DNA from: Lentisphaerota bacterium
GTDB taxonomy: Bacteria; Verrucomicrobiota; Kiritimatiellia; PWTM01
Assembly: GCA_016873715.1 (NCBI GenBank)
Contig: VGWF01000003.1
Coordinates: forward strand, 1 to 64,000
Reading direction: 5' to 3'
Length of the DNA stretch: 64,000 bases
In this document: positions 1-64,000 of the stretch, in pieces
Numbering within the stretch: position 1 is the first letter of the stretch
How the letters are laid out: every line of letters begins with the position of its first letter
Program-made: the position numbers and the translations under genes
The notes under the pieces: model-generated
The model's database searches: none
The model's input: the letters and a program-made list of their open reading frames with translations, nothing else
What the model was told of the DNA's origin: nothing

Positions 1-6
1 AAAACT

Positions 7-90
7 GTAGCCGCGACCGCCGGTCGCGGCAAATGTGCGCTCGCCATCCTTGGTTCCGCGTTCGGCCGCGCGGAGCGCGGCCCTCCCGGC
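7..90. repeat. REP-like palindrome pair: GTAG+hairpin (GCCGCGACC-gcc-GGTCGCGGC, 10-30) and an inverted GGAG-type hairpin (GGCCGCGC-gga-GCGCGGCC, 64-82, followed by CCCTCCC)
   Basis: Perfect 9-bp stem with 3-nt loop directly after GTAG (7-10); perfect 8-bp stem with GGA loop whose reverse complement reads GGAGGGCCGCGCTCCGCGCGGCC. Confidence 0.65.
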
Positions 91-245
91 CAGCGTCCTC
101 ATTCGGTTGCCCCCATTCGCTTGCCATCTTCCCGGCCGTCCTCGCGGAGTCCGTACCATCCGTGGTCCGCCCGCAGCACGGCGCCCAGCTCATTTCCGGT
201 GCAGAACCCGGCGGTCTGTGGTAGATTGTTACGTCAAGGTAAACC

Positions 246-3200
246 ATGCGACTGATCGCCCCAGGTGCAGCTTGGTGGGTGGCCGTCGGACTTGCGGCCC
301 CGGCCGTTCCAACCGACGCCCAGCTCTTCATTTCCGAGGTTTCGTCGGCCAACAAGGACGCCATCAAGGACCGCTACGGCGATGCCTCGGACTGGATCGA
401 GATCTACAACCCCTCGACCCAGACCGTGAACCTCGCCGGCTGGCGGCTCACCAACAACTCCGGCAACCCGTCGAAGTGGGTCTTCCCGTCCACCAACATG
501 GCCCCGAAGGACTACATCCTCGTCTTCGCCTCCGACCGGAACCGGGCGATCCCGGGCGAGGAACTGCACACCAACTTCAAGCTCGGCAAGGACGGCGAGT
601 ACCTCGCGCTCCTCAACGCCACCGGCGGCATCGCCCACGCCTACAGCCCCACGCTGCCGCCGATGGTCTCCGACGTCTCCTACGGCCTCCGCCCCGGCAG
701 CACGACCAACCTCCTCGCCTCGACCAACACCGCCTACCGCTACGTCGTTCCAACCAACGGCATCTACGACGGCGCCTGGCTCTGGTGGGGGTTCAACGAC
801 TCGACCTGGAGCAACGGCATCGGCGTGGCCGGGTTCGACACGAACGGCCTCTACACCCCGGCCATCGTCACCAGCGTCTCGAACCTGATGCACAACAAGC
901 AGTCTTCGCTCTACATCCGCGTCCCCTTCGTCGTTGAGCAACCCACCGCCATCCGTTCGCTCTCGCTGCGCCTCAACATCGACGACGGCTTCGTCGCGTG
1001 GCTCAACGGCTCCGAGATTGCCCGGATCAACGCGGCGACGGGCGTGCCCGCGTGGAACTGGGCGGCGACAGCCAGTCGCACCGCTTCGGGCACGCTCACG
1101 ATCCCGATCTCGCGCGCGTCGAAGCGCCTGGTCCAGGGAACGAACTGGTTCTGCCTCCAGGCGATGAACCGCTCGGCATCGAACGCCAACTTCTTCGCCA
1201 GGTTCTTCCTCGACGCCTCGACCGATCTTCCCTCGACGAACATGACGGCCTACTCCTACTTCGCGCCGCCCTCGCCGGGCGAGGCGAACCAGACGGTCCG
1301 GATGATCAACGGGCCGATGATCGAATGGGCGACGGACACCGCGATCGGCATCCAGACCGGCTCCACGCTGGCGGTGACCGCGAAGGTCTCGAAGACGTTT
1401 CATTCCGTCGTCACGAGCCAGGTCCAGGTCGTCTCCCGGATCATGTACGGGGGATCGAACACCTATTCCCTCGTCGACGACGGCACCGGCGCCGATCCGA
1501 TCGCGGGCGACGGGATCTACCACGGCACGATCCCGGCGACGGCCCTCAGGACGAACGAGATGATCCGCTGGTACTTCCTGGCCAGGGACGTCTCGAACAA
1601 CGTGACGCGCCTGCCGCCCTTCTACGACGCGGAGGACTCGCCGGAGTATTTCGGCGCCGTCGCGGTCAACCCGGCGCTCGTCTCGAACCTGCCCGTCTTC
1701 TGGTGGTACTCCGCGAACCCGTCCGGAGCGGAGAACGAGCTGGGCACGCGGTGCTCGGTCTACTTCCTCAGCAACTTCTACGACAACGTCTACATCGACC
1801 TCCACGGGCAGAGCTCCCAGGGTTTCCCGGTCAAGAGCCACAACTTCGACTTCAACTCCGACATGTACTTCCGGTACGAGGCCGGCAAGCGCCGCGTGCA
1901 GGACATCGACATCCTGTCCACCTGGGCCGACAAGTCGAAATGCCGGAACACGATGACCTACGGGTCGTTCGCCGCCTTCGGTCACCCCCCGCACTTCGCC
2001 TTCCCGGTCCGCGTCCACCGCAACGGCGCCTTCCACGCGATCTACGACATGTGCGAGGACGCCGACGACCGCTATCTCCTGCGGAACGGCCTCAGCGAGG
2101 ACGGCGCGCTCTACAAGATGTACAACAGCCTGACGAGTTGGTGGCCGGGCACGCCGGGGGCCGGCACCGGCGCGGAGAAGAAGAACCGACGCGACGAAGG
2201 CAACGACGACCTGAAGGCGCTGGTCGAAGGTCTGAGCCTCACCGGCGCGAACCAAGCGATATTCATCTACGACAATGTCGATCTTTGTCGCGCGGTCAAC
2301 TACTTCGCCGTCATGGCGATCATGCAGGATCACGACCACGGTCATAAGAACTACTACCTCTACAGGGACACGACGGGAAACCGGGAGTGGTCGATCCTCC
2401 CTCAGGATGCCGACCTCACGTTCGGCCACGTTTGGAACGGCACGGATGGCTATTTCGACCAGAATATCGTAACCACCAACGCCTTTCCCTTCGGTTACAA
2501 TGGGAACAGACTCTTCGCGTTTTGCATGACCAACGCACCGAACCGCCAGATGTTCATGCGTCGCGTTCGCACGCTGCTGGACCGCACGCTGGCACCCGGC
2601 CAGACCTTTTATCACGACTGGATCGGCGCCCTGACTAACCGGATGACCGCCGACTACGCCGACTACTACGCGAGGTGGAGTTCCACCAAGTGGGGCCCGG
2701 TCCAGACGAACTGGGAGACGATGGTCGAGGAATCCAACCGGATCCTGGACATCTACATTCCGGGACGTTACGCCTACATCATGAGCCGGCCGGATCTCCC
2801 TCCCAGCCAGCCCGCTTACGTCCCGTTGGAGATCCGCCGGATCGATCCGTCGCCCTCCGGTGGCGACCAGAACCAGGAGTACATCGAGATCGTCAACACC
2901 AACGGCTTTGCCGTCGACATCTCCGACTGGTCGCTGCGCAATGCCGTGAGCTTCTCTTTCAAGGGCGGCACCGTGATTCCGGCCGGCAGCAACCTGTTTG
3001 TGACGGCCGACTCCCTGGCCTTCCGCCAACGATCAAGCGGCCCCGGAAGCAATCAGCAGGCTTTCGTCACCGGCCCCTACGACGGGCACCTGTCGTCGTG
3101 GGGCGAGACGGTGGAGCTGTGGAACGCGAGCGGCGCGCTGATGGGTTCGACGAACTATCCGTCGAACCCGTCCGCCTGGCAGCGCGATCTCCGCATCACG

Positions 3201-5051
3201 GAGATCCTGCACGCGCCCTCCGACCCGCCCAAGACCGCGACGTGGCCGCAGGCGTACGACTACGAGTGGATCGAGCTGGCCAACCTCGGCACGAACGCGC
3301 TCGACCTCAACGGCGTCAGCCTGACGGCCGGCGTTTCCTACCGCTTCACGAACAGCGTGGTGCTGCCCCCCGGCGGACGGGCCGCGGTGGTGCGCAACCG
3401 CGCGGCCTTCGCGACGCGGTACGACACGAACGGGATCGTCGTCGCCGGCGATTTCACGGACCTGCTCGACGACGACGGCGAGACGATCAAGCTCGAGGAT
3501 CCGAACAACGAGACCATCGTCGAGTTCTCGTACAACGGCGCGTGGGTCCCTCGCGCGGACGAGGAGGGCTGGTCGCTGATCCAGACCAACTTCGCGGCGC
3601 CGCACGACGCGTGGGGCGGGAAGGCCAACTGGGCGGCGAACCCGATCTGGCAGGGCACGCCGGGGCGCGGCGATCCCGAGTGGCCGCCGGAGACGGTCGC
3701 GGTCAACGAATGGCTGCCGCACAGCGACACGGGCCTCGACTGGATCGAGCTGCGCAACACGTCGGCGTCGCCGGTGGACGTCTCCGGCTGGTGGCTCAGC
3801 GACGAGTTGGGCGTTCCGCGCAAGTACGTGATCCCGGCGGGCACGGTGCTGGCCGGCGGCGGTTTCCGGGTCTTCACCGAGACGAACTTCAACTTCGCCG
3901 GGGACCCCGGCTGCGTCGTCCCCTTCGCGCTGAGCGAGCTGGGCGACGAGATCCACCTCTCCGCGGTGACCGGCGGCGTCGCGCTCACCTACCGTCACTC
4001 GCTCGGCTTCGAGGCGTCGGACCGGGACATCCCGTTCGGGCGTCACGTGCGGTCCGACTCCAGGGTCGTCTATCCCGCGATGGCCTCGCCGACGCCCGGC
4101 GCGGCCAACGGCACACCGCACAACGGGCCGGCGGTGATCTCGGAGATCCTCTACAAGCCGCCGACGGGCGGAGTGGATTTCGTCGAGATCTACGCCACCA
4201 CCTCGGGGATCGTCCGGCTCTACGATCCGGCGGCGACGACGAACCTCTGGAAGCTCAGCGGCGGCATTTCGTACACCTTCCCGTCCGGCAGCGCGCTGAC
4301 GGGCGGGCAATACGCGGTCGTCGCGGGCGGCGACCCGGCGGCGTTCCGCGCCTCGAACGGGATCCCCGCCCACATCCAGGTCTTCGGCCCCTTCGAGGGT
4401 GCGCTGGACGCCGCGGGCGAGCGGATCCGCCTGCGCAAGCCGGGCTCGCCCGAGCCGGACGGCACCGTCCCGTACGTCCTCGTCGAGGAGGTCGAGTACG
4501 ACGACGATGCGCCGTGGCCGGTCGCGGGGGCGATGGACGGGCGGTCCATCGAGCGCGCCAGCACCGCCTGGTTCTCCAACGACCCCGCCCACTGGCGCGC
4601 GGGGCTGCCCGGCGGCGGACCGGGGCTGGTGCTGAGCGACGGCGACTCCGACGGCGACAGCCTGCCGGACGAGTGGGAGATCGACTGGTTCGGCACCATC
4701 GGCCCGCCGGGCCCCGCCGGCGACCGCGACGGCAACGGCCGGCCGGACACCGCGCAGTTCATCGACGGCAGCGGCGCGAGCAACGGGATGCAGGCGGTCG
4801 AGGTGAGCCTCTCGAACGCGATCCCGCCGGTCGTCTGGTTCGGCACGCGCGTGGCGCAGGGCCCGGGCTACCAGGGCCGCGTCCGCATGTACGCCTTCGA
4901 GTGGACGGACTCCCCGACCACCGGAACCTGGACCGCCGTGAACGGCTTCGGACGCGTGGAGGGCGGGGGGCAGACGGTGATCCACACCAACGGCCCGTCG
5001 GATCCGTTCCGCGCGTACCGGGTCCGCGCCTGGATCGAGAACCGGCCGTGA
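246..5051 (+). CDS. Secreted lamin-tail-domain (multiple LTD) / CotH-kinase-like surface protein
   Basis: Signal peptide; repeated LTD motifs (FISEV...DWIEIYN, IEIVNTNGFAVDISDWSLRN, YEWIELANLGTNALDLNGVSL, LDWIELRNTSASPVDVSGWWLSD); CotH-like KNYYLYRDTTGNREWSILPQDADLTFG; C-terminal DSDGDSLPDEWE motif. Confidence 0.85.
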   Translation: MRLIAPGAAWWVAVGLAAPAVPTDAQLFISEVSSANKDAIKDRYGDASDWIEIYNPSTQTVNLAGWRLTNNSGNPSKWVFPSTNMAPKDYILVFASDRNRAIPGEELHTNFKLGKDGEYLALLNATGGIAHAYSPTLPPMVSDVSYGLRPGSTTNLLASTNTAYRYVVPTNGIYDGAWLWWGFNDSTWSNGIGVAGFDTNGLYTPAIVTSVSNLMHNKQSSLYIRVPFVVEQPTAIRSLSLRLNIDDGFVAWLNGSEIARINAATGVPAWNWAATASRTASGTLTIPISRASKRLVQGTNWFCLQAMNRSASNANFFARFFLDASTDLPSTNMTAYSYFAPPSPGEANQTVRMINGPMIEWATDTAIGIQTGSTLAVTAKVSKTFHSVVTSQVQVVSRIMYGGSNTYSLVDDGTGADPIAGDGIYHGTIPATALRTNEMIRWYFLARDVSNNVTRLPPFYDAEDSPEYFGAVAVNPALVSNLPVFWWYSANPSGAENELGTRCSVYFLSNFYDNVYIDLHGQSSQGFPVKSHNFDFNSDMYFRYEAGKRRVQDIDILSTWADKSKCRNTMTYGSFAAFGHPPHFAFPVRVHRNGAFHAIYDMCEDADDRYLLRNGLSEDGALYKMYNSLTSWWPGTPGAGTGAEKKNRRDEGNDDLKALVEGLSLTGANQAIFIYDNVDLCRAVNYFAVMAIMQDHDHGHKNYYLYRDTTGNREWSILPQDADLTFGHVWNGTDGYFDQNIVTTNAFPFGYNGNRLFAFCMTNAPNRQMFMRRVRTLLDRTLAPGQTFYHDWIGALTNRMTADYADYYARWSSTKWGPVQTNWETMVEESNRILDIYIPGRYAYIMSRPDLPPSQPAYVPLEIRRIDPSPSGGDQNQEYIEIVNTNGFAVDISDWSLRNAVSFSFKGGTVIPAGSNLFVTADSLAFRQRSSGPGSNQQAFVTGPYDGHLSSWGETVELWNASGALMGSTNYPSNPSAWQRDLRITEILHAPSDPPKTATWPQAYDYEWIELANLGTNALDLNGVSLTAGVSYRFTNSVVLPPGGRAAVVRNRAAFATRYDTNGIVVAGDFTDLLDDDGETIKLEDPNNETIVEFSYNGAWVPRADEEGWSLIQTNFAAPHDAWGGKANWAANPIWQGTPGRGDPEWPPETVAVNEWLPHSDTGLDWIELRNTSASPVDVSGWWLSDELGVPRKYVIPAGTVLAGGGFRVFTETNFNFAGDPGCVVPFALSELGDEIHLSAVTGGVALTYRHSLGFEASDRDIPFGRHVRSDSRVVYPAMASPTPGAANGTPHNGPAVISEILYKPPTGGVDFVEIYATTSGIVRLYDPAATTNLWKLSGGISYTFPSGSALTGGQYAVVAGGDPAAFRASNGIPAHIQVFGPFEGALDAAGERIRLRKPGSPEPDGTVPYVLVEEVEYDDDAPWPVAGAMDGRSIERASTAWFSNDPAHWRAGLPGGGPGLVLSDGDSDGDSLPDEWEIDWFGTIGPPGPAGDRDGNGRPDTAQFIDGSGASNGMQAVEVSLSNAIPPVVWFGTRVAQGPGYQGRVRMYAFEWTDSPTTGTWTAVNGFGRVEGGGQTVIHTNGPSDPFRAYRVRAWIENRP

Positions 5052-5068
5052 GCCGGAAGGGAGACCCC

Positions 5069-5809
5069 ATGGCCGCATCGCGCACCCTGGCCGCCCTCGC
5101 CCTGTCCGCCGCCCTCCCCTGCCTCGCCGCGCACGCCGCCGGCGACGCGAAGCCGAACATCCTGATCCTCGGCGATTCGATCTCGATCGGCTACACCCCG
5201 CCGCTGACGCGGCTGCTCGGGGACCGCGCGGTCGTCGTCCACAACCCCGGCAACGCGGCGCACGCCCGCAACGGGGCGGAGAAGATCGATGCGTGGGTCG
5301 GCACGTCAAAGTGGGACGTGATCCACTTCAACCACGGGCTGCACGATCTCAAGTACATCGACGACCGGGGCAGCAACGTGATGCGGCAGGCGGACGGTCA
5401 CCGGCAGGTCGACCTCCCCGAGTATGCCGCCTGCCTGGAGACGATGGTCCTGCGCATGAAGCAGACCGGCGCGAAGCTGGTCTTCGCGACGACGACGCCG
5501 TTCCCCGAGGGAACGAAGCCGGTGCGCATTCCGGCGGACTGCGCGCTCTACAACGAGGCGGCGCTCGCGGTCATGAAGAAGCACGGCGTCGCGATCAACG
5601 ACCTCTGCGCGTACGCCGCGCCGCACCTCGCCGAATGGCAGAAGCCCGTGAACGTCCATTTCCTGGACGAGGGGTCGAACCAGCTCGCGCTGGAGGTGGC
5701 CCGGCAGATCTGGAAGGCGCTCGGCCGCGACCCGGCGGAGCTGCCCTCGAAGGTCCCCCCGGCGCCCGGGGCGGAACGGCCGGGCAGGGCCGCGCCGGCG
5801 AAGAAGTAG
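5069..5809 (+). CDS. SGNH/GDSL-type hydrolase, secreted
   Basis: Signal peptide MAASRTLAALALSAALPCLAAHA then ILILGDSISIGYTP block and NHGLHDL; internal ATG in the 2675..5809 frame. Confidence 0.85.
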   Translation: MAASRTLAALALSAALPCLAAHAAGDAKPNILILGDSISIGYTPPLTRLLGDRAVVVHNPGNAAHARNGAEKIDAWVGTSKWDVIHFNHGLHDLKYIDDRGSNVMRQADGHRQVDLPEYAACLETMVLRMKQTGAKLVFATTTPFPEGTKPVRIPADCALYNEAALAVMKKHGVAINDLCAYAAPHLAEWQKPVNVHFLDEGSNQLALEVARQIWKALGRDPAELPSKVPPAPGAERPGRAAPAKK

Positions 5810-5857
5810 CCCGCCGGCGATCGCCTTCTGCCATCACCGCTCGCGGGGTCGTCCCGT

Positions 5858-5886
5858 TTGTCGGCGGCGGCAGGCGGCGGTAGGAT
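5858..5886 (+). promoter_or_regulatory. Putative sigma70-like promoter TTGTCG-N17-TAGGAT
   Basis: Exact 17-bp spacer; -10 ends 8 nt before ATG at 5894. Confidence 0.45.
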
Positions 5887-5893
5887 GTCCGGC

Positions 5894-6682
5894 ATGACAT
5901 CGCACGCGTCCAGCTTCGCGCGCGGAGGGGCTGTCCTTTCCGCCGCCCTCGCCGTTGCGGCGGGGCTTGGTCCGGCCGCCGCGCCGGCGCAGTCGACGGT
6001 CTCCAACCTCCTCGCCTCCTACGCGACCGTGGACCGCATCGAGTGCGACGTCCGGCGCGACACGGAGGCGGGGACGCGCCGCGGCCGGAAGTTGAGCCGC
6101 GTCAGCTTCGCCCGGCCGGACCGCCTTCACGTCGAGAACGTGGCGCCGCTGCGGAGGCGGATCGTGTCGGACGGGACCAACTTCTTCAGCTACATCGAGG
6201 GCGACCCGATGGGGTTCATGCGGCCCGTCGCGGACTTGGACGGGCCGATGCGCGAGGGGCTGCGGGCCGTGCCGGGCACTGCGATGGAGCACCTGCTCCG
6301 GCTGCAGGACCGTCCCGAGACGAACCTCCCGGCGGCGCCCGGATTCGCGCGATGCGTCCGCATCCTCGGCCCGCCCCCGCAGGCGACGCTGGCGTTCGAC
6401 GAGCGGGGACGGCTCGTGCGCCTCGAGGTCTTCGCGGGATCCGACGATGCCGGGGCGGTCGCGGCGTGGGACTACTCGGAGTTCCTCGAGGCCGCGCCGG
6501 GCGTGTGGATCCCGACCGTCCACCGGGCCGTCATGCAGATGGGACCGGGCGGCGCCGCGCGCGAGACGGCACGGTTCGAAAACTACCGGATCGGGGTCAC
6601 GATCGACCCCGCGCGGTTCGACCCGGCGCGGTTCTTCCCCGACGTGCGGTTCACGAACTCGATCGAGGCCATCTACCGGTAA
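5894..6682 (+). CDS. LolA-like / outer-membrane lipoprotein-sorting-like exported protein
   Basis: Signal peptide; YATVDRIECDVRRDT...RVSFARPDRLHVEN pattern; later start chosen because the upstream TTG lies inside the predicted promoter. Confidence 0.6.
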   Translation: MTSHASSFARGGAVLSAALAVAAGLGPAAAPAQSTVSNLLASYATVDRIECDVRRDTEAGTRRGRKLSRVSFARPDRLHVENVAPLRRRIVSDGTNFFSYIEGDPMGFMRPVADLDGPMREGLRAVPGTAMEHLLRLQDRPETNLPAAPGFARCVRILGPPPQATLAFDERGRLVRLEVFAGSDDAGAVAAWDYSEFLEAAPGVWIPTVHRAVMQMGPGGAARETARFENYRIGVTIDPARFDPARFFPDVRFTNSIEAIYR

Positions 6683-6784
6683 CCGGGATCCGCCGCACCG
6701 TGCCCACGGATGCGGCCGCGTCCCCGCGTGCGTCCTCCGGGTGATCGCCGGGCATCCAGGGCCCGGCCGGGGGCGGGCGCCAAC

Positions 6785-6854
6785 GTAGTCCTCACGCTCC
6801 GCGTGAGGACATCTCCGCAATCCGGATGGTCATCACGCGGAGCGTGATGACTAC
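6785..6854. repeat. BIME-like element: two inverted GTAG-headed hairpins
   Basis: GTAGTCCTCACGC-TCC-GCGTGAGGAC (6785-6810) facing GTCATCACGC-GGA-GCGTGATGACTAC (6829-6854); 10-bp perfect stems; GTAG at the base on each strand. Confidence 0.85.
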
Positions 6855-6998
6855 CCTGCGGGGCCGCCGCCGGTCTTGCGCGGAGGGATGGCGGGAGGGG
6901 CGCATCTCCGGTCCCGTGCAGCGATGACGAAGGCGCCCGCATGATCAGGTCAATGAATCGGAGATGCGCCCCCGGGGATCCGGGCGCGCGGTGCGGCG

Positions 6999-7027
6999 TT
7001 GCACGATGCGCGCGGACGGCGTATCCT
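6999..7027 (+). promoter_or_regulatory. Putative promoter TTGCAC-N17-TATCCT
   Basis: Exact 17-bp spacer, upstream of the 7105 ORF. Confidence 0.5.
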
Positions 7028-7104
7028 CTCCACCATCGGGGACGGACCGGGTCCAGACGGGATTCCGGACGAGCCGCCGACACAACGCAGGAGGACGAAG
7101 GCCT

Positions 7105-7395
7105 ATGATGAAGAAGATTGCGATCGCGCTCGTCGCCGTGACGATGCTCGCGGGATCGTTGCCGGCCACGGCCGCGAATCCCCAGCGCGGCGGGTTCATG
7201 GGGTTTCTCGCCGGATGCCTGTTCGGCGTCCGCACCGCCGCGGATTACAACGACGGCAAGCAGATCCACTGGCGCGAATGGGTCATGCTCGTTCCGTTCG
7301 TGAACGTCGCGTTCGCCGTGTGGAACGGCATCGACGGCGCCGGTGGATGGACGACCAAGGACTTCGCCACCCAGTACGGCAGCCAGTACTACTGA
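7105..7395 (+). CDS. Small exported/membrane protein of unknown function
   Basis: MMKKIAIALVAVTMLAGSLPATAA signal; GFMGFLAGCLFGVRTAADYNDGKQIHWREWVMLVPFVNVAFAVWNGIDG; RBS-like GGAGG upstream. Confidence 0.7.
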   Translation: MMKKIAIALVAVTMLAGSLPATAANPQRGGFMGFLAGCLFGVRTAADYNDGKQIHWREWVMLVPFVNVAFAVWNGIDGAGGWTTKDFATQYGSQYY

Positions 7396-7404
7396 TCCGG
7401 GATC

Positions 7405-7956
7405 ATGCGATGGTCGACCAGGGCCCCGGCGTTCGTCGCCGGGGCCTTTGTCGTCGTCACCCTGGCCGCGGGCGCCGCGACGGACCGGACCGCGCTGGCG
7501 CGCCAGTTGCTGGAGGACGGCTGCCGGGCCGAGTGCCGCCGGGAATGCGTCCGCCTCCTGGCGGCGGCTCCCGGCGACGCCGAGGTGGCGGCGCTCCGGG
7601 ACGCGGCCGCCGGTGACGGGGCCGGCGGCGCCGCGGAGCGGGAGACGGTCCGGTCGCTCCCCGGGCGCCTGCTGGTCGGGCTCTACCGGTCGGTGGTGCG
7701 GCCGGCCATCGGCGCGCGATGCGCCCTCGATCCGAGTTGCTCGGAGTACTTCCTGATCGTCAGCCGCCGCCACGGACTGCTTGGCTTTCCCATGATCGTC
7801 GACCGGTTCGTCCGCGAGCCCTCGGTGCTCCGGGCGCACCCGGTCCCCGCGCCGCCGGGCGGCAACGTCCGCGTGCCCGACCCGGTCTGCGACCACGATT
7901 TCTGGATGTCCCCGCGCCACGCCGCGACCTGCCCGCACCGGGGTACCCCTCCATGA
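7405..7956 (+). CDS. Exported YidD-like (membrane protein insertion efficiency factor domain) protein
   Basis: LYRSVVRPAIGARCALDPSCSEYFLIVSRRHGLLGFPMIVDRFVR matches the YidD pattern (C..xPxCSxY...HG...G.......R..R), with N-terminal signal and extension. Confidence 0.75.
   Translation: MRWSTRAPAFVAGAFVVVTLAAGAATDRTALARQLLEDGCRAECRRECVRLLAAAPGDAEVAALRDAAAGDGAGGAAERETVRSLPGRLLVGLYRSVVRPAIGARCALDPSCSEYFLIVSRRHGLLGFPMIVDRFVREPSVLRAHPVPAPPGGNVRVPDPVCDHDFWMSPRHAATCPHRGTPP
7422..7446 (+). terminator. Terminator/attenuator-like hairpin GGCCCCGGCG-ttcgt-CGCCGGGGCC followed by TTTGT
   Basis: Perfect 10-bp GC stem 27 nt after the 7395 stop, lying within the start of the yidD-like ORF. Confidence 0.4.
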
Positions 7957-7990
7957 CCCGCGACTCCCGTCCGAACCAGGGATTCCGCGG

Positions 7991-8881
7991 ATGAAGCCGG
8001 CGTGTCCTTCCCTTTCCGTCGTTCCATCCGTGCGAGCCCTGCCCTGCGTGGCGCTTCTCCTGTCCGGCCTCGGCGCAGCGGCCGCGGACCCGGGGCTCCG
8101 CCTCGCGATCGACCTTGCGGACCGCGGCGATGCGGGCGGCGCCGCCGTCGAGTTCCGCCGGCTGGCCCTCGATGCGGACGCGCCGGCGGCCCGGGCCGCG
8201 TTCGAGTGGGCCGCGGCGCGCGAGCATGCTCGGGACGGCCGCACGGAGGTGTCGGAGCGGATGCTCGACCGCGCCGAGGACTCCGGCGCGCCGAAGGCCC
8301 CGTGCCTCCTGCTCCGCGCGGAGAATGCGGCCGCGGCGGGCGACAGCGCGGCGGCCGGGTTCTTCTGGTCGTCCTTCCGCGAAGCGTCGACGGAGACCGA
8401 CGCCCGGGCCTTTGCCGCTCGCCGGATCGCCGCGCTCCATCTCGAGGCCGACGATCCGCAGGCCGCGGCCGTCGCGCTTCGCGCGTCGCCGCGCGACGAG
8501 GCCGCCGCCCTCGCCGCCGTGGACGCCTACCGCGCCGGCCCCCGCAAGCGGCCGCTGGTCGGAGGGCTGCTGGGCCTTGTTCCCGGCCTCGGCTACGCCT
8601 ACAGCGGCGAGTACGGAAACGCCGCGCGGTCCCTCCTGCTGAACGGATTGTTCATCGGGCTGATGGTCCTTGCGGCGGACGACGACCACTGGGGCGCCTT
8701 CGGGCTGGCGGGGTTCGCCGAGGTGACGCTGTACTCCGGCAGCGTCTACGGGGGCATCGATGCGGCGCACCGGTGGAACCGGCGGCGGGCGCTCGATGCC
8801 GTGCATGCGGTCCAGGGGGAGTCCGCATGGGACGTGGATTACGGGTCGCTTCCCGTGATGAAGATCCGCTATACTTTCTGA
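7991..8881 (+). CDS. TPR-like membrane protein associated with the YidD-like gene
   Basis: Signal peptide, Ala-rich helical repeats, then LLGLVPGLGYAYSGEYGNAARSLLLNGLFIGLMVLA hydrophobic module. Confidence 0.65.
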   Translation: MKPACPSLSVVPSVRALPCVALLLSGLGAAAADPGLRLAIDLADRGDAGGAAVEFRRLALDADAPAARAAFEWAAAREHARDGRTEVSERMLDRAEDSGAPKAPCLLLRAENAAAAGDSAAAGFFWSSFREASTETDARAFAARRIAALHLEADDPQAAAVALRASPRDEAAALAAVDAYRAGPRKRPLVGGLLGLVPGLGYAYSGEYGNAARSLLLNGLFIGLMVLAADDDHWGAFGLAGFAEVTLYSGSVYGGIDAAHRWNRRRALDAVHAVQGESAWDVDYGSLPVMKIRYTF

Positions 8882-8886
8882 GGCGC

Positions 8887-9522
8887 ATGAAACCTGCCCG
8901 GACCATCCCCGTCCTGCGCACCGGAGCGGCGGTACTGGCCGCCCTTGCCTTCCTGGCGGCGCCGGTCGTTGCCCCTGCCGCCGAGAAGGGCAAGAAGAAG
9001 GCGGCCGCCAAGCCGGCGGCCAAGGCCCCCGCCGCGGGCAAGGCCAAGCCTGCCGCCGACAAGGCGCCGGCGAAGAAGCCCGCTCCGAAGTTCGTCGCGA
9101 AGCCCAGCACGGCCCCCCTCAAGGCCCTGCCCGCTCCGGAGAGCTCCGCGGGCAAGGTCGGCTCCGACCAGGCGGCGGCGTCGATGAGCATCGCCACCCG
9201 TCTCCAGGCCGAACGCGACCATGCCGAGTCCGAGCAGGCGTTTCTCCGGCTGCTGCAGGACAAGCTGCCGGTCGGACTCTGGAGTCCCGACCGCATCGCG
9301 AGCGCGGACGACGGGAACACGCTGCTCCATTACGCGGTGATGCAGGGCTGGGCGAACGCGGCGGGCTACCTCGTCGAACAGGGCGCGGATCTCGAATCCC
9401 GCAACATCCTCGGGAAGACGCCGGCGATCCTCGCGAAGGAACTCGGCCACGGTCGGATCCTCGGGATCCTCGAGGCCGGGGCGCAGGCGCGGGACGCGAA
9501 ACGGTCCGACCGGGGGCAGTGA
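8887..9522 (+). CDS. Exported ankyrin-repeat protein with Lys/Ala-rich linker
   Basis: AAKPAAKAPAAGKAKPA linker; DGNTLLHYAVMQGWANAAGYLVEQGADLESRNILGKTPAILA ankyrin repeats. Confidence 0.75.
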   Translation: MKPARTIPVLRTGAAVLAALAFLAAPVVAPAAEKGKKKAAAKPAAKAPAAGKAKPAADKAPAKKPAPKFVAKPSTAPLKALPAPESSAGKVGSDQAAASMSIATRLQAERDHAESEQAFLRLLQDKLPVGLWSPDRIASADDGNTLLHYAVMQGWANAAGYLVEQGADLESRNILGKTPAILAKELGHGRILGILEAGAQARDAKRSDRGQ

Positions 9523-9582
9523 GGGACTCCCCGTCGTGGGCGCCGGATCCCGGCGACGTGCGATCGACCGCCTCGCTCCGGA

Positions 9583-10029
9583 TCAGGAGGCGGCCCCCGA
9601 CCGGGCGAAAGTCCAGTGCCGCTGCAGCACGAACGACACGACCGCGACGGTCGCATCCGCGCACAACTTGGCCAGGGCCGGCCGTCCCGGCAGCAGCCGC
9701 GTGTAGAGTCCCACGGCCGCGAGGGCCAGCACGTAGGCCGAAGCCCACACGACCCAGAACCGCGCGAACTGCACGCGCAGCGCAAGACCGCGCCGGTCGC
9801 GGAAGGTCCAGGCGCGGTTCAGGGCGAAACTGACCAGCCCCCCGGCCGGCCGGCACACGGCCTGCGCAGCGAGCGGGCTCCATCCAAGCCCCGAGCTCAG
9901 CAGGAAGAAGGTGCCGTAGTCGGTGGCGACCACGGCGAACCCGCACAGGGAATAGCGGATCGCGTCCCGGAGAACCCCGGGACGCATGCACCCTCCCGTC
10001 TTCGGATCGGCCCTGGACTCGTCCGTCAT
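9583..10029 (-). CDS. GtrA-family membrane protein
   Basis: RYSLCGFAVVATDYGTFFLL...SFALNRAWTFRDR...SFVLQRHWTF. Confidence 0.8.
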   Translation of the reverse strand: MTDESRADPKTGGCMRPGVLRDAIRYSLCGFAVVATDYGTFFLLSSGLGWSPLAAQAVCRPAGGLVSFALNRAWTFRDRRGLALRVQFARFWVVWASAYVLALAAVGLYTRLLPGRPALAKLCADATVAVVSFVLQRHWTFARSGAAS

Positions 10030-10141
10030 GGCACTCCCGCGAGCCCGCACAGTGCCCGATTCCGGGGCGCACGGCAACCGCCGCCCAAATCCACGGCTAC
10101 GCTTGGTCGATAGGAACGAACGATGCTTCGAGGGCCCCCTG

Positions 10142-10230
10142 CACGGCGCCGACGGAGCGGCGCCCTCCAGGTCCGCCCTCTCGTATCCCCAGGAAACAGG
10201 ATCTGGAGGGCCGCGCTCCGTCGCGGCCGT
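10142..10230. repeat. BIME-like element: two inverted GGAG-headed hairpins
   Basis: GGCGCC-gacggagc-GGCGCC (10145-10164) then CCTCC; GGAGG then GGCCGCG-ctccgt-CGCGGCC (10209-10228); outer arms CCTCCAGGTCC / GGATCTGGAGG complementary with one mismatch. Confidence 0.8.
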
Positions 10231-10305
10231 GTCCATGCGCACTTCACACGGGTGGTCACCGGATATCCGAGGCTTGGCCGAGGATTGGGGCCGCCGACAA
10301 AGGGA

Positions 10306-10334
10306 TTGAGCCGGCGGATCCGGGTCGCTACTCT
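10306..10334 (+). promoter_or_regulatory. Putative promoter TTGAGC-N17-TACTCT (transcript would be leaderless or nearly so)
   Basis: Exact 17-bp spacer; ATG at 10341 is 7 nt after the -10. Confidence 0.5.
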
Positions 10335-10340
10335 GCCGGC

Positions 10341-11315
10341 ATGAGGGGAGCCCGAAACGTCCTTCCGCTCCTGCTGGCTGTCGGCCTCGGGGCCGTGCCG
10401 GCCGCGGTCCGCGCCGCGCTCCTCGCCTACGAACCGTTCCTCGCCGGCGGGGCGTCGCCCAACCTCGCCGCCGGACAGTACACCAACGGCGTCGCCTATC
10501 CGGGTGACCAGCTCCTCGGCCAGGGTCCCGCCGCCCTCGGGTTCGGCGCCGGATCGGCGTGGACCAACAACTCCGGCAGCGGCTACAACGCCAACGTCTA
10601 CTACCGCACCGAGGCCGACCAGGGCGGCTACACCGACGGCAACGGCCGCCAGCTCGTCACCGCCGCCGGCCAGCTCAATCTCCAGCGCAGCTCCGGCGCC
10701 CCATCCGACAGCGACAAGAACGCCGTGCGCACCCTCGCGCTCGGGGGGAACCTCCCGGGCGTCATCTACATGAGCTTCATGGCCAGCATGACCGTCGGCG
10801 ACCATGTCCGCCTCTCGTCCGGCGCGACGGACGGCTCCAGCGCGCAGCGGTTCTTCTTCGGCGCCAGCACCACGCGCAACCCCTTTGTGAGCGGCTGGAA
10901 CGGCTCCGCCTACAGCAACGTCGTCAACACCGGCATCGCCATCTCGACGAACACGATGCACCTGTTCGTCGCCCGCATCCGCGACAACGGCGACGCCGTC
11001 CACGACGAGATCGCCCTCTTCTTCGATCCTCTTCTCGCCTCGGAGGGCCTCAACACCCCGACCGCGGAGCTTACCCTCGGCAACTTCTACGTCGCCGGCA
11101 ACGCCGGATGGACTCTCGTGGACACCTATATCCGCGGTCGTGCCGTCGACGCCCCGTCCTCGGTCCGCATCGACGAAATCCGCATCGGCACCACGTGGGC
11201 GGACGTCACACCGAACATCATCCCCGAGCCGTCGACCGCCGCCACGCTCCTTGCCGGTGTCCTGCTCCTCGCTCGCCGACTTCGCGGCGGCCGCCCGGAC
11301 AGCCGCCTGCCGTGA
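10341..11315 (+). CDS. PEP-CTERM-anchored exported protein
   Basis: Signal peptide; C-terminal PEPSTAATLLAGVLLLARRLRGGR. Confidence 0.85.
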   Translation: MRGARNVLPLLLAVGLGAVPAAVRAALLAYEPFLAGGASPNLAAGQYTNGVAYPGDQLLGQGPAALGFGAGSAWTNNSGSGYNANVYYRTEADQGGYTDGNGRQLVTAAGQLNLQRSSGAPSDSDKNAVRTLALGGNLPGVIYMSFMASMTVGDHVRLSSGATDGSSAQRFFFGASTTRNPFVSGWNGSAYSNVVNTGIAISTNTMHLFVARIRDNGDAVHDEIALFFDPLLASEGLNTPTAELTLGNFYVAGNAGWTLVDTYIRGRAVDAPSSVRIDEIRIGTTWADVTPNIIPEPSTAATLLAGVLLLARRLRGGRPDSRLP

Positions 11316-12016
11316 GCGTTCCGGCCTCCACGCCCCTCGGCGGCCCCGAGTCGATCTCCATCCGGGTCTCGATCGGGGACGACCTCCGCGCGCTCTGCCC
11401 CCGCATCGCCGTCGGGCTCGTCGAGGCGCTCGTTCGCAACGACCGCCCCGCCCCCGATCTCCAGGCCGACATCGACGCCGCCCTCGCCGGCTTCGCGGAT
11501 CATCCGCTCGAACGCATCAAGGAGCACCCGGCCATCGCCGCCACGCGCGCCCTCTACCGCGCCTGCGGCAAGGAGCCGAACCGCTACCGGCCCGCGGCCG
11601 AGCAACTCCGCCGCCGCGCCGCCCAGGGCAAGGGCCTCTACCGGATCAGTCCCCTCGTCGATCTCGTGAACCTCGTCTCGCTCCGCACGGGGCTCTCCAT
11701 CGGCGCGTTCGACCTCGACGCGGTCGACGGCGACGCCGAGTGGGGCGTCGGCCGCGCGGACGAACCCTACGAGGCCATCGGCCGCGGCCCCTTCAACATC
11801 GGGGGCATGCCCGTTCTCCGCGACCGACGCGGCGCCTTCGGATCCCCGAGCAGCGACTCCGAGCGCACCAAGCTCCGCCCCGCGACCGTCCGGTTCCTGC
11901 TCAACATCAACAGCTACGCCGGCCCCGATCCCGCCGTCGCCGCCATCGAACTCGCCTCCGGCCTCCTCCGCCGCCACGCCGACGCCACCGGGATCCGCAG
12001 CGCAGTCGTGCGCTGA
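11312..12016 (+). CDS. B3/B4 (PheT-like tRNA-binding) domain protein
   Basis: ALYRACGKEPNRYRPAAEQLRRRAAQGKGLYRISPLVDLVNLVSLRTGLSIGAFDLD; GTG start overlapping the previous stop (GTGA). Confidence 0.75.
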   Translation: MSVPASTPLGGPESISIRVSIGDDLRALCPRIAVGLVEALVRNDRPAPDLQADIDAALAGFADHPLERIKEHPAIAATRALYRACGKEPNRYRPAAEQLRRRAAQGKGLYRISPLVDLVNLVSLRTGLSIGAFDLDAVDGDAEWGVGRADEPYEAIGRGPFNIGGMPVLRDRRGAFGSPSSDSERTKLRPATVRFLLNINSYAGPDPAVAAIELASGLLRRHADATGIRSAVVR

Positions 12017-12030
12017 GCCGGGGAACGGAA

Positions 12031-12150
12031 GCGGAGAGCACAGAGCGAAGAGCACAGAGCGGAGAGCAGAGAGCGGAGAGCAGAGAGCGGAGAGCCCCGA
12101 GCGGAGAGCACAGAGCGGAGAGCGTAGGGCGGAGAGCGCAGAGCGGAGAG
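12031..12150. repeat. Tandem array, 14-bp period (2x7), consensus GCGGAGAGCacaga, about 8.6 copies
   Basis: Parses without indels as heptads GCGGAGA/GCACAGA/GCGAAGA/GCAGAGA... Confidence 0.9.
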
Positions 12151-12175
12151 TCGGGAGTGGGAACCAAAGGCCGCC

Positions 12176-12295
12176 GTTGGTTGTTGGCTGTTGGATGTTC
12201 GATGGTGGTAGTTCGTTGTTGAATGTTGGTTGTTCGGTGTTCGATGTTGGATGTTCGATGTTGGATGTTGGACGTTGGTTGTTGGTTGTTGGCTG
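12176..12295. repeat. Tandem array, 7-bp period, consensus GTTGGWT, about 17 copies
   Basis: GTTGGTT GTTGGCT GTTGGAT GTTCGAT ... GTTGGTT GTTGGCT without indels. Confidence 0.92.
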
Positions 12296-12386
12296 CCGAG
12301 TCCGGCTGTCCCGCCCCGGTTCGCTTGCGCTATACTGTGCGCCTGACCGCGTCGGTTGACACCGGGGACCGGATCGGAGACTCCGT

Positions 12387-13610
12387 GTGAGCGCACGTCC
12401 AGACAGCATCGACGATCTTCGCATCGACCGGACCGGCGAGGACGCCCCCCGTCCCCGCATCGGTACGGTCGTGGCCGTGATCGTCGTCCTCGCCCTCCTG
12501 GCGGCCGCCGCCTTCGGCCTCTCCGCCGGCCGCGGCCCCGAGGTGCGCACCGTCGCCGCCCGCGAGGCCGCGGCGGAATCCGGCGGCCCCCGCACCGTCC
12601 TCAACGCCTCGGGCTACGTCGTCGCGCGCCGCCAGGCCACGGTCTCGTCGAAGATCACCGGCAAGGTCATCGAGGTCCTCGTCGAGGAGGGCATGAAGGT
12701 CGCCGACGGCCAGGTCCTCGCCCGCCTCGATGACGCCAACGTGCGGACCGGGCTCAACCTTGCGGAATCGGAGCACACCGCCGCACGCGCGGCGCTGGCC
12801 GAAACCCGCGTCCGCCTCGACGAGGCCCGCGTGGAGTTCGGCCGTATCCAGCGGCTCGCCGCGGCGGACCTGACCACCACCTCGGAGCTCGACCGCGCCC
12901 GCGCCTCGGTCCAGTCGCTCGAGGCGCGCATCGAACAGCAGGACGCGCAGGCGCAGGTCGCCGGCCGGCAGGTCGACGTCTGGAAGCAGCAGGTGGAGGA
13001 CGCCGTCATCCGCGCGCCCTTCTCCGGCATCGCCACCTCCAAGAACGCCCAGCCGGGCGAGATGATCTCCCCCGTCTCCGCCGGCGGCGGCTTCACGCGC
13101 ACGGGCATCGGAACCATCGTCGACATGGATTCCCTCGAGATCGAGGTCGACGTCAACGAGAGCTACCTTCACCGGGTCCGTCCCGGCCAGCCGGTCGAGG
13201 CCTCGCTCGATGCCTATCCGGACTGGAGGATCCCCTGCAAGGTCTTCGCGATCATCCCCACGGCCGACCGGCAGAAGTCGACCGTCAAGGTCCGCGTGAA
13301 GTTCGACCGCCTCGACCCGCGCATCCTGCCCGACATGGGCGTGAAGGTCGCGTTCCAGGGCGCCCCCGGCGATGGAACTCCCGCCGTGGCCACGGTCCTC
13401 GTGCCCGAGGCCGCCATCCGGCACGTCGACGGCCGGGCCACCGCATGGGTCGTCGGGAACGGCCACCTCCAGCTCCGCGCCCTCACCGTGGAGACCGCCC
13501 GCGCGGGCCAGGTTTCCGTCACGTCCGGCCTGAAGGCGGGCGAGCGGGTCGTCGTCGACGGCCCCGCCTCCCTCCGGGAGGGCGGCCGCGTGCGCGAGGC
13601 GGCACGATGA
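12387..13610 (+). CDS. Efflux periplasmic adaptor (MFP/HlyD/MacA-type)
   Basis: [38 protein letters not shown]; coiled coil; [23 protein letters not shown]. Confidence 0.9.
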
Positions 13611-13644
13611 GCGCCCTGCGGGCGGCGCGGGGCGGGCCGGTCGC

Positions 13645-14358
13645 ATGAACGGCGCGGCGCCGGCCCCGGCGGACGATCTCCTCGTCCGGGTTGAGGACGT
13701 CGAGAAGGCGTTCCATCGCGGCGAGGAGGTGATCCACGTCCTGCGCGACCTCCACCTGACCATCCCGCGCGGCGAGTTCCTTGCGCTGATGGGTCCCTCC
13801 GGCTCCGGCAAGAGCACGCTGCTCAACCTCCTGGGCGGCCTCGACCGGCCCACGCGCGGACGCGTGATCGTCGACGGCCGGCGGATCGACCGTCTCTCCG
13901 ACCGCCAGCTCGCGGCGTGGCGCGCGCGCCACGTCGGACTCGTCTTCCAGTTCTACAACCTGCTCCCCGTCCTGACCGCCGAACGCAACGTCGAACTCCC
14001 GCTGCTGCTCGCGCCGCTCACCCGCGTCCAGCGCCGCCGCCACGTCGCGGCCGCGCTGGGCATCGTCGGCCTGTCCCACCGCGCGCGCCACTACCCGCGG
14101 CAGCTCTCCGGCGGCGAGCAGCAGCGCGTGGGCATCGCCCGCGCGCTGGTGACCGACCCGAGCCTGCTGCTGTGCGACGAACCCACCGGCGACCTCGACC
14201 GCCGGTCCGGCGACGGGATCCTCGACCTCCTCCAGGCCCTCAACCGCGAACACGGCAAGACCATCGTGATGGTCACGCACGATCCCCACGCCTCCGCGCG
14301 CGCCACGCGCGTGGTGCACCTCGACAAGGGCCGCCTCGGCACGGAGGCGCCCCCGTGA
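13645..14358 (+). CDS. ABC transporter ATP-binding protein (MacB/LolD-type)
   Basis: Walker [10 protein letters not shown]; signature [15 protein letters not shown]; Walker [13 protein letters not shown]. Confidence 0.95.
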
Positions 14359-14383
14359 ACGCCGCCCGCATCCGCCCCGGCCC

Positions 14384-15538
14384 ATGAAGTACCTCCCCCT
14401 CGTCTGGGCCGGCCTCCGGCGCCGGAAGCTGCGGTCGCTGCTGACGCTGCTCTGCATCCTCGTCGCGTTCGTCCTCTTCGGCTACCTCTGCGCCATCGGC
14501 CGCGCGATGGACCAGGGCGCCAGCGTCGCCGGGGCCGACCGTCTGATGGTCCGCCACCGCGTCTCGATCACGCAACCGCTCCCCGTCAGCTACAAGGCGC
14601 GCATCGAGCGCATCCCCGGCGTCGCGCTTGTCGCGCATTTCTCCTGGTTCGGAGGCATCTACCGCGAACCCGGCAACTTCTTCCCCCAGATGGCCGTCGA
14701 ACCCGGCCCCCACCTCGCCATGTACCCGGAGTACCTGCTGCCGGAGGACCGCAGGCAGGCGTGGCTCGCCACCCGCACCGGCGCGATCGCCGGCCGCAGG
14801 ACCGCGGAGAAGTACGGGTGGAAGGTCGGCGACCGGATCCCGATCCAGGCCACCGTCTGGCGCCGGATGAACGGCGACACCACCTGGGAGTTCGACCTCG
14901 TCGGCATCTTCGACGGCGCGAAGCCGGAGACCGACACCACCGGGTTCTTTTTCCGCTACGACTGCCTCGACGAGGGGCGGCTCTTCGGCAAGGGGATCGT
15001 CGCCTGGTACACCGTCCGCGTCTCGAACCCGGAGGAGGCCGCCGACGTCGCGCGGCGGATCGACGAGGAGTTCGCCAACGCCTCCGCCGAGACCAAGTCC
15101 GAGACCGAGGGCGCGTTCCTCCGCGGCTGGGCCCGGCAGATCGGCGACATCTCCACGATCCTCGCCTCCGTCCTCGGCGCCGTCTTCTTCACCATCCTCC
15201 TCGTCGCCGGCAACACGATGGCGCAATCGGTCCGGGAGCGAACCTGCGAGATCGGCGTCCTCAAGGCCCTCGGGTACACCCATGCCGGCGTGCTCTCGCT
15301 GGTCCTCGCGGAGTCGTGCCTTCTCTCCGTCCTCGGGGCCGCGGGCGGACTGGCCGTTGCCTCGGTCCTCGTCGCCGCCGGCGATCCGACCCGCGGCGCG
15401 ATGCCGATGTTCCACTTCCCGGCCGCGGACGTGCTCGCCGGCCTCGGGTGGGCGCTGGCGCTGGGCGTCGTCGCCGGGCTCCTGCCGGCGCTCCACGCGA
15501 TGCGGCTCCGCGTGGCCGACGCGCTGCGGAGGACCTAG
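14384..15538 (+). CDS. ABC transporter permease (FtsX/MacB-type)
   Basis: RSLLTLLCILVAFVLFGYLCAIG; C-terminal FtsX-like VRERTCEIGVLKALGYTHAGVLSLVLAES. Confidence 0.9.
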   Translation: MKYLPLVWAGLRRRKLRSLLTLLCILVAFVLFGYLCAIGRAMDQGASVAGADRLMVRHRVSITQPLPVSYKARIERIPGVALVAHFSWFGGIYREPGNFFPQMAVEPGPHLAMYPEYLLPEDRRQAWLATRTGAIAGRRTAEKYGWKVGDRIPIQATVWRRMNGDTTWEFDLVGIFDGAKPETDTTGFFFRYDCLDEGRLFGKGIVAWYTVRVSNPEEAADVARRIDEEFANASAETKSETEGAFLRGWARQIGDISTILASVLGAVFFTILLVAGNTMAQSVRERTCEIGVLKALGYTHAGVLSLVLAESCLLSVLGAAGGLAVASVLVAAGDPTRGAMPMFHFPAADVLAGLGWALALGVVAGLLPALHAMRLRVADALRRT

Positions 15539-15561
15539 CGGGCGCGGGGCGCCCCACGGAC

Positions 15562-15612
15562 GACGGAAGACGGAAGACGGAAGACGGAAGAACGGGAGAA
15601 CGGAAGAACAGT
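15562..15612. repeat. Tandem array, 7-bp period, consensus GACGGAA
   Basis: GACGGAA x4 then degenerate GAACGGGA GAACGGA AGAACAG; sits between two permease genes. Confidence 0.85.
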
Positions 15613-15613
15613 G

Positions 15614-16810
15614 ATGGGATTCGTCAGCTGGCTCTCGCAGGTCGGCTCGGTCACGAAGCTGAGCCTCGAGACGATCGTCGAGCGCAAGGGCGCCTCGGCC
15701 GCCGCCGTCTTCGGCATCGCGGGGGTCGTCGCCGTCTTCGTCGCGGTCCTGTCCGTCGCGGAGGGCTTCCGCCGCGTGATGACCGCCTCCGGCGACCCGT
15801 CGGCGGCCATCGTGATGCGCGCCGGATCGGACACCGAGATGATGAGCATCCTCTACGGCACGGGGGTCCGCGTCATCGACGACGCGCCCGGCATCGCGCG
15901 CTCCGCCTCCGGTCCCCTCGCTTGCCGCGAGCTGTTCGTCGTCATCAACCTGCCCCGGCGCTCCAGCGGCATGGATGCCAACGTCCCGCTGCGCGGTCTC
16001 GGCGCCAATGCCTTCGAGGTCCACGACCGGGTCCGCATCGTCGAGGGCCGGCGGTTCACGCCCGGCTGCAACGAGGTGATCGTCGGCGTGGGCGCCTCGC
16101 ACGAGTTCGCCGGCCTCGACCTCGGCGCCGAACTGAAGGTGGGGCGCAACCGGTGGAGGGTCGTCGGGATCTTCACCGCCGGCGGCGGGCTGCCGGAGTC
16201 CGAGATCTGGACCGACGCCGTCGTGCTGCAGGCGGCCTACCACCGCGGCAACAGCTTCCAGACCGTCCGCGTCAAGCTCGCATCGCCCGACTCGTTCGAC
16301 GCGTTCCGCGACGCCCTTCTCGCCGACCCGCGCCTGACCGTGAAGGCGATCCGCCTGCAGGACTACTACGCCGAGCAGTCGCGCACCGTCCAGAACCTGA
16401 TCACCGGCCTTGGCACCCTCGTCGCGGCGCTGATGGGCATCGGCGCCTCGTTCGGCGCGCTGAACACGATGTACTCCGCCGTCGCCACCCGCACGCGGGA
16501 GATCGCCACCCTACGCGCCCTCGGTTTCGGAAGCGCCCCGATCGTGATCTCCATCCTCGCCGAGTCGCTCGTGCTCGCGTCGCTCGGCGGGCTTGCCGGC
16601 GCCGCGGTGGCCTACGGGATCTTCGACGGCTTCCGCGCCGCCACCCTCAACTGGCAGAGCTTCAGCCAGGTCGCCTTCGCCTTCGACGTCACCCCCGCCC
16701 TCCTCGCACAGGGCGGCGGCTGCGCGATCCTCATCGGCGTCATCGGGGGCCTCTTCCCCGCCCTCCGCGCCGCCCGCATCCCGGTCGCCACCGCCCTGCG
16801 CGAGACCTGA
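15614..16810 (+). CDS. Second ABC transporter permease (FtsX/MacB-type)
   Basis: TRTREIATLRALGFGSAPIVISILAESLVLASLGGLAGA; 4-TM topology. Confidence 0.9.
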   Translation: MGFVSWLSQVGSVTKLSLETIVERKGASAAAVFGIAGVVAVFVAVLSVAEGFRRVMTASGDPSAAIVMRAGSDTEMMSILYGTGVRVIDDAPGIARSASGPLACRELFVVINLPRRSSGMDANVPLRGLGANAFEVHDRVRIVEGRRFTPGCNEVIVGVGASHEFAGLDLGAELKVGRNRWRVVGIFTAGGGLPESEIWTDAVVLQAAYHRGNSFQTVRVKLASPDSFDAFRDALLADPRLTVKAIRLQDYYAEQSRTVQNLITGLGTLVAALMGIGASFGALNTMYSAVATRTREIATLRALGFGSAPIVISILAESLVLASLGGLAGAAVAYGIFDGFRAATLNWQSFSQVAFAFDVTPALLAQGGGCAILIGVIGGLFPALRAARIPVATALRET

Positions 16811-16938
16811 CGGACCGGGCCGCCGCCGAAGCCCCGGATCGGACGCCGGATGGGGCTGCCGGATAAGGCTTGCCTTCGGCCCGCGAGGTGATGAGGATGT
16901 CGGGAAACGCGGACGGCCACCGTCCGAAAGGAGCCGGC

Positions 16939-17937
16939 ATGACAACCCGACGCTCGAGCGTAACCGCCCTGACCCTTGCCACCCTGCTTGCCGCACCGCA
17001 CGCGGCCCCGGCCATCGGCGCGTGGGACGGGCCGGAGACCGGCTCGCTCCGGATCTGGAACGCGCAGGCCGGCCTGTCCCTCCGGGGCTCGGTCGGCTAT
17101 CTCAACGGCGAGGCGCGGGAACTCGTCTACTCGGACCTCGACGGCTACCGGCACCAGGTCAGCGAATTGATCTGGGACCTCCGCGACCTGGCCATGGTCG
17201 GGATCTCCGGTTCCGCGCACTTCGCCAAGCGGTTCCACGTCCGGGCCGCGTTCTGGACGCCCGCGAACGAGGGCGGCGGCCAGATGGAGGACTACGACTG
17301 GCTGGTCTACGAGCCCGGCGCGCCGTGGACGGACTACTCGCTGAGCGACGTCGACGTCACCAGCGCGTCGATCGTGGACCTGGCCTTCGCCGTGGACATC
17401 GTCTCCTACAAGGGCTTCACCCTTCGCGGGATGGCCGGCTACAAACAGGACTACTGGGCGTGGCGCGACTATGGCCTCCTCCACGTCTACTCCTCCAACC
17501 CCTACAGCCCGGGCGGCTTCCGCGACGACGTGGCGAACGAGGACGGAGCCACCGGCATCGAGTACGAGCAGGTCTTCCGCGTCCCCTACTTCGGCGGCGA
17601 GCTGGAGTTCGCCCGCGGGGCCTGGGAGGCGAACACCTACCTCAAGTTCAGCCCGATCGTCACGGCCAACGACGAGGACCTGCATATCCACCGCAACCTG
17701 CTGTTCGAGGAGTCGTTCGACGGCGGGACCTTCGTCGCCGCGGGCGTGCAGGTCCTGCGCACCTTCGAGTCCGGTCTCTACGTTGCCGGCGCGTTCGACT
17801 TCCAGACCATCCCCGAGTTCGACGGCGACATGACGATCACCGACTACGACACCGGGGAAGTCTCGTCGGAATCCGACAACGCCGGGATCAGCCACTTCGC
17901 GTACATGCTGTCCCTGTCCCTTGGCTACGCCTTCTGA
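16939..17937 (+). CDS. Omptin-family outer-membrane protease-like beta-barrel
   Basis: Resembles OmpT throughout: GEARELVYSDLDGYRHQVSELIW, GGQMEDYDWLVYEPGAPWTDYS, LRGMAGYKQDYW, YSSNPYSPGGFRDDV, GIEYEQVFRVPYFG, NDEDLHIH; terminal LGYAF. Confidence 0.75.
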   Translation: MTTRRSSVTALTLATLLAAPHAAPAIGAWDGPETGSLRIWNAQAGLSLRGSVGYLNGEARELVYSDLDGYRHQVSELIWDLRDLAMVGISGSAHFAKRFHVRAAFWTPANEGGGQMEDYDWLVYEPGAPWTDYSLSDVDVTSASIVDLAFAVDIVSYKGFTLRGMAGYKQDYWAWRDYGLLHVYSSNPYSPGGFRDDVANEDGATGIEYEQVFRVPYFGGELEFARGAWEANTYLKFSPIVTANDEDLHIHRNLLFEESFDGGTFVAAGVQVLRTFESGLYVAGAFDFQTIPEFDGDMTITDYDTGEVSSESDNAGISHFAYMLSLSLGYAF

Positions 17938-17988
17938 TCCGGCGGTGAGGCCAGGCCCGGCCGACGGCTCGCGTGGAGTGAGGTCCGC

Positions 17989-20415
17989 ATGAGCGGGATG
18001 GTCCCAGCCGGCGGTTCCGTCCGGCCGGTCCTGATCCTCGTCGCCGCCGTCTGCGCCTTCCTCGCGTCATGGCCGCACCGGCCCGGCGTGCCGACCTGCC
18101 TGCGCGTCCGGGTCGCGATTCCCGGACCGCCGAACGCCGAGGCAACCCTGGAGGTCGTCCACGCCGGGGTATCGACCCACCTGGCGCTTCTCGACGACGG
18201 CACCGGCGCCGACGTCGCGGCGGGCGACGGGATCCGTTCGGCGGAGTGGGCCCCGCCGGGACCCGCCGTGCTCGTCCCCGTGGGCCTGTGGCTGCGCCCC
18301 GCCGACGGCTCTCCCGCGGTGAGGGTGCACTCCGCGATCCATCCCCTGCTGCGGGGGCCGAACGACATCGCATGGGAGGTCATCGACGGCCCGTCGCCGG
18401 AGGTCCGCGAGCGGGCGCATCCCGGCCCGCGTCGTGCCGCCGCCGCCGCCGAGGGCCGCCGGACCGCGCTCAACATGGGCTTCGTTCTCGTCGCGCTGGG
18501 GGTCGTGCTGCGCTGCGTCCGCCGCCCCGTCGGGGATGGCGGGTCCCCCGGGGCCGATGAGGCCGTGGCGCGACGCATCCCGGTCCGGGTCTCCGATGCG
18601 TTGTTCTGGTTCGCCATCGCGGTCTTGTGGACATGGCCCGCGGCGCTGGGAGGACCCGCCCTCTTGATCGGCCGGCAGTTCGACACGCCGTCGACGATCT
18701 GGGTCATGCACGCCGCCCACCGCCTGCTGCGCTCGTTGATCGATCCGTACGCCGAGTGGCCGCTGCAGGCCGACCACCACGGCCTCGACAGTTTCCTGAT
18801 GCTGCCCATCGCGGCGCTGCTCCATGCGCTGCACGTGGCGCGGGTCCACGCGGGGCTGCAGATCCTCGGCGTGGCGCTGTCCGGCTGGGCGGCGCAGGGA
18901 TTCGCCCGCGCCACGGGCGTGCGGCGCCCGTGGGAAACGTTCGCGGGGCTGACCTACGCGTGCTCCGGCGCCATGGCCTCCGCGCTGCTGGAAGGGCAGG
19001 TCTACCACGCGCTGAATCCCTGGCTCCCGCTTTTCGGGTGGGCCTTCTGGCGCACGACCTCCGCCGACGCCCGGCCGCGGGACGCCCTCGCCGCGGCGGT
19101 CGCCTTTGCGCTCTGCCTGGCCACGTCCGGCTACGTCGGCGTGTCCGCGATGATCGTGGGGGCGGGCCTCGTCGCCGGCGCCGCGCGGGGCGGCGTCCGG
19201 GTGCCCCGCCGTCCGGCCGTGCTGGCCGTGGCCGCCTGCGGCGCCCTCGCCCTCGCCTACGCGCTCACGGCCTTCGCGGACGCCCCGCTGCGACGGGACC
19301 TGAGCCTGTCGTCGATGCGGCTGGCCAGCGCCCATCTCGTCAGCCTGGCCGGGCCGACGCCCGAGACCGACCGCGCGGGCCAGTCGATGGCCGCCGCGAT
19401 CTCCCCGGTGGTCCTGGCGTGGCTGGTCGCCGCCTTCGCGCTCGGGCGCGCGGGACCGCGGGCACGAACGCTCCTCTGGACCGGTGCGGCAGGGCTCCTG
19501 ATCGCCCTGGGGCCGGCGTGGGCCCTCGACGCGCGGGGCGCATCGGTCCCGTCGCCGCTGCGGCTGCTCGTCGGAACGCCCTTCGATGTCATTCTCCGCT
19601 TCCCTCTCCGGTCGATGGGCGTGTGGAACCTCTGTGCGGGCATCGTCGCCTTCGGCGCGGCCCAGCGGCTGGCCGGCCGCGGACGCGGCACGGCGGCCGT
19701 CGTCGGCGCCCTGGCGGTGGCGCATGCCTTCCTGATCGTCGGACTTCCCTTCCGCCAGGCCGCGCAGCCGTTTCACGTTCCGTCCGCCTACCGCGAGGCC
19801 GGCGGGCCGGTGCTGGACCTCCACCCCGACCCGCAGGGGCTGCGCGACGAGATGTGGCTGATGGCCCGCGTATGCGCATGCCAGGTCGGCCACGGCCAGC
19901 CGATCGCCGACAACGCGGCCTCCACCGAGCCCGGAGGGCTCCCGCGCATGCGCCTCGGCCGATGGCTGCGGGACGAACTGGCGGCGGGGCGGGCCGACGC
20001 CGCGGCGCGGGCGCTCGGCGCCATGGGCTTCGCGGCGGTCGCCTTCCACGGGGACTTCTTCCCCCCGGAGGAGCGGTCGGTGATCGAGAACGCCCTTGGC
20101 CGCTTCGGCACGCGCCGCACCGTGAGCGCGGACGCCGGCGAGCGCCTTGTGCTGCAGGCGGTGCCGCCGCCGCCGGAGGCGCCCGGCGCGGCGGCCCGTC
20201 GGGCGGCGTACGACGCGGCGGTCGGCGGCCGGCCCGGCGCCGGCGTCGATCGCGACTCGGTCACCGCGCGCGACCTCGACATGGCCGGCGGCATCCGCGG
20301 CCCCGTCGCGCTCGCCGGATGGCTGGCCTTCGGTGTCATCGCGGTCGCATGGGTGCGGATCACGCGGCGCGCCGCGGCGGGCGCCGGAACGGGTGCAACG
20401 GACGCAACTCCTTGA
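17989..20415 (+). CDS. Large multi-TM membrane protein (possible glycosyltransferase/YfhO-like)
   Basis: N-terminal DDGTGADVAAGDGI beta-domain followed by about 10 hydrophobic segments and a soluble C-terminal part. Confidence 0.55.
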   Translation: MSGMVPAGGSVRPVLILVAAVCAFLASWPHRPGVPTCLRVRVAIPGPPNAEATLEVVHAGVSTHLALLDDGTGADVAAGDGIRSAEWAPPGPAVLVPVGLWLRPADGSPAVRVHSAIHPLLRGPNDIAWEVIDGPSPEVRERAHPGPRRAAAAAEGRRTALNMGFVLVALGVVLRCVRRPVGDGGSPGADEAVARRIPVRVSDALFWFAIAVLWTWPAALGGPALLIGRQFDTPSTIWVMHAAHRLLRSLIDPYAEWPLQADHHGLDSFLMLPIAALLHALHVARVHAGLQILGVALSGWAAQGFARATGVRRPWETFAGLTYACSGAMASALLEGQVYHALNPWLPLFGWAFWRTTSADARPRDALAAAVAFALCLATSGYVGVSAMIVGAGLVAGAARGGVRVPRRPAVLAVAACGALALAYALTAFADAPLRRDLSLSSMRLASAHLVSLAGPTPETDRAGQSMAAAISPVVLAWLVAAFALGRAGPRARTLLWTGAAGLLIALGPAWALDARGASVPSPLRLLVGTPFDVILRFPLRSMGVWNLCAGIVAFGAAQRLAGRGRGTAAVVGALAVAHAFLIVGLPFRQAAQPFHVPSAYREAGGPVLDLHPDPQGLRDEMWLMARVCACQVGHGQPIADNAASTEPGGLPRMRLGRWLRDELAAGRADAAARALGAMGFAAVAFHGDFFPPEERSVIENALGRFGTRRTVSADAGERLVLQAVPPPPEAPGAAARRAAYDAAVGGRPGAGVDRDSVTARDLDMAGGIRGPVALAGWLAFGVIAVAWVRITRRAAAGAGTGATDATP

Positions 20416-20440
20416 AGCCAAGGACCGGAAGCGGTATCCT
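20412..20440 (+). promoter_or_regulatory. Putative promoter TTGAAG-N17-TATCCT
   Basis: Exact 17-bp spacer, 44 nt upstream of ATG 20485. Confidence 0.5.
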
Positions 20441-20484
20441 TCGGCCCGGCTGCACAGCGGCCGGCGAACGAGCGAGGGCATCCG

Positions 20485-21798
20485 ATGGCGGTGGTGGTCA
20501 TAGGGGCCGGGGTCACCGGCCTGACGGTCGCTCTGCACTGCCTTCGCAACGGGCATCGCGTCGTGGTCCTGGAGAAGGCCGCGGAGGTCGGCGGACTCTG
20601 CCGGAGCTACCGGTACGACGGCTTCACGTTCGACATCGGCCCGCACCGCCTCTTCTCCGGCGACCCGGAGATCGACGGCTACTTCGCCTCCATCCTCGGG
20701 CCGGACCACGTCGCCGTGCCGAGGGTCAGCATGGTCAAGCTCAACGGCCGCTACCACGAGTGGCCGCTGAACGTGAAGTCCGTGGCCGGCATGTCGCCCG
20801 GCCTCATGCTCCGCTGCATGGTTGACCTGCTCGGCGGCCGCGGCCGCGGCGACGACGTGCGCACGCTCCGGGACTACGTCATCTCGCGGTACGGGGAGAC
20901 GATCTACCGGACCTTCTGGGAGGGCTACACGGAGAAGTTCCTCGGGCTCCCCTGCGAACGCGTCGACGCCGAGTGGGGCAGCCTGAGCGTCGCCCGGTCG
21001 GTCGTCGACCGCGCCCGCCGCCCTCGCGGTCTGCCGGATCTCGTCCGCAGCGTCCTGCACAATTCCTCCAACGACCTCCGCTTCCGGTACCCGGCGGAGG
21101 GCATGGGCGGCTTCGCCGACCGCATGGCCGCGATGATCCGCGAGGCGGGCGGCGAGATCCGGCTCGGCGCCCCCGTGACCGCGCTGGACCTCGCCGGAGA
21201 TCGGATCCGCTCCGTCACGGCGGGCGGCGCGCGGATCGAAGCCGACCAGTTCGTCTGGACCGGCCCGCTGCCGGAGCTCTGCCGCCTCGCCGGCAGGCCC
21301 GAGCCGGATCTCCGATTCCTCGATCTGCTGCTGCTGAACGTCGAAATCGATGCCGAGCCGGCGGACCGCTGGCAGTGGATCTACTTCCCCGACAAGCGGT
21401 ACGTGTTCTCCCGCGTCAGCCGCCCCTGCGCCTTCCATCGCGGCATGGCGCCGGCCGGGACGACCGGGCTGTGCGTCGAGATCACCCTGCCGGCGGGCAC
21501 GCCCGGCGCGGCCGAAACGGAGGAACTCGAGCGGACGGCCGTCGCCCAACTCGTCGAGGCGCGTCTGCTTCCCTCCCCGGCCCACGCACGGCGCATCCAC
21601 CGCGAGATCGTCGCGGATGCGTACCCGATCTACCGGCTCGGATTCCGCCGCGACGTGGACGCGGCGATCGAGGGGCTGCGCCCGGTCCGCAACCTGCACC
21701 CCGTCGGACGCGGCGCGCGGTTCGAGCACGACAACATCGACGAGGCCGTCGCGTCCGCGCGCGCGGTGGCCGCGCGCCTCGGCGCCGCGGGAGCCTGA
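20485..21798 (+). CDS. FAD-dependent oxidoreductase / UDP-galactopyranose-mutase-like flavoprotein
   Basis: VVVIGAGVTGLTVALHCLRNGHRVVVLEKAAEVGGLCRSYRYDGFTFDIGPHRL Rossmann FAD motif. Confidence 0.8.
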   Translation: MAVVVIGAGVTGLTVALHCLRNGHRVVVLEKAAEVGGLCRSYRYDGFTFDIGPHRLFSGDPEIDGYFASILGPDHVAVPRVSMVKLNGRYHEWPLNVKSVAGMSPGLMLRCMVDLLGGRGRGDDVRTLRDYVISRYGETIYRTFWEGYTEKFLGLPCERVDAEWGSLSVARSVVDRARRPRGLPDLVRSVLHNSSNDLRFRYPAEGMGGFADRMAAMIREAGGEIRLGAPVTALDLAGDRIRSVTAGGARIEADQFVWTGPLPELCRLAGRPEPDLRFLDLLLLNVEIDAEPADRWQWIYFPDKRYVFSRVSRPCAFHRGMAPAGTTGLCVEITLPAGTPGAAETEELERTAVAQLVEARLLPSPAHARRIHREIVADAYPIYRLGFRRDVDAAIEGLRPVRNLHPVGRGARFEHDNIDEAVASARAVAARLGAAGA

Positions 21799-21801
21799 TC
21801 C

Positions 21802-23154
21802 GTGGACGCCGCACCCGCCACCGCCGGCCCGGGCGCGATCCGCGCGACGCACGCCCTCTGCCCGACCTGCCTGCGCAGCGTCCCCGCGGAGGTCCGCGAG
21901 GAGGACGGCGAGGTCCGCCTCGTGAAGCAGTGCCCCGTGCACGGCGTCTCGCGCGTGTTCCTCTCGTCCCATCCGGACTACTACCGCGACCTGAACCGGT
22001 TCTACTTCTCGGTGATGAGCCGCAGCCACCCGCAGCGCGACTACATCCTCCGCCTGACCGAGCGCTGCAACCTCGAGTGCCCGATCTGCCTCGCCGGCGC
22101 GAACCAGGACGTTCTGGCCGACTTCTCGCTCGAGGACGTGCGCCGGCTCACCCGCCGGCACCGGCGGACCAAGTTCGACCTGATGGGCTGCGAGCCGACG
22201 CTGATGGACACGCTTCCGGACATCATCCGCGAGATCGCCGCGTCCGGGAACATCTCAGCCCTCCACACCAACGGCCTCGCCCTCGAGGACCCGGCCTACG
22301 TCGCGCGCCTCAAGGCGGCGGGACTCGACGAGGTCCACCTGCAGTTTGACGGGTTCGACGACGACGCCTATCGCACGATCCGGGGACGGCCCCTGCTCGA
22401 GGGGAAGCGGAAGACGCTGGCGAACCTCGCGGCGCAGCGGATCCCGGTCGACCTCGTCATGACGATCCTGGCCGGCGTCAACGACAAGGAGATCCTCCCG
22501 GTCCTCGAGTTCGGCCTGCGGCAGCCGAACGTGAAGGAGGTCTTCTTCCTCGGCTGCCGGATGCTCGGCCGCGCCGCCGGCGGATTCGAATCGCAGCAGC
22601 TGCTGCCGGACCAGGTGATCGACCTTCTCGAGGGCGCCACCGGCGGCCGGATCCGGCGCGAGGACGTCCGCCGCTTCCAGAAGCTCTACTTCGCGATGCT
22701 CTCCGTCTTCGGCGTCCGGAAATGCCTCTACATCCAGCATTACCTGCTGATGCGCGGCCGCGACGGCGCCTACCGGACGATCGCGGAGACCCTCGACCTC
22801 GACCGCCTCGAACCCGCGCTGGAGCGCTACCGCGAACGGGTCGAGCGCGGCGGACGCCGCGGCGCGGCGGTCCGCCTGGCCCTCGAGTGCCTTCCGCTCC
22901 TGCTGGCGCCGCGCGCGCTCCCGCTGCTCGCCGAGTTCGCGGCGCTGACGCTGCTCATGGCGCTCGGGTTCAACCTCCGGCGCGTGCGCCGGCGGAGCGT
23001 GCTTCTGGGCTACATCACCGCCTGCGATCCGCTCATCTACGACGCGGACGTCGCCGACAACTGCGGCAAGGGGGAGATCTCGCGCGACCTCGGCGTCCAG
23101 GAGTCCGGCGCGCTGGCCAACGTGATGCGCGAGCACCGGTGGAGGGCGACGTGA
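21802..23154 (+). CDS. Radical SAM protein, Tes/MJ0619-like
   Basis: GTG start; ALCPTCLRSVPAEV...LVKQCPVHG N-terminal Cys motif; RLTERCNLECPICLAGAN (CX3CX2C); LQFDGFDDDAYRTIRGRPLLEGKRKTLANL. Confidence 0.8.
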   Translation: MDAAPATAGPGAIRATHALCPTCLRSVPAEVREEDGEVRLVKQCPVHGVSRVFLSSHPDYYRDLNRFYFSVMSRSHPQRDYILRLTERCNLECPICLAGANQDVLADFSLEDVRRLTRRHRRTKFDLMGCEPTLMDTLPDIIREIAASGNISALHTNGLALEDPAYVARLKAAGLDEVHLQFDGFDDDAYRTIRGRPLLEGKRKTLANLAAQRIPVDLVMTILAGVNDKEILPVLEFGLRQPNVKEVFFLGCRMLGRAAGGFESQQLLPDQVIDLLEGATGGRIRREDVRRFQKLYFAMLSVFGVRKCLYIQHYLLMRGRDGAYRTIAETLDLDRLEPALERYRERVERGGRRGAAVRLALECLPLLLAPRALPLLAEFAALTLLMALGFNLRRVRRRSVLLGYITACDPLIYDADVADNCGKGEISRDLGVQESGALANVMREHRWRAT

Positions 23155-24254
23155 TCCGCATCCTCTCGCCGGTGCTCCACGCGCGCGAGGTCGGGCCCGT
23201 CGTTGCGGCCGGGGCCGCGGAGATCTACTGCGGGGTCCTGCCCGGCGCCTGGAAGAAGGCCTACTCCAACGTCGCCTCGCTCAACCGGCGCGAGTGGGCC
23301 TCGGCCAACATGGCCAGCCTCGAGGATCTCCGCGACGTCGTGGACGCGGCCCACGCGCTGCGGACGCCCGTCTTCCTGACGCTCAACGCGCTCTACACCG
23401 AGGCGCAGTACCCCGAGGTTCGGCGCGTCGTCGGGGCCGCCGCCGAGTGCGGGGTCGACGCGCTCATCATCGCCGACCTCGGGCTGCTGCTCGCGGCCCG
23501 CGACATGGGCTGGCGCGGCGCGCTCCACGTCAGCACGGGCGGAACGACGTTCAACGACGAGGCCATCGCGTTCTACCGCGAGCTCGGCGCGGACCGGGTC
23601 ATCCTCCCCCGCCACAACCGCGTCAACGAGATCGTCGCGATGGCGGCCCGCCACCGCGACATCGAGCTGGAGACGTTCGTCATGAACTCCGGCTGCATGA
23701 ACATCGACGGGTTCTGCACCCACCACCACGGCGTGAAGGAGCTGACGCGCCCCCTCGGGTGGAACATCCCGAAGATGCTCCACGCCGACCACCACGTGCT
23801 CCGCTGGCTCAAGCGCATGCCCGCCTGGCTCCGGTCCCGGGCCAGCCGCCTCGCGTCCCGCTCCGCCGACAGCTCCTGCCTGCTGGCCTACGACGTGAAG
23901 GTGACCTCGCCCACCGCGACGGACGCCGAACTCCGGCAGGTCCGCGAGTCGCTGCGGAACAGCTTCGGCGTCTTCACGGGCTTCGACACCTGCGGCGCCT
24001 GCTCGCTGTGGGACTTCGAGCACGCCGGAATCACGAGCGTGAAGATCGTCGGCCGCAACAATCCGCTCGACAAGAAGGTGCGCGACGTCCGCTTCCTGCG
24101 CGGGTGCCTCGACCTCCTCGCGGACCCCTCGCTGACGCGCGATCGCTTCTCGGACCTCGCGCGCGAGGCCTATGCGCGGATCTACGGATTCCCGTGCGAC
24201 CGGTGGTGCTACTTCCCCGCGGAAGACCTCGCCCTCGCGGAGGACCACCTGTGA
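23151..24254 (+). CDS. Peptidase U32-family protein (first of pair)
   Basis: AGAAEIYCGVLP...LTLNALYTEAQYPEVRRVV..CGVDALIIADLGLL; ELETFVMNSGCMNIDGFCTHHHG; DTCGACSLWDFEHAGITSVKIVGR; GTG start overlaps previous stop. Confidence 0.8.
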   Translation: MIRILSPVLHAREVGPVVAAGAAEIYCGVLPGAWKKAYSNVASLNRREWASANMASLEDLRDVVDAAHALRTPVFLTLNALYTEAQYPEVRRVVGAAAECGVDALIIADLGLLLAARDMGWRGALHVSTGGTTFNDEAIAFYRELGADRVILPRHNRVNEIVAMAARHRDIELETFVMNSGCMNIDGFCTHHHGVKELTRPLGWNIPKMLHADHHVLRWLKRMPAWLRSRASRLASRSADSSCLLAYDVKVTSPTATDAELRQVRESLRNSFGVFTGFDTCGACSLWDFEHAGITSVKIVGRNNPLDKKVRDVRFLRGCLDLLADPSLTRDRFSDLAREAYARIYGFPCDRWCYFPAEDLALAEDHL

Positions 24255-25066
24255 GCGCGGCGGATCCCTATGCCGGCATCGAGCGCGCGGTCGCGTTCGC
24301 GGCGCTGGACCGCCTGCGCGCGTGGGACGGCCCCTGCGACCGCGTCTACTTCGGCCACGAGTTCTGCCAGCGCCTGCTCCCGTCGGCGGCGGACGCCGCC
24401 GCCGCGGCGCGGGCCGCCGCGGAACGGGGGCGCGCCTTCACCCTCGTGACGCCCCTGGTCAGCAACGCGGGGCTCGCGCGCGTCCGCGACCTGGTGCCCG
24501 CGGCCCGCGCGGCGGCCGGGGCGGCGGGCCTCGAGGTCGTCGTCAACGACTGGGGCCTCCTGCACTGGATGCACCGCGAGCACCCGGGTGTGCCGCTGGC
24601 GCTCGGCCGGCTGCTGACGAAGCAGAAGCGGGGCCCGCAGATCCTGCGCGTGGCCGCCCGGCTTCCGCCCCGCGCCATCGAGCATTTCCAGCGCTCGAAC
24701 GTGGACGTGCCCCACCTGGCCGACCGGCTGCAGGCGTGGGGCGTGCGCCGGGTGGAACTGGACAACCTCCTCCAGGGCCTGCGCCGCGACCACGGCCTCC
24801 CCGCGTCGCTGTACCATCCGTTCGCGTACGTCACGACGACGCGCCTGTGCCTGATGGCCGGCAGCACGCGGCCGGGCAAGAACCTCCGCTCGATGGGGCC
24901 CTGCGCGCTGGAGTGCCGGCGGTTCGAGGCCGTGCTGACGCATCCGGACATGCCGGCGCCGCTGCTGCTCAAGGGAAACACCCAGTACATCCGCAACGAC
25001 CGCCTGCCCGACGATCCGGCGGGGCTGCGGATCACCCGCCTCGTGCTTCAGCCGGAACCGGCCTGA
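24251..25066 (+). CDS. U32-like protein (second of pair)
   Basis: VYFGHEFCQRLLP..., FTLVTPLVSNAGLARVRDLVPAA, EVVVNDWGLLHWM; conserved Cys C..GPCALEC; GTG start overlaps previous stop. Confidence 0.65.
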   Translation: MSAADPYAGIERAVAFAALDRLRAWDGPCDRVYFGHEFCQRLLPSAADAAAAARAAAERGRAFTLVTPLVSNAGLARVRDLVPAARAAAGAAGLEVVVNDWGLLHWMHREHPGVPLALGRLLTKQKRGPQILRVAARLPPRAIEHFQRSNVDVPHLADRLQAWGVRRVELDNLLQGLRRDHGLPASLYHPFAYVTTTRLCLMAGSTRPGKNLRSMGPCALECRRFEAVLTHPDMPAPLLLKGNTQYIRNDRLPDDPAGLRITRLVLQPEPA

Positions 25067-26295
25067 TCGGCGCGGCGGACGGCGTCCGCGATGCGATCGA
25101 GGTCGCGGTCCGTCAGCTCCGGATACAGCGGGAGGTGCAGGATGCGGTCCTCCACCCGCGCGGCGGACGGGCACGATGCCGCGTCGCCGCCGAGCCCCGG
25201 CAGCGAGGCGCAGTTGGACATGTAGCCCGCGGCCGAATCGACGCCCATTCCGCGCAGGCGGTGGGCGAAGCGGTGGCGGTCCGGCCGCGTCACGGCGAAG
25301 CTCACGTAGATGTGGTCGCCGCCTTCGGCCGCCGGCGAGGGGAGTCCGCCGCACCCGGCTTCCTGCAGCCGCCGCCACAGCCCCCGCCCGCGGTCGCGCC
25401 GCGCCGCGTTCTTCGCCTCCAGCGAGCGCAACTGCCGGAGGCCCGCCCGCGCCTGGGCCTCGGCGGGATGGACGCGCACCGCATCGAGCCCGGCGGCCGT
25501 CAGCGGCACCGGCGCCTCCTCGAAGGCGCGCTGGACCAGGTCCGGCCCCTCGCGGCCGGTGGCGCGGACGATCGGGCCGAGGACGGCCGAGAAGAGGGCC
25601 CGCCGGGTGGCGGCGCGCATCGCGAGGGCGCCGAGGGCTTCCTTCGCCAGCCGCTGCCGGGCCGGCGCGCGGAACCCGCGGACCGCGGCGGCAACCGCCT
25701 CGTGGGCGTCCCGGTCGCGGCAGACGACCATCCCGCCCCCGAACGTCGTGAAGTTCTTCGTCACGCCGAAGGTGAAGCAGGCGGCCCGGCCGAGGGTTCC
25801 CGCGGCGCGCCCGCCGATCCGCGCGCCGAGACACTGGGCGCAGTCCTCGATCAGGTCGATGCCCCGGGGGGCGCAGAGCGCCTCCAGCGCGGCCATGTCG
25901 CACGTGCGGCCGAACAGGTGGGTCGGGACCACGGCCCGGGTCCGTTCCGTCAGCACCGCGGCGACGGAGGCGGGCGACAGCTCGTAGGTCTCCGGATCGA
26001 CATCGGCATAGACGGGCGTGAGGCCGGCGAGCCGGACGACCGCGGGCATCGCGAAGAACGTGAAGGCGGGCAGGACGACCTCCGACCCGGGCGGGTAGCC
26101 GAGCGCCCGCAGCACGAGCCAGAGCGCCATGCGGCCGGACGGAACGAAGACCGCGCGATCGCAGCCCAGATGGGAGGCGAAGGCCCGCTCGAACTCGGCC
26201 GTGGCCGGGCCGGCCGGCCCCCGGGCGCGAAGCGCGTCCGCCAGGAAGGCCAGCGTCTCGCCCCACCCCACGGTCGGCGCGAATCGCGGAATCAT
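25048..26295 (-). CDS. DegT/DnrJ/EryC1/StrS-family PLP aminotransferase-like enzyme
   Basis: GCDRAVFVPSGRMALWLVLRALGYPPGSEVVLPAFTFFAM; LIEDCAQCLGA; FTFGVTKNFTTFGGG (PLP Lys). Confidence 0.85.
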   Translation of the reverse strand: MIPRFAPTVGWGETLAFLADALRARGPAGPATAEFERAFASHLGCDRAVFVPSGRMALWLVLRALGYPPGSEVVLPAFTFFAMPAVVRLAGLTPVYADVDPETYELSPASVAAVLTERTRAVVPTHLFGRTCDMAALEALCAPRGIDLIEDCAQCLGARIGGRAAGTLGRAACFTFGVTKNFTTFGGGMVVCRDRDAHEAVAAAVRGFRAPARQRLAKEALGALAMRAATRRALFSAVLGPIVRATGREGPDLVQRAFEEAPVPLTAAGLDAVRVHPAEAQARAGLRQLRSLEAKNAARRDRGRGLWRRLQEAGCGGLPSPAAEGGDHIYVSFAVTRPDRHRFAHRLRGMGVDSAAGYMSNCASLPGLGGDAASCPSAARVEDRILHLPLYPELTDRDLDRIADAVRRADQAGSG

Positions 26296-26327
26296 GTACC
26301 GGCCGCCTCCTCCGCGTCCGGCCGCGG

Positions 26328-27668
26328 TCAGTTGATCTTCCCGACGCGCCGGTAGGAGCCGTTGTACTTCTTCGTGAACGCCTGCAGGAAGTCGCCGCCG
26401 TCCTTGTCGATCGCGTAGCCGATCGTGTGGACGATCGGCGGCTTCTTGCCCTTCTTCACGTAGCACTGCTCGTTCAGCAGCGTGAAGTGCTCGATGAAGT
26501 CCTCGATGGACCACCACCGCATGTTGTCCGGCATCCCCGGCGGCTGCGGCCGGTGCGGAAGCGGGCGGACCGGCGTCCGACGGTTCTCGAAGTGCCCCTC
26601 GCGCGCGCCGTGGACGGCGCCTTCCCTGATCGACGCCCCGCGCGGCGGAACCCAGACGCGTTCGGTCCGGTACTCCATCCCCGCGGCGGCCTGGTCGTAG
26701 GCCGCCAGGGCGTCCGCATTGGCCTTGCGCCACTCCTCCATCCTGGCGTTCCACGCGGCCTGCTGGTCGGCGGTGAGGCTCTTGCTGACGCGCGGGATGC
26801 CGTCGGAGATGATCAGGATCGTGTCGGCCCCCTGCAGGAACGCGGCGGTGAGGGCGAGGTCGAGGCGCGTCGTCCCGCCGCCGGCCTTGAGGCCCAGGTC
26901 GACGGACTTGATGTTGCCGGAATCGAGCCCGTAGTTGTTCTTGGTGTTGTACGGCTGGAGGAACTTCTTCGCGTCGCGCTTGTTGTCCTCCGTCGCGGGG
27001 ACCATCTCGTCCTTGAAGGTCTGCCCGGCGTCGGCGAACGCGACGACGTTGAACAGCGTCTTCTCGTTCAGCGCGTCCATGACGCTGCGAAGGCGCGACT
27101 TCACGCGCTCGAAGCCGTCGAATCCGCCGCGTTCCTCCTCGATCATGCTGACGGACACATCGACGCAGACCATGATCTTCTCGCCGCGCCCGCGGATGCC
27201 GAAGAAGTCGAAGGCCGACACGCCCTGGCCGAAGCCGCCGAGGCCGTAGCCCGTGCCCAGGCCCGCGCCCAGCCCGACGCCCGTGATCGCCTTGAACTTG
27301 GGCTGGAAGGAGGTGCGGACGACCTTGGGGTCGACCTTGATCTCCGGCAGCGCGAAGTTCGAGGGCTTCGTCGCCACCAGCCGCGGCATCACCGCCGGGC
27401 GGCTGGAACTGCGCTGGCGCTTGGAGACCTTGACCTGGTGCTCGAGCTTGCGCGGCTCGTAGGTCTTGATCGGCGGCGGGGCGGTGAACACGGTGCGCTC
27501 CTCCAGGAACGACCGGATGACCACCCACGAGCCGAAGATCAGCATGCCGACGACATGGACGGCGAGGCTGATGCCGGCGACGATGAGCAGCGTCTTGCGT
27601 CGCTGCCGCGACAACCGGGCATACCCCCACCCGGAGAGGATGAGGTTAAGATCCAGTTTCGGCTTCAT
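26328..27668 (-). CDS. Membrane-anchored von Willebrand factor A domain protein
   Basis: N-terminal TM; MIDAS-like CVDVSVS ... GGGTTRLD ... IISDGIPR. Confidence 0.85.
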   Translation of the reverse strand: MKPKLDLNLILSGWGYARLSRQRRKTLLIVAGISLAVHVVGMLIFGSWVVIRSFLEERTVFTAPPPIKTYEPRKLEHQVKVSKRQRSSSRPAVMPRLVATKPSNFALPEIKVDPKVVRTSFQPKFKAITGVGLGAGLGTGYGLGGFGQGVSAFDFFGIRGRGEKIMVCVDVSVSMIEEERGGFDGFERVKSRLRSVMDALNEKTLFNVVAFADAGQTFKDEMVPATEDNKRDAKKFLQPYNTKNNYGLDSGNIKSVDLGLKAGGGTTRLDLALTAAFLQGADTILIISDGIPRVSKSLTADQQAAWNARMEEWRKANADALAAYDQAAAGMEYRTERVWVPPRGASIREGAVHGAREGHFENRRTPVRPLPHRPQPPGMPDNMRWWSIEDFIEHFTLLNEQCYVKKGKKPPIVHTIGYAIDKDGGDFLQAFTKKYNGSYRRVGKIN

Positions 27669-27681
27669 GGTTCCGCGTCCT

Positions 27682-28119
27682 TCATTCGCCGCCCGCGGCG
27701 AAGGTCACGTTCTTGATCCCGGCCCTGGCGCATGCGTTCATCACGTCGATCATGCGCTGGTGCTTCGTGGCGTCGTCGCCCTGCAGCGTCACCATCGGCT
27801 CGGCCTTGGCGGCCGACGAGGCCATCCGGTAGCGCGTCAGCGTGGAGACGAGTTGCGGCAGGTCTACCGAGTCCGGCGCGTCGAACTCCAGGCCGTTGAG
27901 CACGACCCGGCCGGTCTCGCGCACCTCGATGACCTGTTCGTCCGCCATGTCCACCGACTGCGCCTGCGCGAGCATGCCGGGCAGGCGGATGCCGAGGTCG
28001 GCCTCGGACCGGACGAGGCTGGCCGTGGCGATGAAAAAGGCGAGCAGCAGGAAGACCATGTCGATCAGCGACGACACGTTGATGTCCGGCTCGTCGACCT
28101 CGTAGGTGGGCAGTTTCAT
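27682..28119 (-). CDS. ExbD/TolR-family protein
   Basis: DINVSSLIDMVFLLLAFFIATASL. Confidence 0.9.
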   Translation of the reverse strand: MKLPTYEVDEPDINVSSLIDMVFLLLAFFIATASLVRSEADLGIRLPGMLAQAQSVDMADEQVIEVRETGRVVLNGLEFDAPDSVDLPQLVSTLTRYRMASSAAKAEPMVTLQGDDATKHQRMIDVMNACARAGIKNVTFAAGGE

Positions 28120-28541
28120 GGCGCCGCCTCCAGTTCCGAGGGCGCGTACACGCCGAAGATGAAGTCGTCGACGCCGATCGCGGCCATGGCGGTGAGGACC
28201 TTCTTGACCTCCTTGTGCTTCACGTTGGCGTCGGCGCGAACGTAGACCTTGGTCTTCGGCTCGGTCTTGAGCCGCTCGGTCACCTCGGCCTTGAGTTCAT
28301 CGAGCGTCGCGGCCTTGTCGCCGCTGAAGATGGAGCCGTCGGCGAGGATGTTGACCGTCCACCGGTCGGGGCGCTCCTTGGGGACGACGCCCTTCGAGGC
28401 GACGGGCATCTCCATCTTCATCGTCCGGTTCTGGCTGACGGACGAGGCGCACATGAAGAAGATGAGCAGGAGGAAGACCATGTCGATCATGGGCGCCATC
28501 TGGAACTTGGCTTCCTCGGTATCTTCCTGCACGAAGCGCAT
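28116..28541 (-). CDS. ExbD/TolR-family protein
   Basis: FQMAPMIDMVFLLLIFFMCASS; YVRADANVKHKEVKKVLTAM. Confidence 0.9.
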   Translation of the reverse strand: MRFVQEDTEEAKFQMAPMIDMVFLLLIFFMCASSVSQNRTMKMEMPVASKGVVPKERPDRWTVNILADGSIFSGDKAATLDELKAEVTERLKTEPKTKVYVRADANVKHKEVKKVLTAMAAIGVDDFIFGVYAPSELEAAP

Positions 28542-28557
28542 GGCGCGTCTCCGGGGA

Positions 28558-29430
28558 TCAGGACTGGGGCTGGGCCGGGGCGGCCGGCGCGGCGGCCGGC
28601 TGCGGCATCGGCGCGGTCAGATCGGGAAGCGTGACCTGGTCGAGCGGAAGCTCGCCGGCGCGCAGCCGGTCCATGATCGCGGAGAGATGGTGCGTCAGGT
28701 TCCCGGCGAGACGGCCGATCCGCGCCATGTTCCCCTGGAACCGGGACTTCAGGTAGAAGTAGAAGAACATGAACGGAATGCCGACGATGAGGCCGAACGC
28801 GGTCGTGATCATGGCCTCGCCGATGTCGTTGGCGAGTTTCTCGGGGTCGCCCATCGCGCCGAGGCCGATCTTCTGGAACGCCTTGATCATTCCGCTGACC
28901 GTGCCGAGAAGCCCGAACATCGGGGCGACGGAGGCGATGATCGAGAGGTAGCTGATCGGGCGCAGGCCGTTGGTGTTCTCCTCGACGGCGGCCTCCTCCA
29001 TGGCCTTCTCGATCGTGGCGACGTCGGTGATGCCGTCGCTCAACCGGAGCAGGCCGGCGTTCAGGATGTTCGAGAAGACGCCGGGCGTGCCGCTGCAGGT
29101 CGCGCTCGCGTTGCGGAAGTCGAGGTTCGTGATCAGGTTCTGGAGCACGGGTACGAGGGACGACTGGACCATCTTCGGCTCGCGCAGGAAGATGAACCCG
29201 AAGATCGTCAGCGCGGCGCCGGCGATCGACAGCGCGCCGATCGGGTACATGGCCCATCCGCCGGTGACCCACATCCCCCACAGGGTGACGGACTGATCCT
29301 TCGCGGCCGCGGCGGCCGGCGCCGCGGCGGCGGCGGCAGCGGCGGGCGCCTGCGCGAAGACGGCCTGCGCGAGGGCGCCGACCGTGACGGCGGCGAGCAG
29401 GAAGAACACGGAACGGGTTCGGGTGGTCAT
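28558..29430 (-). CDS. MotA/TolQ/ExbB proton-channel family protein
   Basis: LSIIASVAPMFGLLGTVSGMIKAFQ...IGEAMITTAFGLIVGIPFMFFY. Confidence 0.92.
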   Translation of the reverse strand: MTTRTRSVFFLLAAVTVGALAQAVFAQAPAAAAAAAAPAAAAAKDQSVTLWGMWVTGGWAMYPIGALSIAGAALTIFGFIFLREPKMVQSSLVPVLQNLITNLDFRNASATCSGTPGVFSNILNAGLLRLSDGITDVATIEKAMEEAAVEENTNGLRPISYLSIIASVAPMFGLLGTVSGMIKAFQKIGLGAMGDPEKLANDIGEAMITTAFGLIVGIPFMFFYFYLKSRFQGNMARIGRLAGNLTHHLSAIMDRLRAGELPLDQVTLPDLTAPMPQPAAAPAAPAQPQS

Positions 29431-30500
29431 GGCTTCTCTCCTTGCGCGCCGGCGGGCGACGCGTCCGGCGCGGCTTTCGGTTCGGACTCCTTCAAGTACT
29501 TCGTCGAGAGGGCGTTCATGTCCTCCTCGGTGCCGAAGAAGATCCCGGCGATGTTGGGATCCTCGCCCGCGGCGGTCATGCCGTTCTCCATGATGAACTT
29601 CAGGCGGAGGCGGGCCTCGTCGCCCCAGTCGGTGCCGGTGAAGAGCCGGGCGACCTCGTAGTAGACGTCGCGCGCGCGGTGCGGCTCGTTGACGTCCTCG
29701 TAGCACTGCGCGGCGAGCATCAGGGCGTCCGGGAAGGTCTCGACGTCCTTGTTCTCGTGGATGACCGACTGCACGGCGGCGTCGAGGGCCTCGCGCGGCT
29801 TCTCCTGCGCGTAGAGGAGCCGGGCCTTGGCGAGCCAGTAGATGCCGTAGGATGCGTCGCCCGGCGACGGTTCGCGGGCGGCGGCCAGGCCCTTCGCCGC
29901 CTCGTCGAGCTTGCCGATCTCGACCAGGCACATCTGGGCGCGGATCACCGAGGACTCGCCGTACGGGTGCCAGTTGGCCGAGCGCCCGGCGGCGGCGAAG
30001 AGCGCGAAGGCGTAGCCGTACCATTTCTCCGCCTCGGGACGGCCGGCCTCGCCGCGCTTGGCCGCCTGCTGGGCGGCGCGCAGGTAGTAGCGGCCGGCCG
30101 CCATCACGGGCTCGGTCGCGTTGTTCTCCCGCAGGTCGAGGAACGCGAAGGTCGGCATCAGCGCGCCGTGCAGCAGCACGGCGGCCTGCGCCCAGCGGCG
30201 CTGGGTCGCGGCGGCATAGGCCTTCTCCTCGGGGACGGCAACCTTGAACTCCGCGTCGTCGAAGGCCTCGACCTTGAAGGACGACAGGACGCCCGGGGGC
30301 GAGTTCGTCATGCGGAAGTAGATGTCGGGGCCCTCGCGCTTGACGAGGATGACCTCGCGGATCGCCTCCCCTTCCTTGCCGAGGCGGACGAGGACCCCGT
30401 CCGGCGCGGCGGGCTTCGCGGGGGCGTTGGTCTGCGCCCGCGCGCAGAGGCCGGCGGCCGCCAGGGCCGCGACTGCGATCGCTGGAAGGTGACGGGTCAT
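29427..30500 (-). CDS. Exported TPR-like protein of the Tol-like operon
   Basis: Signal peptide; helical repeat region; stop/start overlap with the tolQ-like gene. Confidence 0.7.
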   Translation of the reverse strand: MTRHLPAIAVAALAAAGLCARAQTNAPAKPAAPDGVLVRLGKEGEAIREVILVKREGPDIYFRMTNSPPGVLSSFKVEAFDDAEFKVAVPEEKAYAAATQRRWAQAAVLLHGALMPTFAFLDLRENNATEPVMAAGRYYLRAAQQAAKRGEAGRPEAEKWYGYAFALFAAAGRSANWHPYGESSVIRAQMCLVEIGKLDEAAKGLAAAREPSPGDASYGIYWLAKARLLYAQEKPREALDAAVQSVIHENKDVETFPDALMLAAQCYEDVNEPHRARDVYYEVARLFTGTDWGDEARLRLKFIMENGMTAAGEDPNIAGIFFGTEEDMNALSTKYLKESEPKAAPDASPAGAQGEKP

Positions 30501-33304
30501 AGGCGCGCCTGGAACTTCTGCCGCAACTCCTTCGCCGCCTCCGTCTCGGGCAGCTGCGCCCACTCGGCGCGGCTCAGGAACTCGTCGAGGGTCTCCGCCG
30601 CCGACTTGAACTGGCCCAGCTTGCCGAGGCACTCCGCCCGGGCGATGTAGGCCCTGCCGACCCAGTCCTTGTGTCCGGCGTAGAGGACGTAGATGCGCTC
30701 GAAGTAGGCGGCGGCCTGGTCGTACTTGCGCTGGGCCTGCCACAGTTCGCCGCGGCCGTAGAGGGCGGCGGGCCACAGCGCCTTCCATTCCTTCGCGCCG
30801 AGCAGGTCCTTGTAGGAGGCGTCGGCCTTCTCGGCGTCGCCCTTTTCGCGGTAGAGGCGGCCGAGGACGAGCAGTGCCTGGGCGGCGTCGTCGGAACTGG
30901 CGTAGACCTCGCGGATGATGTTGTACTGGACGATCGCATCGTCGAACGCGCCCGCGTCCATGGCCTGCTGCGCGAGGAGCCGGCGGGCGGTCAGCGCGTA
31001 GTCCGTCTCCGTGAACTCGCGGATGATCGTCTCGGCCGCGGCGCGGGCGAGGTCCGCGTTCTTCGCGGCGACGGCGGCGTCGACCATCCACTCCAGGACG
31101 CCGGCGCTGGCGTACGGGAGGTTGTCCGCCCGGAGCATGAACTTCTGCATCGCGGCCTTCTCGGCGTCGGAGGCGTTCGGATCGTACTGGATGATCCGCT
31201 CGAGGCGGAGCGCGAGGACGTAGTCCTTCTCCGTCAGGGCCTTCTTCAGCAGTTCGCGCGCGTCGAGCCACGCCTTCTCGCCGTGGACCTTCCCGGCGCC
31301 GCGGGTGCGGTCGACCCATTTCTCGAGGATCAGGTCGACGCCCAGTTCCTTGCGGTCCTTCCCGTAGCGCGACAGGGCGTCCATGAAGAACTTGAGCGTC
31401 ACCTCCGGCTGGCCGAGGTCCCAGTAGGCCTCGCCGATCCAGTAGACCGCGAGCGGCACGTTGGATTCGGGCTTCGCGCGCTGGATGTAGGCGGTGAAGT
31501 GGTCGATGCACTCCTGGTACTTCTTCAGCTCGCGCAGCATCTCGCCGCACCGGAACGCGGCGTAGTTGTAGAGCTCGATGTTGAGCTCCATCGGCAGGGC
31601 CTTCTGGTAGCGGCGGACGGCCTCGTCCAGCTCGCCGACCGCGCCGGAGACGTCGCCGAGGATCACGTAGGCCTCGCCGAGGAGCTTGCTCTCGGGGTAG
31701 CGCTGCACGAACGCGAGGAGCTTGCGCTCGGCGTCGTAGAACTGGCTCAGGCCGAAGTCGCAGGTCGCCGAGCGGAAGGAGGCGTCCTCGGCGAACACCG
31801 AGGTCCCGAAGTTCTGCACGACCTTGTCGAAGTTCGGGAGCGCGTCCTCGTACTTCTTGTCGAAGAGGAAGGCCATGCCGAGCCAGTAGCGGCTGTCCGC
31901 CTCGCGCTCGCTGTCGGGGAACTCGCCGACGATGCGGCCGAAGTGCCGCTGCGCGTCGGGCATCTTCTCCTCCATGAACGACGCGTAGCCGAGCAGGAAG
32001 AGGACCTCGACGATGTCCTCGTGCTTCGGGCTCACCTCGAGCGCCTTCCCGAGCACCTGGAGGACCTTCGGCCAGTTCTGGGCGCCGGCGTAGATCTGGC
32101 CGACGGTCAGCGAGACCGTGTCGTAGTGCGGCCCGCCGGGGAAGTTGTCCATGTACTCGTGGCCGCGGGCGAGGCACTTGTCGTTGGGCTTGATGCGCGA
32201 GGCGCACAGGAACGAGAAATAGAGGTTCTCCTCGCGCTTCTCCTCGAGGCCCTCCTGGAAGAGGTTGTAGAACATCTCGCCGGCCTCGCGCAGGCGGCGG
32301 GTCTCCATGTAGGAGCGCGCGATGCGGTAGAACAGCTCGGGGTCGTAGTTCGGGATCTTCTCCAGGCCCTGCAGTTCGTTCTCGATCTCGGAGACGGTCT
32401 CCTGGGCGCGCAGCAGTTCGCGCGGGAGGCCGGGCGTCCGCTGGAGTCGCTTCACGCGCATCTGCCAGCGCGCGAGCTGGTCCTCGCAGTTGAGCTTGAG
32501 GGTGTCGTGGGGGTGGACGAGCCGGTAGACCCACAGGGCGTCGCGGTACTTCTCGTCGGCGAAGATCTCGTCCCCGGCCTGCAGCGCGGCCATGTTCATC
32601 GCGACGCTGCGCGACGCGAAGGAGCCGGGCTGGAGCAGCAGCGGGACCATCGGGTAGACCTTGTCGACGGTCAGGTCCTTGAAGTAGGAGGTCGCCAGCA
32701 TCGCGGCCGCCCAGTTGCGGCGCATGGGGTCGGGGGCGGTGCGGTAGATCTCGATCAGCAGCGGCTCGGCCGGGGCCCACTTCTCCTCGGCGAGGTGGCA
32801 GCGGGCCATGCAGACGAAGATGTCCGTCCGCATGTCGAGCGGGTACTGGTAGGCCTTCAGCGTCTTCTCGTAGGCCTTCAGCGCGTCGGCGTACTTGCCC
32901 TCGTAGCGCCACGTGTCGCCGATGAAGATGCCGACGAGGGCCGAGTTGGCGCCGTACTTGAACTTCTTCAGGTACGTGTCGAAGACCGTCCGGCACTCCT
33001 TGAACTGGGCGAGGAAGAGATGGCAGAGGCCGAGGCGGAAGTAGATGTCCTCCATCTCCGCCTTCATGCTGTCGTTGGGGGACTCGCCGAACCACTCGAT
33101 CAACTGCTGGAGGGGCGGAATGGCGTCCTCGTAGGCGCCGACCGCCAGGGCCGCCTGGGCCTTGGCCCGGACCTCCTTGACCGTGTCCTGCGCCGGCGCC
33201 GCGACGGCGCACACGCCGAGAACCGCGGCCGCGGCCAGCATGCGCAGCGCGCCGGGGACGGCGCGCCGGGGCGCGGGCTCCCGGATGGTCTCACACAACA
33301 ACAT
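30497..33304 (-). CDS. Large exported tetratricopeptide-repeat protein
   Basis: Signal peptide MLAAAAVLGVCAVAAPAQ; many TPR units (YEDAIPPLQQLIEWFGES, YADALKAYEKTLKAYQYP, YEDALPNFDKVVQNFG). Confidence 0.85.
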   Translation of the reverse strand: MLLCETIREPAPRRAVPGALRMLAAAAVLGVCAVAAPAQDTVKEVRAKAQAALAVGAYEDAIPPLQQLIEWFGESPNDSMKAEMEDIYFRLGLCHLFLAQFKECRTVFDTYLKKFKYGANSALVGIFIGDTWRYEGKYADALKAYEKTLKAYQYPLDMRTDIFVCMARCHLAEEKWAPAEPLLIEIYRTAPDPMRRNWAAAMLATSYFKDLTVDKVYPMVPLLLQPGSFASRSVAMNMAALQAGDEIFADEKYRDALWVYRLVHPHDTLKLNCEDQLARWQMRVKRLQRTPGLPRELLRAQETVSEIENELQGLEKIPNYDPELFYRIARSYMETRRLREAGEMFYNLFQEGLEEKREENLYFSFLCASRIKPNDKCLARGHEYMDNFPGGPHYDTVSLTVGQIYAGAQNWPKVLQVLGKALEVSPKHEDIVEVLFLLGYASFMEEKMPDAQRHFGRIVGEFPDSEREADSRYWLGMAFLFDKKYEDALPNFDKVVQNFGTSVFAEDASFRSATCDFGLSQFYDAERKLLAFVQRYPESKLLGEAYVILGDVSGAVGELDEAVRRYQKALPMELNIELYNYAAFRCGEMLRELKKYQECIDHFTAYIQRAKPESNVPLAVYWIGEAYWDLGQPEVTLKFFMDALSRYGKDRKELGVDLILEKWVDRTRGAGKVHGEKAWLDARELLKKALTEKDYVLALRLERIIQYDPNASDAEKAAMQKFMLRADNLPYASAGVLEWMVDAAVAAKNADLARAAAETIIREFTETDYALTARRLLAQQAMDAGAFDDAIVQYNIIREVYASSDDAAQALLVLGRLYREKGDAEKADASYKDLLGAKEWKALWPAALYGRGELWQAQRKYDQAAAYFERIYVLYAGHKDWVGRAYIARAECLGKLGQFKSAAETLDEFLSRAEWAQLPETEAAKELRQKFQARL

Positions 33305-33339
33305 CGGGGGCATTGTTGCGGCATCGGGACGCCGCATGC

Positions 33340-33369
33340 AACAAGAAAGAGGGCCGGGGAAGCCCCCGG
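33340..33369 (-). terminator. Putative intrinsic terminator after ribF (CCGGGG-gctt-CCCCGG then CCCTCTTTCTTGTT on the minus strand)
   Basis: Stem-loop followed by T-rich tract, just downstream of the ribF stop. Confidence 0.45.
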
Positions 33370-33374
33370 ACCGG

Positions 33375-34331
33375 TCATCCGGCCCGGGGCGGACCGGCCG
33401 GGTCGCACGAGGCGGCGATCGTGCGGGCGAGTTCGACGTCGATCGCGATCCGGGCGCGCAGCGCGGCGGCGTCGGGGAAAGCCTCGTCGCCCCGGATCCG
33501 ATGGAGGAAGGCGACCTCGACCGTGCGTCCGTAGAGGTCGCCGTCGAAGTCGAACAGGAAGACCTCGAGCACCGGGCGCCCGTCCGCGCCGAACGTGGGC
33601 CGGGTTCCGATGTAGGCGGCCCCCCCGCCCCGGACGCCGTCGCGCACCGTGTGGACCGCGTAGACGCCGGGCGGCGGGTGGAGCTCGCGCAGGGCGTCGA
33701 TGTTGGCCGTCGGGAAGCCCAGCTCGCGCCCGACGCGACGGCCGGGTTCGACCGTTCCCTCGACGCCGAACCATCGACCGAGCAGGGAGGCGGCGCCGGC
33801 CATGTCCCCGGCCGCCACGGCCTGGCGGACGCGGGTGCTCGACACCGGCGCGCCGCCGGACTCGACGGGCGGGACGAGGTCGACCGCGAAGCCGAACCGG
33901 TCCGCGAGGCGGAACAGCATCGCCGCATCGCCCGCGCCCCGGTGGCCGAAGCGCCAGCCCTCGCCGACCGCGATGCCGGCAAGGCCCGGCAGGCCCGAGG
34001 CCAGCCCGGCGACGAAGGCCTCGGGCTCGAGACGCGCGAACTCCGGCGTGAATTCGCGCACGAGGCATCCGTCGACGCCGAGTCCGTCGAGCAGCCGGAG
34101 CTTCATCGGCAGCGGGGTGATCAGCGGCGGGGCGGCGTCGGGACGGAGCACCCGCAGCGGGTGGGGATCGAACGTCAGCACCCAGGCCTGCCCGCCCGCG
34201 GCCCGGGCGCGGCTCCGGGCGGCGTCGATGACGCGCCGGTGGCCCAGGTGGAGACCGTCGAGGAAGCCCGCCGCAAGCGCCACCGGCCCCGCCTCGCGGG
34301 GGACCTCGGACGCCTGGCGGACCACGCGCAT
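33375..34331 (-). CDS. ribF: Bifunctional riboflavin kinase / FAD synthetase
   Basis: GFLDGLHLGHRRVI; VREFTPEFA; GWRFGHRGAGD; GRELGFPTANI. Confidence 0.92.
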   Translation of the reverse strand: MRVVRQASEVPREAGPVALAAGFLDGLHLGHRRVIDAARSRARAAGGQAWVLTFDPHPLRVLRPDAAPPLITPLPMKLRLLDGLGVDGCLVREFTPEFARLEPEAFVAGLASGLPGLAGIAVGEGWRFGHRGAGDAAMLFRLADRFGFAVDLVPPVESGGAPVSSTRVRQAVAAGDMAGAASLLGRWFGVEGTVEPGRRVGRELGFPTANIDALRELHPPPGVYAVHTVRDGVRGGGAAYIGTRPTFGADGRPVLEVFLFDFDGDLYGRTVEVAFLHRIRGDEAFPDAAALRARIAIDVELARTIAASCDPAGPPRAG

Positions 34332-35062
34332 CACACCGCCGGGAGCAGAACGGTCAGCGGGAGAAGCGAGGCCGCGAGATCCTCGCGGGTACCCTGCAGG
34401 ATCGCGTCGAGCGGCCGGGCGTCGCCCACTTGGAACGAGCCCGAGGCCGAGCGCCGGAGGGACTCGAGGAAGGCCCCGCACCCGAGCTCGCGGCCGATGT
34501 CGGCGCAGAGCGTCCGGACGTAGGTGCCCTTCGTGCATCGCAGCCGGAAGACGGCGCGGGGCGGGTCGAACCCGAGGAGGGAGAAGTCGTAGACGTGGAT
34601 CAGGCGCGGCTCGCGCGGGACGGTCTGCCCGCGACGGGCGAGCTTGTAGAGCGGCACGCCCTCCTTCTTGATCGCGGAGACCATCGGCGGGGTCTGCATC
34701 TGGTCGCCGCGGCGCGTCTCCATCGCGGCGCGGAGGGCGGCCTCCGTCACGCCGGCCGGGTCGCGTTCGGCGGTGACGCGGCCGTCGGCATCCTCGGTGT
34801 CGGTCTCGACGCCGAGGCGCATCGCGCCCTCGTAGGTCTTGTCTGCGCCCATCACGCGGTCGGAGACCTTGGTGCCGCGCCCGATCAGGAGCACGAGCAG
34901 TCCGGTCGCCATCGGGTCGAGGGTGCCGCCGTGGCCGACCTTGCGGAAGCGGAAGCGGCGGCGGACGGCGTCGACGACGTCATGGGACGTCATCCCGCCG
35001 GGCTTGTCGACCATCAGCAGGCCGTCGGGATCCGGAAGGTCGGAAGGCGGCGGTCGTCGCAT
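34331..35062 (-). CDS. truB: tRNA pseudouridine(55) synthase
   Basis: LLMVDKPGGMTSHDVVDAVRR; KVGHGGTLDPMATGLL; CTKGTYVRTLCADIGRELG. Confidence 0.95.
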   Translation of the reverse strand: MRRPPPSDLPDPDGLLMVDKPGGMTSHDVVDAVRRRFRFRKVGHGGTLDPMATGLLVLLIGRGTKVSDRVMGADKTYEGAMRLGVETDTEDADGRVTAERDPAGVTEAALRAAMETRRGDQMQTPPMVSAIKKEGVPLYKLARRGQTVPREPRLIHVYDFSLLGFDPPRAVFRLRCTKGTYVRTLCADIGRELGCGAFLESLRRSASGSFQVGDARPLDAILQGTREDLAASLLPLTVLLPAV

Positions 35063-35063
35063 C

Positions 35064-35477
35064 TCAGGGCTCCTCGTCCGCCCCCGGGGAGCGGGGCGCA
35101 TCGCGGGGGTCCGGCGCCGCGTCGTCCGCCGCCGGCTCCATCTCGGAGAGCAGCGCGAGGACGCGGTCGCCGCGTTCGATCGCAAGGTCGCGCTCGAAAC
35201 GGAAGACCGGCGTGTACTTCAGCTTCACGGCGCGGTGGCAGAGGTCCTGCAGCCTCCCGCGGTGGTGGTTCAGGTGGCGGAAGACGCGGGAGGCCTCGGC
35301 GTCGTCGCCGCGCACGGACACGAGGACCCGCGCCTGGCGGAGGTCCGGGCTCGTCTCCACGTGCGTCACGGTGACGGCGGCGAAGTCGAACGACTCGCCG
35401 GCCATCTCCCGGTACAGCACGGTCGCAAGCTCCCGCTTCAGGAGCTCGTTGATGCGGGTGATCCGCTGGCTCTGCAT
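35064..35477 (-). CDS. rbfA: 30S ribosome-binding factor
   Basis: RITRINELLKRELATVL; VTVTHVETSPDLRQARVLVSV; position between infB and truB. Confidence 0.92.
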   Translation of the reverse strand: MQSQRITRINELLKRELATVLYREMAGESFDFAAVTVTHVETSPDLRQARVLVSVRGDDAEASRVFRHLNHHRGRLQDLCHRAVKLKYTPVFRFERDLAIERGDRVLALLSEMEPAADDAAPDPRDAPRSPGADEEP

Positions 35478-35493
35478 CGCCCGGCCTCCGGCG

Positions 35494-37584
35494 CTACAAC
35501 TCCTGGGCGATCTTCTGCACGTCGTAGGCCTCGATGAGGTCGCCGGCCTGGTAGTCCCCGAAGTTGTCGAGGCGGATGCCGCATTCCTGGCCGTCGCGCA
35601 CCTCGGAGGCGTCGTTCTGGAACCGCTTCAGCGAGGCCAGGGCGCCCTCGAAGATGACGTCGCCCTGGCGCCGCACGCGGGCGCGGGCGCGGGACGTGAT
35701 CTTGCCGCCGCGCACGATGCAGCCGGCCACCGCCCCCTTCTTGCTCAGCTGGAAGACCTGCTTGACCATCGCCTGCCCCAGCGGGATCTCCTTGATCACC
35801 GGCTCGAGCAGTCCGGCCATCGCGTTGCGGACCTCGTCGATCAGCTCGTAGATGATGCTGTAGTGGCGGATCTCGACGCCCTCGCGCTTCGCGACCTTCT
35901 CGACCCCCGTCTCGTTCGCCACGTGGAAGCCGATGATGATCGCGTTCGAGGCCTTCGCCAGCAGCACGTCGTTGGCCGAGATGTTGCCGACGCCCGTCAG
36001 GATGACCTTCTGCGACACCTTCTGGCTCTTGATCTCGGAGAGGGCCTGCTGGATGGCCTCGAGCGTCCCCTGCACGTCGCTCTTGAGCACGATCGACAGC
36101 TCGACCTTCCTCGTCGCGTCCGTCTGCGTGAGCAGGTCGTCGAGCGACATCCCCCGCCGCGGCGCCTGCAGCGACTCGAGCCGGCGGGCCGCCAGCTTCT
36201 CCTCCGACGACTGCTTCGCCTCGCGGTCGTTGGCGACGACGCTGAACTCCGAGCCCGCCTCGGGCACCGCCGTCAGGCCGAGCATCTGCACCGCGAACGA
36301 CGGCCCCGCCGTGCGCACGCGGACGCTGCGGTCGTTCTCGAGGGACTTCACGCGGCCCCAGTAATCCCCGCAGACGACCGCGTCGCCGACCTGCAGCGTG
36401 CCGGACTTCACCAGCACCGTCGCCACCGGGCCGCTGCCCGGGGCCATGCGCGCCTCGAGCACGAAGCCCGACGCCCTGCGGCGCGGCACCGCCTTCAGGT
36501 CGAGCATCTCGGACTGGAGCAGGATCATCTCGAGCAGGTCGTCGATCCCCTGCCCCGTCGCGGCGCTGACCGGCACGCAGACGGTCGTTCCGCCCCAGTC
36601 GTCCGGCGTCAGCCCGTTCTGCTGGAGCTGGCCCTTCACGCGGTCGATGTTCGCGCCGGGAAGATCGATCTTGTTGAGCGCGCACATGGTCGTGACGTTG
36701 GCGGCCCGGGCGTGCTGGATCGCCTCCAGCGTCTGGGGCTTGATGCCCTCCTCGGCGGAGATCACGATGACGGCGATGTCCGTCACGTTCGCCCCGCGCG
36801 CCCGCATCTGCGTGAAGGCGGCGTGGCCCGGCGTGTCGATGAACGTGATCCACCGGTCGTGGAACTGCACCATGTAGGCGCCCATGTGCTGCGTGATGCC
36901 ACCGGCCTCGCCGGCGACCACCTTCGTCTTGCGGATGTGGTCGAGCAGCGACGTCTTGCCGTGGTCGACATGGCCCATGAAGGTGACGACCGGCGGGCGC
37001 TGGATCAGCTCCTCGGGCCGCTCCACGACCTCGGGCTTCGCCTCCACCTTCTTCTTGGGCGGAGCCGGCTTCTCCTCCTGGACCTTCTTCTCGTGCTCGA
37101 CGCGGATCCCGTGCTTGAGGCCGAGCTGGTGGGCCACGCGGAACTCGAGCCGCTCGTTGATCGACGCGAACACGTTCATCCGCATCAGCTCGGCGATCAT
37201 CACGTTCGGCTTGAGGCCGAGCTGGACGGCGAGCTCCTTGACGATGATCGGTTCGCGCACGCGGATGATCGACGGCTTCTCGGGCTCCGGCGCGTGCGCC
37301 GGGGCCGCCGGCGCCGCGGCCAACGACGCGGCCGGCGACGGCTCGGGCGGCGGCGGGGGTTCCGCCGGGGCCGGGACGGGTTCCGCGACGGGAACGGCGG
37401 CGACCGGCTCGGGCCCGGGGGCCGCGGCCGGCGCGGCACCGAACATCGCGCGCGCCTTCCGGACCTGCGTGACCGATGCGTTCGCCGAGGGGTTGGCGGT
37501 GACGTCCTCCCCGTCGGCGCGGAGCCGGTCCATCAGCTCCTTCGTCGCAACGTTCAGTTCCTTCGCCAGTTCGTACATTCTCAT
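35494..37584 (-). CDS. infB: Translation initiation factor IF-2
   Basis: [51 protein letters not shown]. Confidence 0.98.
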
Positions 37585-38846
37585 GGCTCGATCACACCGT
37601 GCTTTCGCTCGTATCCCGCCTCGGCCGCCCGGTGCACCGACGCGGCCGCGGCCGCGTCGAAGCCTTCCACCGCCTCCAGGTCCGCGATGTCCGCCGCGAG
37701 GATGCCCTCGAGCGTCAGGAAGCCCGCCTGCACGAGCGCCTCGGCCTTCTCCGGGCCGATGCCCTCGACGGCCGCCAGCTCGGCGATCGCCTTCGCGACC
37801 TTCTCCTCGAAGCTCACGTCGGCGGCCTCGCGCTCGATGTCGACGCGCCAGCCGGTCAGCTTCGACGTCAGGCGCGCGTTCTGCCCCTTCTTGCCGATCG
37901 CAAGCGAGAGCTGGTCGGCCGCGACGACCACGTTCACCGTGCGCGTCGTCTCGTCCGCCGTGACCCGGGTCAGCCTGGCGGGCTGGAGGGCGTTGGCGAC
38001 GTACTGCTTGATGTCCTCGTGCCAGCGGACGATGTCGATCTTCTCGCCGGAGAGCTCGCGGACGATGTTCTTGACCCGCATGCCGCGCATGCCGACGCAG
38101 GCGCCGACGGGGTCGACCTTCTCGTCCCGCGAGGCCACCGCCAGCTTCGTCCGAAAGCCCGGCTCGCGCGCGATGCCCCGGATCTCCACCGTGCCGTCGG
38201 CGATCTCGGAGACCTCCAGCGCAAAGAGCCGGCGCACGAAGTCGGGATGGGAGCGCGACAGGACGATCATCGGCCCGCCGGACGTGTTGTCCACCTTGAG
38301 AACCAGCGCCCGGATGCGGTCGCCGACCTGGTATTGCTCCGTCACCGGCCGCTCGGAGCCGGGCATCGTCGCCTCCGCCCGCTCGAGCTCCACGACCACG
38401 TCGCTGCGCTCGAACCGGCGCACCGTCCCGCTGACGATGTCGCTGGTGCTGTTCTTGTACTCCTCGAACATGCGCTCGCGCTCCGCCTGGCGGATGCGCT
38501 GCATGATCGCCTGCTTCGCGGTCTGCGCCGCGATGCGCCCGAGGGTGCCGGGGCTCTTCTCCACCTCGATCGTGTCGCCGATCCGGGCGTCGGCCTTGAT
38601 CCGCCGCGCGTCGGACTGCAGCATCTCCTCGCCGGGGGAGCGGACGGCCTCAACGACCCGGTACTTCGCAAACGTCTTGCTCTCCAGAGTTTTGCGGTCG
38701 ATCTCGACCCGCAGGTCGGTCGCGTCGCGGACGGTCTTGCGCGCCGCGGCGGCGAGCGCATCCTCGACGGCGCGAATGATCGTCTCGCGGTCGAGCCCAC
38801 GCTCCCGCTGCAAGTACTCCAGCATCGCCAGCATTTCGTTGTTCAT
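37581..38846 (-). CDS. nusA: Transcription termination/antitermination factor NusA
   Basis: S1/KH organisation: [34 protein letters not shown]-terminal HhH-like repeats. Confidence 0.97.
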
Positions 38847-38970
38847 ACCGACACACTCCTCCAGGCCCTGCCCGGGGCACCCTGCATATGGCAGAATGAC
38901 AAAGAACCCCCGCTCCCCCGATCCTGCGTCGACCGGGGGGACGGAGATTTCCCAAAGTCCACAAGATTTC

Positions 38971-39000
38971 ATAGTAAGCCGCACCGGCAAGTCCCGTCAA
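38971..39000 (-). promoter_or_regulatory. Putative promoter TTGACG-N18-TACTAT for the nusA operon
   Basis: Read on the minus strand, about 125 nt upstream of the nusA start. Confidence 0.55.
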
Positions 39001-39103
39001 CTGCGAAGAAACGGAAAACGTCCGGCCGGAGGGCCTTGGGGAGGGCCCGCACCGTCGCGGCGCGACGGCTCGCGCGGCCGCCGCGGCAACCGCCCGGGCC
39101 GGT

Positions 39104-39397
39104 TCAGCCGTCCGGGCGCGACGGATCCCGGGGCCCCGGGGGACTTCCGCGGGGGTCGGCCCCCCGTCCGCGGCCTCCGCCCCAGGGATCGACGGTGCGG
39201 AGGGGGCGGTGGACCGATCGCAACTGCACCGTGAGCCGGAGGATGTGCGCGGCGGAGAAGAGGACGAACATCACGACCATCAGGAGGAATCCCGCGGTGC
39301 GAAGGCGGCTTGCGGCGTCCGCCGTCCAGACCAAGGCGACGCCGGCCAGCCCGCACGCGTAGGCGGCGATCCTCAACCAGAACTCGATCCGCTTCAT
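39104..39397 (-). CDS. Small two-TM membrane protein
   Basis: MKRIEFWLRIAAYACGLAGVALVWTADAASRLRTAGFLLMVVMFVLFSAAHILRLTVQL. Confidence 0.6.
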   Translation of the reverse strand: MKRIEFWLRIAAYACGLAGVALVWTADAASRLRTAGFLLMVVMFVLFSAAHILRLTVQLRSVHRPLRTVDPWGGGRGRGADPRGSPPGPRDPSRPDG

Positions 39398-39436
39398 GCT
39401 TGGTGCGTAGCAGAACCGGGCGATGCAATCAACTGG

Positions 39437-39465
39437 TTTACAGACGCCAACACTTAGCCTACTAT
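39437..39465 (+). promoter_or_regulatory. Putative promoter TTTACA-N17-TACTAT for the kinase gene
   Basis: Near-consensus boxes with a 17-bp spacer, 28 nt before ATG 39494. Confidence 0.6.
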
Positions 39466-39493
39466 CCGCCGCGGGTCGGGAGACCCGAACGAT

Positions 39494-42400
39494 ATGCAAG
39501 TCAGTTTCCGCTGTCCCAACTGCCAGTGCAAGATGGCGATCGACGCCGCGGCGGCTGGGGAAGCGGTGACGTGTCCCCAATGCAGGGCCAAGGTCACCGT
39601 TCCCCAGGCGCGTCTCGGCCCGGGCGTCACGCTGGGCGGCTTCAGGATCGAGCGCCTGGTCGGCGCCGGCGGCATGGGCGAGGTCTACCTGGCCCGGCAG
39701 CTTTCGATGGACCGGCCCGTCGCCCTGAAGATCCTGGCCGCGCACGCGCGCAGCCGCGAGGACAAGGAACGGTTCATCCAGGAGGTGCGGACGCTCGCGC
39801 GCCTCGAGCATCCGAACATCGTCACCGCCCACGAGGCCGGCGAGGACGGCGGGCACCTCTTCCTCGCGATGGGCTACGTCAACGGCGAGGCGCTCGACCG
39901 CCGGCTGGCATCGCAGGGCCGCATCCCCGAGCGCGAGGCGCTCAAGATCGTGCGCAAGGTCGGCAAGGCCCTGGAGTACGCGTGGTCCGAGCACCGCCTG
40001 CTGCACCGCGACATCAAGCCGGGCAACATCCTGATCGACGCGCATGGCGAGCCGAAACTCGTCGACCTCGGCCTCGCCCACTCCGTGCAGAGCGCGGAGT
40101 CCGGTCGGGCCGAGAAGCCGCGCGCCGCCGGCACGCCGAACTACATGAGCCCCGAGCAGGCCGAGGGGCGCGACGACCTCGACTGCCGGTCCGACATCTA
40201 CGCGCTCGGCGCCACGCTCTACCACACGATCACGGGGCAGCTCCCCTACGCGGCGGACACGCCCGACGAGACGCTCCGCCTCAAGTTCGCCGAGCCGCTG
40301 CCGGACCCGCGGAGCCTGAATCCCCAGGTGACGCCCTCGTGTGTCGCGCTGCTGACGGGCATGCTGTCGCACGACCGCGCGGAGCGCTATTCGACGTGGA
40401 AGGAACTGCTGACGGACGTCGACCGCGTCCTCTCGGGCAAACCCCCCGCCCACAGCGCGCTTCCCGGCGAGCACACCAACCGCGTGCGCCTCACGGCCGC
40501 GGAGGTGCAGGCTCTCCAGGACAGCGCCCGGTCCGCCCGCCGGGAATCGCCCATCAAGATGATCCTCACCGTCGCGGCCACGGTCCTCGTCGTGGGCGGC
40601 GGCATCGCCGTCGCCCTCTGGCTCCGCGACCGCATGGAGACGCCGCCGCCCACCCCCCATCGCACCCCGCAGGAACTCGCCGCGCTCAAGGCCGAGGAGG
40701 ATGCCCGCGTCCGCCTGGCCGCGCTCGAGGCGCGGTACCGCGAGACCCTCCAGTTCCACGAGGCCCACGCCGACGACATCCCCGCCTGCGTCCAGCGGTG
40801 GAAGGACCTCGCCCGGGACGCCGAACGGACCGAATGGGGCGCACTCGCCCAGAAGGAAATCCAGAAGCTCGCCCGGCGCGCGGAGGAGGAGGCCGCCAAG
40901 GCCTACGCCGCGCTGGCGGCGTCCGTCCAGCCCCTCGTCGAGGCCGGCGAATCCGACGCGGCCATCCTGAAACTCGAGGCCTATACCGGCCCCTATGCCG
41001 CGGAGACCCTGGCCCAGCGGACCGCCGAGGCCGACCGCATCCGCGCGCGCGCCGCCGCGATGGCCGCGGAACGCCAGTCCAGCGCCGCCAAGGCCTTCGA
41101 CACGGCCCGGCGCGACGCCATCGCCCGGCTCGTGAAGCTCGATTACGCCGGCGCCCTGAGTTCCTTCGAGACGGCCTGCCGCTCCGGCGGCCTCGATCCC
41201 GCCGCCGGCGAATGCGTGCGATGGCGCAACACCATCCTGGCCGCCCAGCGTCAGAAGGACATCGTCCTCGAATCCGTCCGCGGCGACAGCGGGAAGACCG
41301 TGGAACTCCAGCTCGCCGGAGGGCCGGAAAGCTGGGAGATCACCGGCATCGAGGGCGGCGCGATCCAGGCCCGGCGCAAGGTCGGCGGAGGCTACATGGC
41401 CCGCACCATCGCCTACACGGAACTGCACCTCGTCGAGAAGTACCGCCGCCTCGAGCGCATCCCCGCCCCGGCGAACCGCATCCTCCAGGCCCTCCTGCTG
41501 ATGGAGGCCGGCAACCCCGCCATGGCCCGCAAGACGCTCGAGCCGTCCGAGGACGAGGTCGCCCGCGCGCTGCTCGACGCGATGGACACCGAGGCGCGGG
41601 CCTCCGCGGAGACCACCGCGGAGCGGACGCTCGCCCTGCTGCTGAAGCGACTGGGGATCCCGGAGGGAACCGGAACGGCCGAGGCCGCCTCGCGGATCCG
41701 CCGGACCCCGTTCACCGCCGTGGACGTCCAGACCCTCCGCGCCGCGGCCGCCGACTTCCGTCGGGTCCACGGCGGAACCTCCTACGCCGCCCGCACGGAC
41801 GAGATCCTCCTCGCCATCGAGAAGGTCAACACCTACCCGCGCGAGGTTGATTCCGCCGCCGTGGGCCGCGCGATCGACAACCTCAAGCGCGCCAACCCCG
41901 GCTCCGCCGCCCACCTCGACGAGTCCCTCCGACAGACCGGCGACGGCCTCGAGTTCGTCGCCGAGGGCGCGGCCGCCGCCGGCCTCAGCAGCCTCGCCCC
42001 CCTCGCGGGCCTGCCGGTGGTGCGGATCGTCCTGACGGCCCCCGCCCTCCGCGATCTCGCCTCGCTGCGCGGACTGCCGCTCCAGGAGATCGAGATCCGC
42101 GGCGCGCGCATCGAGAACCTCGACGCCCTGCGCGGGCTCCCGCTCAAGCGGCTGGCGCTCGTCCGGTGCGGCATCGAGAACCTCGCCCCGCTGACGGGCC
42201 TCGCGCTGGAATCGCTCGATCTGTCGCAGAACCGCATCGCCTCCTTCTCGCCCCTGGCGGGCATGCCGCTGAAGCGGCTCGTCCTGAGCGACAACACCCA
42301 GATTGCGACGCTGCGCTACGTGTCGGGCATGCCGATCGAGGAACTCGCCTGCGACAACTGCGCCAAGATCGACGACCTCAAGCCGCTCCGCGGCAGCCCG

Positions 42401-43078
42401 CTCAAGTCCCTCTCCATCGAGAACACCGCCGTCGCCGATCTCTCGGCCCTCAAGGATTCCACCATCGAGACGCTGAACATCGGCGGCTGCCGCCAGGTGA
42501 AGGACCTCGCCCCCCTCAAGTCCATGCCCCTGCGCAAGCTGACCATCTGGGGCCTTCCGCTCGAGGACCTGGGCGCGCTGGACGGCCTGGCGCTGCAGCA
42601 CCTCCACGCCGCCGACATCCCCGCCCTCGCGTCGATCGCCGGGTTGCGCGGGATGCCGCTGGAAAGCCTCACGCTGCGCGACACGGGCGTCACCGACCTC
42701 ACCCCGCTCCAGGGCATGCCCCTCAAGCGGCTGGTCCTCGCCCGCACGCCCATCACGGAGGTCGCCGTCCTCGCCGACCTGCCGATCGAGTACCTCGACA
42801 TCAGCCACTGCGATCGGATCCGCGACCCCACGTCCATCGAGAAGTGCGCGTCGCTCACGACGATCGTCATCCCCGACCGCCCGCGCTACCGGTACATGCT
42901 GCGCACGATGAAGTCGCTGAAGTACGCGGGGACCTCGTCCGACACGCTTCTCCCGATCACGGAGTTCCTCGGCGAGTCGGAGGAGGCCCTGCGGGCCGCC
43001 CCGGCGGCCCAGCCGCCGGCCGAGGCCCGGCCGCCCCGCCCCGCCGGCGCGCGTCCGCCGCGGCCCGCCGCGCCCTGA
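39494..43078 (+). CDS. Zinc-ribbon / Ser-Thr protein kinase / TM / leucine-rich-repeat protein
   Basis: CPNCQCKM...CPQCRAKV; LVGAGGMGEVYLARQ, HRDIKPGNILID, VDLGLAH; TM MILTVAATVLVVGGGIAVAL; LRRs such as LPLKRLALVRCGIENLAPLTGLALESLDLSQNRI. Confidence 0.92.
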   Translation: MQVSFRCPNCQCKMAIDAAAAGEAVTCPQCRAKVTVPQARLGPGVTLGGFRIERLVGAGGMGEVYLARQLSMDRPVALKILAAHARSREDKERFIQEVRTLARLEHPNIVTAHEAGEDGGHLFLAMGYVNGEALDRRLASQGRIPEREALKIVRKVGKALEYAWSEHRLLHRDIKPGNILIDAHGEPKLVDLGLAHSVQSAESGRAEKPRAAGTPNYMSPEQAEGRDDLDCRSDIYALGATLYHTITGQLPYAADTPDETLRLKFAEPLPDPRSLNPQVTPSCVALLTGMLSHDRAERYSTWKELLTDVDRVLSGKPPAHSALPGEHTNRVRLTAAEVQALQDSARSARRESPIKMILTVAATVLVVGGGIAVALWLRDRMETPPPTPHRTPQELAALKAEEDARVRLAALEARYRETLQFHEAHADDIPACVQRWKDLARDAERTEWGALAQKEIQKLARRAEEEAAKAYAALAASVQPLVEAGESDAAILKLEAYTGPYAAETLAQRTAEADRIRARAAAMAAERQSSAAKAFDTARRDAIARLVKLDYAGALSSFETACRSGGLDPAAGECVRWRNTILAAQRQKDIVLESVRGDSGKTVELQLAGGPESWEITGIEGGAIQARRKVGGGYMARTIAYTELHLVEKYRRLERIPAPANRILQALLLMEAGNPAMARKTLEPSEDEVARALLDAMDTEARASAETTAERTLALLLKRLGIPEGTGTAEAASRIRRTPFTAVDVQTLRAAAADFRRVHGGTSYAARTDEILLAIEKVNTYPREVDSAAVGRAIDNLKRANPGSAAHLDESLRQTGDGLEFVAEGAAAAGLSSLAPLAGLPVVRIVLTAPALRDLASLRGLPLQEIEIRGARIENLDALRGLPLKRLALVRCGIENLAPLTGLALESLDLSQNRIASFSPLAGMPLKRLVLSDNTQIATLRYVSGMPIEELACDNCAKIDDLKPLRGSPLKSLSIENTAVADLSALKDSTIETLNIGGCRQVKDLAPLKSMPLRKLTIWGLPLEDLGALDGLALQHLHAADIPALASIAGLRGMPLESLTLRDTGVTDLTPLQGMPLKRLVLARTPITEVAVLADLPIEYLDISHCDRIRDPTSIEKCASLTTIVIPDRPRYRYMLRTMKSLKYAGTSSDTLLPITEFLGESEEALRAAPAAQPPAEARPPRPAGARPPRPAAP

Positions 43079-43090
43079 CCGCGCGCCGCC

Positions 43091-44320
43091 CTACCCGCCC
43101 AGCGCCATCTGCAGCGCGATCAGCGCGTACGACGTCACCAGGACCGGATCGGACTCCCAGTAGCGGCCCACCTCGTTGATCCAGAAGCCCTGCCCCGTCT
43201 TCGGGTCCGTCTTCTGCAGGCTCACGAGCGCCTCGACCATCTGGGTCCGCCAGTGGAAGGGCTCCCGCCCCGCCGGATGAAACACGTCCTGCCCGTACGC
43301 GGCCAGCCCCTTCGACATGACGTTCAGGAGGTAGTACAACCCCTCCTTCTCGTCCTTCGTGTCGAACGACTCGGCGCCGCCCGACACCCGGTTGTTCGCG
43401 TCCAGCCCCCAGTGGCTCACCGCCCAGTTGATCGTCGCCTCGACCCGCGGATCCGTCCGGTCGACCTCCGCGTAGATGTAGCTCAGGAGCCCCGCGTAGG
43501 TCATGCCCTTCATCGAGCGGAACTTCACCACGCCCGCCGCGTTCGTCCGGGTGCCGGAGCGCGTCTGCCCGGGATGGTAGACGAACCCGCCCCGGTCGGC
43601 GGGATCGTCGCTCGCCCACGTGGCGGTGTTGAACCGCGCGTCGTTCTGCGTCCGCTGCACGAACGCCTCCGCGGCCTTCCAGTCCAGGTCGGCCCTCGCC
43701 CCGCCGTCCTTGCGCAGGTCCTCGGCCGACTGCGTCGCGCGCATCGCCTCGAACGCGATGTAGGAGTTCGAGAGGTCGGCGTACGGCCGCCCGGTATCGA
43801 CGTCGTAGCCCATGCCGCCGTGGTAGAGATCGCCCCCCAGGTGCTGGCTGCGCGCGACGTAGCGGCGGGCCTTGAGCACGACCGGCGCCGCGCGGGAATC
43901 CCCGCTGAGGTGCAGGGCCACCATCGCGATCGCGGTGTTGTAGTTCGGCATGCCGCCGCCCTTGACCTGCTCCTTCGGCTCGCGGTAGATCGCGCCGTTC
44001 TCGTGGGCGCACGAGAGAAGGAAGTCGACCGCCTTCCGCGCGGCCGGCGTGTCGGCCCGCCCCGCGCGCGCCAGCGCCCAGAGCGGCAGCGCCGTCAGCG
44101 CCGGGAACTGCTCGTTCGACCAGTGCCCGCCCGCGTTCTGCTGCGCCAGGAGCCACGCGATCGCGCGGTCCGACGCCGCGCCGGGGTCGCGCCGGAGCGA
44201 TTCGCCGATTCCCTGCGGCCCGCCCCGCGTCGTCAGCACCGTGGCATCGTTCGTCGGCGCGGCCGCCACCGAACCCGCCCACGCCGCCGCCAGCACCGCC
44301 ATCGCCATCGTCCGGTTCAT
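43091..44320 (-). CDS. Exported prenyltransferase/squalene-cyclase-repeat (alpha/alpha-barrel) protein
   Basis: RAIAWLLAQQNAGGHWSNEQFPALTALPLWALARAG; NYNTAIAMVALHLSG. Confidence 0.75.
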   Translation of the reverse strand: MNRTMAMAVLAAAWAGSVAAAPTNDATVLTTRGGPQGIGESLRRDPGAASDRAIAWLLAQQNAGGHWSNEQFPALTALPLWALARAGRADTPAARKAVDFLLSCAHENGAIYREPKEQVKGGGMPNYNTAIAMVALHLSGDSRAAPVVLKARRYVARSQHLGGDLYHGGMGYDVDTGRPYADLSNSYIAFEAMRATQSAEDLRKDGGARADLDWKAAEAFVQRTQNDARFNTATWASDDPADRGGFVYHPGQTRSGTRTNAAGVVKFRSMKGMTYAGLLSYIYAEVDRTDPRVEATINWAVSHWGLDANNRVSGGAESFDTKDEKEGLYYLLNVMSKGLAAYGQDVFHPAGREPFHWRTQMVEALVSLQKTDPKTGQGFWINEVGRYWESDPVLVTSYALIALQMALGG

Positions 44321-44331
44321 GGCATCCCCGC

Positions 44332-45006
44332 CTATTGCTGTGTGACGGCCTTCGATCCGCTTCCGCCACCCGAGGTCGTCACCCGGATCGTCTGCTGCCC
44401 GTCACTGTTGTTGGCCACGTAGAGGCCGGTGGCGCCCGAGCCCGTGATGGTTCCGAGGCTGCTGTTTCCCACCGTCCATGTGTAGGTGCCCGAACCGCCG
44501 CTGGCCGTGTAGGTCGTCGTGGAGTTGTTGGACACGGTGCTCGACCCGGTGATCGTGATCGTGCCCCCGCCGCCCCCGTTGGTGGGGACGGTGGCCGTGC
44601 CGTAGACCGTTCCGTAGAGGGTGGGCTCGATCCAGGTCCCCTGCATCGTCGCGCTGCCGCCCGACACGGTGACGACCGCCTGGAGGATGCCCTGGGCCCC
44701 GGCCGAGGTCAGGCCGGTGAGCTGGATCCGCGCCGAACTCTCGGACGCCTGGGAGACGCTGCCGCGGAGGATGCGCCCGTTGTTGTCGATCGCCTGAAGG
44801 TCGGATCCATCCTGGATGAGGTTGAGGGTCGTGATCGCCGCCCCCGTGTTCGCCGAGACGATGTTCCCGCCGGAATTGGCGTAGAAGCCGGCGATGATCA
44901 ATCCGACCTGGCGGATGACTGTGTCGGGCGAACCGACCTCGCATCCGACGAGCACCGCGCCCGCCACCGCCGCGACCGCAAGCCCCGCGCCCAGGATCTT
45001 CTTCAT
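44332..45006 (-). CDS. Putative lipoprotein, Ig-like/Thr-Ser-Gly-rich
   Basis: Signal with VLVGC lipobox-like motif; SGGSGTYTWTVGNSSLGTITGSGATGLYVA. Confidence 0.65.
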   Translation of the reverse strand: MKKILGAGLAVAAVAGAVLVGCEVGSPDTVIRQVGLIIAGFYANSGGNIVSANTGAAITTLNLIQDGSDLQAIDNNGRILRGSVSQASESSARIQLTGLTSAGAQGILQAVVTVSGGSATMQGTWIEPTLYGTVYGTATVPTNGGGGGTITITGSSTVSNNSTTTYTASGGSGTYTWTVGNSSLGTITGSGATGLYVANNSDGQQTIRVTTSGGGSGSKAVTQQ

Positions 45007-45243
45007 GGCACCCCGTTCATCGTCGTTGCGCCGGCGACATGCCGGCGCCGGACAGTGTAGGCACGGGGCACCCCCGGCGCAACCCCGGCGGGCAGCGGGG
45101 ACGGATGGATGGAGGCGTCGACGACCCGGAGGAAGTGCCCATCGCCACGGCGCGCCCCCTCGCCCTCCATCCGCCCCCCCGTCCCTCCCCTTCTCCTCCG
45201 CTCCGGGGGCGACACGACCCGGCATCCGCGGTATGGTTCCGGC

Positions 45244-45765
45244 ATGACGACGTTCCGGACGTTCGAGGAGATCGAGTGGAGCGGCTGGGAGCCGGCGCAG
45301 CGCGCGACGCTGCTGTTCGTGCGGCGCGACGGCCGGCTCCTGCTGATCGAGAAGAAGCGCGGACTCGGCGCGGGCAAGATCAACGCCCCCGGCGGACGGA
45401 TCGAGCCCGGGGAGACGCCCGTCGAGGCCGCCATCCGCGAGGTGCAGGAGGAGGTCCGCGTGACGCCGCACGCGCCGGTCGAACGCGGCCGCCTGCGGTT
45501 CCAGTTCGCCGACGGCTTCTCGATCTCCGGCGCCGTCTTCCTGGCCGAGGGCTGCGACGGCGAGCCGCGCGAGACGGACGAGGCGGTGCCGCTGTGGATC
45601 GCCCCCGCGGACATCCCCTACGCGCGCATGTGGGCCGACGACCGGGTCTGGATCCCGCACATGCTCGGGGGGCGGTGGTTCGACGGCCGCTTCCTGTTCG
45701 ACGGCGACGCGATGCGCGGCTACCGGCTGGAGGCCGGTCCCGGCGCCTTCACGACGCGCGGCTGA
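45244..45765 (+). CDS. NUDIX hydrolase (MutT/MTH1-like)
   Basis: NUDIX box GGRIEPGETPVEAAIREVQEEV. Confidence 0.92.
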   Translation: MTTFRTFEEIEWSGWEPAQRATLLFVRRDGRLLLIEKKRGLGAGKINAPGGRIEPGETPVEAAIREVQEEVRVTPHAPVERGRLRFQFADGFSISGAVFLAEGCDGEPRETDEAVPLWIAPADIPYARMWADDRVWIPHMLGGRWFDGRFLFDGDAMRGYRLEAGPGAFTTRG

Positions 45766-45835
45766 CGAGGAAGTCCGCCGGGCCGGGCAGGCCCCTCCCG
45801 GCGCCGCCCCCGCGGCGGCCTCGACGACGGCCGGC

Positions 45836-46891
45836 TCACGCCGGCGGGGGAAGGCGGCGCTCGAGTTCGGCCACGCGCCGGACGAGGCCGAGGAGCTGCT
45901 CGCGCATCTCCGGAAGCCGCATCGTGTAGGCATGGATCCGCTTCGCGCGGTCCATCGGCATCGCGGGCGAACCGAGAACCATCGCGCCCGCGGGGACGTC
46001 CTTCGAAACCCCCGCCTGCGCCCCGATGATGGCGCCCTCGCCGACCTCGAGATGGCCGGAGATGCCGACCTGGCCGGCCAGCACGGCGCGCGCCCCGATG
46101 GACGAACTGCCGGCGATGCCGACCTGGGCGACGATCACGGCGTGGTCGCCGATGACGACGTTGTGGGCGATCTGCACGAGGTTGTCGACCTTGACGCCCT
46201 GCCCGATGACGGTCTTGCCGAAGCGCGCGCGATCGACCGTGACGTTGGCGCCCAGTTCCACGTCGTCGCCGATCACGACGATGCCGAGCTGCGGGATCTT
46301 CGTGCGCACGCCCTTCTCATCGGCGGTGTAGCCGAACCCGTCGCTGCCGACGACGCAACCGTTGTGCAGGATCACGCGGGCGCCGATCCGGCAGCGCTCG
46401 CGGATGGACACGTTCGGATAGAGGCGGCAGTCCTCGCCGACGACCGCCTCGTGGCCGACGTAGACGTGCGCTCGGAGCACGGTGCGCGCCCCGATGCGGG
46501 CGCCGGGTTCGACGACGACGAACGGGCCGATGCGGACCCCCTCGCCCACGGCGGCGTCCGGCGCGATGACCGCGGACGGGTGGATGCCCGGCGGGTCGGG
46601 AACCGGCGGCGGCGCGAACAGGGACGCGGCGTGCGCGAAGGCGGCGTCCGGGTTGTCGACGCGGATCAGCGCGGCGGGGCTGGGCCGGTCCCAGGCCTTC
46701 GCGACGATGACGGCGGCGGCACGGGTGACGGAGACGTCGCCGGCGTAGCGGAGATTGGCGACGAAGGCGACCTCGCCGGGCCGGGCGTCCCGGATGCCCG
46801 CGACACCGGTGATGACGGGCGTGCCGTCCCCCTCGCAGCTCCCGCCCAGCCGGGCGGCCAGTTCTGCGACCGTCAGCACGGGGCGATCCAT
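45836..46891 (-). CDS. lpxD: UDP-3-O-(3-hydroxymyristoyl)glucosamine N-acyltransferase
   Basis: Hexapeptide repeats; [55 protein letters not shown]. Confidence 0.95.
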
Positions 46892-47533
46892 CTACTTCTT
46901 GTCCCCGTCCTTGGCGGCGGCGGGCTGGAGCGGCGGCGGGATGTTGGCCGGGGCGCCCTTGTTCAGCAGCGCGACGACCTCCTCGGTGATGTCGTTCTTC
47001 GTGTCGACGTAGAGGACGCTCTCGACGCCGTTGAGGCTGGCGCCGGAGGAGTCGAGCACGGCCTCGTAGCTCTTGTCCCGGGCGTGCGTCCGGACGATCT
47101 CGCGGATCTCGCCGACGAGGCCGCGGCGCATGCGGCGGCTCTGCTCCTCGAGCTGCTTGCCGCGGCGCTCGCGGAAGCCCTGGATGCGGGTCTCCTGCTC
47201 GCGGATCCCCATCACCTTCTCCTCGGCCGCGTTGCGCTTGGCGGCGCGGACCTCGTCGCTGAGCGCCGTGTTCTGCGACTCCTCGCGGAGGGCGTTGAAC
47301 TCCTTCTGCAGCTTCTCGCCGTCGGCGACGAGCTTCTTGAGTTCCTCGTCGAACTCCTTCGCCTGCGACTTGAGCTGCGCGTCGGCCACGCGGGTCTTGT
47401 AGTACTCGTTGAAGCACCGGTCCAGGTTGATGAACGCGATGGTGCCCTTCCGGTCCTGCGCGCCCGCCGCGGTCGCCAGCCCGATCACCACCGCCGCCAG
47501 CACGCCCGCCGTTCCCTGCATCGTCCTTCGCAT
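46892..47533 (-). CDS. OmpH/Skp-family periplasmic chaperone
   Basis: Signal peptide; IAFINLDRCFNEYYKTRVADAQLKSQ coiled coil; between bamA and lpxD. Confidence 0.88.
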   Translation of the reverse strand: MRRTMQGTAGVLAAVVIGLATAAGAQDRKGTIAFINLDRCFNEYYKTRVADAQLKSQAKEFDEELKKLVADGEKLQKEFNALREESQNTALSDEVRAAKRNAAEEKVMGIREQETRIQGFRERRGKQLEEQSRRMRRGLVGEIREIVRTHARDKSYEAVLDSSGASLNGVESVLYVDTKNDITEEVVALLNKGAPANIPPPLQPAAAKDGDKK

Positions 47534-47564
47534 GCGCCGTCCCTTTCGCCCCCGGGATGGTTCC

Positions 47565-49847
47565 CTAGAAGGGGTAGCCGAACATGATGTTGAACCGTCC
47601 GTTGTCGTCCTCGTTGTAGTCGTCGGCATCGATCTGCCACGCGTAGTCGAGCCGCAGCGGCATCATCGGGATGTCGAGACGTATCCCGACACCGTAGCCG
47701 GTATTCCAGTCGAGATCAAACTCGAAGGGGTCCTCCCAGACCATGCCGCCGTCGACGAAGGCGGCGAGGCGGACCATCTTGTAGACGGGCACGGTGTACT
47801 CGGCCGACGCGAAGGCCATGCTCCGGCCGCCGAGGGGCTCGCCCTCCTCGTCCGACGGGCCGATGTGGCGGTATTCGAAGGCGCGCACGGTGTAGAGGCC
47901 GCCGAGGAAGAACCGGTCGAAGAGCGGCACGCGAGTGGCGTCGCCGTACTCCTCCATGAAGCCGACGTGGCCGCGGAGGAGGAAGACGTGGCCGAACCAG
48001 AGGGGGATGTACTGGCTGCTGCGGAGTTCCAGCTTGTACCAGTCGGTGTCGGCGCCGAGCGGGCCGCCGGCGAGCGTCGAGCTGAGCCGCGTCTGGTTGC
48101 CGCGCGTGGTCAGGCGGGTCCGGTCGCGGGTGTCGCGCACGAGCGAGAGCTCCAGCGAGCTCTTCATGCGCGTGCCCTCCTCGGCCTGGATGGCGGCGCT
48201 GGCGTCCTCGTCGACGTCGGAGATCTCGATCTCCTCGAGCCCGTAGGTGGCGCCGACGGAGTAGAAGCGCGCGAGGGACTTCTCGAGCGAGAGCTGTCCG
48301 CCGAGGCGGCCGACATCGTAGAGGGAGCTGTAGTAGCTCGCCTCCCGGCTGTAGAGATCGACGCCCAGGCGCAGGCGCTGGTCGAGGAAGTAGGGCTCGA
48401 TGAAGCTGAGGTAGTAGTCCTGGCGGCGCGTGCCGATCTCCGCGCCGAGGCGGACCTTCTGGCCGGCCCCGAACGGGGGCCACGACCCGAGGTCGACGTT
48501 GCCGTGGCCGATCTCGACGCGCCCGACGAGCCGGTCGATGCTCGAGAAGGCCACGCCGGCCTCGGCGGTGCCCATCCGGTCCTCCTCCACGTCGAGCACG
48601 AGGTCGTGCCATCCGGCCTCCTCGGCGGGTTCCGGGGTCGCGGCGACGTAGGAGAAGTAGCCGAGGTTGCGGACGCGGTTCTCGCTGGTCCGCACGCGCG
48701 ACCGGTTGAACGGCTCGCCGGGGGCGACGACGAGTTCGCGGCGGATGACCTCGTCGTGGGTCACGACATTGCCCCGGATCTTGATGTCGCGGATCTTCGA
48801 CTTCGTCCCCTCCTTGACCTGGAGGCGGAGGTCGGCCTTCCCCGACTCGGCGGCGGCGTCGATCGCCGGCCGGACCTGCGTCAGGATGTAGCCGCGGTTC
48901 CCGTAGTAGTCCAGGATCGCCTCGCGCGCGGCATCGATCTCGGCCATCGAGGCGGGACCGCCGGGCGCGAGCCGGGCGACGCGGGCGATGTCGTTCGACG
49001 GGAAGAGCGTGACGCCCTCGATCGCGACGGAGGCGAGCCGGTACGACACGCCCTCGGTGATCCGGAACTGCAGCGCGACGCGGTCGCCGCCGCTGCGGAC
49101 GTACTCGGGGCCTTCGACGCGCGCATCGAGATGGCCCCGCTCGGCGTAGAGGCGCTGCAGGGCGTGCGCGTCGGCGCGGATGTCGTCCTCGCTCAGCCGT
49201 CCCGCGCCGGTGAACCAGTGGACGGGATTGTACCAGCGGAACCGTTTCTGCTTCATCCGCTCCGTCAGGTCCGACTCCGCCACGACCTTCGCGCCGGCGA
49301 AGCGGATGGCCGACACGCGGGCCCGCAGGCCCTCCTTGACCGTGACGGCGACGCGGACGGTGCCCGGCGCGGCGCCCGGCGTCATCGTCCACGTCAGCCG
49401 CGCCTCGGGATAGAACGTCTTCGCGTACTCGTCCTGAATGCGCCGCGCGGCGGCCGCCAGCTTCGCGTCGTCGACCAGGTCGCCGACGCCGAGGGCCAGC
49501 CACTCCCGGACCTTGCGGTTGCCGACCTCGTCGGCCCCGGCGATCTCGAGCCGCTCGATGGTCGGGCGCGCGTTGACGGAGAAGACCACGGCCACGGCGC
49601 CGTCGCCCGCCGGCTCCGCGCGCACGGCGACGGAGCTGAACCGCCCGGTCCGCTCGAGGGCCCGCACGTCGCGCGCGGCGCGATTGACGTCGAACGGCAT
49701 CCCGGCGCGGGTCTCCACGACGGACTGCACGTAACCCGGGTCGGCGGGGGCGTCGCCCGCCTTCTCGACGCGCACCTCGCGCACCGACTGCGCGGCGGCG
49801 GCGGCGGCGATCAGGAGGACGGCGGCGGCGGCGGACATCGTCTTCAT
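47565..49847 (-). CDS. bamA: Outer membrane protein assembly factor BamA
   Basis: POTRA domains (VREVRVEKAGD, RIEGV-type repeats); barrel with LRGHVGFMEEYG...VPLFDRFFLGGLYTVRAFEYR; terminal FGYPF. Confidence 0.95.
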   Translation of the reverse strand: MKTMSAAAAVLLIAAAAAAQSVREVRVEKAGDAPADPGYVQSVVETRAGMPFDVNRAARDVRALERTGRFSSVAVRAEPAGDGAVAVVFSVNARPTIERLEIAGADEVGNRKVREWLALGVGDLVDDAKLAAAARRIQDEYAKTFYPEARLTWTMTPGAAPGTVRVAVTVKEGLRARVSAIRFAGAKVVAESDLTERMKQKRFRWYNPVHWFTGAGRLSEDDIRADAHALQRLYAERGHLDARVEGPEYVRSGGDRVALQFRITEGVSYRLASVAIEGVTLFPSNDIARVARLAPGGPASMAEIDAAREAILDYYGNRGYILTQVRPAIDAAAESGKADLRLQVKEGTKSKIRDIKIRGNVVTHDEVIRRELVVAPGEPFNRSRVRTSENRVRNLGYFSYVAATPEPAEEAGWHDLVLDVEEDRMGTAEAGVAFSSIDRLVGRVEIGHGNVDLGSWPPFGAGQKVRLGAEIGTRRQDYYLSFIEPYFLDQRLRLGVDLYSREASYYSSLYDVGRLGGQLSLEKSLARFYSVGATYGLEEIEISDVDEDASAAIQAEEGTRMKSSLELSLVRDTRDRTRLTTRGNQTRLSSTLAGGPLGADTDWYKLELRSSQYIPLWFGHVFLLRGHVGFMEEYGDATRVPLFDRFFLGGLYTVRAFEYRHIGPSDEEGEPLGGRSMAFASAEYTVPVYKMVRLAAFVDGGMVWEDPFEFDLDWNTGYGVGIRLDIPMMPLRLDYAWQIDADDYNEDDNGRFNIMFGYPF

Positions 49848-51334
49848 TCGTCGGTTCCTCCCTCGCTCGGCCGGATCGGAGCCCCCGCGTCGGTGCCCTC
49901 GTTCCGGAGATCTCCGAAGCGGGTGAGCTGTTCGTCGAAGTGCAACTCGACCTCGCCGACGCGTCCGTTGCGCTGCTTCGCGACGTCGACGATGGACAGC
50001 CCCGGGTTGATCTCGGCGTCGCCGTAGCGCGGGTCGCCCTTGTTCCGGATGGGGCGCCGCAGCAGCATGACGACGTCGGCGTCCTGTTCGATCGAGCCCG
50101 AGTCGCGCAGGTCGGAAAGCTTGGGCACGCCGCTCTTGTCGCGCAGTTCCGGCTGGCGGTTGAGCTGGCTGAGCACGAGCACGGGGATGCGCAGCTCCTT
50201 GGCCATCGCCTTCAGCGTGCCGGAGATGGCCTGCGTCTCGCGCTGGCGGCCCTCCTTCTCGAAGCCGGGATAGTGAAGCATCTGGAGGTAGTCGACGACG
50301 ACCAGGCCGATGTCGTGCATCTTCTTCATCCGGCGCGCGCGGGCGCGGAGCTGGGGCGCGTCGAGGCCCGGCGTGTCGTCGACGTGGATGCGGGCCTCCA
50401 TCAGGTCGCGGGCGGCGGCGACGAGGCGGCGCTGCTCGTCCTTGTCGCAGAAGCCCTCGACGATCCGCTGCCACCCCACGCCCGCGCGCGAGCACAGCAT
50501 GCGGCGGACGAGCGCCTCGGCGGACATCTCGAGGCTGAACACGGCCACCGCGCGCGGGCGCCGGTCGCGGGGTCCGTAGCCGGTCGACGGGTTTCCGCCG
50601 CACGCGACGTTCTCGGCGATGTTCATGGCCAGCGACGTCTTCCCCTGCGAGGGGCGCGCCGCGAGGATGATCATCTCCGAGGGCTGCAGCCCGAGCAGGA
50701 TCTTGTCGAGGTTGCGGTAGCCCGTGCTGAGCCCCGTCAGGGTGTTGCCGCCCTCGGCGAGCAGCTGGCCGATCTCCTTCGAGACCGTGTCGACCTGCTG
50801 GGGCCAGGAGGCCTGCGCGGGGCCCTGGAAGTCGCCGATCTCGAGGACGGTCTGCTCGGCGCGGCCGAGGACCTCCATCGCGTCGCGGTCGCCGGCGCCG
50901 TAGCAGTCCTCGGCCACCTGGCGCACGCGGTCGAGCAGCGAGCGCAGGACGAACTTCTGGAGGACGACCTCGATGTAGTAGGCGGCGTGCTCGACGGTGG
51001 GCGTCTGGTCGACCAGCCGCTGGAGATAGGCGTCGCCGCCCAGGGCGTCGAGTTCGCCGAGATCCCGCAGCCGGGCGGCCAGCGTCAGAAGGTCCACCGG
51101 CTGCTGCCGCTGGTCCATCTCGGCGCAGACCGCGAACAGGCGCTGGTGGACCGGGCTGTAGAAGCAGTCGGGCCGGATCCGCTTCGAGGCGCACAGGTCC
51201 AGGACGCGGGCGGCGTCGAGCAGCACGCTGCCCAGAAGCCCCGTCTCGGCCTCCGAGCTGTTCGGCGGGACCCGGAGGGCGCCCGCAGGCGACCCCCCGC
51301 CCCCGTCTGCCGCTCGGGACGCCGGGCGGGCCAT
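49844..51334 (-). CDS. dnaB: Replicative DNA helicase
   Basis: PPNSSEAETGLLGSVLLD; MIILAARPSQGKTSLAMNIAENVA; SLEMSAEALVRRML. Confidence 0.96.
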   Translation of the reverse strand: MARPASRAADGGGGSPAGALRVPPNSSEAETGLLGSVLLDAARVLDLCASKRIRPDCFYSPVHQRLFAVCAEMDQRQQPVDLLTLAARLRDLGELDALGGDAYLQRLVDQTPTVEHAAYYIEVVLQKFVLRSLLDRVRQVAEDCYGAGDRDAMEVLGRAEQTVLEIGDFQGPAQASWPQQVDTVSKEIGQLLAEGGNTLTGLSTGYRNLDKILLGLQPSEMIILAARPSQGKTSLAMNIAENVACGGNPSTGYGPRDRRPRAVAVFSLEMSAEALVRRMLCSRAGVGWQRIVEGFCDKDEQRRLVAAARDLMEARIHVDDTPGLDAPQLRARARRMKKMHDIGLVVVDYLQMLHYPGFEKEGRQRETQAISGTLKAMAKELRIPVLVLSQLNRQPELRDKSGVPKLSDLRDSGSIEQDADVVMLLRRPIRNKGDPRYGDAEINPGLSIVDVAKQRNGRVGEVELHFDEQLTRFGDLRNEGTDAGAPIRPSEGGTDE

Positions 51335-51340
51335 GGCGCG

Positions 51341-51790
51341 TTACTCCTCGACGACCCAGACCTTGAGCGTCGCGACCAGTTCCGGAAGCAGGCGCACCGG
51401 CACGGCGAAGACGCCGAGCTCCTTGATCGGATCGGCCAGTTCCACCTGGTGGCGGTCCAGCTCGATGCCCTGGAGCTTCAGCGAATCGGCGATGTGGGCG
51501 GAGGTGACCGCGCCGAACATCTTGTCCTCGGCGCCGGTGCGGACGGTGATCGTCACGGACGCGGATCCGATGCGGTCGGCGAGTTCCTTCGCCGCGCCGA
51601 GGCGGGCGGTCTCCTTCGCCGCGCGGTCCGCGCGGATCTTCTCCAGGCGGCGGCGGGTGGCGGCCGTCACGGGCGCGGCGAGGTTCTTCGGGAACAGGCA
51701 GTTCCGGGCGTAGCCGTCGGACACGCGGACGACGTCGCCGTCGACGCCGAGCCCGTCCACCGCCTGCAAGAGAATGACTTCCATGGCCAT
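51341..51790 (-). CDS. rplI: 50S ribosomal protein bL9
   Basis: MEVILLQAVDGLGVDGDVVRVSDGYARNCLFPKNLA. Confidence 0.95.
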   Translation of the reverse strand: MAMEVILLQAVDGLGVDGDVVRVSDGYARNCLFPKNLAAPVTAATRRRLEKIRADRAAKETARLGAAKELADRIGSASVTITVRTGAEDKMFGAVTSAHIADSLKLQGIELDRHQVELADPIKELGVFAVPVRLLPELVATLKVWVVEE

Positions 51791-51806
51791 GTTCGTGGTC
51801 TCCGGT

Positions 51807-52034
51807 CTAGGGCAGGAGGCCCAGGACGCGCGCGCGCCCGATGGCGCGGCGGATTTCGCGCTGCTGTTTCGCGGTCGTTCCGGTCAGCCGCCGGGGCATG
51901 ACCTTGCCGCGTTCCGTCATGAACTTGCGGAGGAGCTCGCAATCCTTGTAGTCGATGCGCGTGACGCCCTCGAGGTAGCGCACGCCGCGCTTCGGCCCCG
52001 CATCCTTCATCATCATCTGCTCTCGTCGGCTCAT
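51807..52034 (-). CDS. rpsR: 30S ribosomal protein bS18
   Basis: [49 protein letters not shown]. Confidence 0.96.
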
Positions 52035-52067
52035 TCGTTCTCTCCTGAATCGGTGCTGTCCGCCGTC

Positions 52068-52538
52068 CTAGAACGGCAGATCGTCCTCGTCCCCGCCGCC
52101 CTTCGCCGCCGGCGGCCCGTCCGCCGGGGGCGCATCGCCCTCGTCCACGGCCGGACGCCCCCGCGGCGCCGGCCCGTCCCCCGTCTCGCCCCCGCCGCCG
52201 GAGCGGCCGCGGGCGGATTCCATGAACTCGAAGTTCTCGGCGACGACGCTCAACCGGCTCTGCTTCTTCCCGTCCTTCTCCCATTCCTCGAACCGGAGGC
52301 GCCCCTCGATGAAGATGGGCGACCCCTTCTTGAAGTAGCGGCCGATCACCTCGCCGCGCTTCCCGAACATCGAGACGCGGACGAAGCAGACCTCCTCGCG
52401 ATCCTCGCCCTGCTTCGACTTGTAGCGGCGGTTGACGGCGACGCTGAACTCCGCGATCGGGTCGCCGGAGGGCAGGTAGCGCACCTCCGGGTCGCGCGTC
52501 AGGTTGCCGATCAGCAGGACCTTATTGAGCGACGCCAT
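52068..52538 (-). CDS. ssb: Single-stranded DNA-binding protein
   Basis: NKVLLIGNLTRDPEVRYLPSGDPIAEFSVAVNRRY; C-terminal EDDLPF. Confidence 0.96.
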   Translation of the reverse strand: MASLNKVLLIGNLTRDPEVRYLPSGDPIAEFSVAVNRRYKSKQGEDREEVCFVRVSMFGKRGEVIGRYFKKGSPIFIEGRLRFEEWEKDGKKQSRLSVVAENFEFMESARGRSGGGGETGDGPAPRGRPAVDEGDAPPADGPPAAKGGGDEDDLPF

Positions 52539-52863
52539 CGCGGGCTCCCTCCGCCGGGGCGGCGGCCGCGGCCGGGGCTTCCTCGGCCGCGTGGATCTGC
52601 ACGCGGACGATCTGCTCGGACAGGCGGTAGCGCTCCAGCAAGCCGGCGATCCTGTCGCCGCCGGCGCGGAATCCGATCACGATGTAGTGACCGCCTTCCA
52701 TCTTCTTCATCGGGCGGGCGAACGTGCGCTTGCCGAGGCGGGTCGTGTTGTCGATCGTCCCGCCGGCCTTCTCGATCTCCTCGCGCACCACCGCGATCGC
52801 GGGATCCAGCTGATCCTCCTTGATCGACTCCGGAAAGATGAACATCGCTTCGTACCGATTCAA
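52522..52863 (-). CDS. rpsF: 30S ribosomal protein bS6
   Basis: NRYEAMFIFPESIKEDQLDPAIAVVREEIEKAGG; overlaps ssb by 17 nt. Confidence 0.93.
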   Translation of the reverse strand: MNRYEAMFIFPESIKEDQLDPAIAVVREEIEKAGGTIDNTTRLGKRTFARPMKKMEGGHYIVIGFRAGGDRIAGLLERYRLSEQIVRVQIHAAEEAPAAAAAPAEGARDGVAQ

Positions 52864-53450
52864 GGCTGTCCTCCCGCGTTCGTGTCCCGATTGAACTCGT
52901 TCATTGCCCGTTCCACACCGTCCCGCACCACCGCCCTCACCGCATCCGCCGCCCGCTCGACGGCCGCCTCGATCGCGGGCCGTTCCTCGCGCGCGAACGC
53001 GGAGAGCACGTGGTCGACCATGTCCCGCTGCTCCGGCCCGCGGCCCACGCCGATCCGGACCCTTGCAAACCCGTCCGTGCCCAGGCGCTCGATCACCGAC
53101 CGCACGCCCTTGTGGCCCCCCGCCCCGCCCTTCGGCCTCAGCCTCAGCGAGCCGACCGGAAGATCCACGTCATCGTACACCACCACCAGGTCCGCCGGGG
53201 CCGCCCGGTGCCACCGCAACAGCGCCGCCACCGCGTCGCCGCTCGCGTTCATGTACGTCAGCGGCTCGACCAGGACCACCCGGCCCGCGCCCACGACGTC
53301 CGCCGCGGCGCATCGCGCCTCGGCCCGGTGGCTCCGTCGGAGGACCGCGCCGGCGGCCTCCGCCAGGCGCTCCACGACCATGAACCCGACGTTGTGGCGC
53401 GTCCGCTCGTATTCCCTGCCCGGATTCCCCAGGCCGACGACGACCTTCAC
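52860..53450 (-). CDS. pth: Peptidyl-tRNA hydrolase
   Basis: VVGLGNPGREYERTRHNVGFMVVERLA; PLTYMNASGDAV; DDVDLPVGSLRLRPKGGAGGHKGVRS. Confidence 0.96.
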   Translation of the reverse strand: MKVVVGLGNPGREYERTRHNVGFMVVERLAEAAGAVLRRSHRAEARCAAADVVGAGRVVLVEPLTYMNASGDAVAALLRWHRAAPADLVVVYDDVDLPVGSLRLRPKGGAGGHKGVRSVIERLGTDGFARVRIGVGRGPEQRDMVDHVLSAFAREERPAIEAAVERAADAVRAVVRDGVERAMNEFNRDTNAGGQP

Positions 53451-53491
53451 CGCGCCCTACCCCGATGTTCGGCCGGCAGCGCCGGACCCGC

Positions 53492-54334
53492 TCACTTCTT
53501 CTCGGACTTCTCCTTCCCGGCCTTGGGCGCGGCTTCCTTCGCGGGAGCGGCACCCTTCGCGGCGGGAGCGGCACCCTTCGCGGCGGGAGCGGCACCCTTC
53601 GCGGCGGGAGCGGCCCCCTTCGCGGCAGCGGCGCCCTTCGCGGGAGCGCCCTTCGCGGCGCCTTCCTTGCCGCCCTCGGCTTCCTCGCCCTCCTCCGGCT
53701 TCTTCGCCGTGATGACCTCGGGCTCGGCGGCGGCCTCGCCCTCGGCGGGCGCGGCGACCTCTTCCTCGGCCTTCGGCATCGACACGGCCGCGATGGCGAC
53801 ATCGGCGCCGGTCACGATCGCGTACTTGGCGGGGTCGAGCTTGATGTCCTTCACCGAAAGGTGCTTTCCGACCGCCAGCCCCGCGACGTCGATCGGGATC
53901 TCCTCGAGGATGTCCGCCGGCAGAGACTCGACCTCGATCGTGCGGAGCAGGTGGTCCAGGATGCCGCCCTCCTGCGTCACGCCGACCGGTTCGCCCACCA
54001 GCCTCAGCGGCACGGAGACGCGCAGCTTGCGGGTCATCGACACCTCGTAGAAGTCGATGTGCGTCACGCGCCCGTCGATCGGGTGGTGCTGCATCGCCTT
54101 GAGCAGGACCTTGCGGGGCTTGCCGCCCGCGACGTCGAGGTCGACGAGCATCTGCTCGCTGTGGTGGCGCTTCATCATCTGGGCGAAATCATGCGCGACG
54201 ATCTGCACGTTCTCGCCGGCCCTGCCCTCGCTGTACACGACGGCGGGGATCCGGCCCTCGCGGCGCAGGCGCCCCATGGCCGAACTCCCGACCCGGTCCC
54301 GGGGCTCCGCCTTGACGGTGATGGTTTCCTTCAT
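53492..54334 (-). CDS. rplY: 50S ribosomal protein bL25/CTC family with low-complexity tail
   Basis: RDRVGSSAMGRLRREGRIPAVVYSEG; IDGRVTHIDFYEV; between prs and pth. Confidence 0.93.
   Translation of the reverse strand: MKETITVKAEPRDRVGSSAMGRLRREGRIPAVVYSEGRAGENVQIVAHDFAQMMKRHHSEQMLVDLDVAGGKPRKVLLKAMQHHPIDGRVTHIDFYEVSMTRKLRVSVPLRLVGEPVGVTQEGGILDHLLRTIEVESLPADILEEIPIDVAGLAVGKHLSVKDIKLDPAKYAIVTGADVAIAAVSMPKAEEEVAAPAEGEAAAEPEVITAKKPEEGEEAEGGKEGAAKGAPAKGAAAAKGAAPAAKGAAPAAKGAAPAAKGAAPAKEAAPKAGKEKSEKK
53541..53624. repeat. 21-bp tandem repeat in the 3' end of rplY, encoding (AAKGAAP)n
   Basis: GCGGGAGCGGCACCCTTCGCG x3 perfect plus near-perfect fourth copy. Confidence 0.92.
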
Positions 54335-54359
54335 GCTCCGTTCGTCCTCTCTCTCGTCC

Positions 54360-55286
54360 CTACACCTTGAACAGGGAGGTGACCGACTGGTTGTTGTGGA
54401 TGCGCAGGATGGCCTCGCCGAGCAGCTCCGCGATCGAGAGCACCGAGACGGGGAACCCGCCCCAGTCCTTCGCCGGGACGCTGTCCGTCGTGATCAGTTC
54501 CTCGATCGCCGAGTGCTTCAGGCGGTCCACGCCCTCCGCCGTCACCAGCGAGTGCGTGACCATCGCCCGGATGCTCCGCGCCCCGTGCTGCCGCAGCAGG
54601 GCCGCCGCCCCGCAGAGGGTTCCGGCCGTCGTGACCAGGTCGTCGACCAGGATCACGTCGCGGTCCTTCACGTCGCCGACCACGTTGATCGACTCCACCT
54701 CGCGGGCGTTCTTGCGCTGCTTCGCCGCGATCGCCAGCCCGCACCCGAGCTTCTGCGCGTAGGCGTAGGCCGTCTTCACGCCGCCCGTGTCCGGCGCCAC
54801 GATGACCATCTCGGCGAGGTTCTTCGCGCGAAGCGCCTTCACCATCACGGGCGAGGCGGTCAGGTGGTCCACGGGGATGTCGAAGAAGCCCTGGATCTGC
54901 TGGGAGTGGAGGTCCAGCGTCAGCACCCGGTCGGTCCCGGCGGCGACGAGGAGATTCGCGACGAGCTTCGCGGTGATCGGGACGCGGGGCTGGTCCTTGC
55001 GATCCTGCCGGGCGTAGCCGAAGTACGGGAGCACGGCGGTGATCCGCGCGGCGGAGGCCCGCTTCGCCGCGTCGATCATGATCAGCAACTCCATCAGGTT
55101 CTCGTTCGGAGGATTGCAGATCGGCTGGATGACGAAGAGGTCGCGGCCGCGGATGTTGTCGACGATCTTGACGAAGACCTCGCCGTCGGGGAAGCGGCGG
55201 ACGTCGACGCCGCCGAGCGGCTCGCCCAGGTAGGAGGCGAGCCCTTCCGCAAGCTGCGGATGCGCTGTGCCGGACAGGATCTTCAC
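54360..55286 (-). CDS. prs: Ribose-phosphate pyrophosphokinase
   Basis: DLFVIQPICNPPNENLMELLIMIDAAKRASAARITAVLPYFGYARQDRK; VILVDDLVTTAGT; GTG start downstream of the tRNA. Confidence 0.96.
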   Translation of the reverse strand: MKILSGTAHPQLAEGLASYLGEPLGGVDVRRFPDGEVFVKIVDNIRGRDLFVIQPICNPPNENLMELLIMIDAAKRASAARITAVLPYFGYARQDRKDQPRVPITAKLVANLLVAAGTDRVLTLDLHSQQIQGFFDIPVDHLTASPVMVKALRAKNLAEMVIVAPDTGGVKTAYAYAQKLGCGLAIAAKQRKNAREVESINVVGDVKDRDVILVDDLVTTAGTLCGAAALLRQHGARSIRAMVTHSLVTAEGVDRLKHSAIEELITTDSVPAKDWGGFPVSVLSIAELLGEAILRIHNNQSVTSLFKV

Positions 55287-55307
55287 ATCAACCTTCCATG
55301 CTGCAAC

Positions 55308-55381
55308 TGGTTGCCCGACCAGGATTCGAACCTGGACTCTGGCCTCCAAAGGGCCGTGTGCTGCCGTTACACCATCGGGCA
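55308..55381 (-). tRNA. tRNA-Gln (anticodon TTG), CCA encoded
   Basis: Reverse complement TGCCCGATGGTGTAACGGCAGCACACGGCCCTTTGGAGGCCAGAGTCCAGGTTCGAATCCTGGTCGGGCAACCA; acceptor TGCCCGA/TCGGGCA, T-arm CCAGGTTCGAATCCTGG. Confidence 0.95.
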
Positions 55382-55552
55382 GGCCGGGCAAAACGCGGGA
55401 CCGTACCGGGTTCCACCCCGGAAGTCAATGCCCGAGCCGCACGAACCCGCCCGGAGCCGCGGCGGGACAGGCCTCCGCGGCGGACGGAACATCCTAGCGG
55501 TCCGGGGGCGGGGTGTCGAGCCGGGCCGAAGGCCGGTCCGGCCGGTCTGCGA

Positions 55553-56872
55553 TCAGCCGGCGCCCGTCCGTCGCGCGGACTCGGCCCGGTAGAGAAGGAT
55601 GCCCTTGAGCACGTCGACGGCCCGGTCGAGCTGGACGTCCCTCGGGGCGGCCCGGGACGCCCCGGCGGGCGGCGATGCGCCGGGGACCGGGTCCGCCTCC
55701 GCCCTCGCGCGGAGGATGCGGGCCCAGTCCTCGGCCGGAACGGGGATCAGGATGTCGGGCTCGATGCCGTAGTCGTGGATCACCCGGCGGCCGGGCGTGT
55801 AGTACTTCGAGGTGGTCAGCCGCAGGGCGGACCCGTCCTCCATCGGGAGGATCGTCTGCACCGACCCCTTGCCGAACGTCCGCTGGCCGACCAGCACCGC
55901 CCGCTTGTGGTCCTGCAGCGCGCCGCCGACGATCTCGGCCGCGCTGGCGCTGCCCTCGTTGACCAGCACGACGACGGGCCACTCGAAGGACTTCGGCGCG
56001 CCGCGGACGAGGAAGGTCTGCCGCTGCCGCTCGTCCCGGCCCTGGGTGTAGACGACCATCGCCCCGCGCGGGAGGAACCGGCTGCAGACCTCGACCGCCG
56101 CCTGGAGGAGCCCGCCGGGATTGTTGCGGAGATCGATGACGAGCGCCCGCGCGCCCTGCTTCTCCAGGGTCCCGAGCGACGCGTCGAGGGCGCTGGCGGT
56201 CCGCTCGTCGAACTGCACCACGCGGAGGTACCCGATGCCGTCCTCGATCAGCCGGGCGTCCTTGACGCTGGCGACGCTGATGATGGCGCGCTCGATCTCC
56301 AGCGTGCGCACGTCGGTCGCCCCCTCGCGCAGGATCCGGATCTTCACGCGGCTCCCCGGGGGGCCCCGCATCAGCTTCACCGCCTCGCCGAGGTCCATCA
56401 TGTCGGTCCGCTGCCCGTCGATCTCGACGAGCCTGTCGCCCGCCATCAGCCCCGCGCGGAAGCCCGGCGTGTCCTCCATCGGGGCGATGATCGTGAGGAC
56501 CCCGTCGCGGACGCCCACGACGACGCCGATGCCGCCGAACCGGCCGGCGGTGTCCTCCTGCATCGCCTTGTACTCCTCCGGATCCATGAACTCGCAGTGC
56601 TCGTCCAGCGACGCCATGAGGCCGCGGAGCGCCCCGTAGGTCAGGTCCTTGAAGCCGGTGCGGCCCGGATCGACGTAGTTCCGGCGGACCTGCTCGAGGA
56701 CCCGCGTGAAGGACGCCATGCTCTCGTAGGCGTCCTCGCGCGGCGCGGCGGGCGCCTCCTTCGAATGGATGCGGTGGCCGACCAGGAGGTTGGCCATGAG
56801 GATCGCGGCGGCGCCGGCAAGACCGGCGCCCCGCACCAGGGATCGGCGCAGGCTCATCCGCATAGTCTCCAA
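55553..56872 (-). CDS. S41-family C-terminal processing peptidase (CtpA-like, PDZ)
   Basis: PDZ GGIGVVVGVRDGVLTIIAPMEDTPGFRAGL; VIDLRNNPGGLLQAAVEV; VNEGSASAAEIVGGALQDHKRAVLVGQRTFGKGSVQT. Confidence 0.95.
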   Translation of the reverse strand: METMRMSLRRSLVRGAGLAGAAAILMANLLVGHRIHSKEAPAAPREDAYESMASFTRVLEQVRRNYVDPGRTGFKDLTYGALRGLMASLDEHCEFMDPEEYKAMQEDTAGRFGGIGVVVGVRDGVLTIIAPMEDTPGFRAGLMAGDRLVEIDGQRTDMMDLGEAVKLMRGPPGSRVKIRILREGATDVRTLEIERAIISVASVKDARLIEDGIGYLRVVQFDERTASALDASLGTLEKQGARALVIDLRNNPGGLLQAAVEVCSRFLPRGAMVVYTQGRDERQRQTFLVRGAPKSFEWPVVVLVNEGSASAAEIVGGALQDHKRAVLVGQRTFGKGSVQTILPMEDGSALRLTTSKYYTPGRRVIHDYGIEPDILIPVPAEDWARILRARAEADPVPGASPPAGASRAAPRDVQLDRAVDVLKGILLYRAESARRTGAG

Positions 56873-56888
56873 CGCCCCGCGCCCGGCG

Positions 56889-58658
56889 TCAAACCACGAA
56901 CGTCTCGCGGACGCGGGCCGAGGAACGGAAGTACGGGATCATGGCGGCGGCCGCCGCGACGCTGATCGCGAGCAGGACCAGGTAGATCCACGCGGCCGGC
57001 GGACCGCCGGGGACGGACCGTCCGACGAGGAACACGGCCGCCGCCAGGATCACCTGGACGACCTGCAGGGCGATCATCAGGCCCGGGGCGTTGCGACGCC
57101 GATCGAAGAACCGCGCGGCGGCCACCAGCATCAGCACCACGAGGAGCCCCTGCGCCGCCACGCTGGTCCCGAGGAACATCCGCGCCACGCCGGCCGTGTC
57201 CGCCGTCGCCTGCGCGAGCGTGAGCACCAGGGTGACGATGGCGACCAGCGGCACGAGGATGAGGGCCGAGGCGGGCACGAGCAGCCAGCCGTCGAGCCCC
57301 GCGAGCGGCGAGGCAGCCGGCGCGCCGGCGATCGCGACGGGCGTTTCCCGCGCCGCCTCCGACGCGTCGGGCTCCGTCGCCCCGCCCCCGACCGCGACCG
57401 TGCGGATCCGCGGCACGAGCAGGTGGATCACCGCGAACGCGAGCAGGTACGCCGTCGAGCCGATCAGGAAGAGCAGCCAGTACTGGCCGGTCTTCTGCAG
57501 CACGCGCCCGACGAACTCCGCGAAGAGGATCGCGCCGATCGAGCCGGCCATGCCGCCGAGCCCGACCACCGAGGCGACCGCGTTCTTCGGGAAGCAGTCG
57601 GACACCAGCGTGAACAGGTTCGCGGACCAGCCCTGGTGCGCCGCGGCCGCGAGGCCGACGAGCAGGACCGCCAGCCACACGTTGCCGACCTGCGTCACCG
57701 CGAAGATCGGCACGACGAGCGTCGCGCAGATCAGGAACGCCGCCTTGCGGGCGAAGTTGACCGACCGGCCCGCGTTGATCAGGGCCGACGAGATGTAGCC
57801 GCCGCCGACGCTGCCGACCGTCACGAAGGTGTAGACGACGATCAGCGGCCAGCCGAGGCTGCCGAGGTTCAGGTTGAAGTCCTTGGCGAGCCACTTCGGC
57901 AGCCAGAAGAGGTAGAACCACCAGATCGGGTCGGTCATGAACTTGCCGAGGATGAAGGCCCAGGTCTCGCGGTACCGCAGCAGGTCGCGCCACGGGATCT
58001 TCGCCTGGCCCGCGCCTTCGCCGCTGTCGCTGAGGATGTGCTTCAGTTCCGACTGCAGGACGCCCTTGTGGTCCTGCGGCCGCCGGTAGAGCGGCCACCA
58101 CAGCGCGACGAAGACGAAGTTGATGCTCCCGCCCACCACGAAGGCCCACTGCCACCCGTAGTTGATCGCCAGCCAGGGGATCAGCGCGGGCGTGATCACC
58201 GCGCCGATGTTCGCGCCGGAGTTGAAGATGCCGGTCGCCAGCGCGCGCTCCTTCTTCGGGAACCACTCGGTGATCGCCTTGATCGCCGCGGGGAAATTGA
58301 CCGCCTCGCCGAGGCCGAGGATGAAGCGGACGATCCCGAAGTGCAGCGCGCGGCTGCAGAAGGCGTGCCCGTAGGCGGCGAAACCCCAGAAGATCGTCGC
58401 CCAGGCGTAGGTGGCCCGCGTGCCGAACCTGTCGACGAGGCGGCCGAAGAACGGGAGGCCGAGGGCGTAGGCGACCTGGAAGGAGATCACGACGCGCGCC
58501 CAGTCCAGTTCCGACCACCCGTACTTCTTCTCGAGCATCGGCACGAGGATGCCGAGCATCTGCCGGTCGAGGTAGTTGTTCGCGGTGTTCGCGAACAGCA
58601 GGAGGCAAATGAGCCATCGATACTTGCCGACCGTCTTCGCCACGCTGTCTGCCGTCAT
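56889..58658 (-). CDS. MFS transporter (hexuronate/ACS-type) fused to a C-terminal DUF2569-like 4-TM domain
   Basis: ANTANNYLDRQMLGILVPMLEKKYGWSELDWARVVISFQVAYALGLPFFGRLVDRFGTR; C-terminal DGWLLVPASALILVPL...IPYFRSSARVRETFVV. Confidence 0.85.
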   Translation of the reverse strand: MTADSVAKTVGKYRWLICLLLFANTANNYLDRQMLGILVPMLEKKYGWSELDWARVVISFQVAYALGLPFFGRLVDRFGTRATYAWATIFWGFAAYGHAFCSRALHFGIVRFILGLGEAVNFPAAIKAITEWFPKKERALATGIFNSGANIGAVITPALIPWLAINYGWQWAFVVGGSINFVFVALWWPLYRRPQDHKGVLQSELKHILSDSGEGAGQAKIPWRDLLRYRETWAFILGKFMTDPIWWFYLFWLPKWLAKDFNLNLGSLGWPLIVVYTFVTVGSVGGGYISSALINAGRSVNFARKAAFLICATLVVPIFAVTQVGNVWLAVLLVGLAAAAHQGWSANLFTLVSDCFPKNAVASVVGLGGMAGSIGAILFAEFVGRVLQKTGQYWLLFLIGSTAYLLAFAVIHLLVPRIRTVAVGGGATEPDASEAARETPVAIAGAPAASPLAGLDGWLLVPASALILVPLVAIVTLVLTLAQATADTAGVARMFLGTSVAAQGLLVVLMLVAAARFFDRRRNAPGLMIALQVVQVILAAAVFLVGRSVPGGPPAAWIYLVLLAISVAAAAAMIPYFRSSARVRETFVV

Positions 58659-58743
58659 CCGGTGACTCCCTTCCCCGGGTCCGCCCGGCCCGCCGCGCCC
58701 CGCCCGCCGGGGGACGTGTGGGCGCAGAGTACACAGGCCCCGT

Positions 58744-61524
58744 TCAATTCGTCCACTCCAATTCCATCCGCCGGGTTCCCGGCGCGGGGATCAGCCACGC
58801 GCGGGTCCCGTCGCGTTCGATCTCCGGGGCGACCGCCGGGGCGCCGTCGGCGGCCGTCGCCGCCCGCCGCACGACGCGGGAACCCGGCGGCAGGAAGCGG
58901 GGGCCGGCGCCGACCCGCGACGCCTCGCCGGGGAACCAGAAGGACAGGACCCGGCCGCGCCCGGTCGCGTCGGTCCGCACGACGACGGGCCGCGCGCAGG
59001 CGAGGTCCATCGCGAAGGCCTCCCCTTCCCCGCCGTCGTGGTAGTCGTACTCCGGCGCGCGGACGTACTCGATCCGGCGCCCGCCGGCCGTCGCCGACGC
59101 GCACGCGAAACCCGGCCCCGACGCATGCCAGCCCGAGGCGGGCAGCGTCACCAGATCCGCGCCGACGCGCACCTCCCACGGCGCATCGGATCCGTTGATC
59201 CAGATCTCGAGCCCGTCCCGGTACCGGAGGTAGAGCATCGATCGCCGCCACAGCCCGCTCGAGAGCGCGTCCGCGTCGGACATCAGGACGCGCCCGTCGC
59301 CGTACGCGATGCGCTCGACCGCGCCCAGGGCCTGGCGCCGGTGCAGCGCGGCCGACAGGAAGGCGATGCGCCACAGGCGCGGGTCGCCCGCGTCCAGGGC
59401 CGGCAGCCGGGGCGCGAGGCCGTGCGCGAAGGCGGCGGCCAGGTAGCGCCGGTCCGCGTCGCCCGCCTCCCCCCCGCCCTGCGACGGCGGCGGCATCGGC
59501 GGGCCGATGCCGGGCACGACCGGATTCAGTCGAAGCAGGGGCACGAACGGAAGCCAGCCGCCCTCGCGGGGGTCGTCCGCCCCGCCGGGGATCACGGCGT
59601 AGGCGTCGGCCGCGCCCGCGTAGAGCCACGTCCACGGTCCGTCGGCGACGGCCGGCGCACCCGACCGGACCGAAAGGCCCCGCATCGCCTCGAGCAGGCC
59701 GCCCCACGCGGCGCGGAACCCGGCGGCCCCGCGCGTGCGCGCGTCGAAATCGGTGTAGGCCCAGGGCGGGAGCGACGTGGTCCGGGCCCGGACCGCCACG
59801 CTCACGCCGGCGGGGCCGGACCCGGGCCCGGCCCCGGACAGCGCCCGCAGGAACGTCGTCTTGACCGCGAACCGGCCCTCCGCGTCGCCGGCGACCCACG
59901 CGCCGTCCGGCGCACGGCGGACCAGGTCTCGGCTCCACCGCGGATCCAGGCAGTCGATCGAGTCCTCGCTCGACGACTCGTCCCGGATCCCGGACGGCAG
60001 CAGCAGGAGCGGACCCGCTCCCGCCGCGTCCCACGCCTCGCCCAGGCGGCCCGTCCCCATCGCCGGAACATCCATCCACAACGCCATCGCCGCGTCCGGC
60101 GCACGGCGTCCGGCCACCGGCGCCACCGGCGGAAGCACCTCGCCGGGACGCGCGGAAAGCACGAGCCGGAAGACCTCGCGGACCGGCGCGCGGCGGCCGT
60201 CGGTCGCGGCTTCATAGACGACCCCGCCCGGCCGGTCCGCATCGGCCTCGCCGCCGAACTCCATCCGCGACGCGCCCGATTCCGCGGGGTCGAAGCCCGC
60301 CGTCGCGAAGACCGGCGTGCCGACCGGGTCGCTGCAGCGCCACATCAGCAGGCGCGGACCGGGCAGCATCGGCAGGCGGAGACTCCCGAGCGGCGAGGAC
60401 GACCGGAGTTGCCCGGCCCGGATCGCGCGGATCGCCCCGCCTCCGCCCTCCATCGAAACGCACAGCGCCCGTCCGTCGAGGCGGAAACAGACCGACAGCC
60501 CGCCCGCCGTCTCGATGCGGATCCGGTCGTCCACCACGGCGGCGAGCCGCGGCGTCGCATCGAAGCCCTCCGCCTCGATCTCCCACCCGCTCCAGCGCCC
60601 GCAGGTCCGCCCGTTCCACTCGAGGCCGCCGCCCCGAAGCCAGTCGGCCGCCTCGATCGTGTAGGCCGTCTCCCCGGCATCGTCCGTCGCGCCCAGGCGG
60701 TACCGGCCGGGCGCGACGGTCTCGACGCGCGTCCGCACCGGCGCGGCGGCGGACGCGACCCCGGTCGTCGCGCCGCCGTCGCGGGCGGCCCGGACGATGC
60801 GCCGGAAGGGAGGTTCCCACCTCGCCCGCCAGTCGGGCGTGCGCCACTCGGGCGCGATGGGCACCCCCTGCTCGAGGTAGGCGCTGAACCCGGCGAGGAA
60901 GAGCGCATCCGCCTCCGGCGCGCGCCAGTCCGCGACGACGAACGACACGACGCGGTACGGCGGATGCGACGTCCGCGCGAACGCGGCCGGGATCCGGGCG
61001 TGGGCGATCGTCCACCGATCGCGCGGAAAGGCGCCGAGCGGGACGCGGAGCCCCGCGCCGCGGTCGTCCTCGATCCGCACCTCGATGCGCGCGGGGGGCC
61101 CGGTGCGCGGCTCCGGGGCCCCGGCGGCCGGCTGCGACCCGACGCGCATCTCGAGCGAATCGAACGGCTCGCGCAGGACGATCTTGCCCGGGGGAAGCAA
61201 CTCGACCGCGGCCACGGGCACGGCACTGGTGGCCGTCAGCCGGGCCGCGGGATGGCCGCCGGTGAACGGCCCGGTGGCGCGCTCGATGCGGCACGTGGCG
61301 CCGGGCGGATCGGTCACCGTGGTCCAGCCCGCGAGGCGGCGGAACGCGGTCGCCGGCGTGCAGGCGTCGTCCCAGCCGGTCCACGGCGACCCGAGGGCGA
61401 GGTCGGGTTCCGGCGGACCGCCCGTCCCGCTGCCGCGCACGGGCACGTCCTCCGGCGGCTGCACGATGCAGCCCGCCGCAAGCACGACGCCGAGCGCCGC
61501 GATCAGCCGAGGAAGACAAACCAT
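58744..61524 (-). CDS. Large lipoprotein of unknown function, possible carbohydrate-active enzyme
   Basis: Lipobox LGVVLAAGC; 926-aa continuous ORF, beta-rich N-terminal part, WINGSDAPWEVRVGADLVTLPASGWHA at the C-terminus. Confidence 0.7.
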   Translation of the reverse strand: MVCLPRLIAALGVVLAAGCIVQPPEDVPVRGSGTGGPPEPDLALGSPWTGWDDACTPATAFRRLAGWTTVTDPPGATCRIERATGPFTGGHPAARLTATSAVPVAAVELLPPGKIVLREPFDSLEMRVGSQPAAGAPEPRTGPPARIEVRIEDDRGAGLRVPLGAFPRDRWTIAHARIPAAFARTSHPPYRVVSFVVADWRAPEADALFLAGFSAYLEQGVPIAPEWRTPDWRARWEPPFRRIVRAARDGGATTGVASAAAPVRTRVETVAPGRYRLGATDDAGETAYTIEAADWLRGGGLEWNGRTCGRWSGWEIEAEGFDATPRLAAVVDDRIRIETAGGLSVCFRLDGRALCVSMEGGGGAIRAIRAGQLRSSSPLGSLRLPMLPGPRLLMWRCSDPVGTPVFATAGFDPAESGASRMEFGGEADADRPGGVVYEAATDGRRAPVREVFRLVLSARPGEVLPPVAPVAGRRAPDAAMALWMDVPAMGTGRLGEAWDAAGAGPLLLLPSGIRDESSSEDSIDCLDPRWSRDLVRRAPDGAWVAGDAEGRFAVKTTFLRALSGAGPGSGPAGVSVAVRARTTSLPPWAYTDFDARTRGAAGFRAAWGGLLEAMRGLSVRSGAPAVADGPWTWLYAGAADAYAVIPGGADDPREGGWLPFVPLLRLNPVVPGIGPPMPPPSQGGGEAGDADRRYLAAAFAHGLAPRLPALDAGDPRLWRIAFLSAALHRRQALGAVERIAYGDGRVLMSDADALSSGLWRRSMLYLRYRDGLEIWINGSDAPWEVRVGADLVTLPASGWHASGPGFACASATAGGRRIEYVRAPEYDYHDGGEGEAFAMDLACARPVVVRTDATGRGRVLSFWFPGEASRVGAGPRFLPPGSRVVRRAATAADGAPAVAPEIERDGTRAWLIPAPGTRRMELEWTN

Positions 61525-61997
61525 TTGCGGCCCGCGAAGTTGACGAGCAACGAAGCCAGGACCTTCATCCCGTACGAGAGGGAGGTGCTCCACCCGGCCC
61601 ACCGGATCAGGGCCCAGCCGACCGCCGCCCCGATCCCGACGCTGGCGGCGGACACCGCGAAGAAGAGGGCCATCTCGGCCCCGCGCCCGTGACGGCCGGG
61701 CGTGAAGACCCACGCGGCGTTGAGCGCGTAGGCGGTGAGGTTCGAGAAGACGAACGCGACGGCCGTGTTCACGAGGAAACGGAAGGCGCGCGCGGTTTCG
61801 TCCACCGGGCGCACGCGCAGGTGCAGACGCACCGCGAGGGGATCGGTCGCCCGCAGCGCGGGCAGGATCCGCCACGCCATGAGGAAGAAGACGGCCATGT
61901 CCACCGCCGTTGCGAGGCCGCCGCAGAGGGCGTACTTGATGAACTGCACGACCGGCCCGGACTCACGCCCGGCGAACTCGGCCCACAGCCCCGTCAT
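61503..61997 (-). CDS. GtrA-family membrane protein
   Basis: QFIKYALCGGLATAVDMAVFFLMAW...FSNLTAYALNAAWVFTPGRHGR...NFAGRKWFVF. Confidence 0.85.
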   Translation of the reverse strand: MTGLWAEFAGRESGPVVQFIKYALCGGLATAVDMAVFFLMAWRILPALRATDPLAVRLHLRVRPVDETARAFRFLVNTAVAFVFSNLTAYALNAAWVFTPGRHGRGAEMALFFAVSAASVGIGAAVGWALIRWAGWSTSLSYGMKVLASLLVNFAGRKWFVFLG

Positions 61998-63985
61998 GCC
62001 CCGCCCCGGACCCAGCCCCGGACCTCGTCCGACAACGGCAGCACCGCGGCGACGCGCGCCGGACGGTCGCCGTCGACGCCCGGCACGGCGACCTCGTCGC
62101 CCGCCACGCGGCCCTCGACGGCCTGCGCGAGACGGGTGTCCGACGAGATGATGCCGAGCGCCTCGTCGCGGTCCCACGCGCCGAGGATGTAGAACCGCTC
62201 GCGGTGCCCGTCGGCATGCTCGATCTCCACGCCCGCGCCGGGACCGGCGCGCTCGGGGACGGGGCCGTCGAACCCGGTCGGCTGGACCTGCTTGAGCGCC
62301 GACTCCAGCTCGCCCCGCCGCCGCATCAGGATGCCCTGGGCCTCCTTGGCGGCCTTGTATTCGAAGTTCTCGCGAAGGTCGCCGTAGCTGCGCGCGACGC
62401 CGATGTCGCGGCTGTTCTGCGGGATGTCGACCTCGACGATCCTGAGGAGCTGCGCCTGGCGTTCGAGGTAGCTGCGGGTGGACGTCACGGGGAGCTTCCG
62501 GGCCGGAGTCGGCGCGCCGCCGCGGAGCAGGTCCTCCATCTCCGGGCGCACCTTGACGATGCGGCCGAGGATCGCCTGCCGCTCGAGCGGCGGCCACGCG
62601 GTGGTCTCCTTGAGCCGGAGGAACATCTCGCGGCGGCCGTCGTCGTCGAGGCCGTCGAAGAGGTCCTTGAGCCACTCGGTCTTCGCGAACCGCTCGCGCA
62701 ACGCGTTCTGGGCCTTGAGCCGCTCGCCGCAGTGGTCCTTCTCCAGCGCCGCGACCGCGAGACGCGCGTAGTCGAACCAGCGGCCGAGCGCCCACGACGT
62801 CCAGCGGTCCGGATTGCGGTGAAGCCAGAGGAGGACCTCGACGTCGGCCAGGCGGGACCCGACCAGGCCGCGGATCCGCTCGGCGCACGCGGCCTCATGA
62901 CCGCCGGCGAGAAGGAGTTCGAGGATGTCGGACAGGACGGGGGCCTTGACGGCGTCCAGCGCGGCGACCAGCGTGCCGACGAACTCCGGGCCGGCGCGAC
63001 GCAGCAGCATCGTGAGGAAGGGCTGGATGTCGCGGGCGGGCAGGTCGTGGACGGCCGCCACGAAGGCCTCCGGCCGGCGCCAGTCCTCGATGCGCGCCCC
63101 GGTCGGCAGGGCCGCCTCGTCGAGGCCCATCCGGTCCGCCGCGAGCACGGCGCGCACGACGAGGCCGGGATGCCGGCCCTCCGCGCCCTTGATGACGAAC
63201 GCCAGGCGGCTCGCGACGGCCTCCCGGGCCTCGGCGTCGGCCGCATCGACCTTGCCCTCGTCGAGGGCGGCGCCGACCCGCACGAGGATCGACGCCATGT
63301 CGCGGTCGGCCGCAAGATCCGCGATCCACCCGCGGTCGCCCTCCGGCGGCGCCTCCCGCAGGCGCAGGGGCTCGGTGCGCTTCGCGGGGATCTCGACGGT
63401 CCCGTCCTTCTTGAGCGCCTTGCGCGCGCCGTCCCAGAAGGCCTTCCAGTCCGCCTCGGGAACGATCCGCGGGGACAACCGCTCCTGCAGCTGGATCACC
63501 ACCATGGGGCCGAAGCTCGCCACGGCGAGGCGGACGATCTCGCCCGGGCGCTCGCGGACCGCCGCCCGGATGCCGTCGGGGTCGCGGTGGAACCGGGTCA
63601 GCAGGTGCGACTCGCCCAGCGGCTGGAGCGTCTCCGCCGCGTAGGCGTAGGTCATGCGGTGGCCGGCCTTGGTCTCGAAGTCGATCTCGACCCGCTTCTC
63701 GAAGTGGTCCATCCGTCGCACAAGGCCGAAGCCCCAGGTCTTGTCGTAGCAGGGCGAGGCCTCGCGGAGCGCAACGAGCGTGGCCAGGCGGCGCACCGCC
63801 TCGACCGGCGCGACCCTGCCCAGCCCGACGTGATCGACGAGAATCCGGCGCTCGGTGTCGGGACCGGCCATCGCAAGCCACTCGTCGCGCACCGCGTTCT
63901 CGGAGCCCTTGTCCGCCCCCATCCACGACGCGCGCAGGCGGAGGACGCCGAGGGCTTCGAGAACCATGCCGCGCTCGAAGAGCAC
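61994..63985 (-). CDS. N-terminally extended GreA-like transcription elongation factor (probably partial at window edge)
   Basis: C-terminal SRDIGVARSYGDLRENFEYKAAKEAQGILMRRRGELESAL (GreA coiled coil) and ISSDTRLAQAVEGRVAGDEVAVPG; about 490-aa N-terminal extension. Confidence 0.8.
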   Translation of the reverse strand: MLFERGMVLEALGVLRLRASWMGADKGSENAVRDEWLAMAGPDTERRILVDHVGLGRVAPVEAVRRLATLVALREASPCYDKTWGFGLVRRMDHFEKRVEIDFETKAGHRMTYAYAAETLQPLGESHLLTRFHRDPDGIRAAVRERPGEIVRLAVASFGPMVVIQLQERLSPRIVPEADWKAFWDGARKALKKDGTVEIPAKRTEPLRLREAPPEGDRGWIADLAADRDMASILVRVGAALDEGKVDAADAEAREAVASRLAFVIKGAEGRHPGLVVRAVLAADRMGLDEAALPTGARIEDWRRPEAFVAAVHDLPARDIQPFLTMLLRRAGPEFVGTLVAALDAVKAPVLSDILELLLAGGHEAACAERIRGLVGSRLADVEVLLWLHRNPDRWTSWALGRWFDYARLAVAALEKDHCGERLKAQNALRERFAKTEWLKDLFDGLDDDGRREMFLRLKETTAWPPLERQAILGRIVKVRPEMEDLLRGGAPTPARKLPVTSTRSYLERQAQLLRIVEVDIPQNSRDIGVARSYGDLRENFEYKAAKEAQGILMRRRGELESALKQVQPTGFDGPVPERAGPGAGVEIEHADGHRERFYILGAWDRDEALGIISSDTRLAQAVEGRVAGDEVAVPGVDGDRPARVAAVLPLSDEVRGWVRGGA

Positions 63986-64000
63986 ATCCTGAAGCAGCTT

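Follow-up and report, generated by a model that had tools for sequence, protein, structure and literature searches.

Degenerate heptanucleotide arrays dispersed between the genes of a Lentisphaerota bacterium

Heptanucleotides are reported to be the commonest unit in most prokaryote genomes that are rich in repeats (PMC4679880, PMC4692102, citing Mrazek 2007), and the same papers tentatively tie the preference for seven nucleotides to how long a stretch of DNA the polymerase holds. They also report, again after Mrazek 2007, that large, high-GC genomes of non-pathogens are rich in repeats with long units (PMC4692102, PMC4679880). The GGGAATC and GGGGAYT repeats of Xanthomonas and Nostoc are built of degenerate heptads in which some positions are fixed and others free; in Xanthomonas they occupy about 180 loci per genome, are 89-93% intergenic, form many inverted pairs and lie nearer the preceding ORF (28 nt) than the next (160 nt) (PMC4692102). 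The TAACTGA direct repeats of Beggiatoaceae, Cyanobacteria and Bacteroidetes are intergenic heptamers with a patchy distribution over distant taxa and no known binder (PMC4679880), and the STRR of heterocystous cyanobacteria are tandem heptanucleotides with several sequences per genome, three of them in Calothrix (PMC4692102).

In a 64,000-nucleotide stretch of a Lentisphaerota genome (assembly GCA_016873715.1, contig VGWF01000003.1, positions 1 to 64,000; hereafter the window) the spacer between a B3/4-domain protein gene (end 12016) and a HlyD-family gene (start 12387) holds 17 in-register degenerate heptads GTTSGNY at 12176-12294, here called array B. This array belongs to the known kind of intergenic heptanucleotide repeats represented in Xanthomonas, Nostoc and Beggiatoaceae, in that the genome combines an excess of the 7-bp period, a mostly non-genic location and many patchily distributed loci. 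The arrays of this genome share with the Xanthomonas and Nostoc repeats the degenerate units, the location between genes, the proximity to the preceding ORF and the inverted pairs, but their sequence is different, those repeats are prone to form G-quadruplexes, and in Xanthomonas both strands are used about equally with respect to the genes (PMC4692102), whereas here the strand beside stop codons is strongly biased. Judged from the consensus, GTTSGNY contains runs of two G at most and thus falls short of the G-tract heptad of the GGGNATC repeats. The TAACTGA repeats, unlike those described here, have one fixed sequence, lie mostly just upstream of start codons with a suggested translational role, and have related heptamers that are rare as direct repeats in the genome in question (PMC4679880). 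Finally, the class of Mrazek 2007 is defined, as PMC4679880 and PMC4692102 describe it, by a statistical excess of long repeats, whereas the present arrays are strongly degenerate with a consensus common to loci. The features of the region are:

11312..12016, plus strand: upstream gene for a B3/4-domain protein, ending in a TGA stop that lies 12 bp ahead of the point where array A is first detected
12026..12151, plus strand: array A, 18 heptads NRAGAGC, a separate sequence family whose period is also 7
12170..12175, plus strand: GCCGCC, directly 5' of array B, read by eye
12176..12294, plus strand: array B, its GT-rich strand being the coding strand of both adjoining genes
12298..12306, plus strand: GAGTCCGGC, shortly 3' of array B
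12331..12336, plus strand: TATACT, a candidate -10 element of the operon downstream, read from the sequence
12387..13610, plus strand: gene for a HlyD-family membrane-fusion protein, first of an efflux operon, from GTG 12387 (codon-model start 12471)
15556..15607, plus strand: third period-7 array (ACGGAAG), between two FtsX-like permease genes

The initial annotation of array B counted 17 heptamers, all of which are real, and set its end one position too far, at 12295 instead of 12294. Across these units G1 and T3 are invariant (17 of 17 each), T2 and G5 occur in 16 (the exception at position 2 being a G), T7 in 15, and position 4 is G in 12 and C in 5, with position 6 taken by A in eight units, T in six, C in two and G in one. 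TRF independently reported period 7 over 12176-12292 (16.7 copies, 78% matches, consensus GTTGGAT), and the lag-7 identity of 0.777 compares with 0.368±0.044, at most 0.527, in 5000 dinucleotide shuffles. Array A, which fills the first half of the spacer, is likewise built on a 7-bp register, as had been noted from the start, and has a period of 14 that is stronger than its period of 7. A CRISPR array or a REP palindrome was rejected as an identity for array B, as its units abut without spacers and the unit is not palindromic; an Rfam search of window 11000-17000 returned no matches. Elsewhere in the window are a 21-bp tandem repeat, GCGGGAGCGGCACCCTTCGCG (53541-53643, 5 copies, 94% match), and, directly after the HlyD-ABC-FtsX operon, a gene for an omptin-family outer-membrane protein (16870-17937, Pfam PF01278, E 1e-48).

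About 40% of the genome, whose assembly comprises 289 contigs, was read for array scans that use no motif, and this portion contains at least 88 period-7 tandem arrays of several sequences, mostly intergenic. Measuring self-similarity at each lag over 1.65 Mb, we recovered 73 arrays at period 7 in addition to those at its multiples 14, 21, 28 and 35, as against 0-10 at each period that is not a multiple of seven (0-8 each for periods 4-6 and 8-13) and none at period 7 in a third-order Markov control of equal length. A hold-out of 0.4 Mb yielded 15 arrays at period 7 and 0-2 at neighbouring periods (one each at periods 6 and 8). The sampled genome is hence dominated by arrays of period 7 or a multiple of it, and neither a randomly varying period nor a lost register, the outcomes that the initial annotation had named as telling against it, was observed. 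The coding fraction is below 20% in 63 of the 73 arrays (86% intergenic) and in 14 of 15 in the hold-out, in a sample called 89% coding by our own uncurated codon model seeded from clear genes; a codon model trained on the longest ORFs picked antisense frames and was discarded. When the arrays were masked the intergenic lag-7 signal fell to the level of lags 5-9, which indicates that the periodicity is confined to discrete arrays. Some contigs begin in long heptad arrays (L088 1-125, L231 3-173 and L090 1-135); the assembly may therefore break at such sites, and true array lengths are perhaps underestimated.

At least seven sequence families can be told apart by eye, namely GTTSGNY, NRAGAGC, GACGGAA, GAGGGRC, CGACACY, GCTGGGY and CGAAGCA; within the window, array A and the array at 15556 belong to two families other than that of array B. 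Three consecutive GTTSGNY units match 845 times in the 5.13-Mb genome (4 in the reversed control), and three NRAGAGC units, the type of array A, 125 times (2 in the control). The position statistics of the GTTSGNY family were drawn from 521 units of 56 B-type arrays that had been detected without the motif: positions 1-3 and 5 are fixed at 91-95%, positions 4 and 7 take S (G or C) and Y (T or C), and position 6 is unconstrained, with 1.45, 1.59, 1.70, 1.02, 1.50, 0.07 and 1.09 bits at positions 1 to 7. The near-fixation of the leading GTT and of G5 beside variable positions, first remarked in array B, is therefore a property of the family, and the register is kept across its genomic copies. 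The further remark that array B does not look like fresh slippage also holds for single-unit steps, as adjacent units are no more alike than in shuffled order, and if anything slightly less so (z -2.1). Units two apart (z 2.8) and three apart (z 2.4) are more alike; recent growth, where there was any, therefore probably took two- or three-unit steps. Position 6 is A or G in 146 of 154 GTTCG units and in 143 of 270 GTTGG units (z 3.9 when stratified by block).

The flanks of the blocks are less regular. CCGCC, like the GCCGCC before array B, stands ahead of GTTGG blocks at several other loci of the genome (seen by eye, uncounted), and a TCCG-containing joint is present 3' of 14 of 26 GTTGG blocks and in the 5' flank of 8 of 26, at a genome rate of about 10% per 12 positions. 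The exact joint TTGARTCCGNCCTTCG has only 2 copies genome-wide, both within one tandem cluster, so that any composite element is a loose one; as an exact element signature the joint was rejected by this genome-wide test. The genome also carries a REP-like palindromic element (GGAGGGGCGAGCTACYGCGAGCCCGAAC ... GGCCTCGCATAGCTCGGCCCTCC), the core of which has 68 copies as against 0 in the control. It forms tandem units of about 100-250 bp with heptad arrays inside (L105 17350-18540; L077 14000-15300; L080 8350-8720; L073 13500-14350), and in a longer satellite-like array its core recurs every 101 bp in six successive copies (G000 contig C84:7506-8030). RAYT-type transposases, possible movers, are represented by 3 weak Y1_Tnp matches (a family count only).

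Across the phylum the GTTSGNY pattern is patchily distributed, being present in 86 of 390 genomes, of which the source genome is the richest with its 845 matches and the next have about 110; the pattern by itself is not decisive in G025, G241 and G274, where the reversed control also gives raised counts. Two genomes from other families of the same class, one of them with 56% GC, show a period-7 excess (11 and 15 arrays, respectively, where periods 6 and 8 give 0 in the first and 0-1 in the second) at loci that were picked for carrying B arrays and hence test the period rather than its density, and their heptads are partly others, such as GTCAGAG and TTGGTTC. Four array-poor genomes gave no period-7 arrays in 63 kb. 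In G010 (L205-L209) short GTTGGAC/GTTCGAT arrays lie inside an apparent dispersed element that recurs at several loci with like flanks, ACTAAAGCTGTTCTCCCGTTGGTCGAAT ahead of the arrays and GTTCTCA behind them. In some relatives, inverted repeats have such arrays as their arms: arrays on opposite strands are often 12-130 bp apart there, and neighbouring opposite-strand arrays follow one common outward order in 11 of 12 pairs from six genomes, the source genome included.

The arrays are also oriented with respect to genes. Among GTTSG arrays outside tandem clusters, in the one sample in which the rule was both found and mostly measured, 17 of 21 AC-sense arrays lie within 40 bp past a stop codon (gap -5 to 37 bp) as compared with 2 of 17 GT-sense arrays (Fisher 4.7e-5), and 32 of 39 arrays have the GTTCG end on the side of the nearer gene border (p 7e-5). 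The orientation is absent from the hold-out alone (n=7 usable arrays); G050 agrees with it (13/17) and G013 disagrees (8/15). Relative to both of its neighbours array B is GT-sense, and it fits the rule if the downstream gene begins at GTG 12387 (gap 92 vs 159) but not if it begins at 12471. Past stop codons, T makes up 5-8% of the first 60 bp of the sense strand where an array is present and 12-15% where there is none. This orientation and the family-wide fixed and free positions are two features that go beyond a plain repeat.

Based on the anatomy of the arrays, we consider it most likely that they represent tolerated DNA that grows by slippage and disperses locally under purifying selection, and we favour, with some reserve, the view that array B is a single copy of a heptanucleotide repeat dispersed between genes and plays no gene-specific role at the efflux operon. 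The genome contains many intergenic arrays with a period of exactly 7 bp and several sequences. Such arrays would grow and shrink by multi-unit steps, via slippage or unequal recombination of 14-21 bp, with a 7-nt step perhaps favoured, as others have proposed, by the extent of DNA that the polymerase holds. The GTTSGNY family would additionally spread as pieces that keep the common degenerate consensus, which in some relatives take the form of an inverted repeat with two heptad arms; no enzyme or target duplication was identified for this proposed dispersal. Arrays would then survive only where they are harmless, just past stops and upstream of promoters, and selection against harm, perhaps joined by a mild benefit from unstructured post-stop RNA, would explain their orientation. 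The period-7 excess, the intergenic location, the confinement of the periodicity to discrete arrays, the likeness of units two and three apart, the period of 14 in array A and the patchiness all support this account. Slippage that is purely neutral does not predict the fixed and free positions shared by 56 arrays, the recurrence of GTTSG in other families or the strand bias at stop codons.

On another reading, GTTSGNY arrays would be oriented transcript-end elements: the RNA of their AC strand would offer Rho an evenly spaced loading (rut) site and shut off transcription that enters the spacer, be it past a stop or backwards from a promoter. A role at transcript ends is possible on the present sequence evidence, and this specific form of it we regard as unlikely. 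The bias of AC-sense arrays toward stops and of GTTCG ends toward gene borders speaks for it, as does the composition of the RNA: rut sites combine many YC and few G with a lack of structure (PMC12350095), the AC strand of array B, with 47 C to 8 G, folds little better than shuffles (-14.1 kcal/mol, z -1.1), and GTTCG units, which lack the CC supplied by GTTGG units, nearly always have A or G at position 6 and so provide a YC in the RNA. The genome moreover encodes Rho. However, the combination of C over G, few G, many YC and no structure that the AC strand of GTTSG arrays offers is not shared by the sense strands of the three window arrays (A, B and ACGGAAG); array A, ACGGAAG and other purine families past stops are purine-rich in sense, the opposite of rut, array B is GT-sense on both sides, and the rule is missing from the hold-out and from G013. 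In addition, Rho is lacking in Cyanobacteria, which do carry heptad repeats (PMC13289151). A broader version, in which these are class-wide oriented elements whose 7-nt pitch is selected in RNA, the strand read into the spacer being unstructured and having about one YC per heptad for phased loading of Rho or another hexameric RNA motor at gene ends, is in our estimate quite improbable; were it true, the 7-bp period would reflect the step of a protein and not only polymerase slippage. Folding bears on yet another reading, that the arrays are arms, or leftover single arms, of mobile or terminator-like stem-loops. It draws on the outward order of the opposite-strand pairs and on long stems at six loci in relatives (L140 z -7.4; L180 z -9.6; L183 z -6.3; L177 z -7.6; L210 z -7.4; L191 z -3.1), but L174 and L204, also in relatives, fold no better than shuffles, arrays of the source genome are mostly single, and the window has no complementary arm for array B, arrays A and B not being complementary to each other, which leaves it an unlikely account. 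In array B itself the GT-strand RNA does fold, through G-U pairs (z -5.1).

The position-specific conservation and the placement of array B upstream of an operon could alternatively point to binding sites of a protein that recognises 7-bp repeats and regulates the genes downstream. Yet many B-type arrays lie where genes end, there is no known candidate protein, and several unrelated sequence families share nothing but the period, which makes a single DNA-reading protein unlikely; we accordingly give this reading very little credence. The special link to the efflux operon drawn in the initial annotation finds no backing either: B-type arrays adjoin many different gene borders, often directly past stop codons, and a sigma-70 consensus promoter search of 11950-12480 found no full consensus; control of the operon by array B is without support. 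In a synteny comparison at the locus, relatives of the B3/4 protein in 10 genomes had no HlyD gene beside them in the flanks examined, and the best HlyD relative was 36% identical. That the array encodes a heptapeptide repeat is suggested by both strands being largely stop-free, with minus-strand ORFs of 492, 160 and 86 aa crossing array A and the first two also array B. This is the least credible of the readings and hardly to be entertained, as codon-usage calls place no gene at the arrays, most arrays are intergenic, and the longest minus-strand ORF overlaps plus-strand genes with Pfam matches.

The arrays resemble the cyanobacterial heptanucleotide repeats in kind, as the initial annotation had proposed, being tandem heptads of several sequences within one genome, and the STRR sequences probably differ from the heptads of the source genome. 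What is new here is the simultaneous presence of several sequence families, their abundance, one consensus common to members of a whole class and the strand bias at stops. These observations bear on the question of why bacteria accumulate 7-bp repeats rather than repeats of other lengths: the arrays have their period in common and not their sequence, which favours a mechanism or a constraint that acts on step length. The orientation of the arrays, in turn, yields a directly testable prediction on transcript ends.

Follow-up and report, generated by a model that had tools for sequence, protein, structure and literature searches.

An intergenic heptamer array in a Lentisphaerota bacterium is one of dozens of heptanucleotide repeats whose period appears to outlast their sequence

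Array C and its operon

In a 64,000-nt stretch of the genome of a Lentisphaerota bacterium (the window, positions 1 to 64,000 of contig VGWF01000003.1), a tandem array of heptamers, which we call array C, runs between two permease genes of one operon and ends at the start codon of the second. The locus raises the questions of what made this array, whether it acts on the gene that follows it, and why its units should be 7 nt long.

The operon, like the other features mapped below between 12026 and 16810, lies on the forward strand. It encodes an HlyD-type membrane fusion protein (12387..13610; Pfam PF16576 and PF13437), an ABC transporter ATPase (13645..14358; PF00005), permease 1 (14384..15538), which has an FtsX domain and a MacB_PCD match below the Pfam cut-off, and permease 2 (15611..16810), which has both MacB_PCD and FtsX domains and starts at either GTG 15611 or ATG 15614. 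A 75-nt gap separates these two FtsX/MacB-type permease genes, and direct reading shows a short GC-rich stretch in it, followed by array C. The consensus of the array is ACGGAAG (GACGGAA in another phase). Five 7-bp units (15556..15590; ACGGACG, then four copies of ACGGAAG) are followed by two 8-bp units (15591..15606; AACGGGAG and AACGGAAG), in which one A has been inserted, identically in both, and these by AACAGTG and the ATG. TRF calls the array at 15556-15607, with period 7, 7.1 copies and 89% matches, and the period-7 run scores 26, whereas no run exceeded 14 when the whole window was dinucleotide-shuffled 60 times. Direct reading and TRF thus confirm the preliminary description of a heptamer array between the permease genes, and the array does run directly up to the start of permease 2; the period of 7 given there applies to the five heptamers and not to the last two full units, which are octamers.

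Upstream of the array, RNA folding predicts a small GC hairpin (15540..15554). Folded whole, the permease spacer is no more stable than its shuffles (z -1.13), and we rejected RNA structure as the basis of array C on this ground. We also looked for an inverted partner of array C and found none, so that it lacks the palindromic hairpin or inverted pair that marks REP and BIME elements.

Permease 2 seems to have lost its original ribosome site to the array. GGAGG at 15528..15532, in the 3' end of permease 1, is the likely ancestral Shine-Dalgarno sequence of permease 2 and now lies 81 nt from its ATG; in many homologous operons GGAGG likewise falls within permease 1, near its end, and precedes the start of permease 2 by 2-15 nt. 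GGAAG in the last unit of array C (15602..15606), 7 nt before ATG 15614, resembles a Shine-Dalgarno sequence. The computed anti-Shine-Dalgarno pairing of the 20 nt before this ATG is -6.9 kcal/mol (gene median -5.75, random median -3.2). Judging from these sequences, with GGAGG so far off, the last GGAAG may be the present ribosome site of permease 2, and array C, taken by itself, might tune its translation.

The stretch from the fusion protein to the second permease (12387-16810) seems foreign to the host's family. We found no close match to permease 2 among 8 same-family genomes searched; homologs 56-67% identical occur in Verrucomicrobiota, Acidobacteriota and Gammaproteobacteria MAGs. Since the operon is missing from those 8 genomes, array C can be compared only with distant homologs.

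A period census of the host genome

The preliminary description predicted that a genome-wide census of repeat periods would show a sharp excess at 7 and 14 bp. We scanned 80 stretches of 20 kb together with the window (1.664 Mb, or 32% of the 5.13-Mb draft) for runs scoring at least 18, and found such an excess at 7, 14 and 21, with little at other periods. There were 57 runs at period 7, 41 at 14, 30 at 21, 24 at 28 and 21 at 35, against 7 at period 8, 6 each at 16 and 24, 1 at period 6 and 0-4 at the rest. A dinucleotide shuffle of the census DNA yielded no runs at any period. Letter agreement in called intergenic DNA, which involves no threshold, likewise peaks at lags 7, 14 and 21, above a residue of multiples of 3.

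Merging of the runs gave 55 arrays of a 7-bp class and 9 of an 8-bp class. Outside called genes lie 46 of the 55 heptamer arrays, in a sample of which about 89% is called coding by our own codon-usage model, which is not a standard annotation. The arrays occupy co-directional (22), divergent (9) and convergent (10) spacers, and the convergent type is over-represented, with 10 of 41 arrays on 10% of intergenic bases. Neighbouring arrays are mostly direct (26, versus 5 inverted), and 5 of 67 contig starts fall within arrays, where 0.5 would be expected. Array C is one of dozens of heptanucleotide simple sequence repeats in a host genome that is exceptionally rich in heptamer arrays.

At least seven different heptamer consensuses occur in this genome. 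The commonest family has the unit GTTSGNT, found in array B (12176..12292), and its reversed control motif has no match at all; further units are ACGGAAN (array C), AGCNNAG (array A, 12026..12150, which has a 14-bp higher-order period), CCCTCGY, CCCGACA, AACTTGA and TGGGTGC. Arrays A and B were called by both TRF and the census. GACGGAA arrays are found on at least 15 host contigs, in either orientation and on either side of genes. The consensuses of A, B and C had been described as unrelated, and this holds in the window; elsewhere in the genome, consensuses merge in one 7-bp phase, as in L011, L016 and L138, where one gives way to another without a break in the phase. Variation among the units of an array is confined mostly to two or three columns, five of the seven being nearly fixed in many arrays, and units close together resemble one another more than units far apart do, to a degree that none of 500 permutations of unit order reached.

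The octamer units of the host include GTGGCGGT and CACACCGC. We noted a weaker class of 8-bp arrays (GTGGCGGT, CACACCGC, TTCGCAGG) at L166 16961-17144, L183 1-109 and L172 6026-6073; octamer arrays in L172 and L159 pass directly into heptamers.

Consensus turnover at fixed sites

A ribF-like gene in g21, another genus of the class, allows one site to be followed across related species. In 10 of 12 congeners it carries an in-frame, period-7 insert at the same site (L146 about 1480-1580, L275, L276 and L277-L286), built of two roughly complementary arms; the insert is absent from the other two of the twelve, G058 and G066. A lag-7 peak is present in all ten species, with agreement of 0.46-0.65, the short insert of G064 being the weakest. 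In the closest pair, G046 and G061, the flanks are 86% identical, but the inserts, at 52%, are no more alike than when shuffled (50%); between G023 and G046 the corresponding values are 83%, 54% and 51%. The inserts of G059 and G060 are still similar (89%), and such pairs indicate that replacement of the consensus is recurrent and not constant. At a second site, the repeats of G056 and G046 differ in both length and sequence. In these alignments the period survives while the sequence is often replaced. Where the consensus has fully turned over and the step has been kept, a sequence-specific function is an unlikely cause of the step. Turnover in ten species thus parts period from sequence, and opens directly the question of what sets the 7-nt step.

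The permease spacer itself can be compared across other operons. Across 75 homologous operons the median gap between the permease genes is 3 nt, and several long spacers bear heptamers: GTAATCA/TGATTAC arms in L068, where a scan confirmed that the arms are inverted, TTCGGCY in L083, detected by a period scan, and, read by eye, CGAACAT/GTTGAAT in L093 and L115 and AGTGAAA/TTTCACT in L103. Since their consensuses are unrelated, this one spacer must have acquired heptamers more than once. In permease loci outside the host's family (647 kb), period 7 again leads, its 6 runs comparing with 3 of period 8 and 2 of period 9. In another bacterium, the permease gap of L067 holds two inverted GTAGGTCGGGCTTTACGCCCGAC hairpins that resemble a REP doublet.

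Heptamers in other genomes

A search of 58 genomes found the GACGGAA motif in 17 of them, while its reversed control was mostly missing. Of 240 genomes of the class, 50 carry GTTSGNT arrays, the host being the richest; a Limisphaerales MAG has them as well. Other genomes prefer other heptamers, such as TTCTGNC in G009 and CTCYGTT in G016; with masked N stretches excluded, genomes of this sort have 9 genuine period-7 runs versus one each at periods 8 and 9. A literature search found no report of heptamer repeats in Verrucomicrobia or Kiritimatiellota. The persistence of a 7-nt step across the class, largely independent of sequence, is the point that deserves attention.

In six genomes (G079, G013, G122, G130, G157 and G180), GTTSGNT arrays often form pairs in opposite orientation, separated by a few dozen to about 200 nt, and in every match listed the AAC arm comes first. 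This order did not extend to all families: a fixed polarity of inverted pairs, with the A-rich arm first, failed a systematic scan, which gave 3 A-first and 2 T-first pairs in host DNA. An exact 26-base GACGGAA array is present on three viral contigs (L289-L291, IMG/VR).

Comparison with known heptanucleotide repeats

Array C fits a known kind of sequence, the long heptanucleotide simple sequence repeat. As related in PMC4679880 and PMC4692102, Mrazek (2007) described such repeats as the most frequent of the long classes in many bacteria, and Mrazek, Guo and Shah (2007, PNAS) offered slippage as their explanation. Array C consists of tandem 7-nt units, is longer than chance allows and lies between genes, and unit length 7 is in excess throughout the census (57, versus 1 at 6 and 7 at 8). 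To the extent that these two papers describe them, Mrazek-type repeats resemble those of the host in having tandem 7-nt units beyond chance, 7 as the commonest unit length and slippage as the proposed origin, while the host differs in its many imperfect families and its in-phase changes of consensus, and replacement of the consensus at a fixed site is documented in its relatives. The idea of a period-selecting process, raised in the preliminary description, is supported by the census excess and by the retention of period where the consensus is replaced, but it is not new, since both the heptanucleotide excess and slippage had been published. For this excess, reported since 2007, we found no tested cause in the literature.

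Other described repeats share some features with array C. The GGGNATC and GGGGAYT repeats of Xanthomonas and Nostoc are likewise dispersed intergenic heptamers with fixed and variable positions and some inverted pairs, and they vary between related species (PMC4692102). Unlike GACGGAA, however, they form G-quadruplexes (PMC4692102); in array C, GGG occurs only in the degenerate unit AACGGGAG and not in every unit, and we rejected a quadruplex repeat for that reason. TAACTGA repeats, known from marine Beggiatoaceae, cyanobacteria and Bacteroidetes, also form intergenic heptamer arrays, and in one genome they lie mostly a few nt upstream of a start codon, as array C does (PMC4679880). They have a single consensus, with related heptamers rare (PMC4679880), whereas the host shows a variety of consensuses, and its arrays keep no regular position ahead of start codons. 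The consensus of array C, ACGGAAG, is a different one, and although array C itself abuts a start codon, this is no rule among host arrays, which occupy all types of spacer. The heptanucleotide repeats of Calothrix and the cyanobacterial STRR, as cited in PMC4692102, similarly comprise several heptamer families per genome, with different sequences and in a different host group.

Origin of the arrays

What has to be explained is the excess of one period, the intergenic bias, the local homogeneity of units and the replacement of the consensus at fixed sites in relatives. We favour, at somewhat better than even confidence, the simplest account, in which slippage during replication, strongly favouring a step of 7 nt, produced array C and still renews it; the arrays in general probably arise by such copying slips and not through a separate job for each. 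Slipped-strand misalignment during DNA replication would build array C in 7-nt steps and, on rare occasions, 8-nt ones. As adjacent units are duplicated and point mutations accumulate, the consensus would drift and give way to another, but the period would stay. Array C would occupy a site that tolerates extra DNA, parting permease 2 from the GGAGG in the end of permease 1, and the last units, being rich in purines, would by chance supply a weak ribosome-binding site.

Slippage would explain the local homogeneity, the turnover at fixed sites and the intergenic bias. It would also explain the identical 7-to-8 change in two successive units of array C, because duplication of a unit would give such copies, and the surplus of contig starts inside arrays, because long or variable arrays would break contigs. 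Both slippage as the agent and the absence of a general function are inferred from these patterns. MutS suppresses slippage of short units, and MutS is present in the host genome; we therefore rejected loss of mismatch repair as the cause.

Slippage alone does not account for a step of 7 and not 5, 6 or 9, nor for the complementary inverted arms of other genomes, which need template switching as well. The limitation of variation to certain columns, and the recurrence of the GTTSGNT skeleton at many loci and in the Limisphaerales MAG, hint at sequence constraint or shared descent. For the step itself, Mrazek and colleagues proposed, as PMC4679880 and PMC4692102 relate it, that 7 nt is the contact length of a polymerase.

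Array C might instead be a translational rheostat: it would hold the permease 2 start apart from the older GGAGG and put tandem weak, purine-rich sites in its place, the balance between the two permeases being set by copy number. The array abuts the start codon, its last units pair with the anti-Shine-Dalgarno sequence with a strength typical of gene leaders, and GGAGG is now 81 nt from the ATG where in many homologs it is within about 15 nt of the start. Homologous operons nevertheless manage without an array, and host heptamer arrays are as often found in divergent and convergent spacers, the latter beyond expectation. Since arrays occupy all spacer types and GACGGAA faces either way, upstream control is not the common role of the heptamer family; a ribosome-site role of array C would be a local consequence, and we regard the rheostat as unlikely.

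Rather improbable, in our view, is a sequence-independent 7-nt process, acting through polymerase, repair or template switching, that would rewrite arrays and inverted arms alike, so that the period is inherited and the sequence is not.

We consider it very unlikely that the arrays are sites for a nucleoid or regulatory protein, with one heptamer per monomer and the period kept by selection. Near-fixation of five of seven columns in many arrays would suit such a protein, as would the occurrence of GTTSGNT at many loci with its reversed control almost absent. A protein of this kind is hard to reconcile with at least seven consensuses in one genome and with replacement of the consensus at one site within a genus. 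Nor is 7 bp a helical repeat, so successive sites would face different sides of the helix; heptamers of the SARP type, by contrast, have a spacing of about 11 bp.

We give equally little credence to copying or movement of the arrays by a dedicated activity, whether a mobile hairpin, a REP-type Y1 transposase or an enzyme that copies a 7-nt template. One motif is indeed scattered over many contigs, and the ribF insert and homologous permease spacers contain complementary inverted arms; array C, however, has no inverted partner, neighbouring arrays of the host are mostly direct, and arrays change gradually in phase, unlike cassettes. The host has only 3 weak matches to Y1 transposases, while genomes with many of these have few such arrays, and we rejected spread by a Y1/REP transposase given the scarcity of the domain in so array-rich a genome.

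Assembly artefact or chance periodicity can hardly be the answer: the draft is in 289 contigs and arrays do lie at contig ends above expectation, but array C is well inside an 83-kb contig, and chance was rejected by the shuffles of both the census DNA and the window and by recurrence of the motif, with its reversed control mostly absent, in the genome and the class.

Other repeats

Two further kinds of repeat were met. Dispersed intergenic repeats of 23-36 bp around GGTCCCACCGGGC, with a palindrome-like core and unrelated to the heptamers, lie at L160 11504-11665, L188 8966-9059, L190 14090-14157 and L214 17646-17791. In the window, five 21-bp repeats (GCGGGAGCGGCACCCTTCGCG) occupy 53541-53643, within a called gene.
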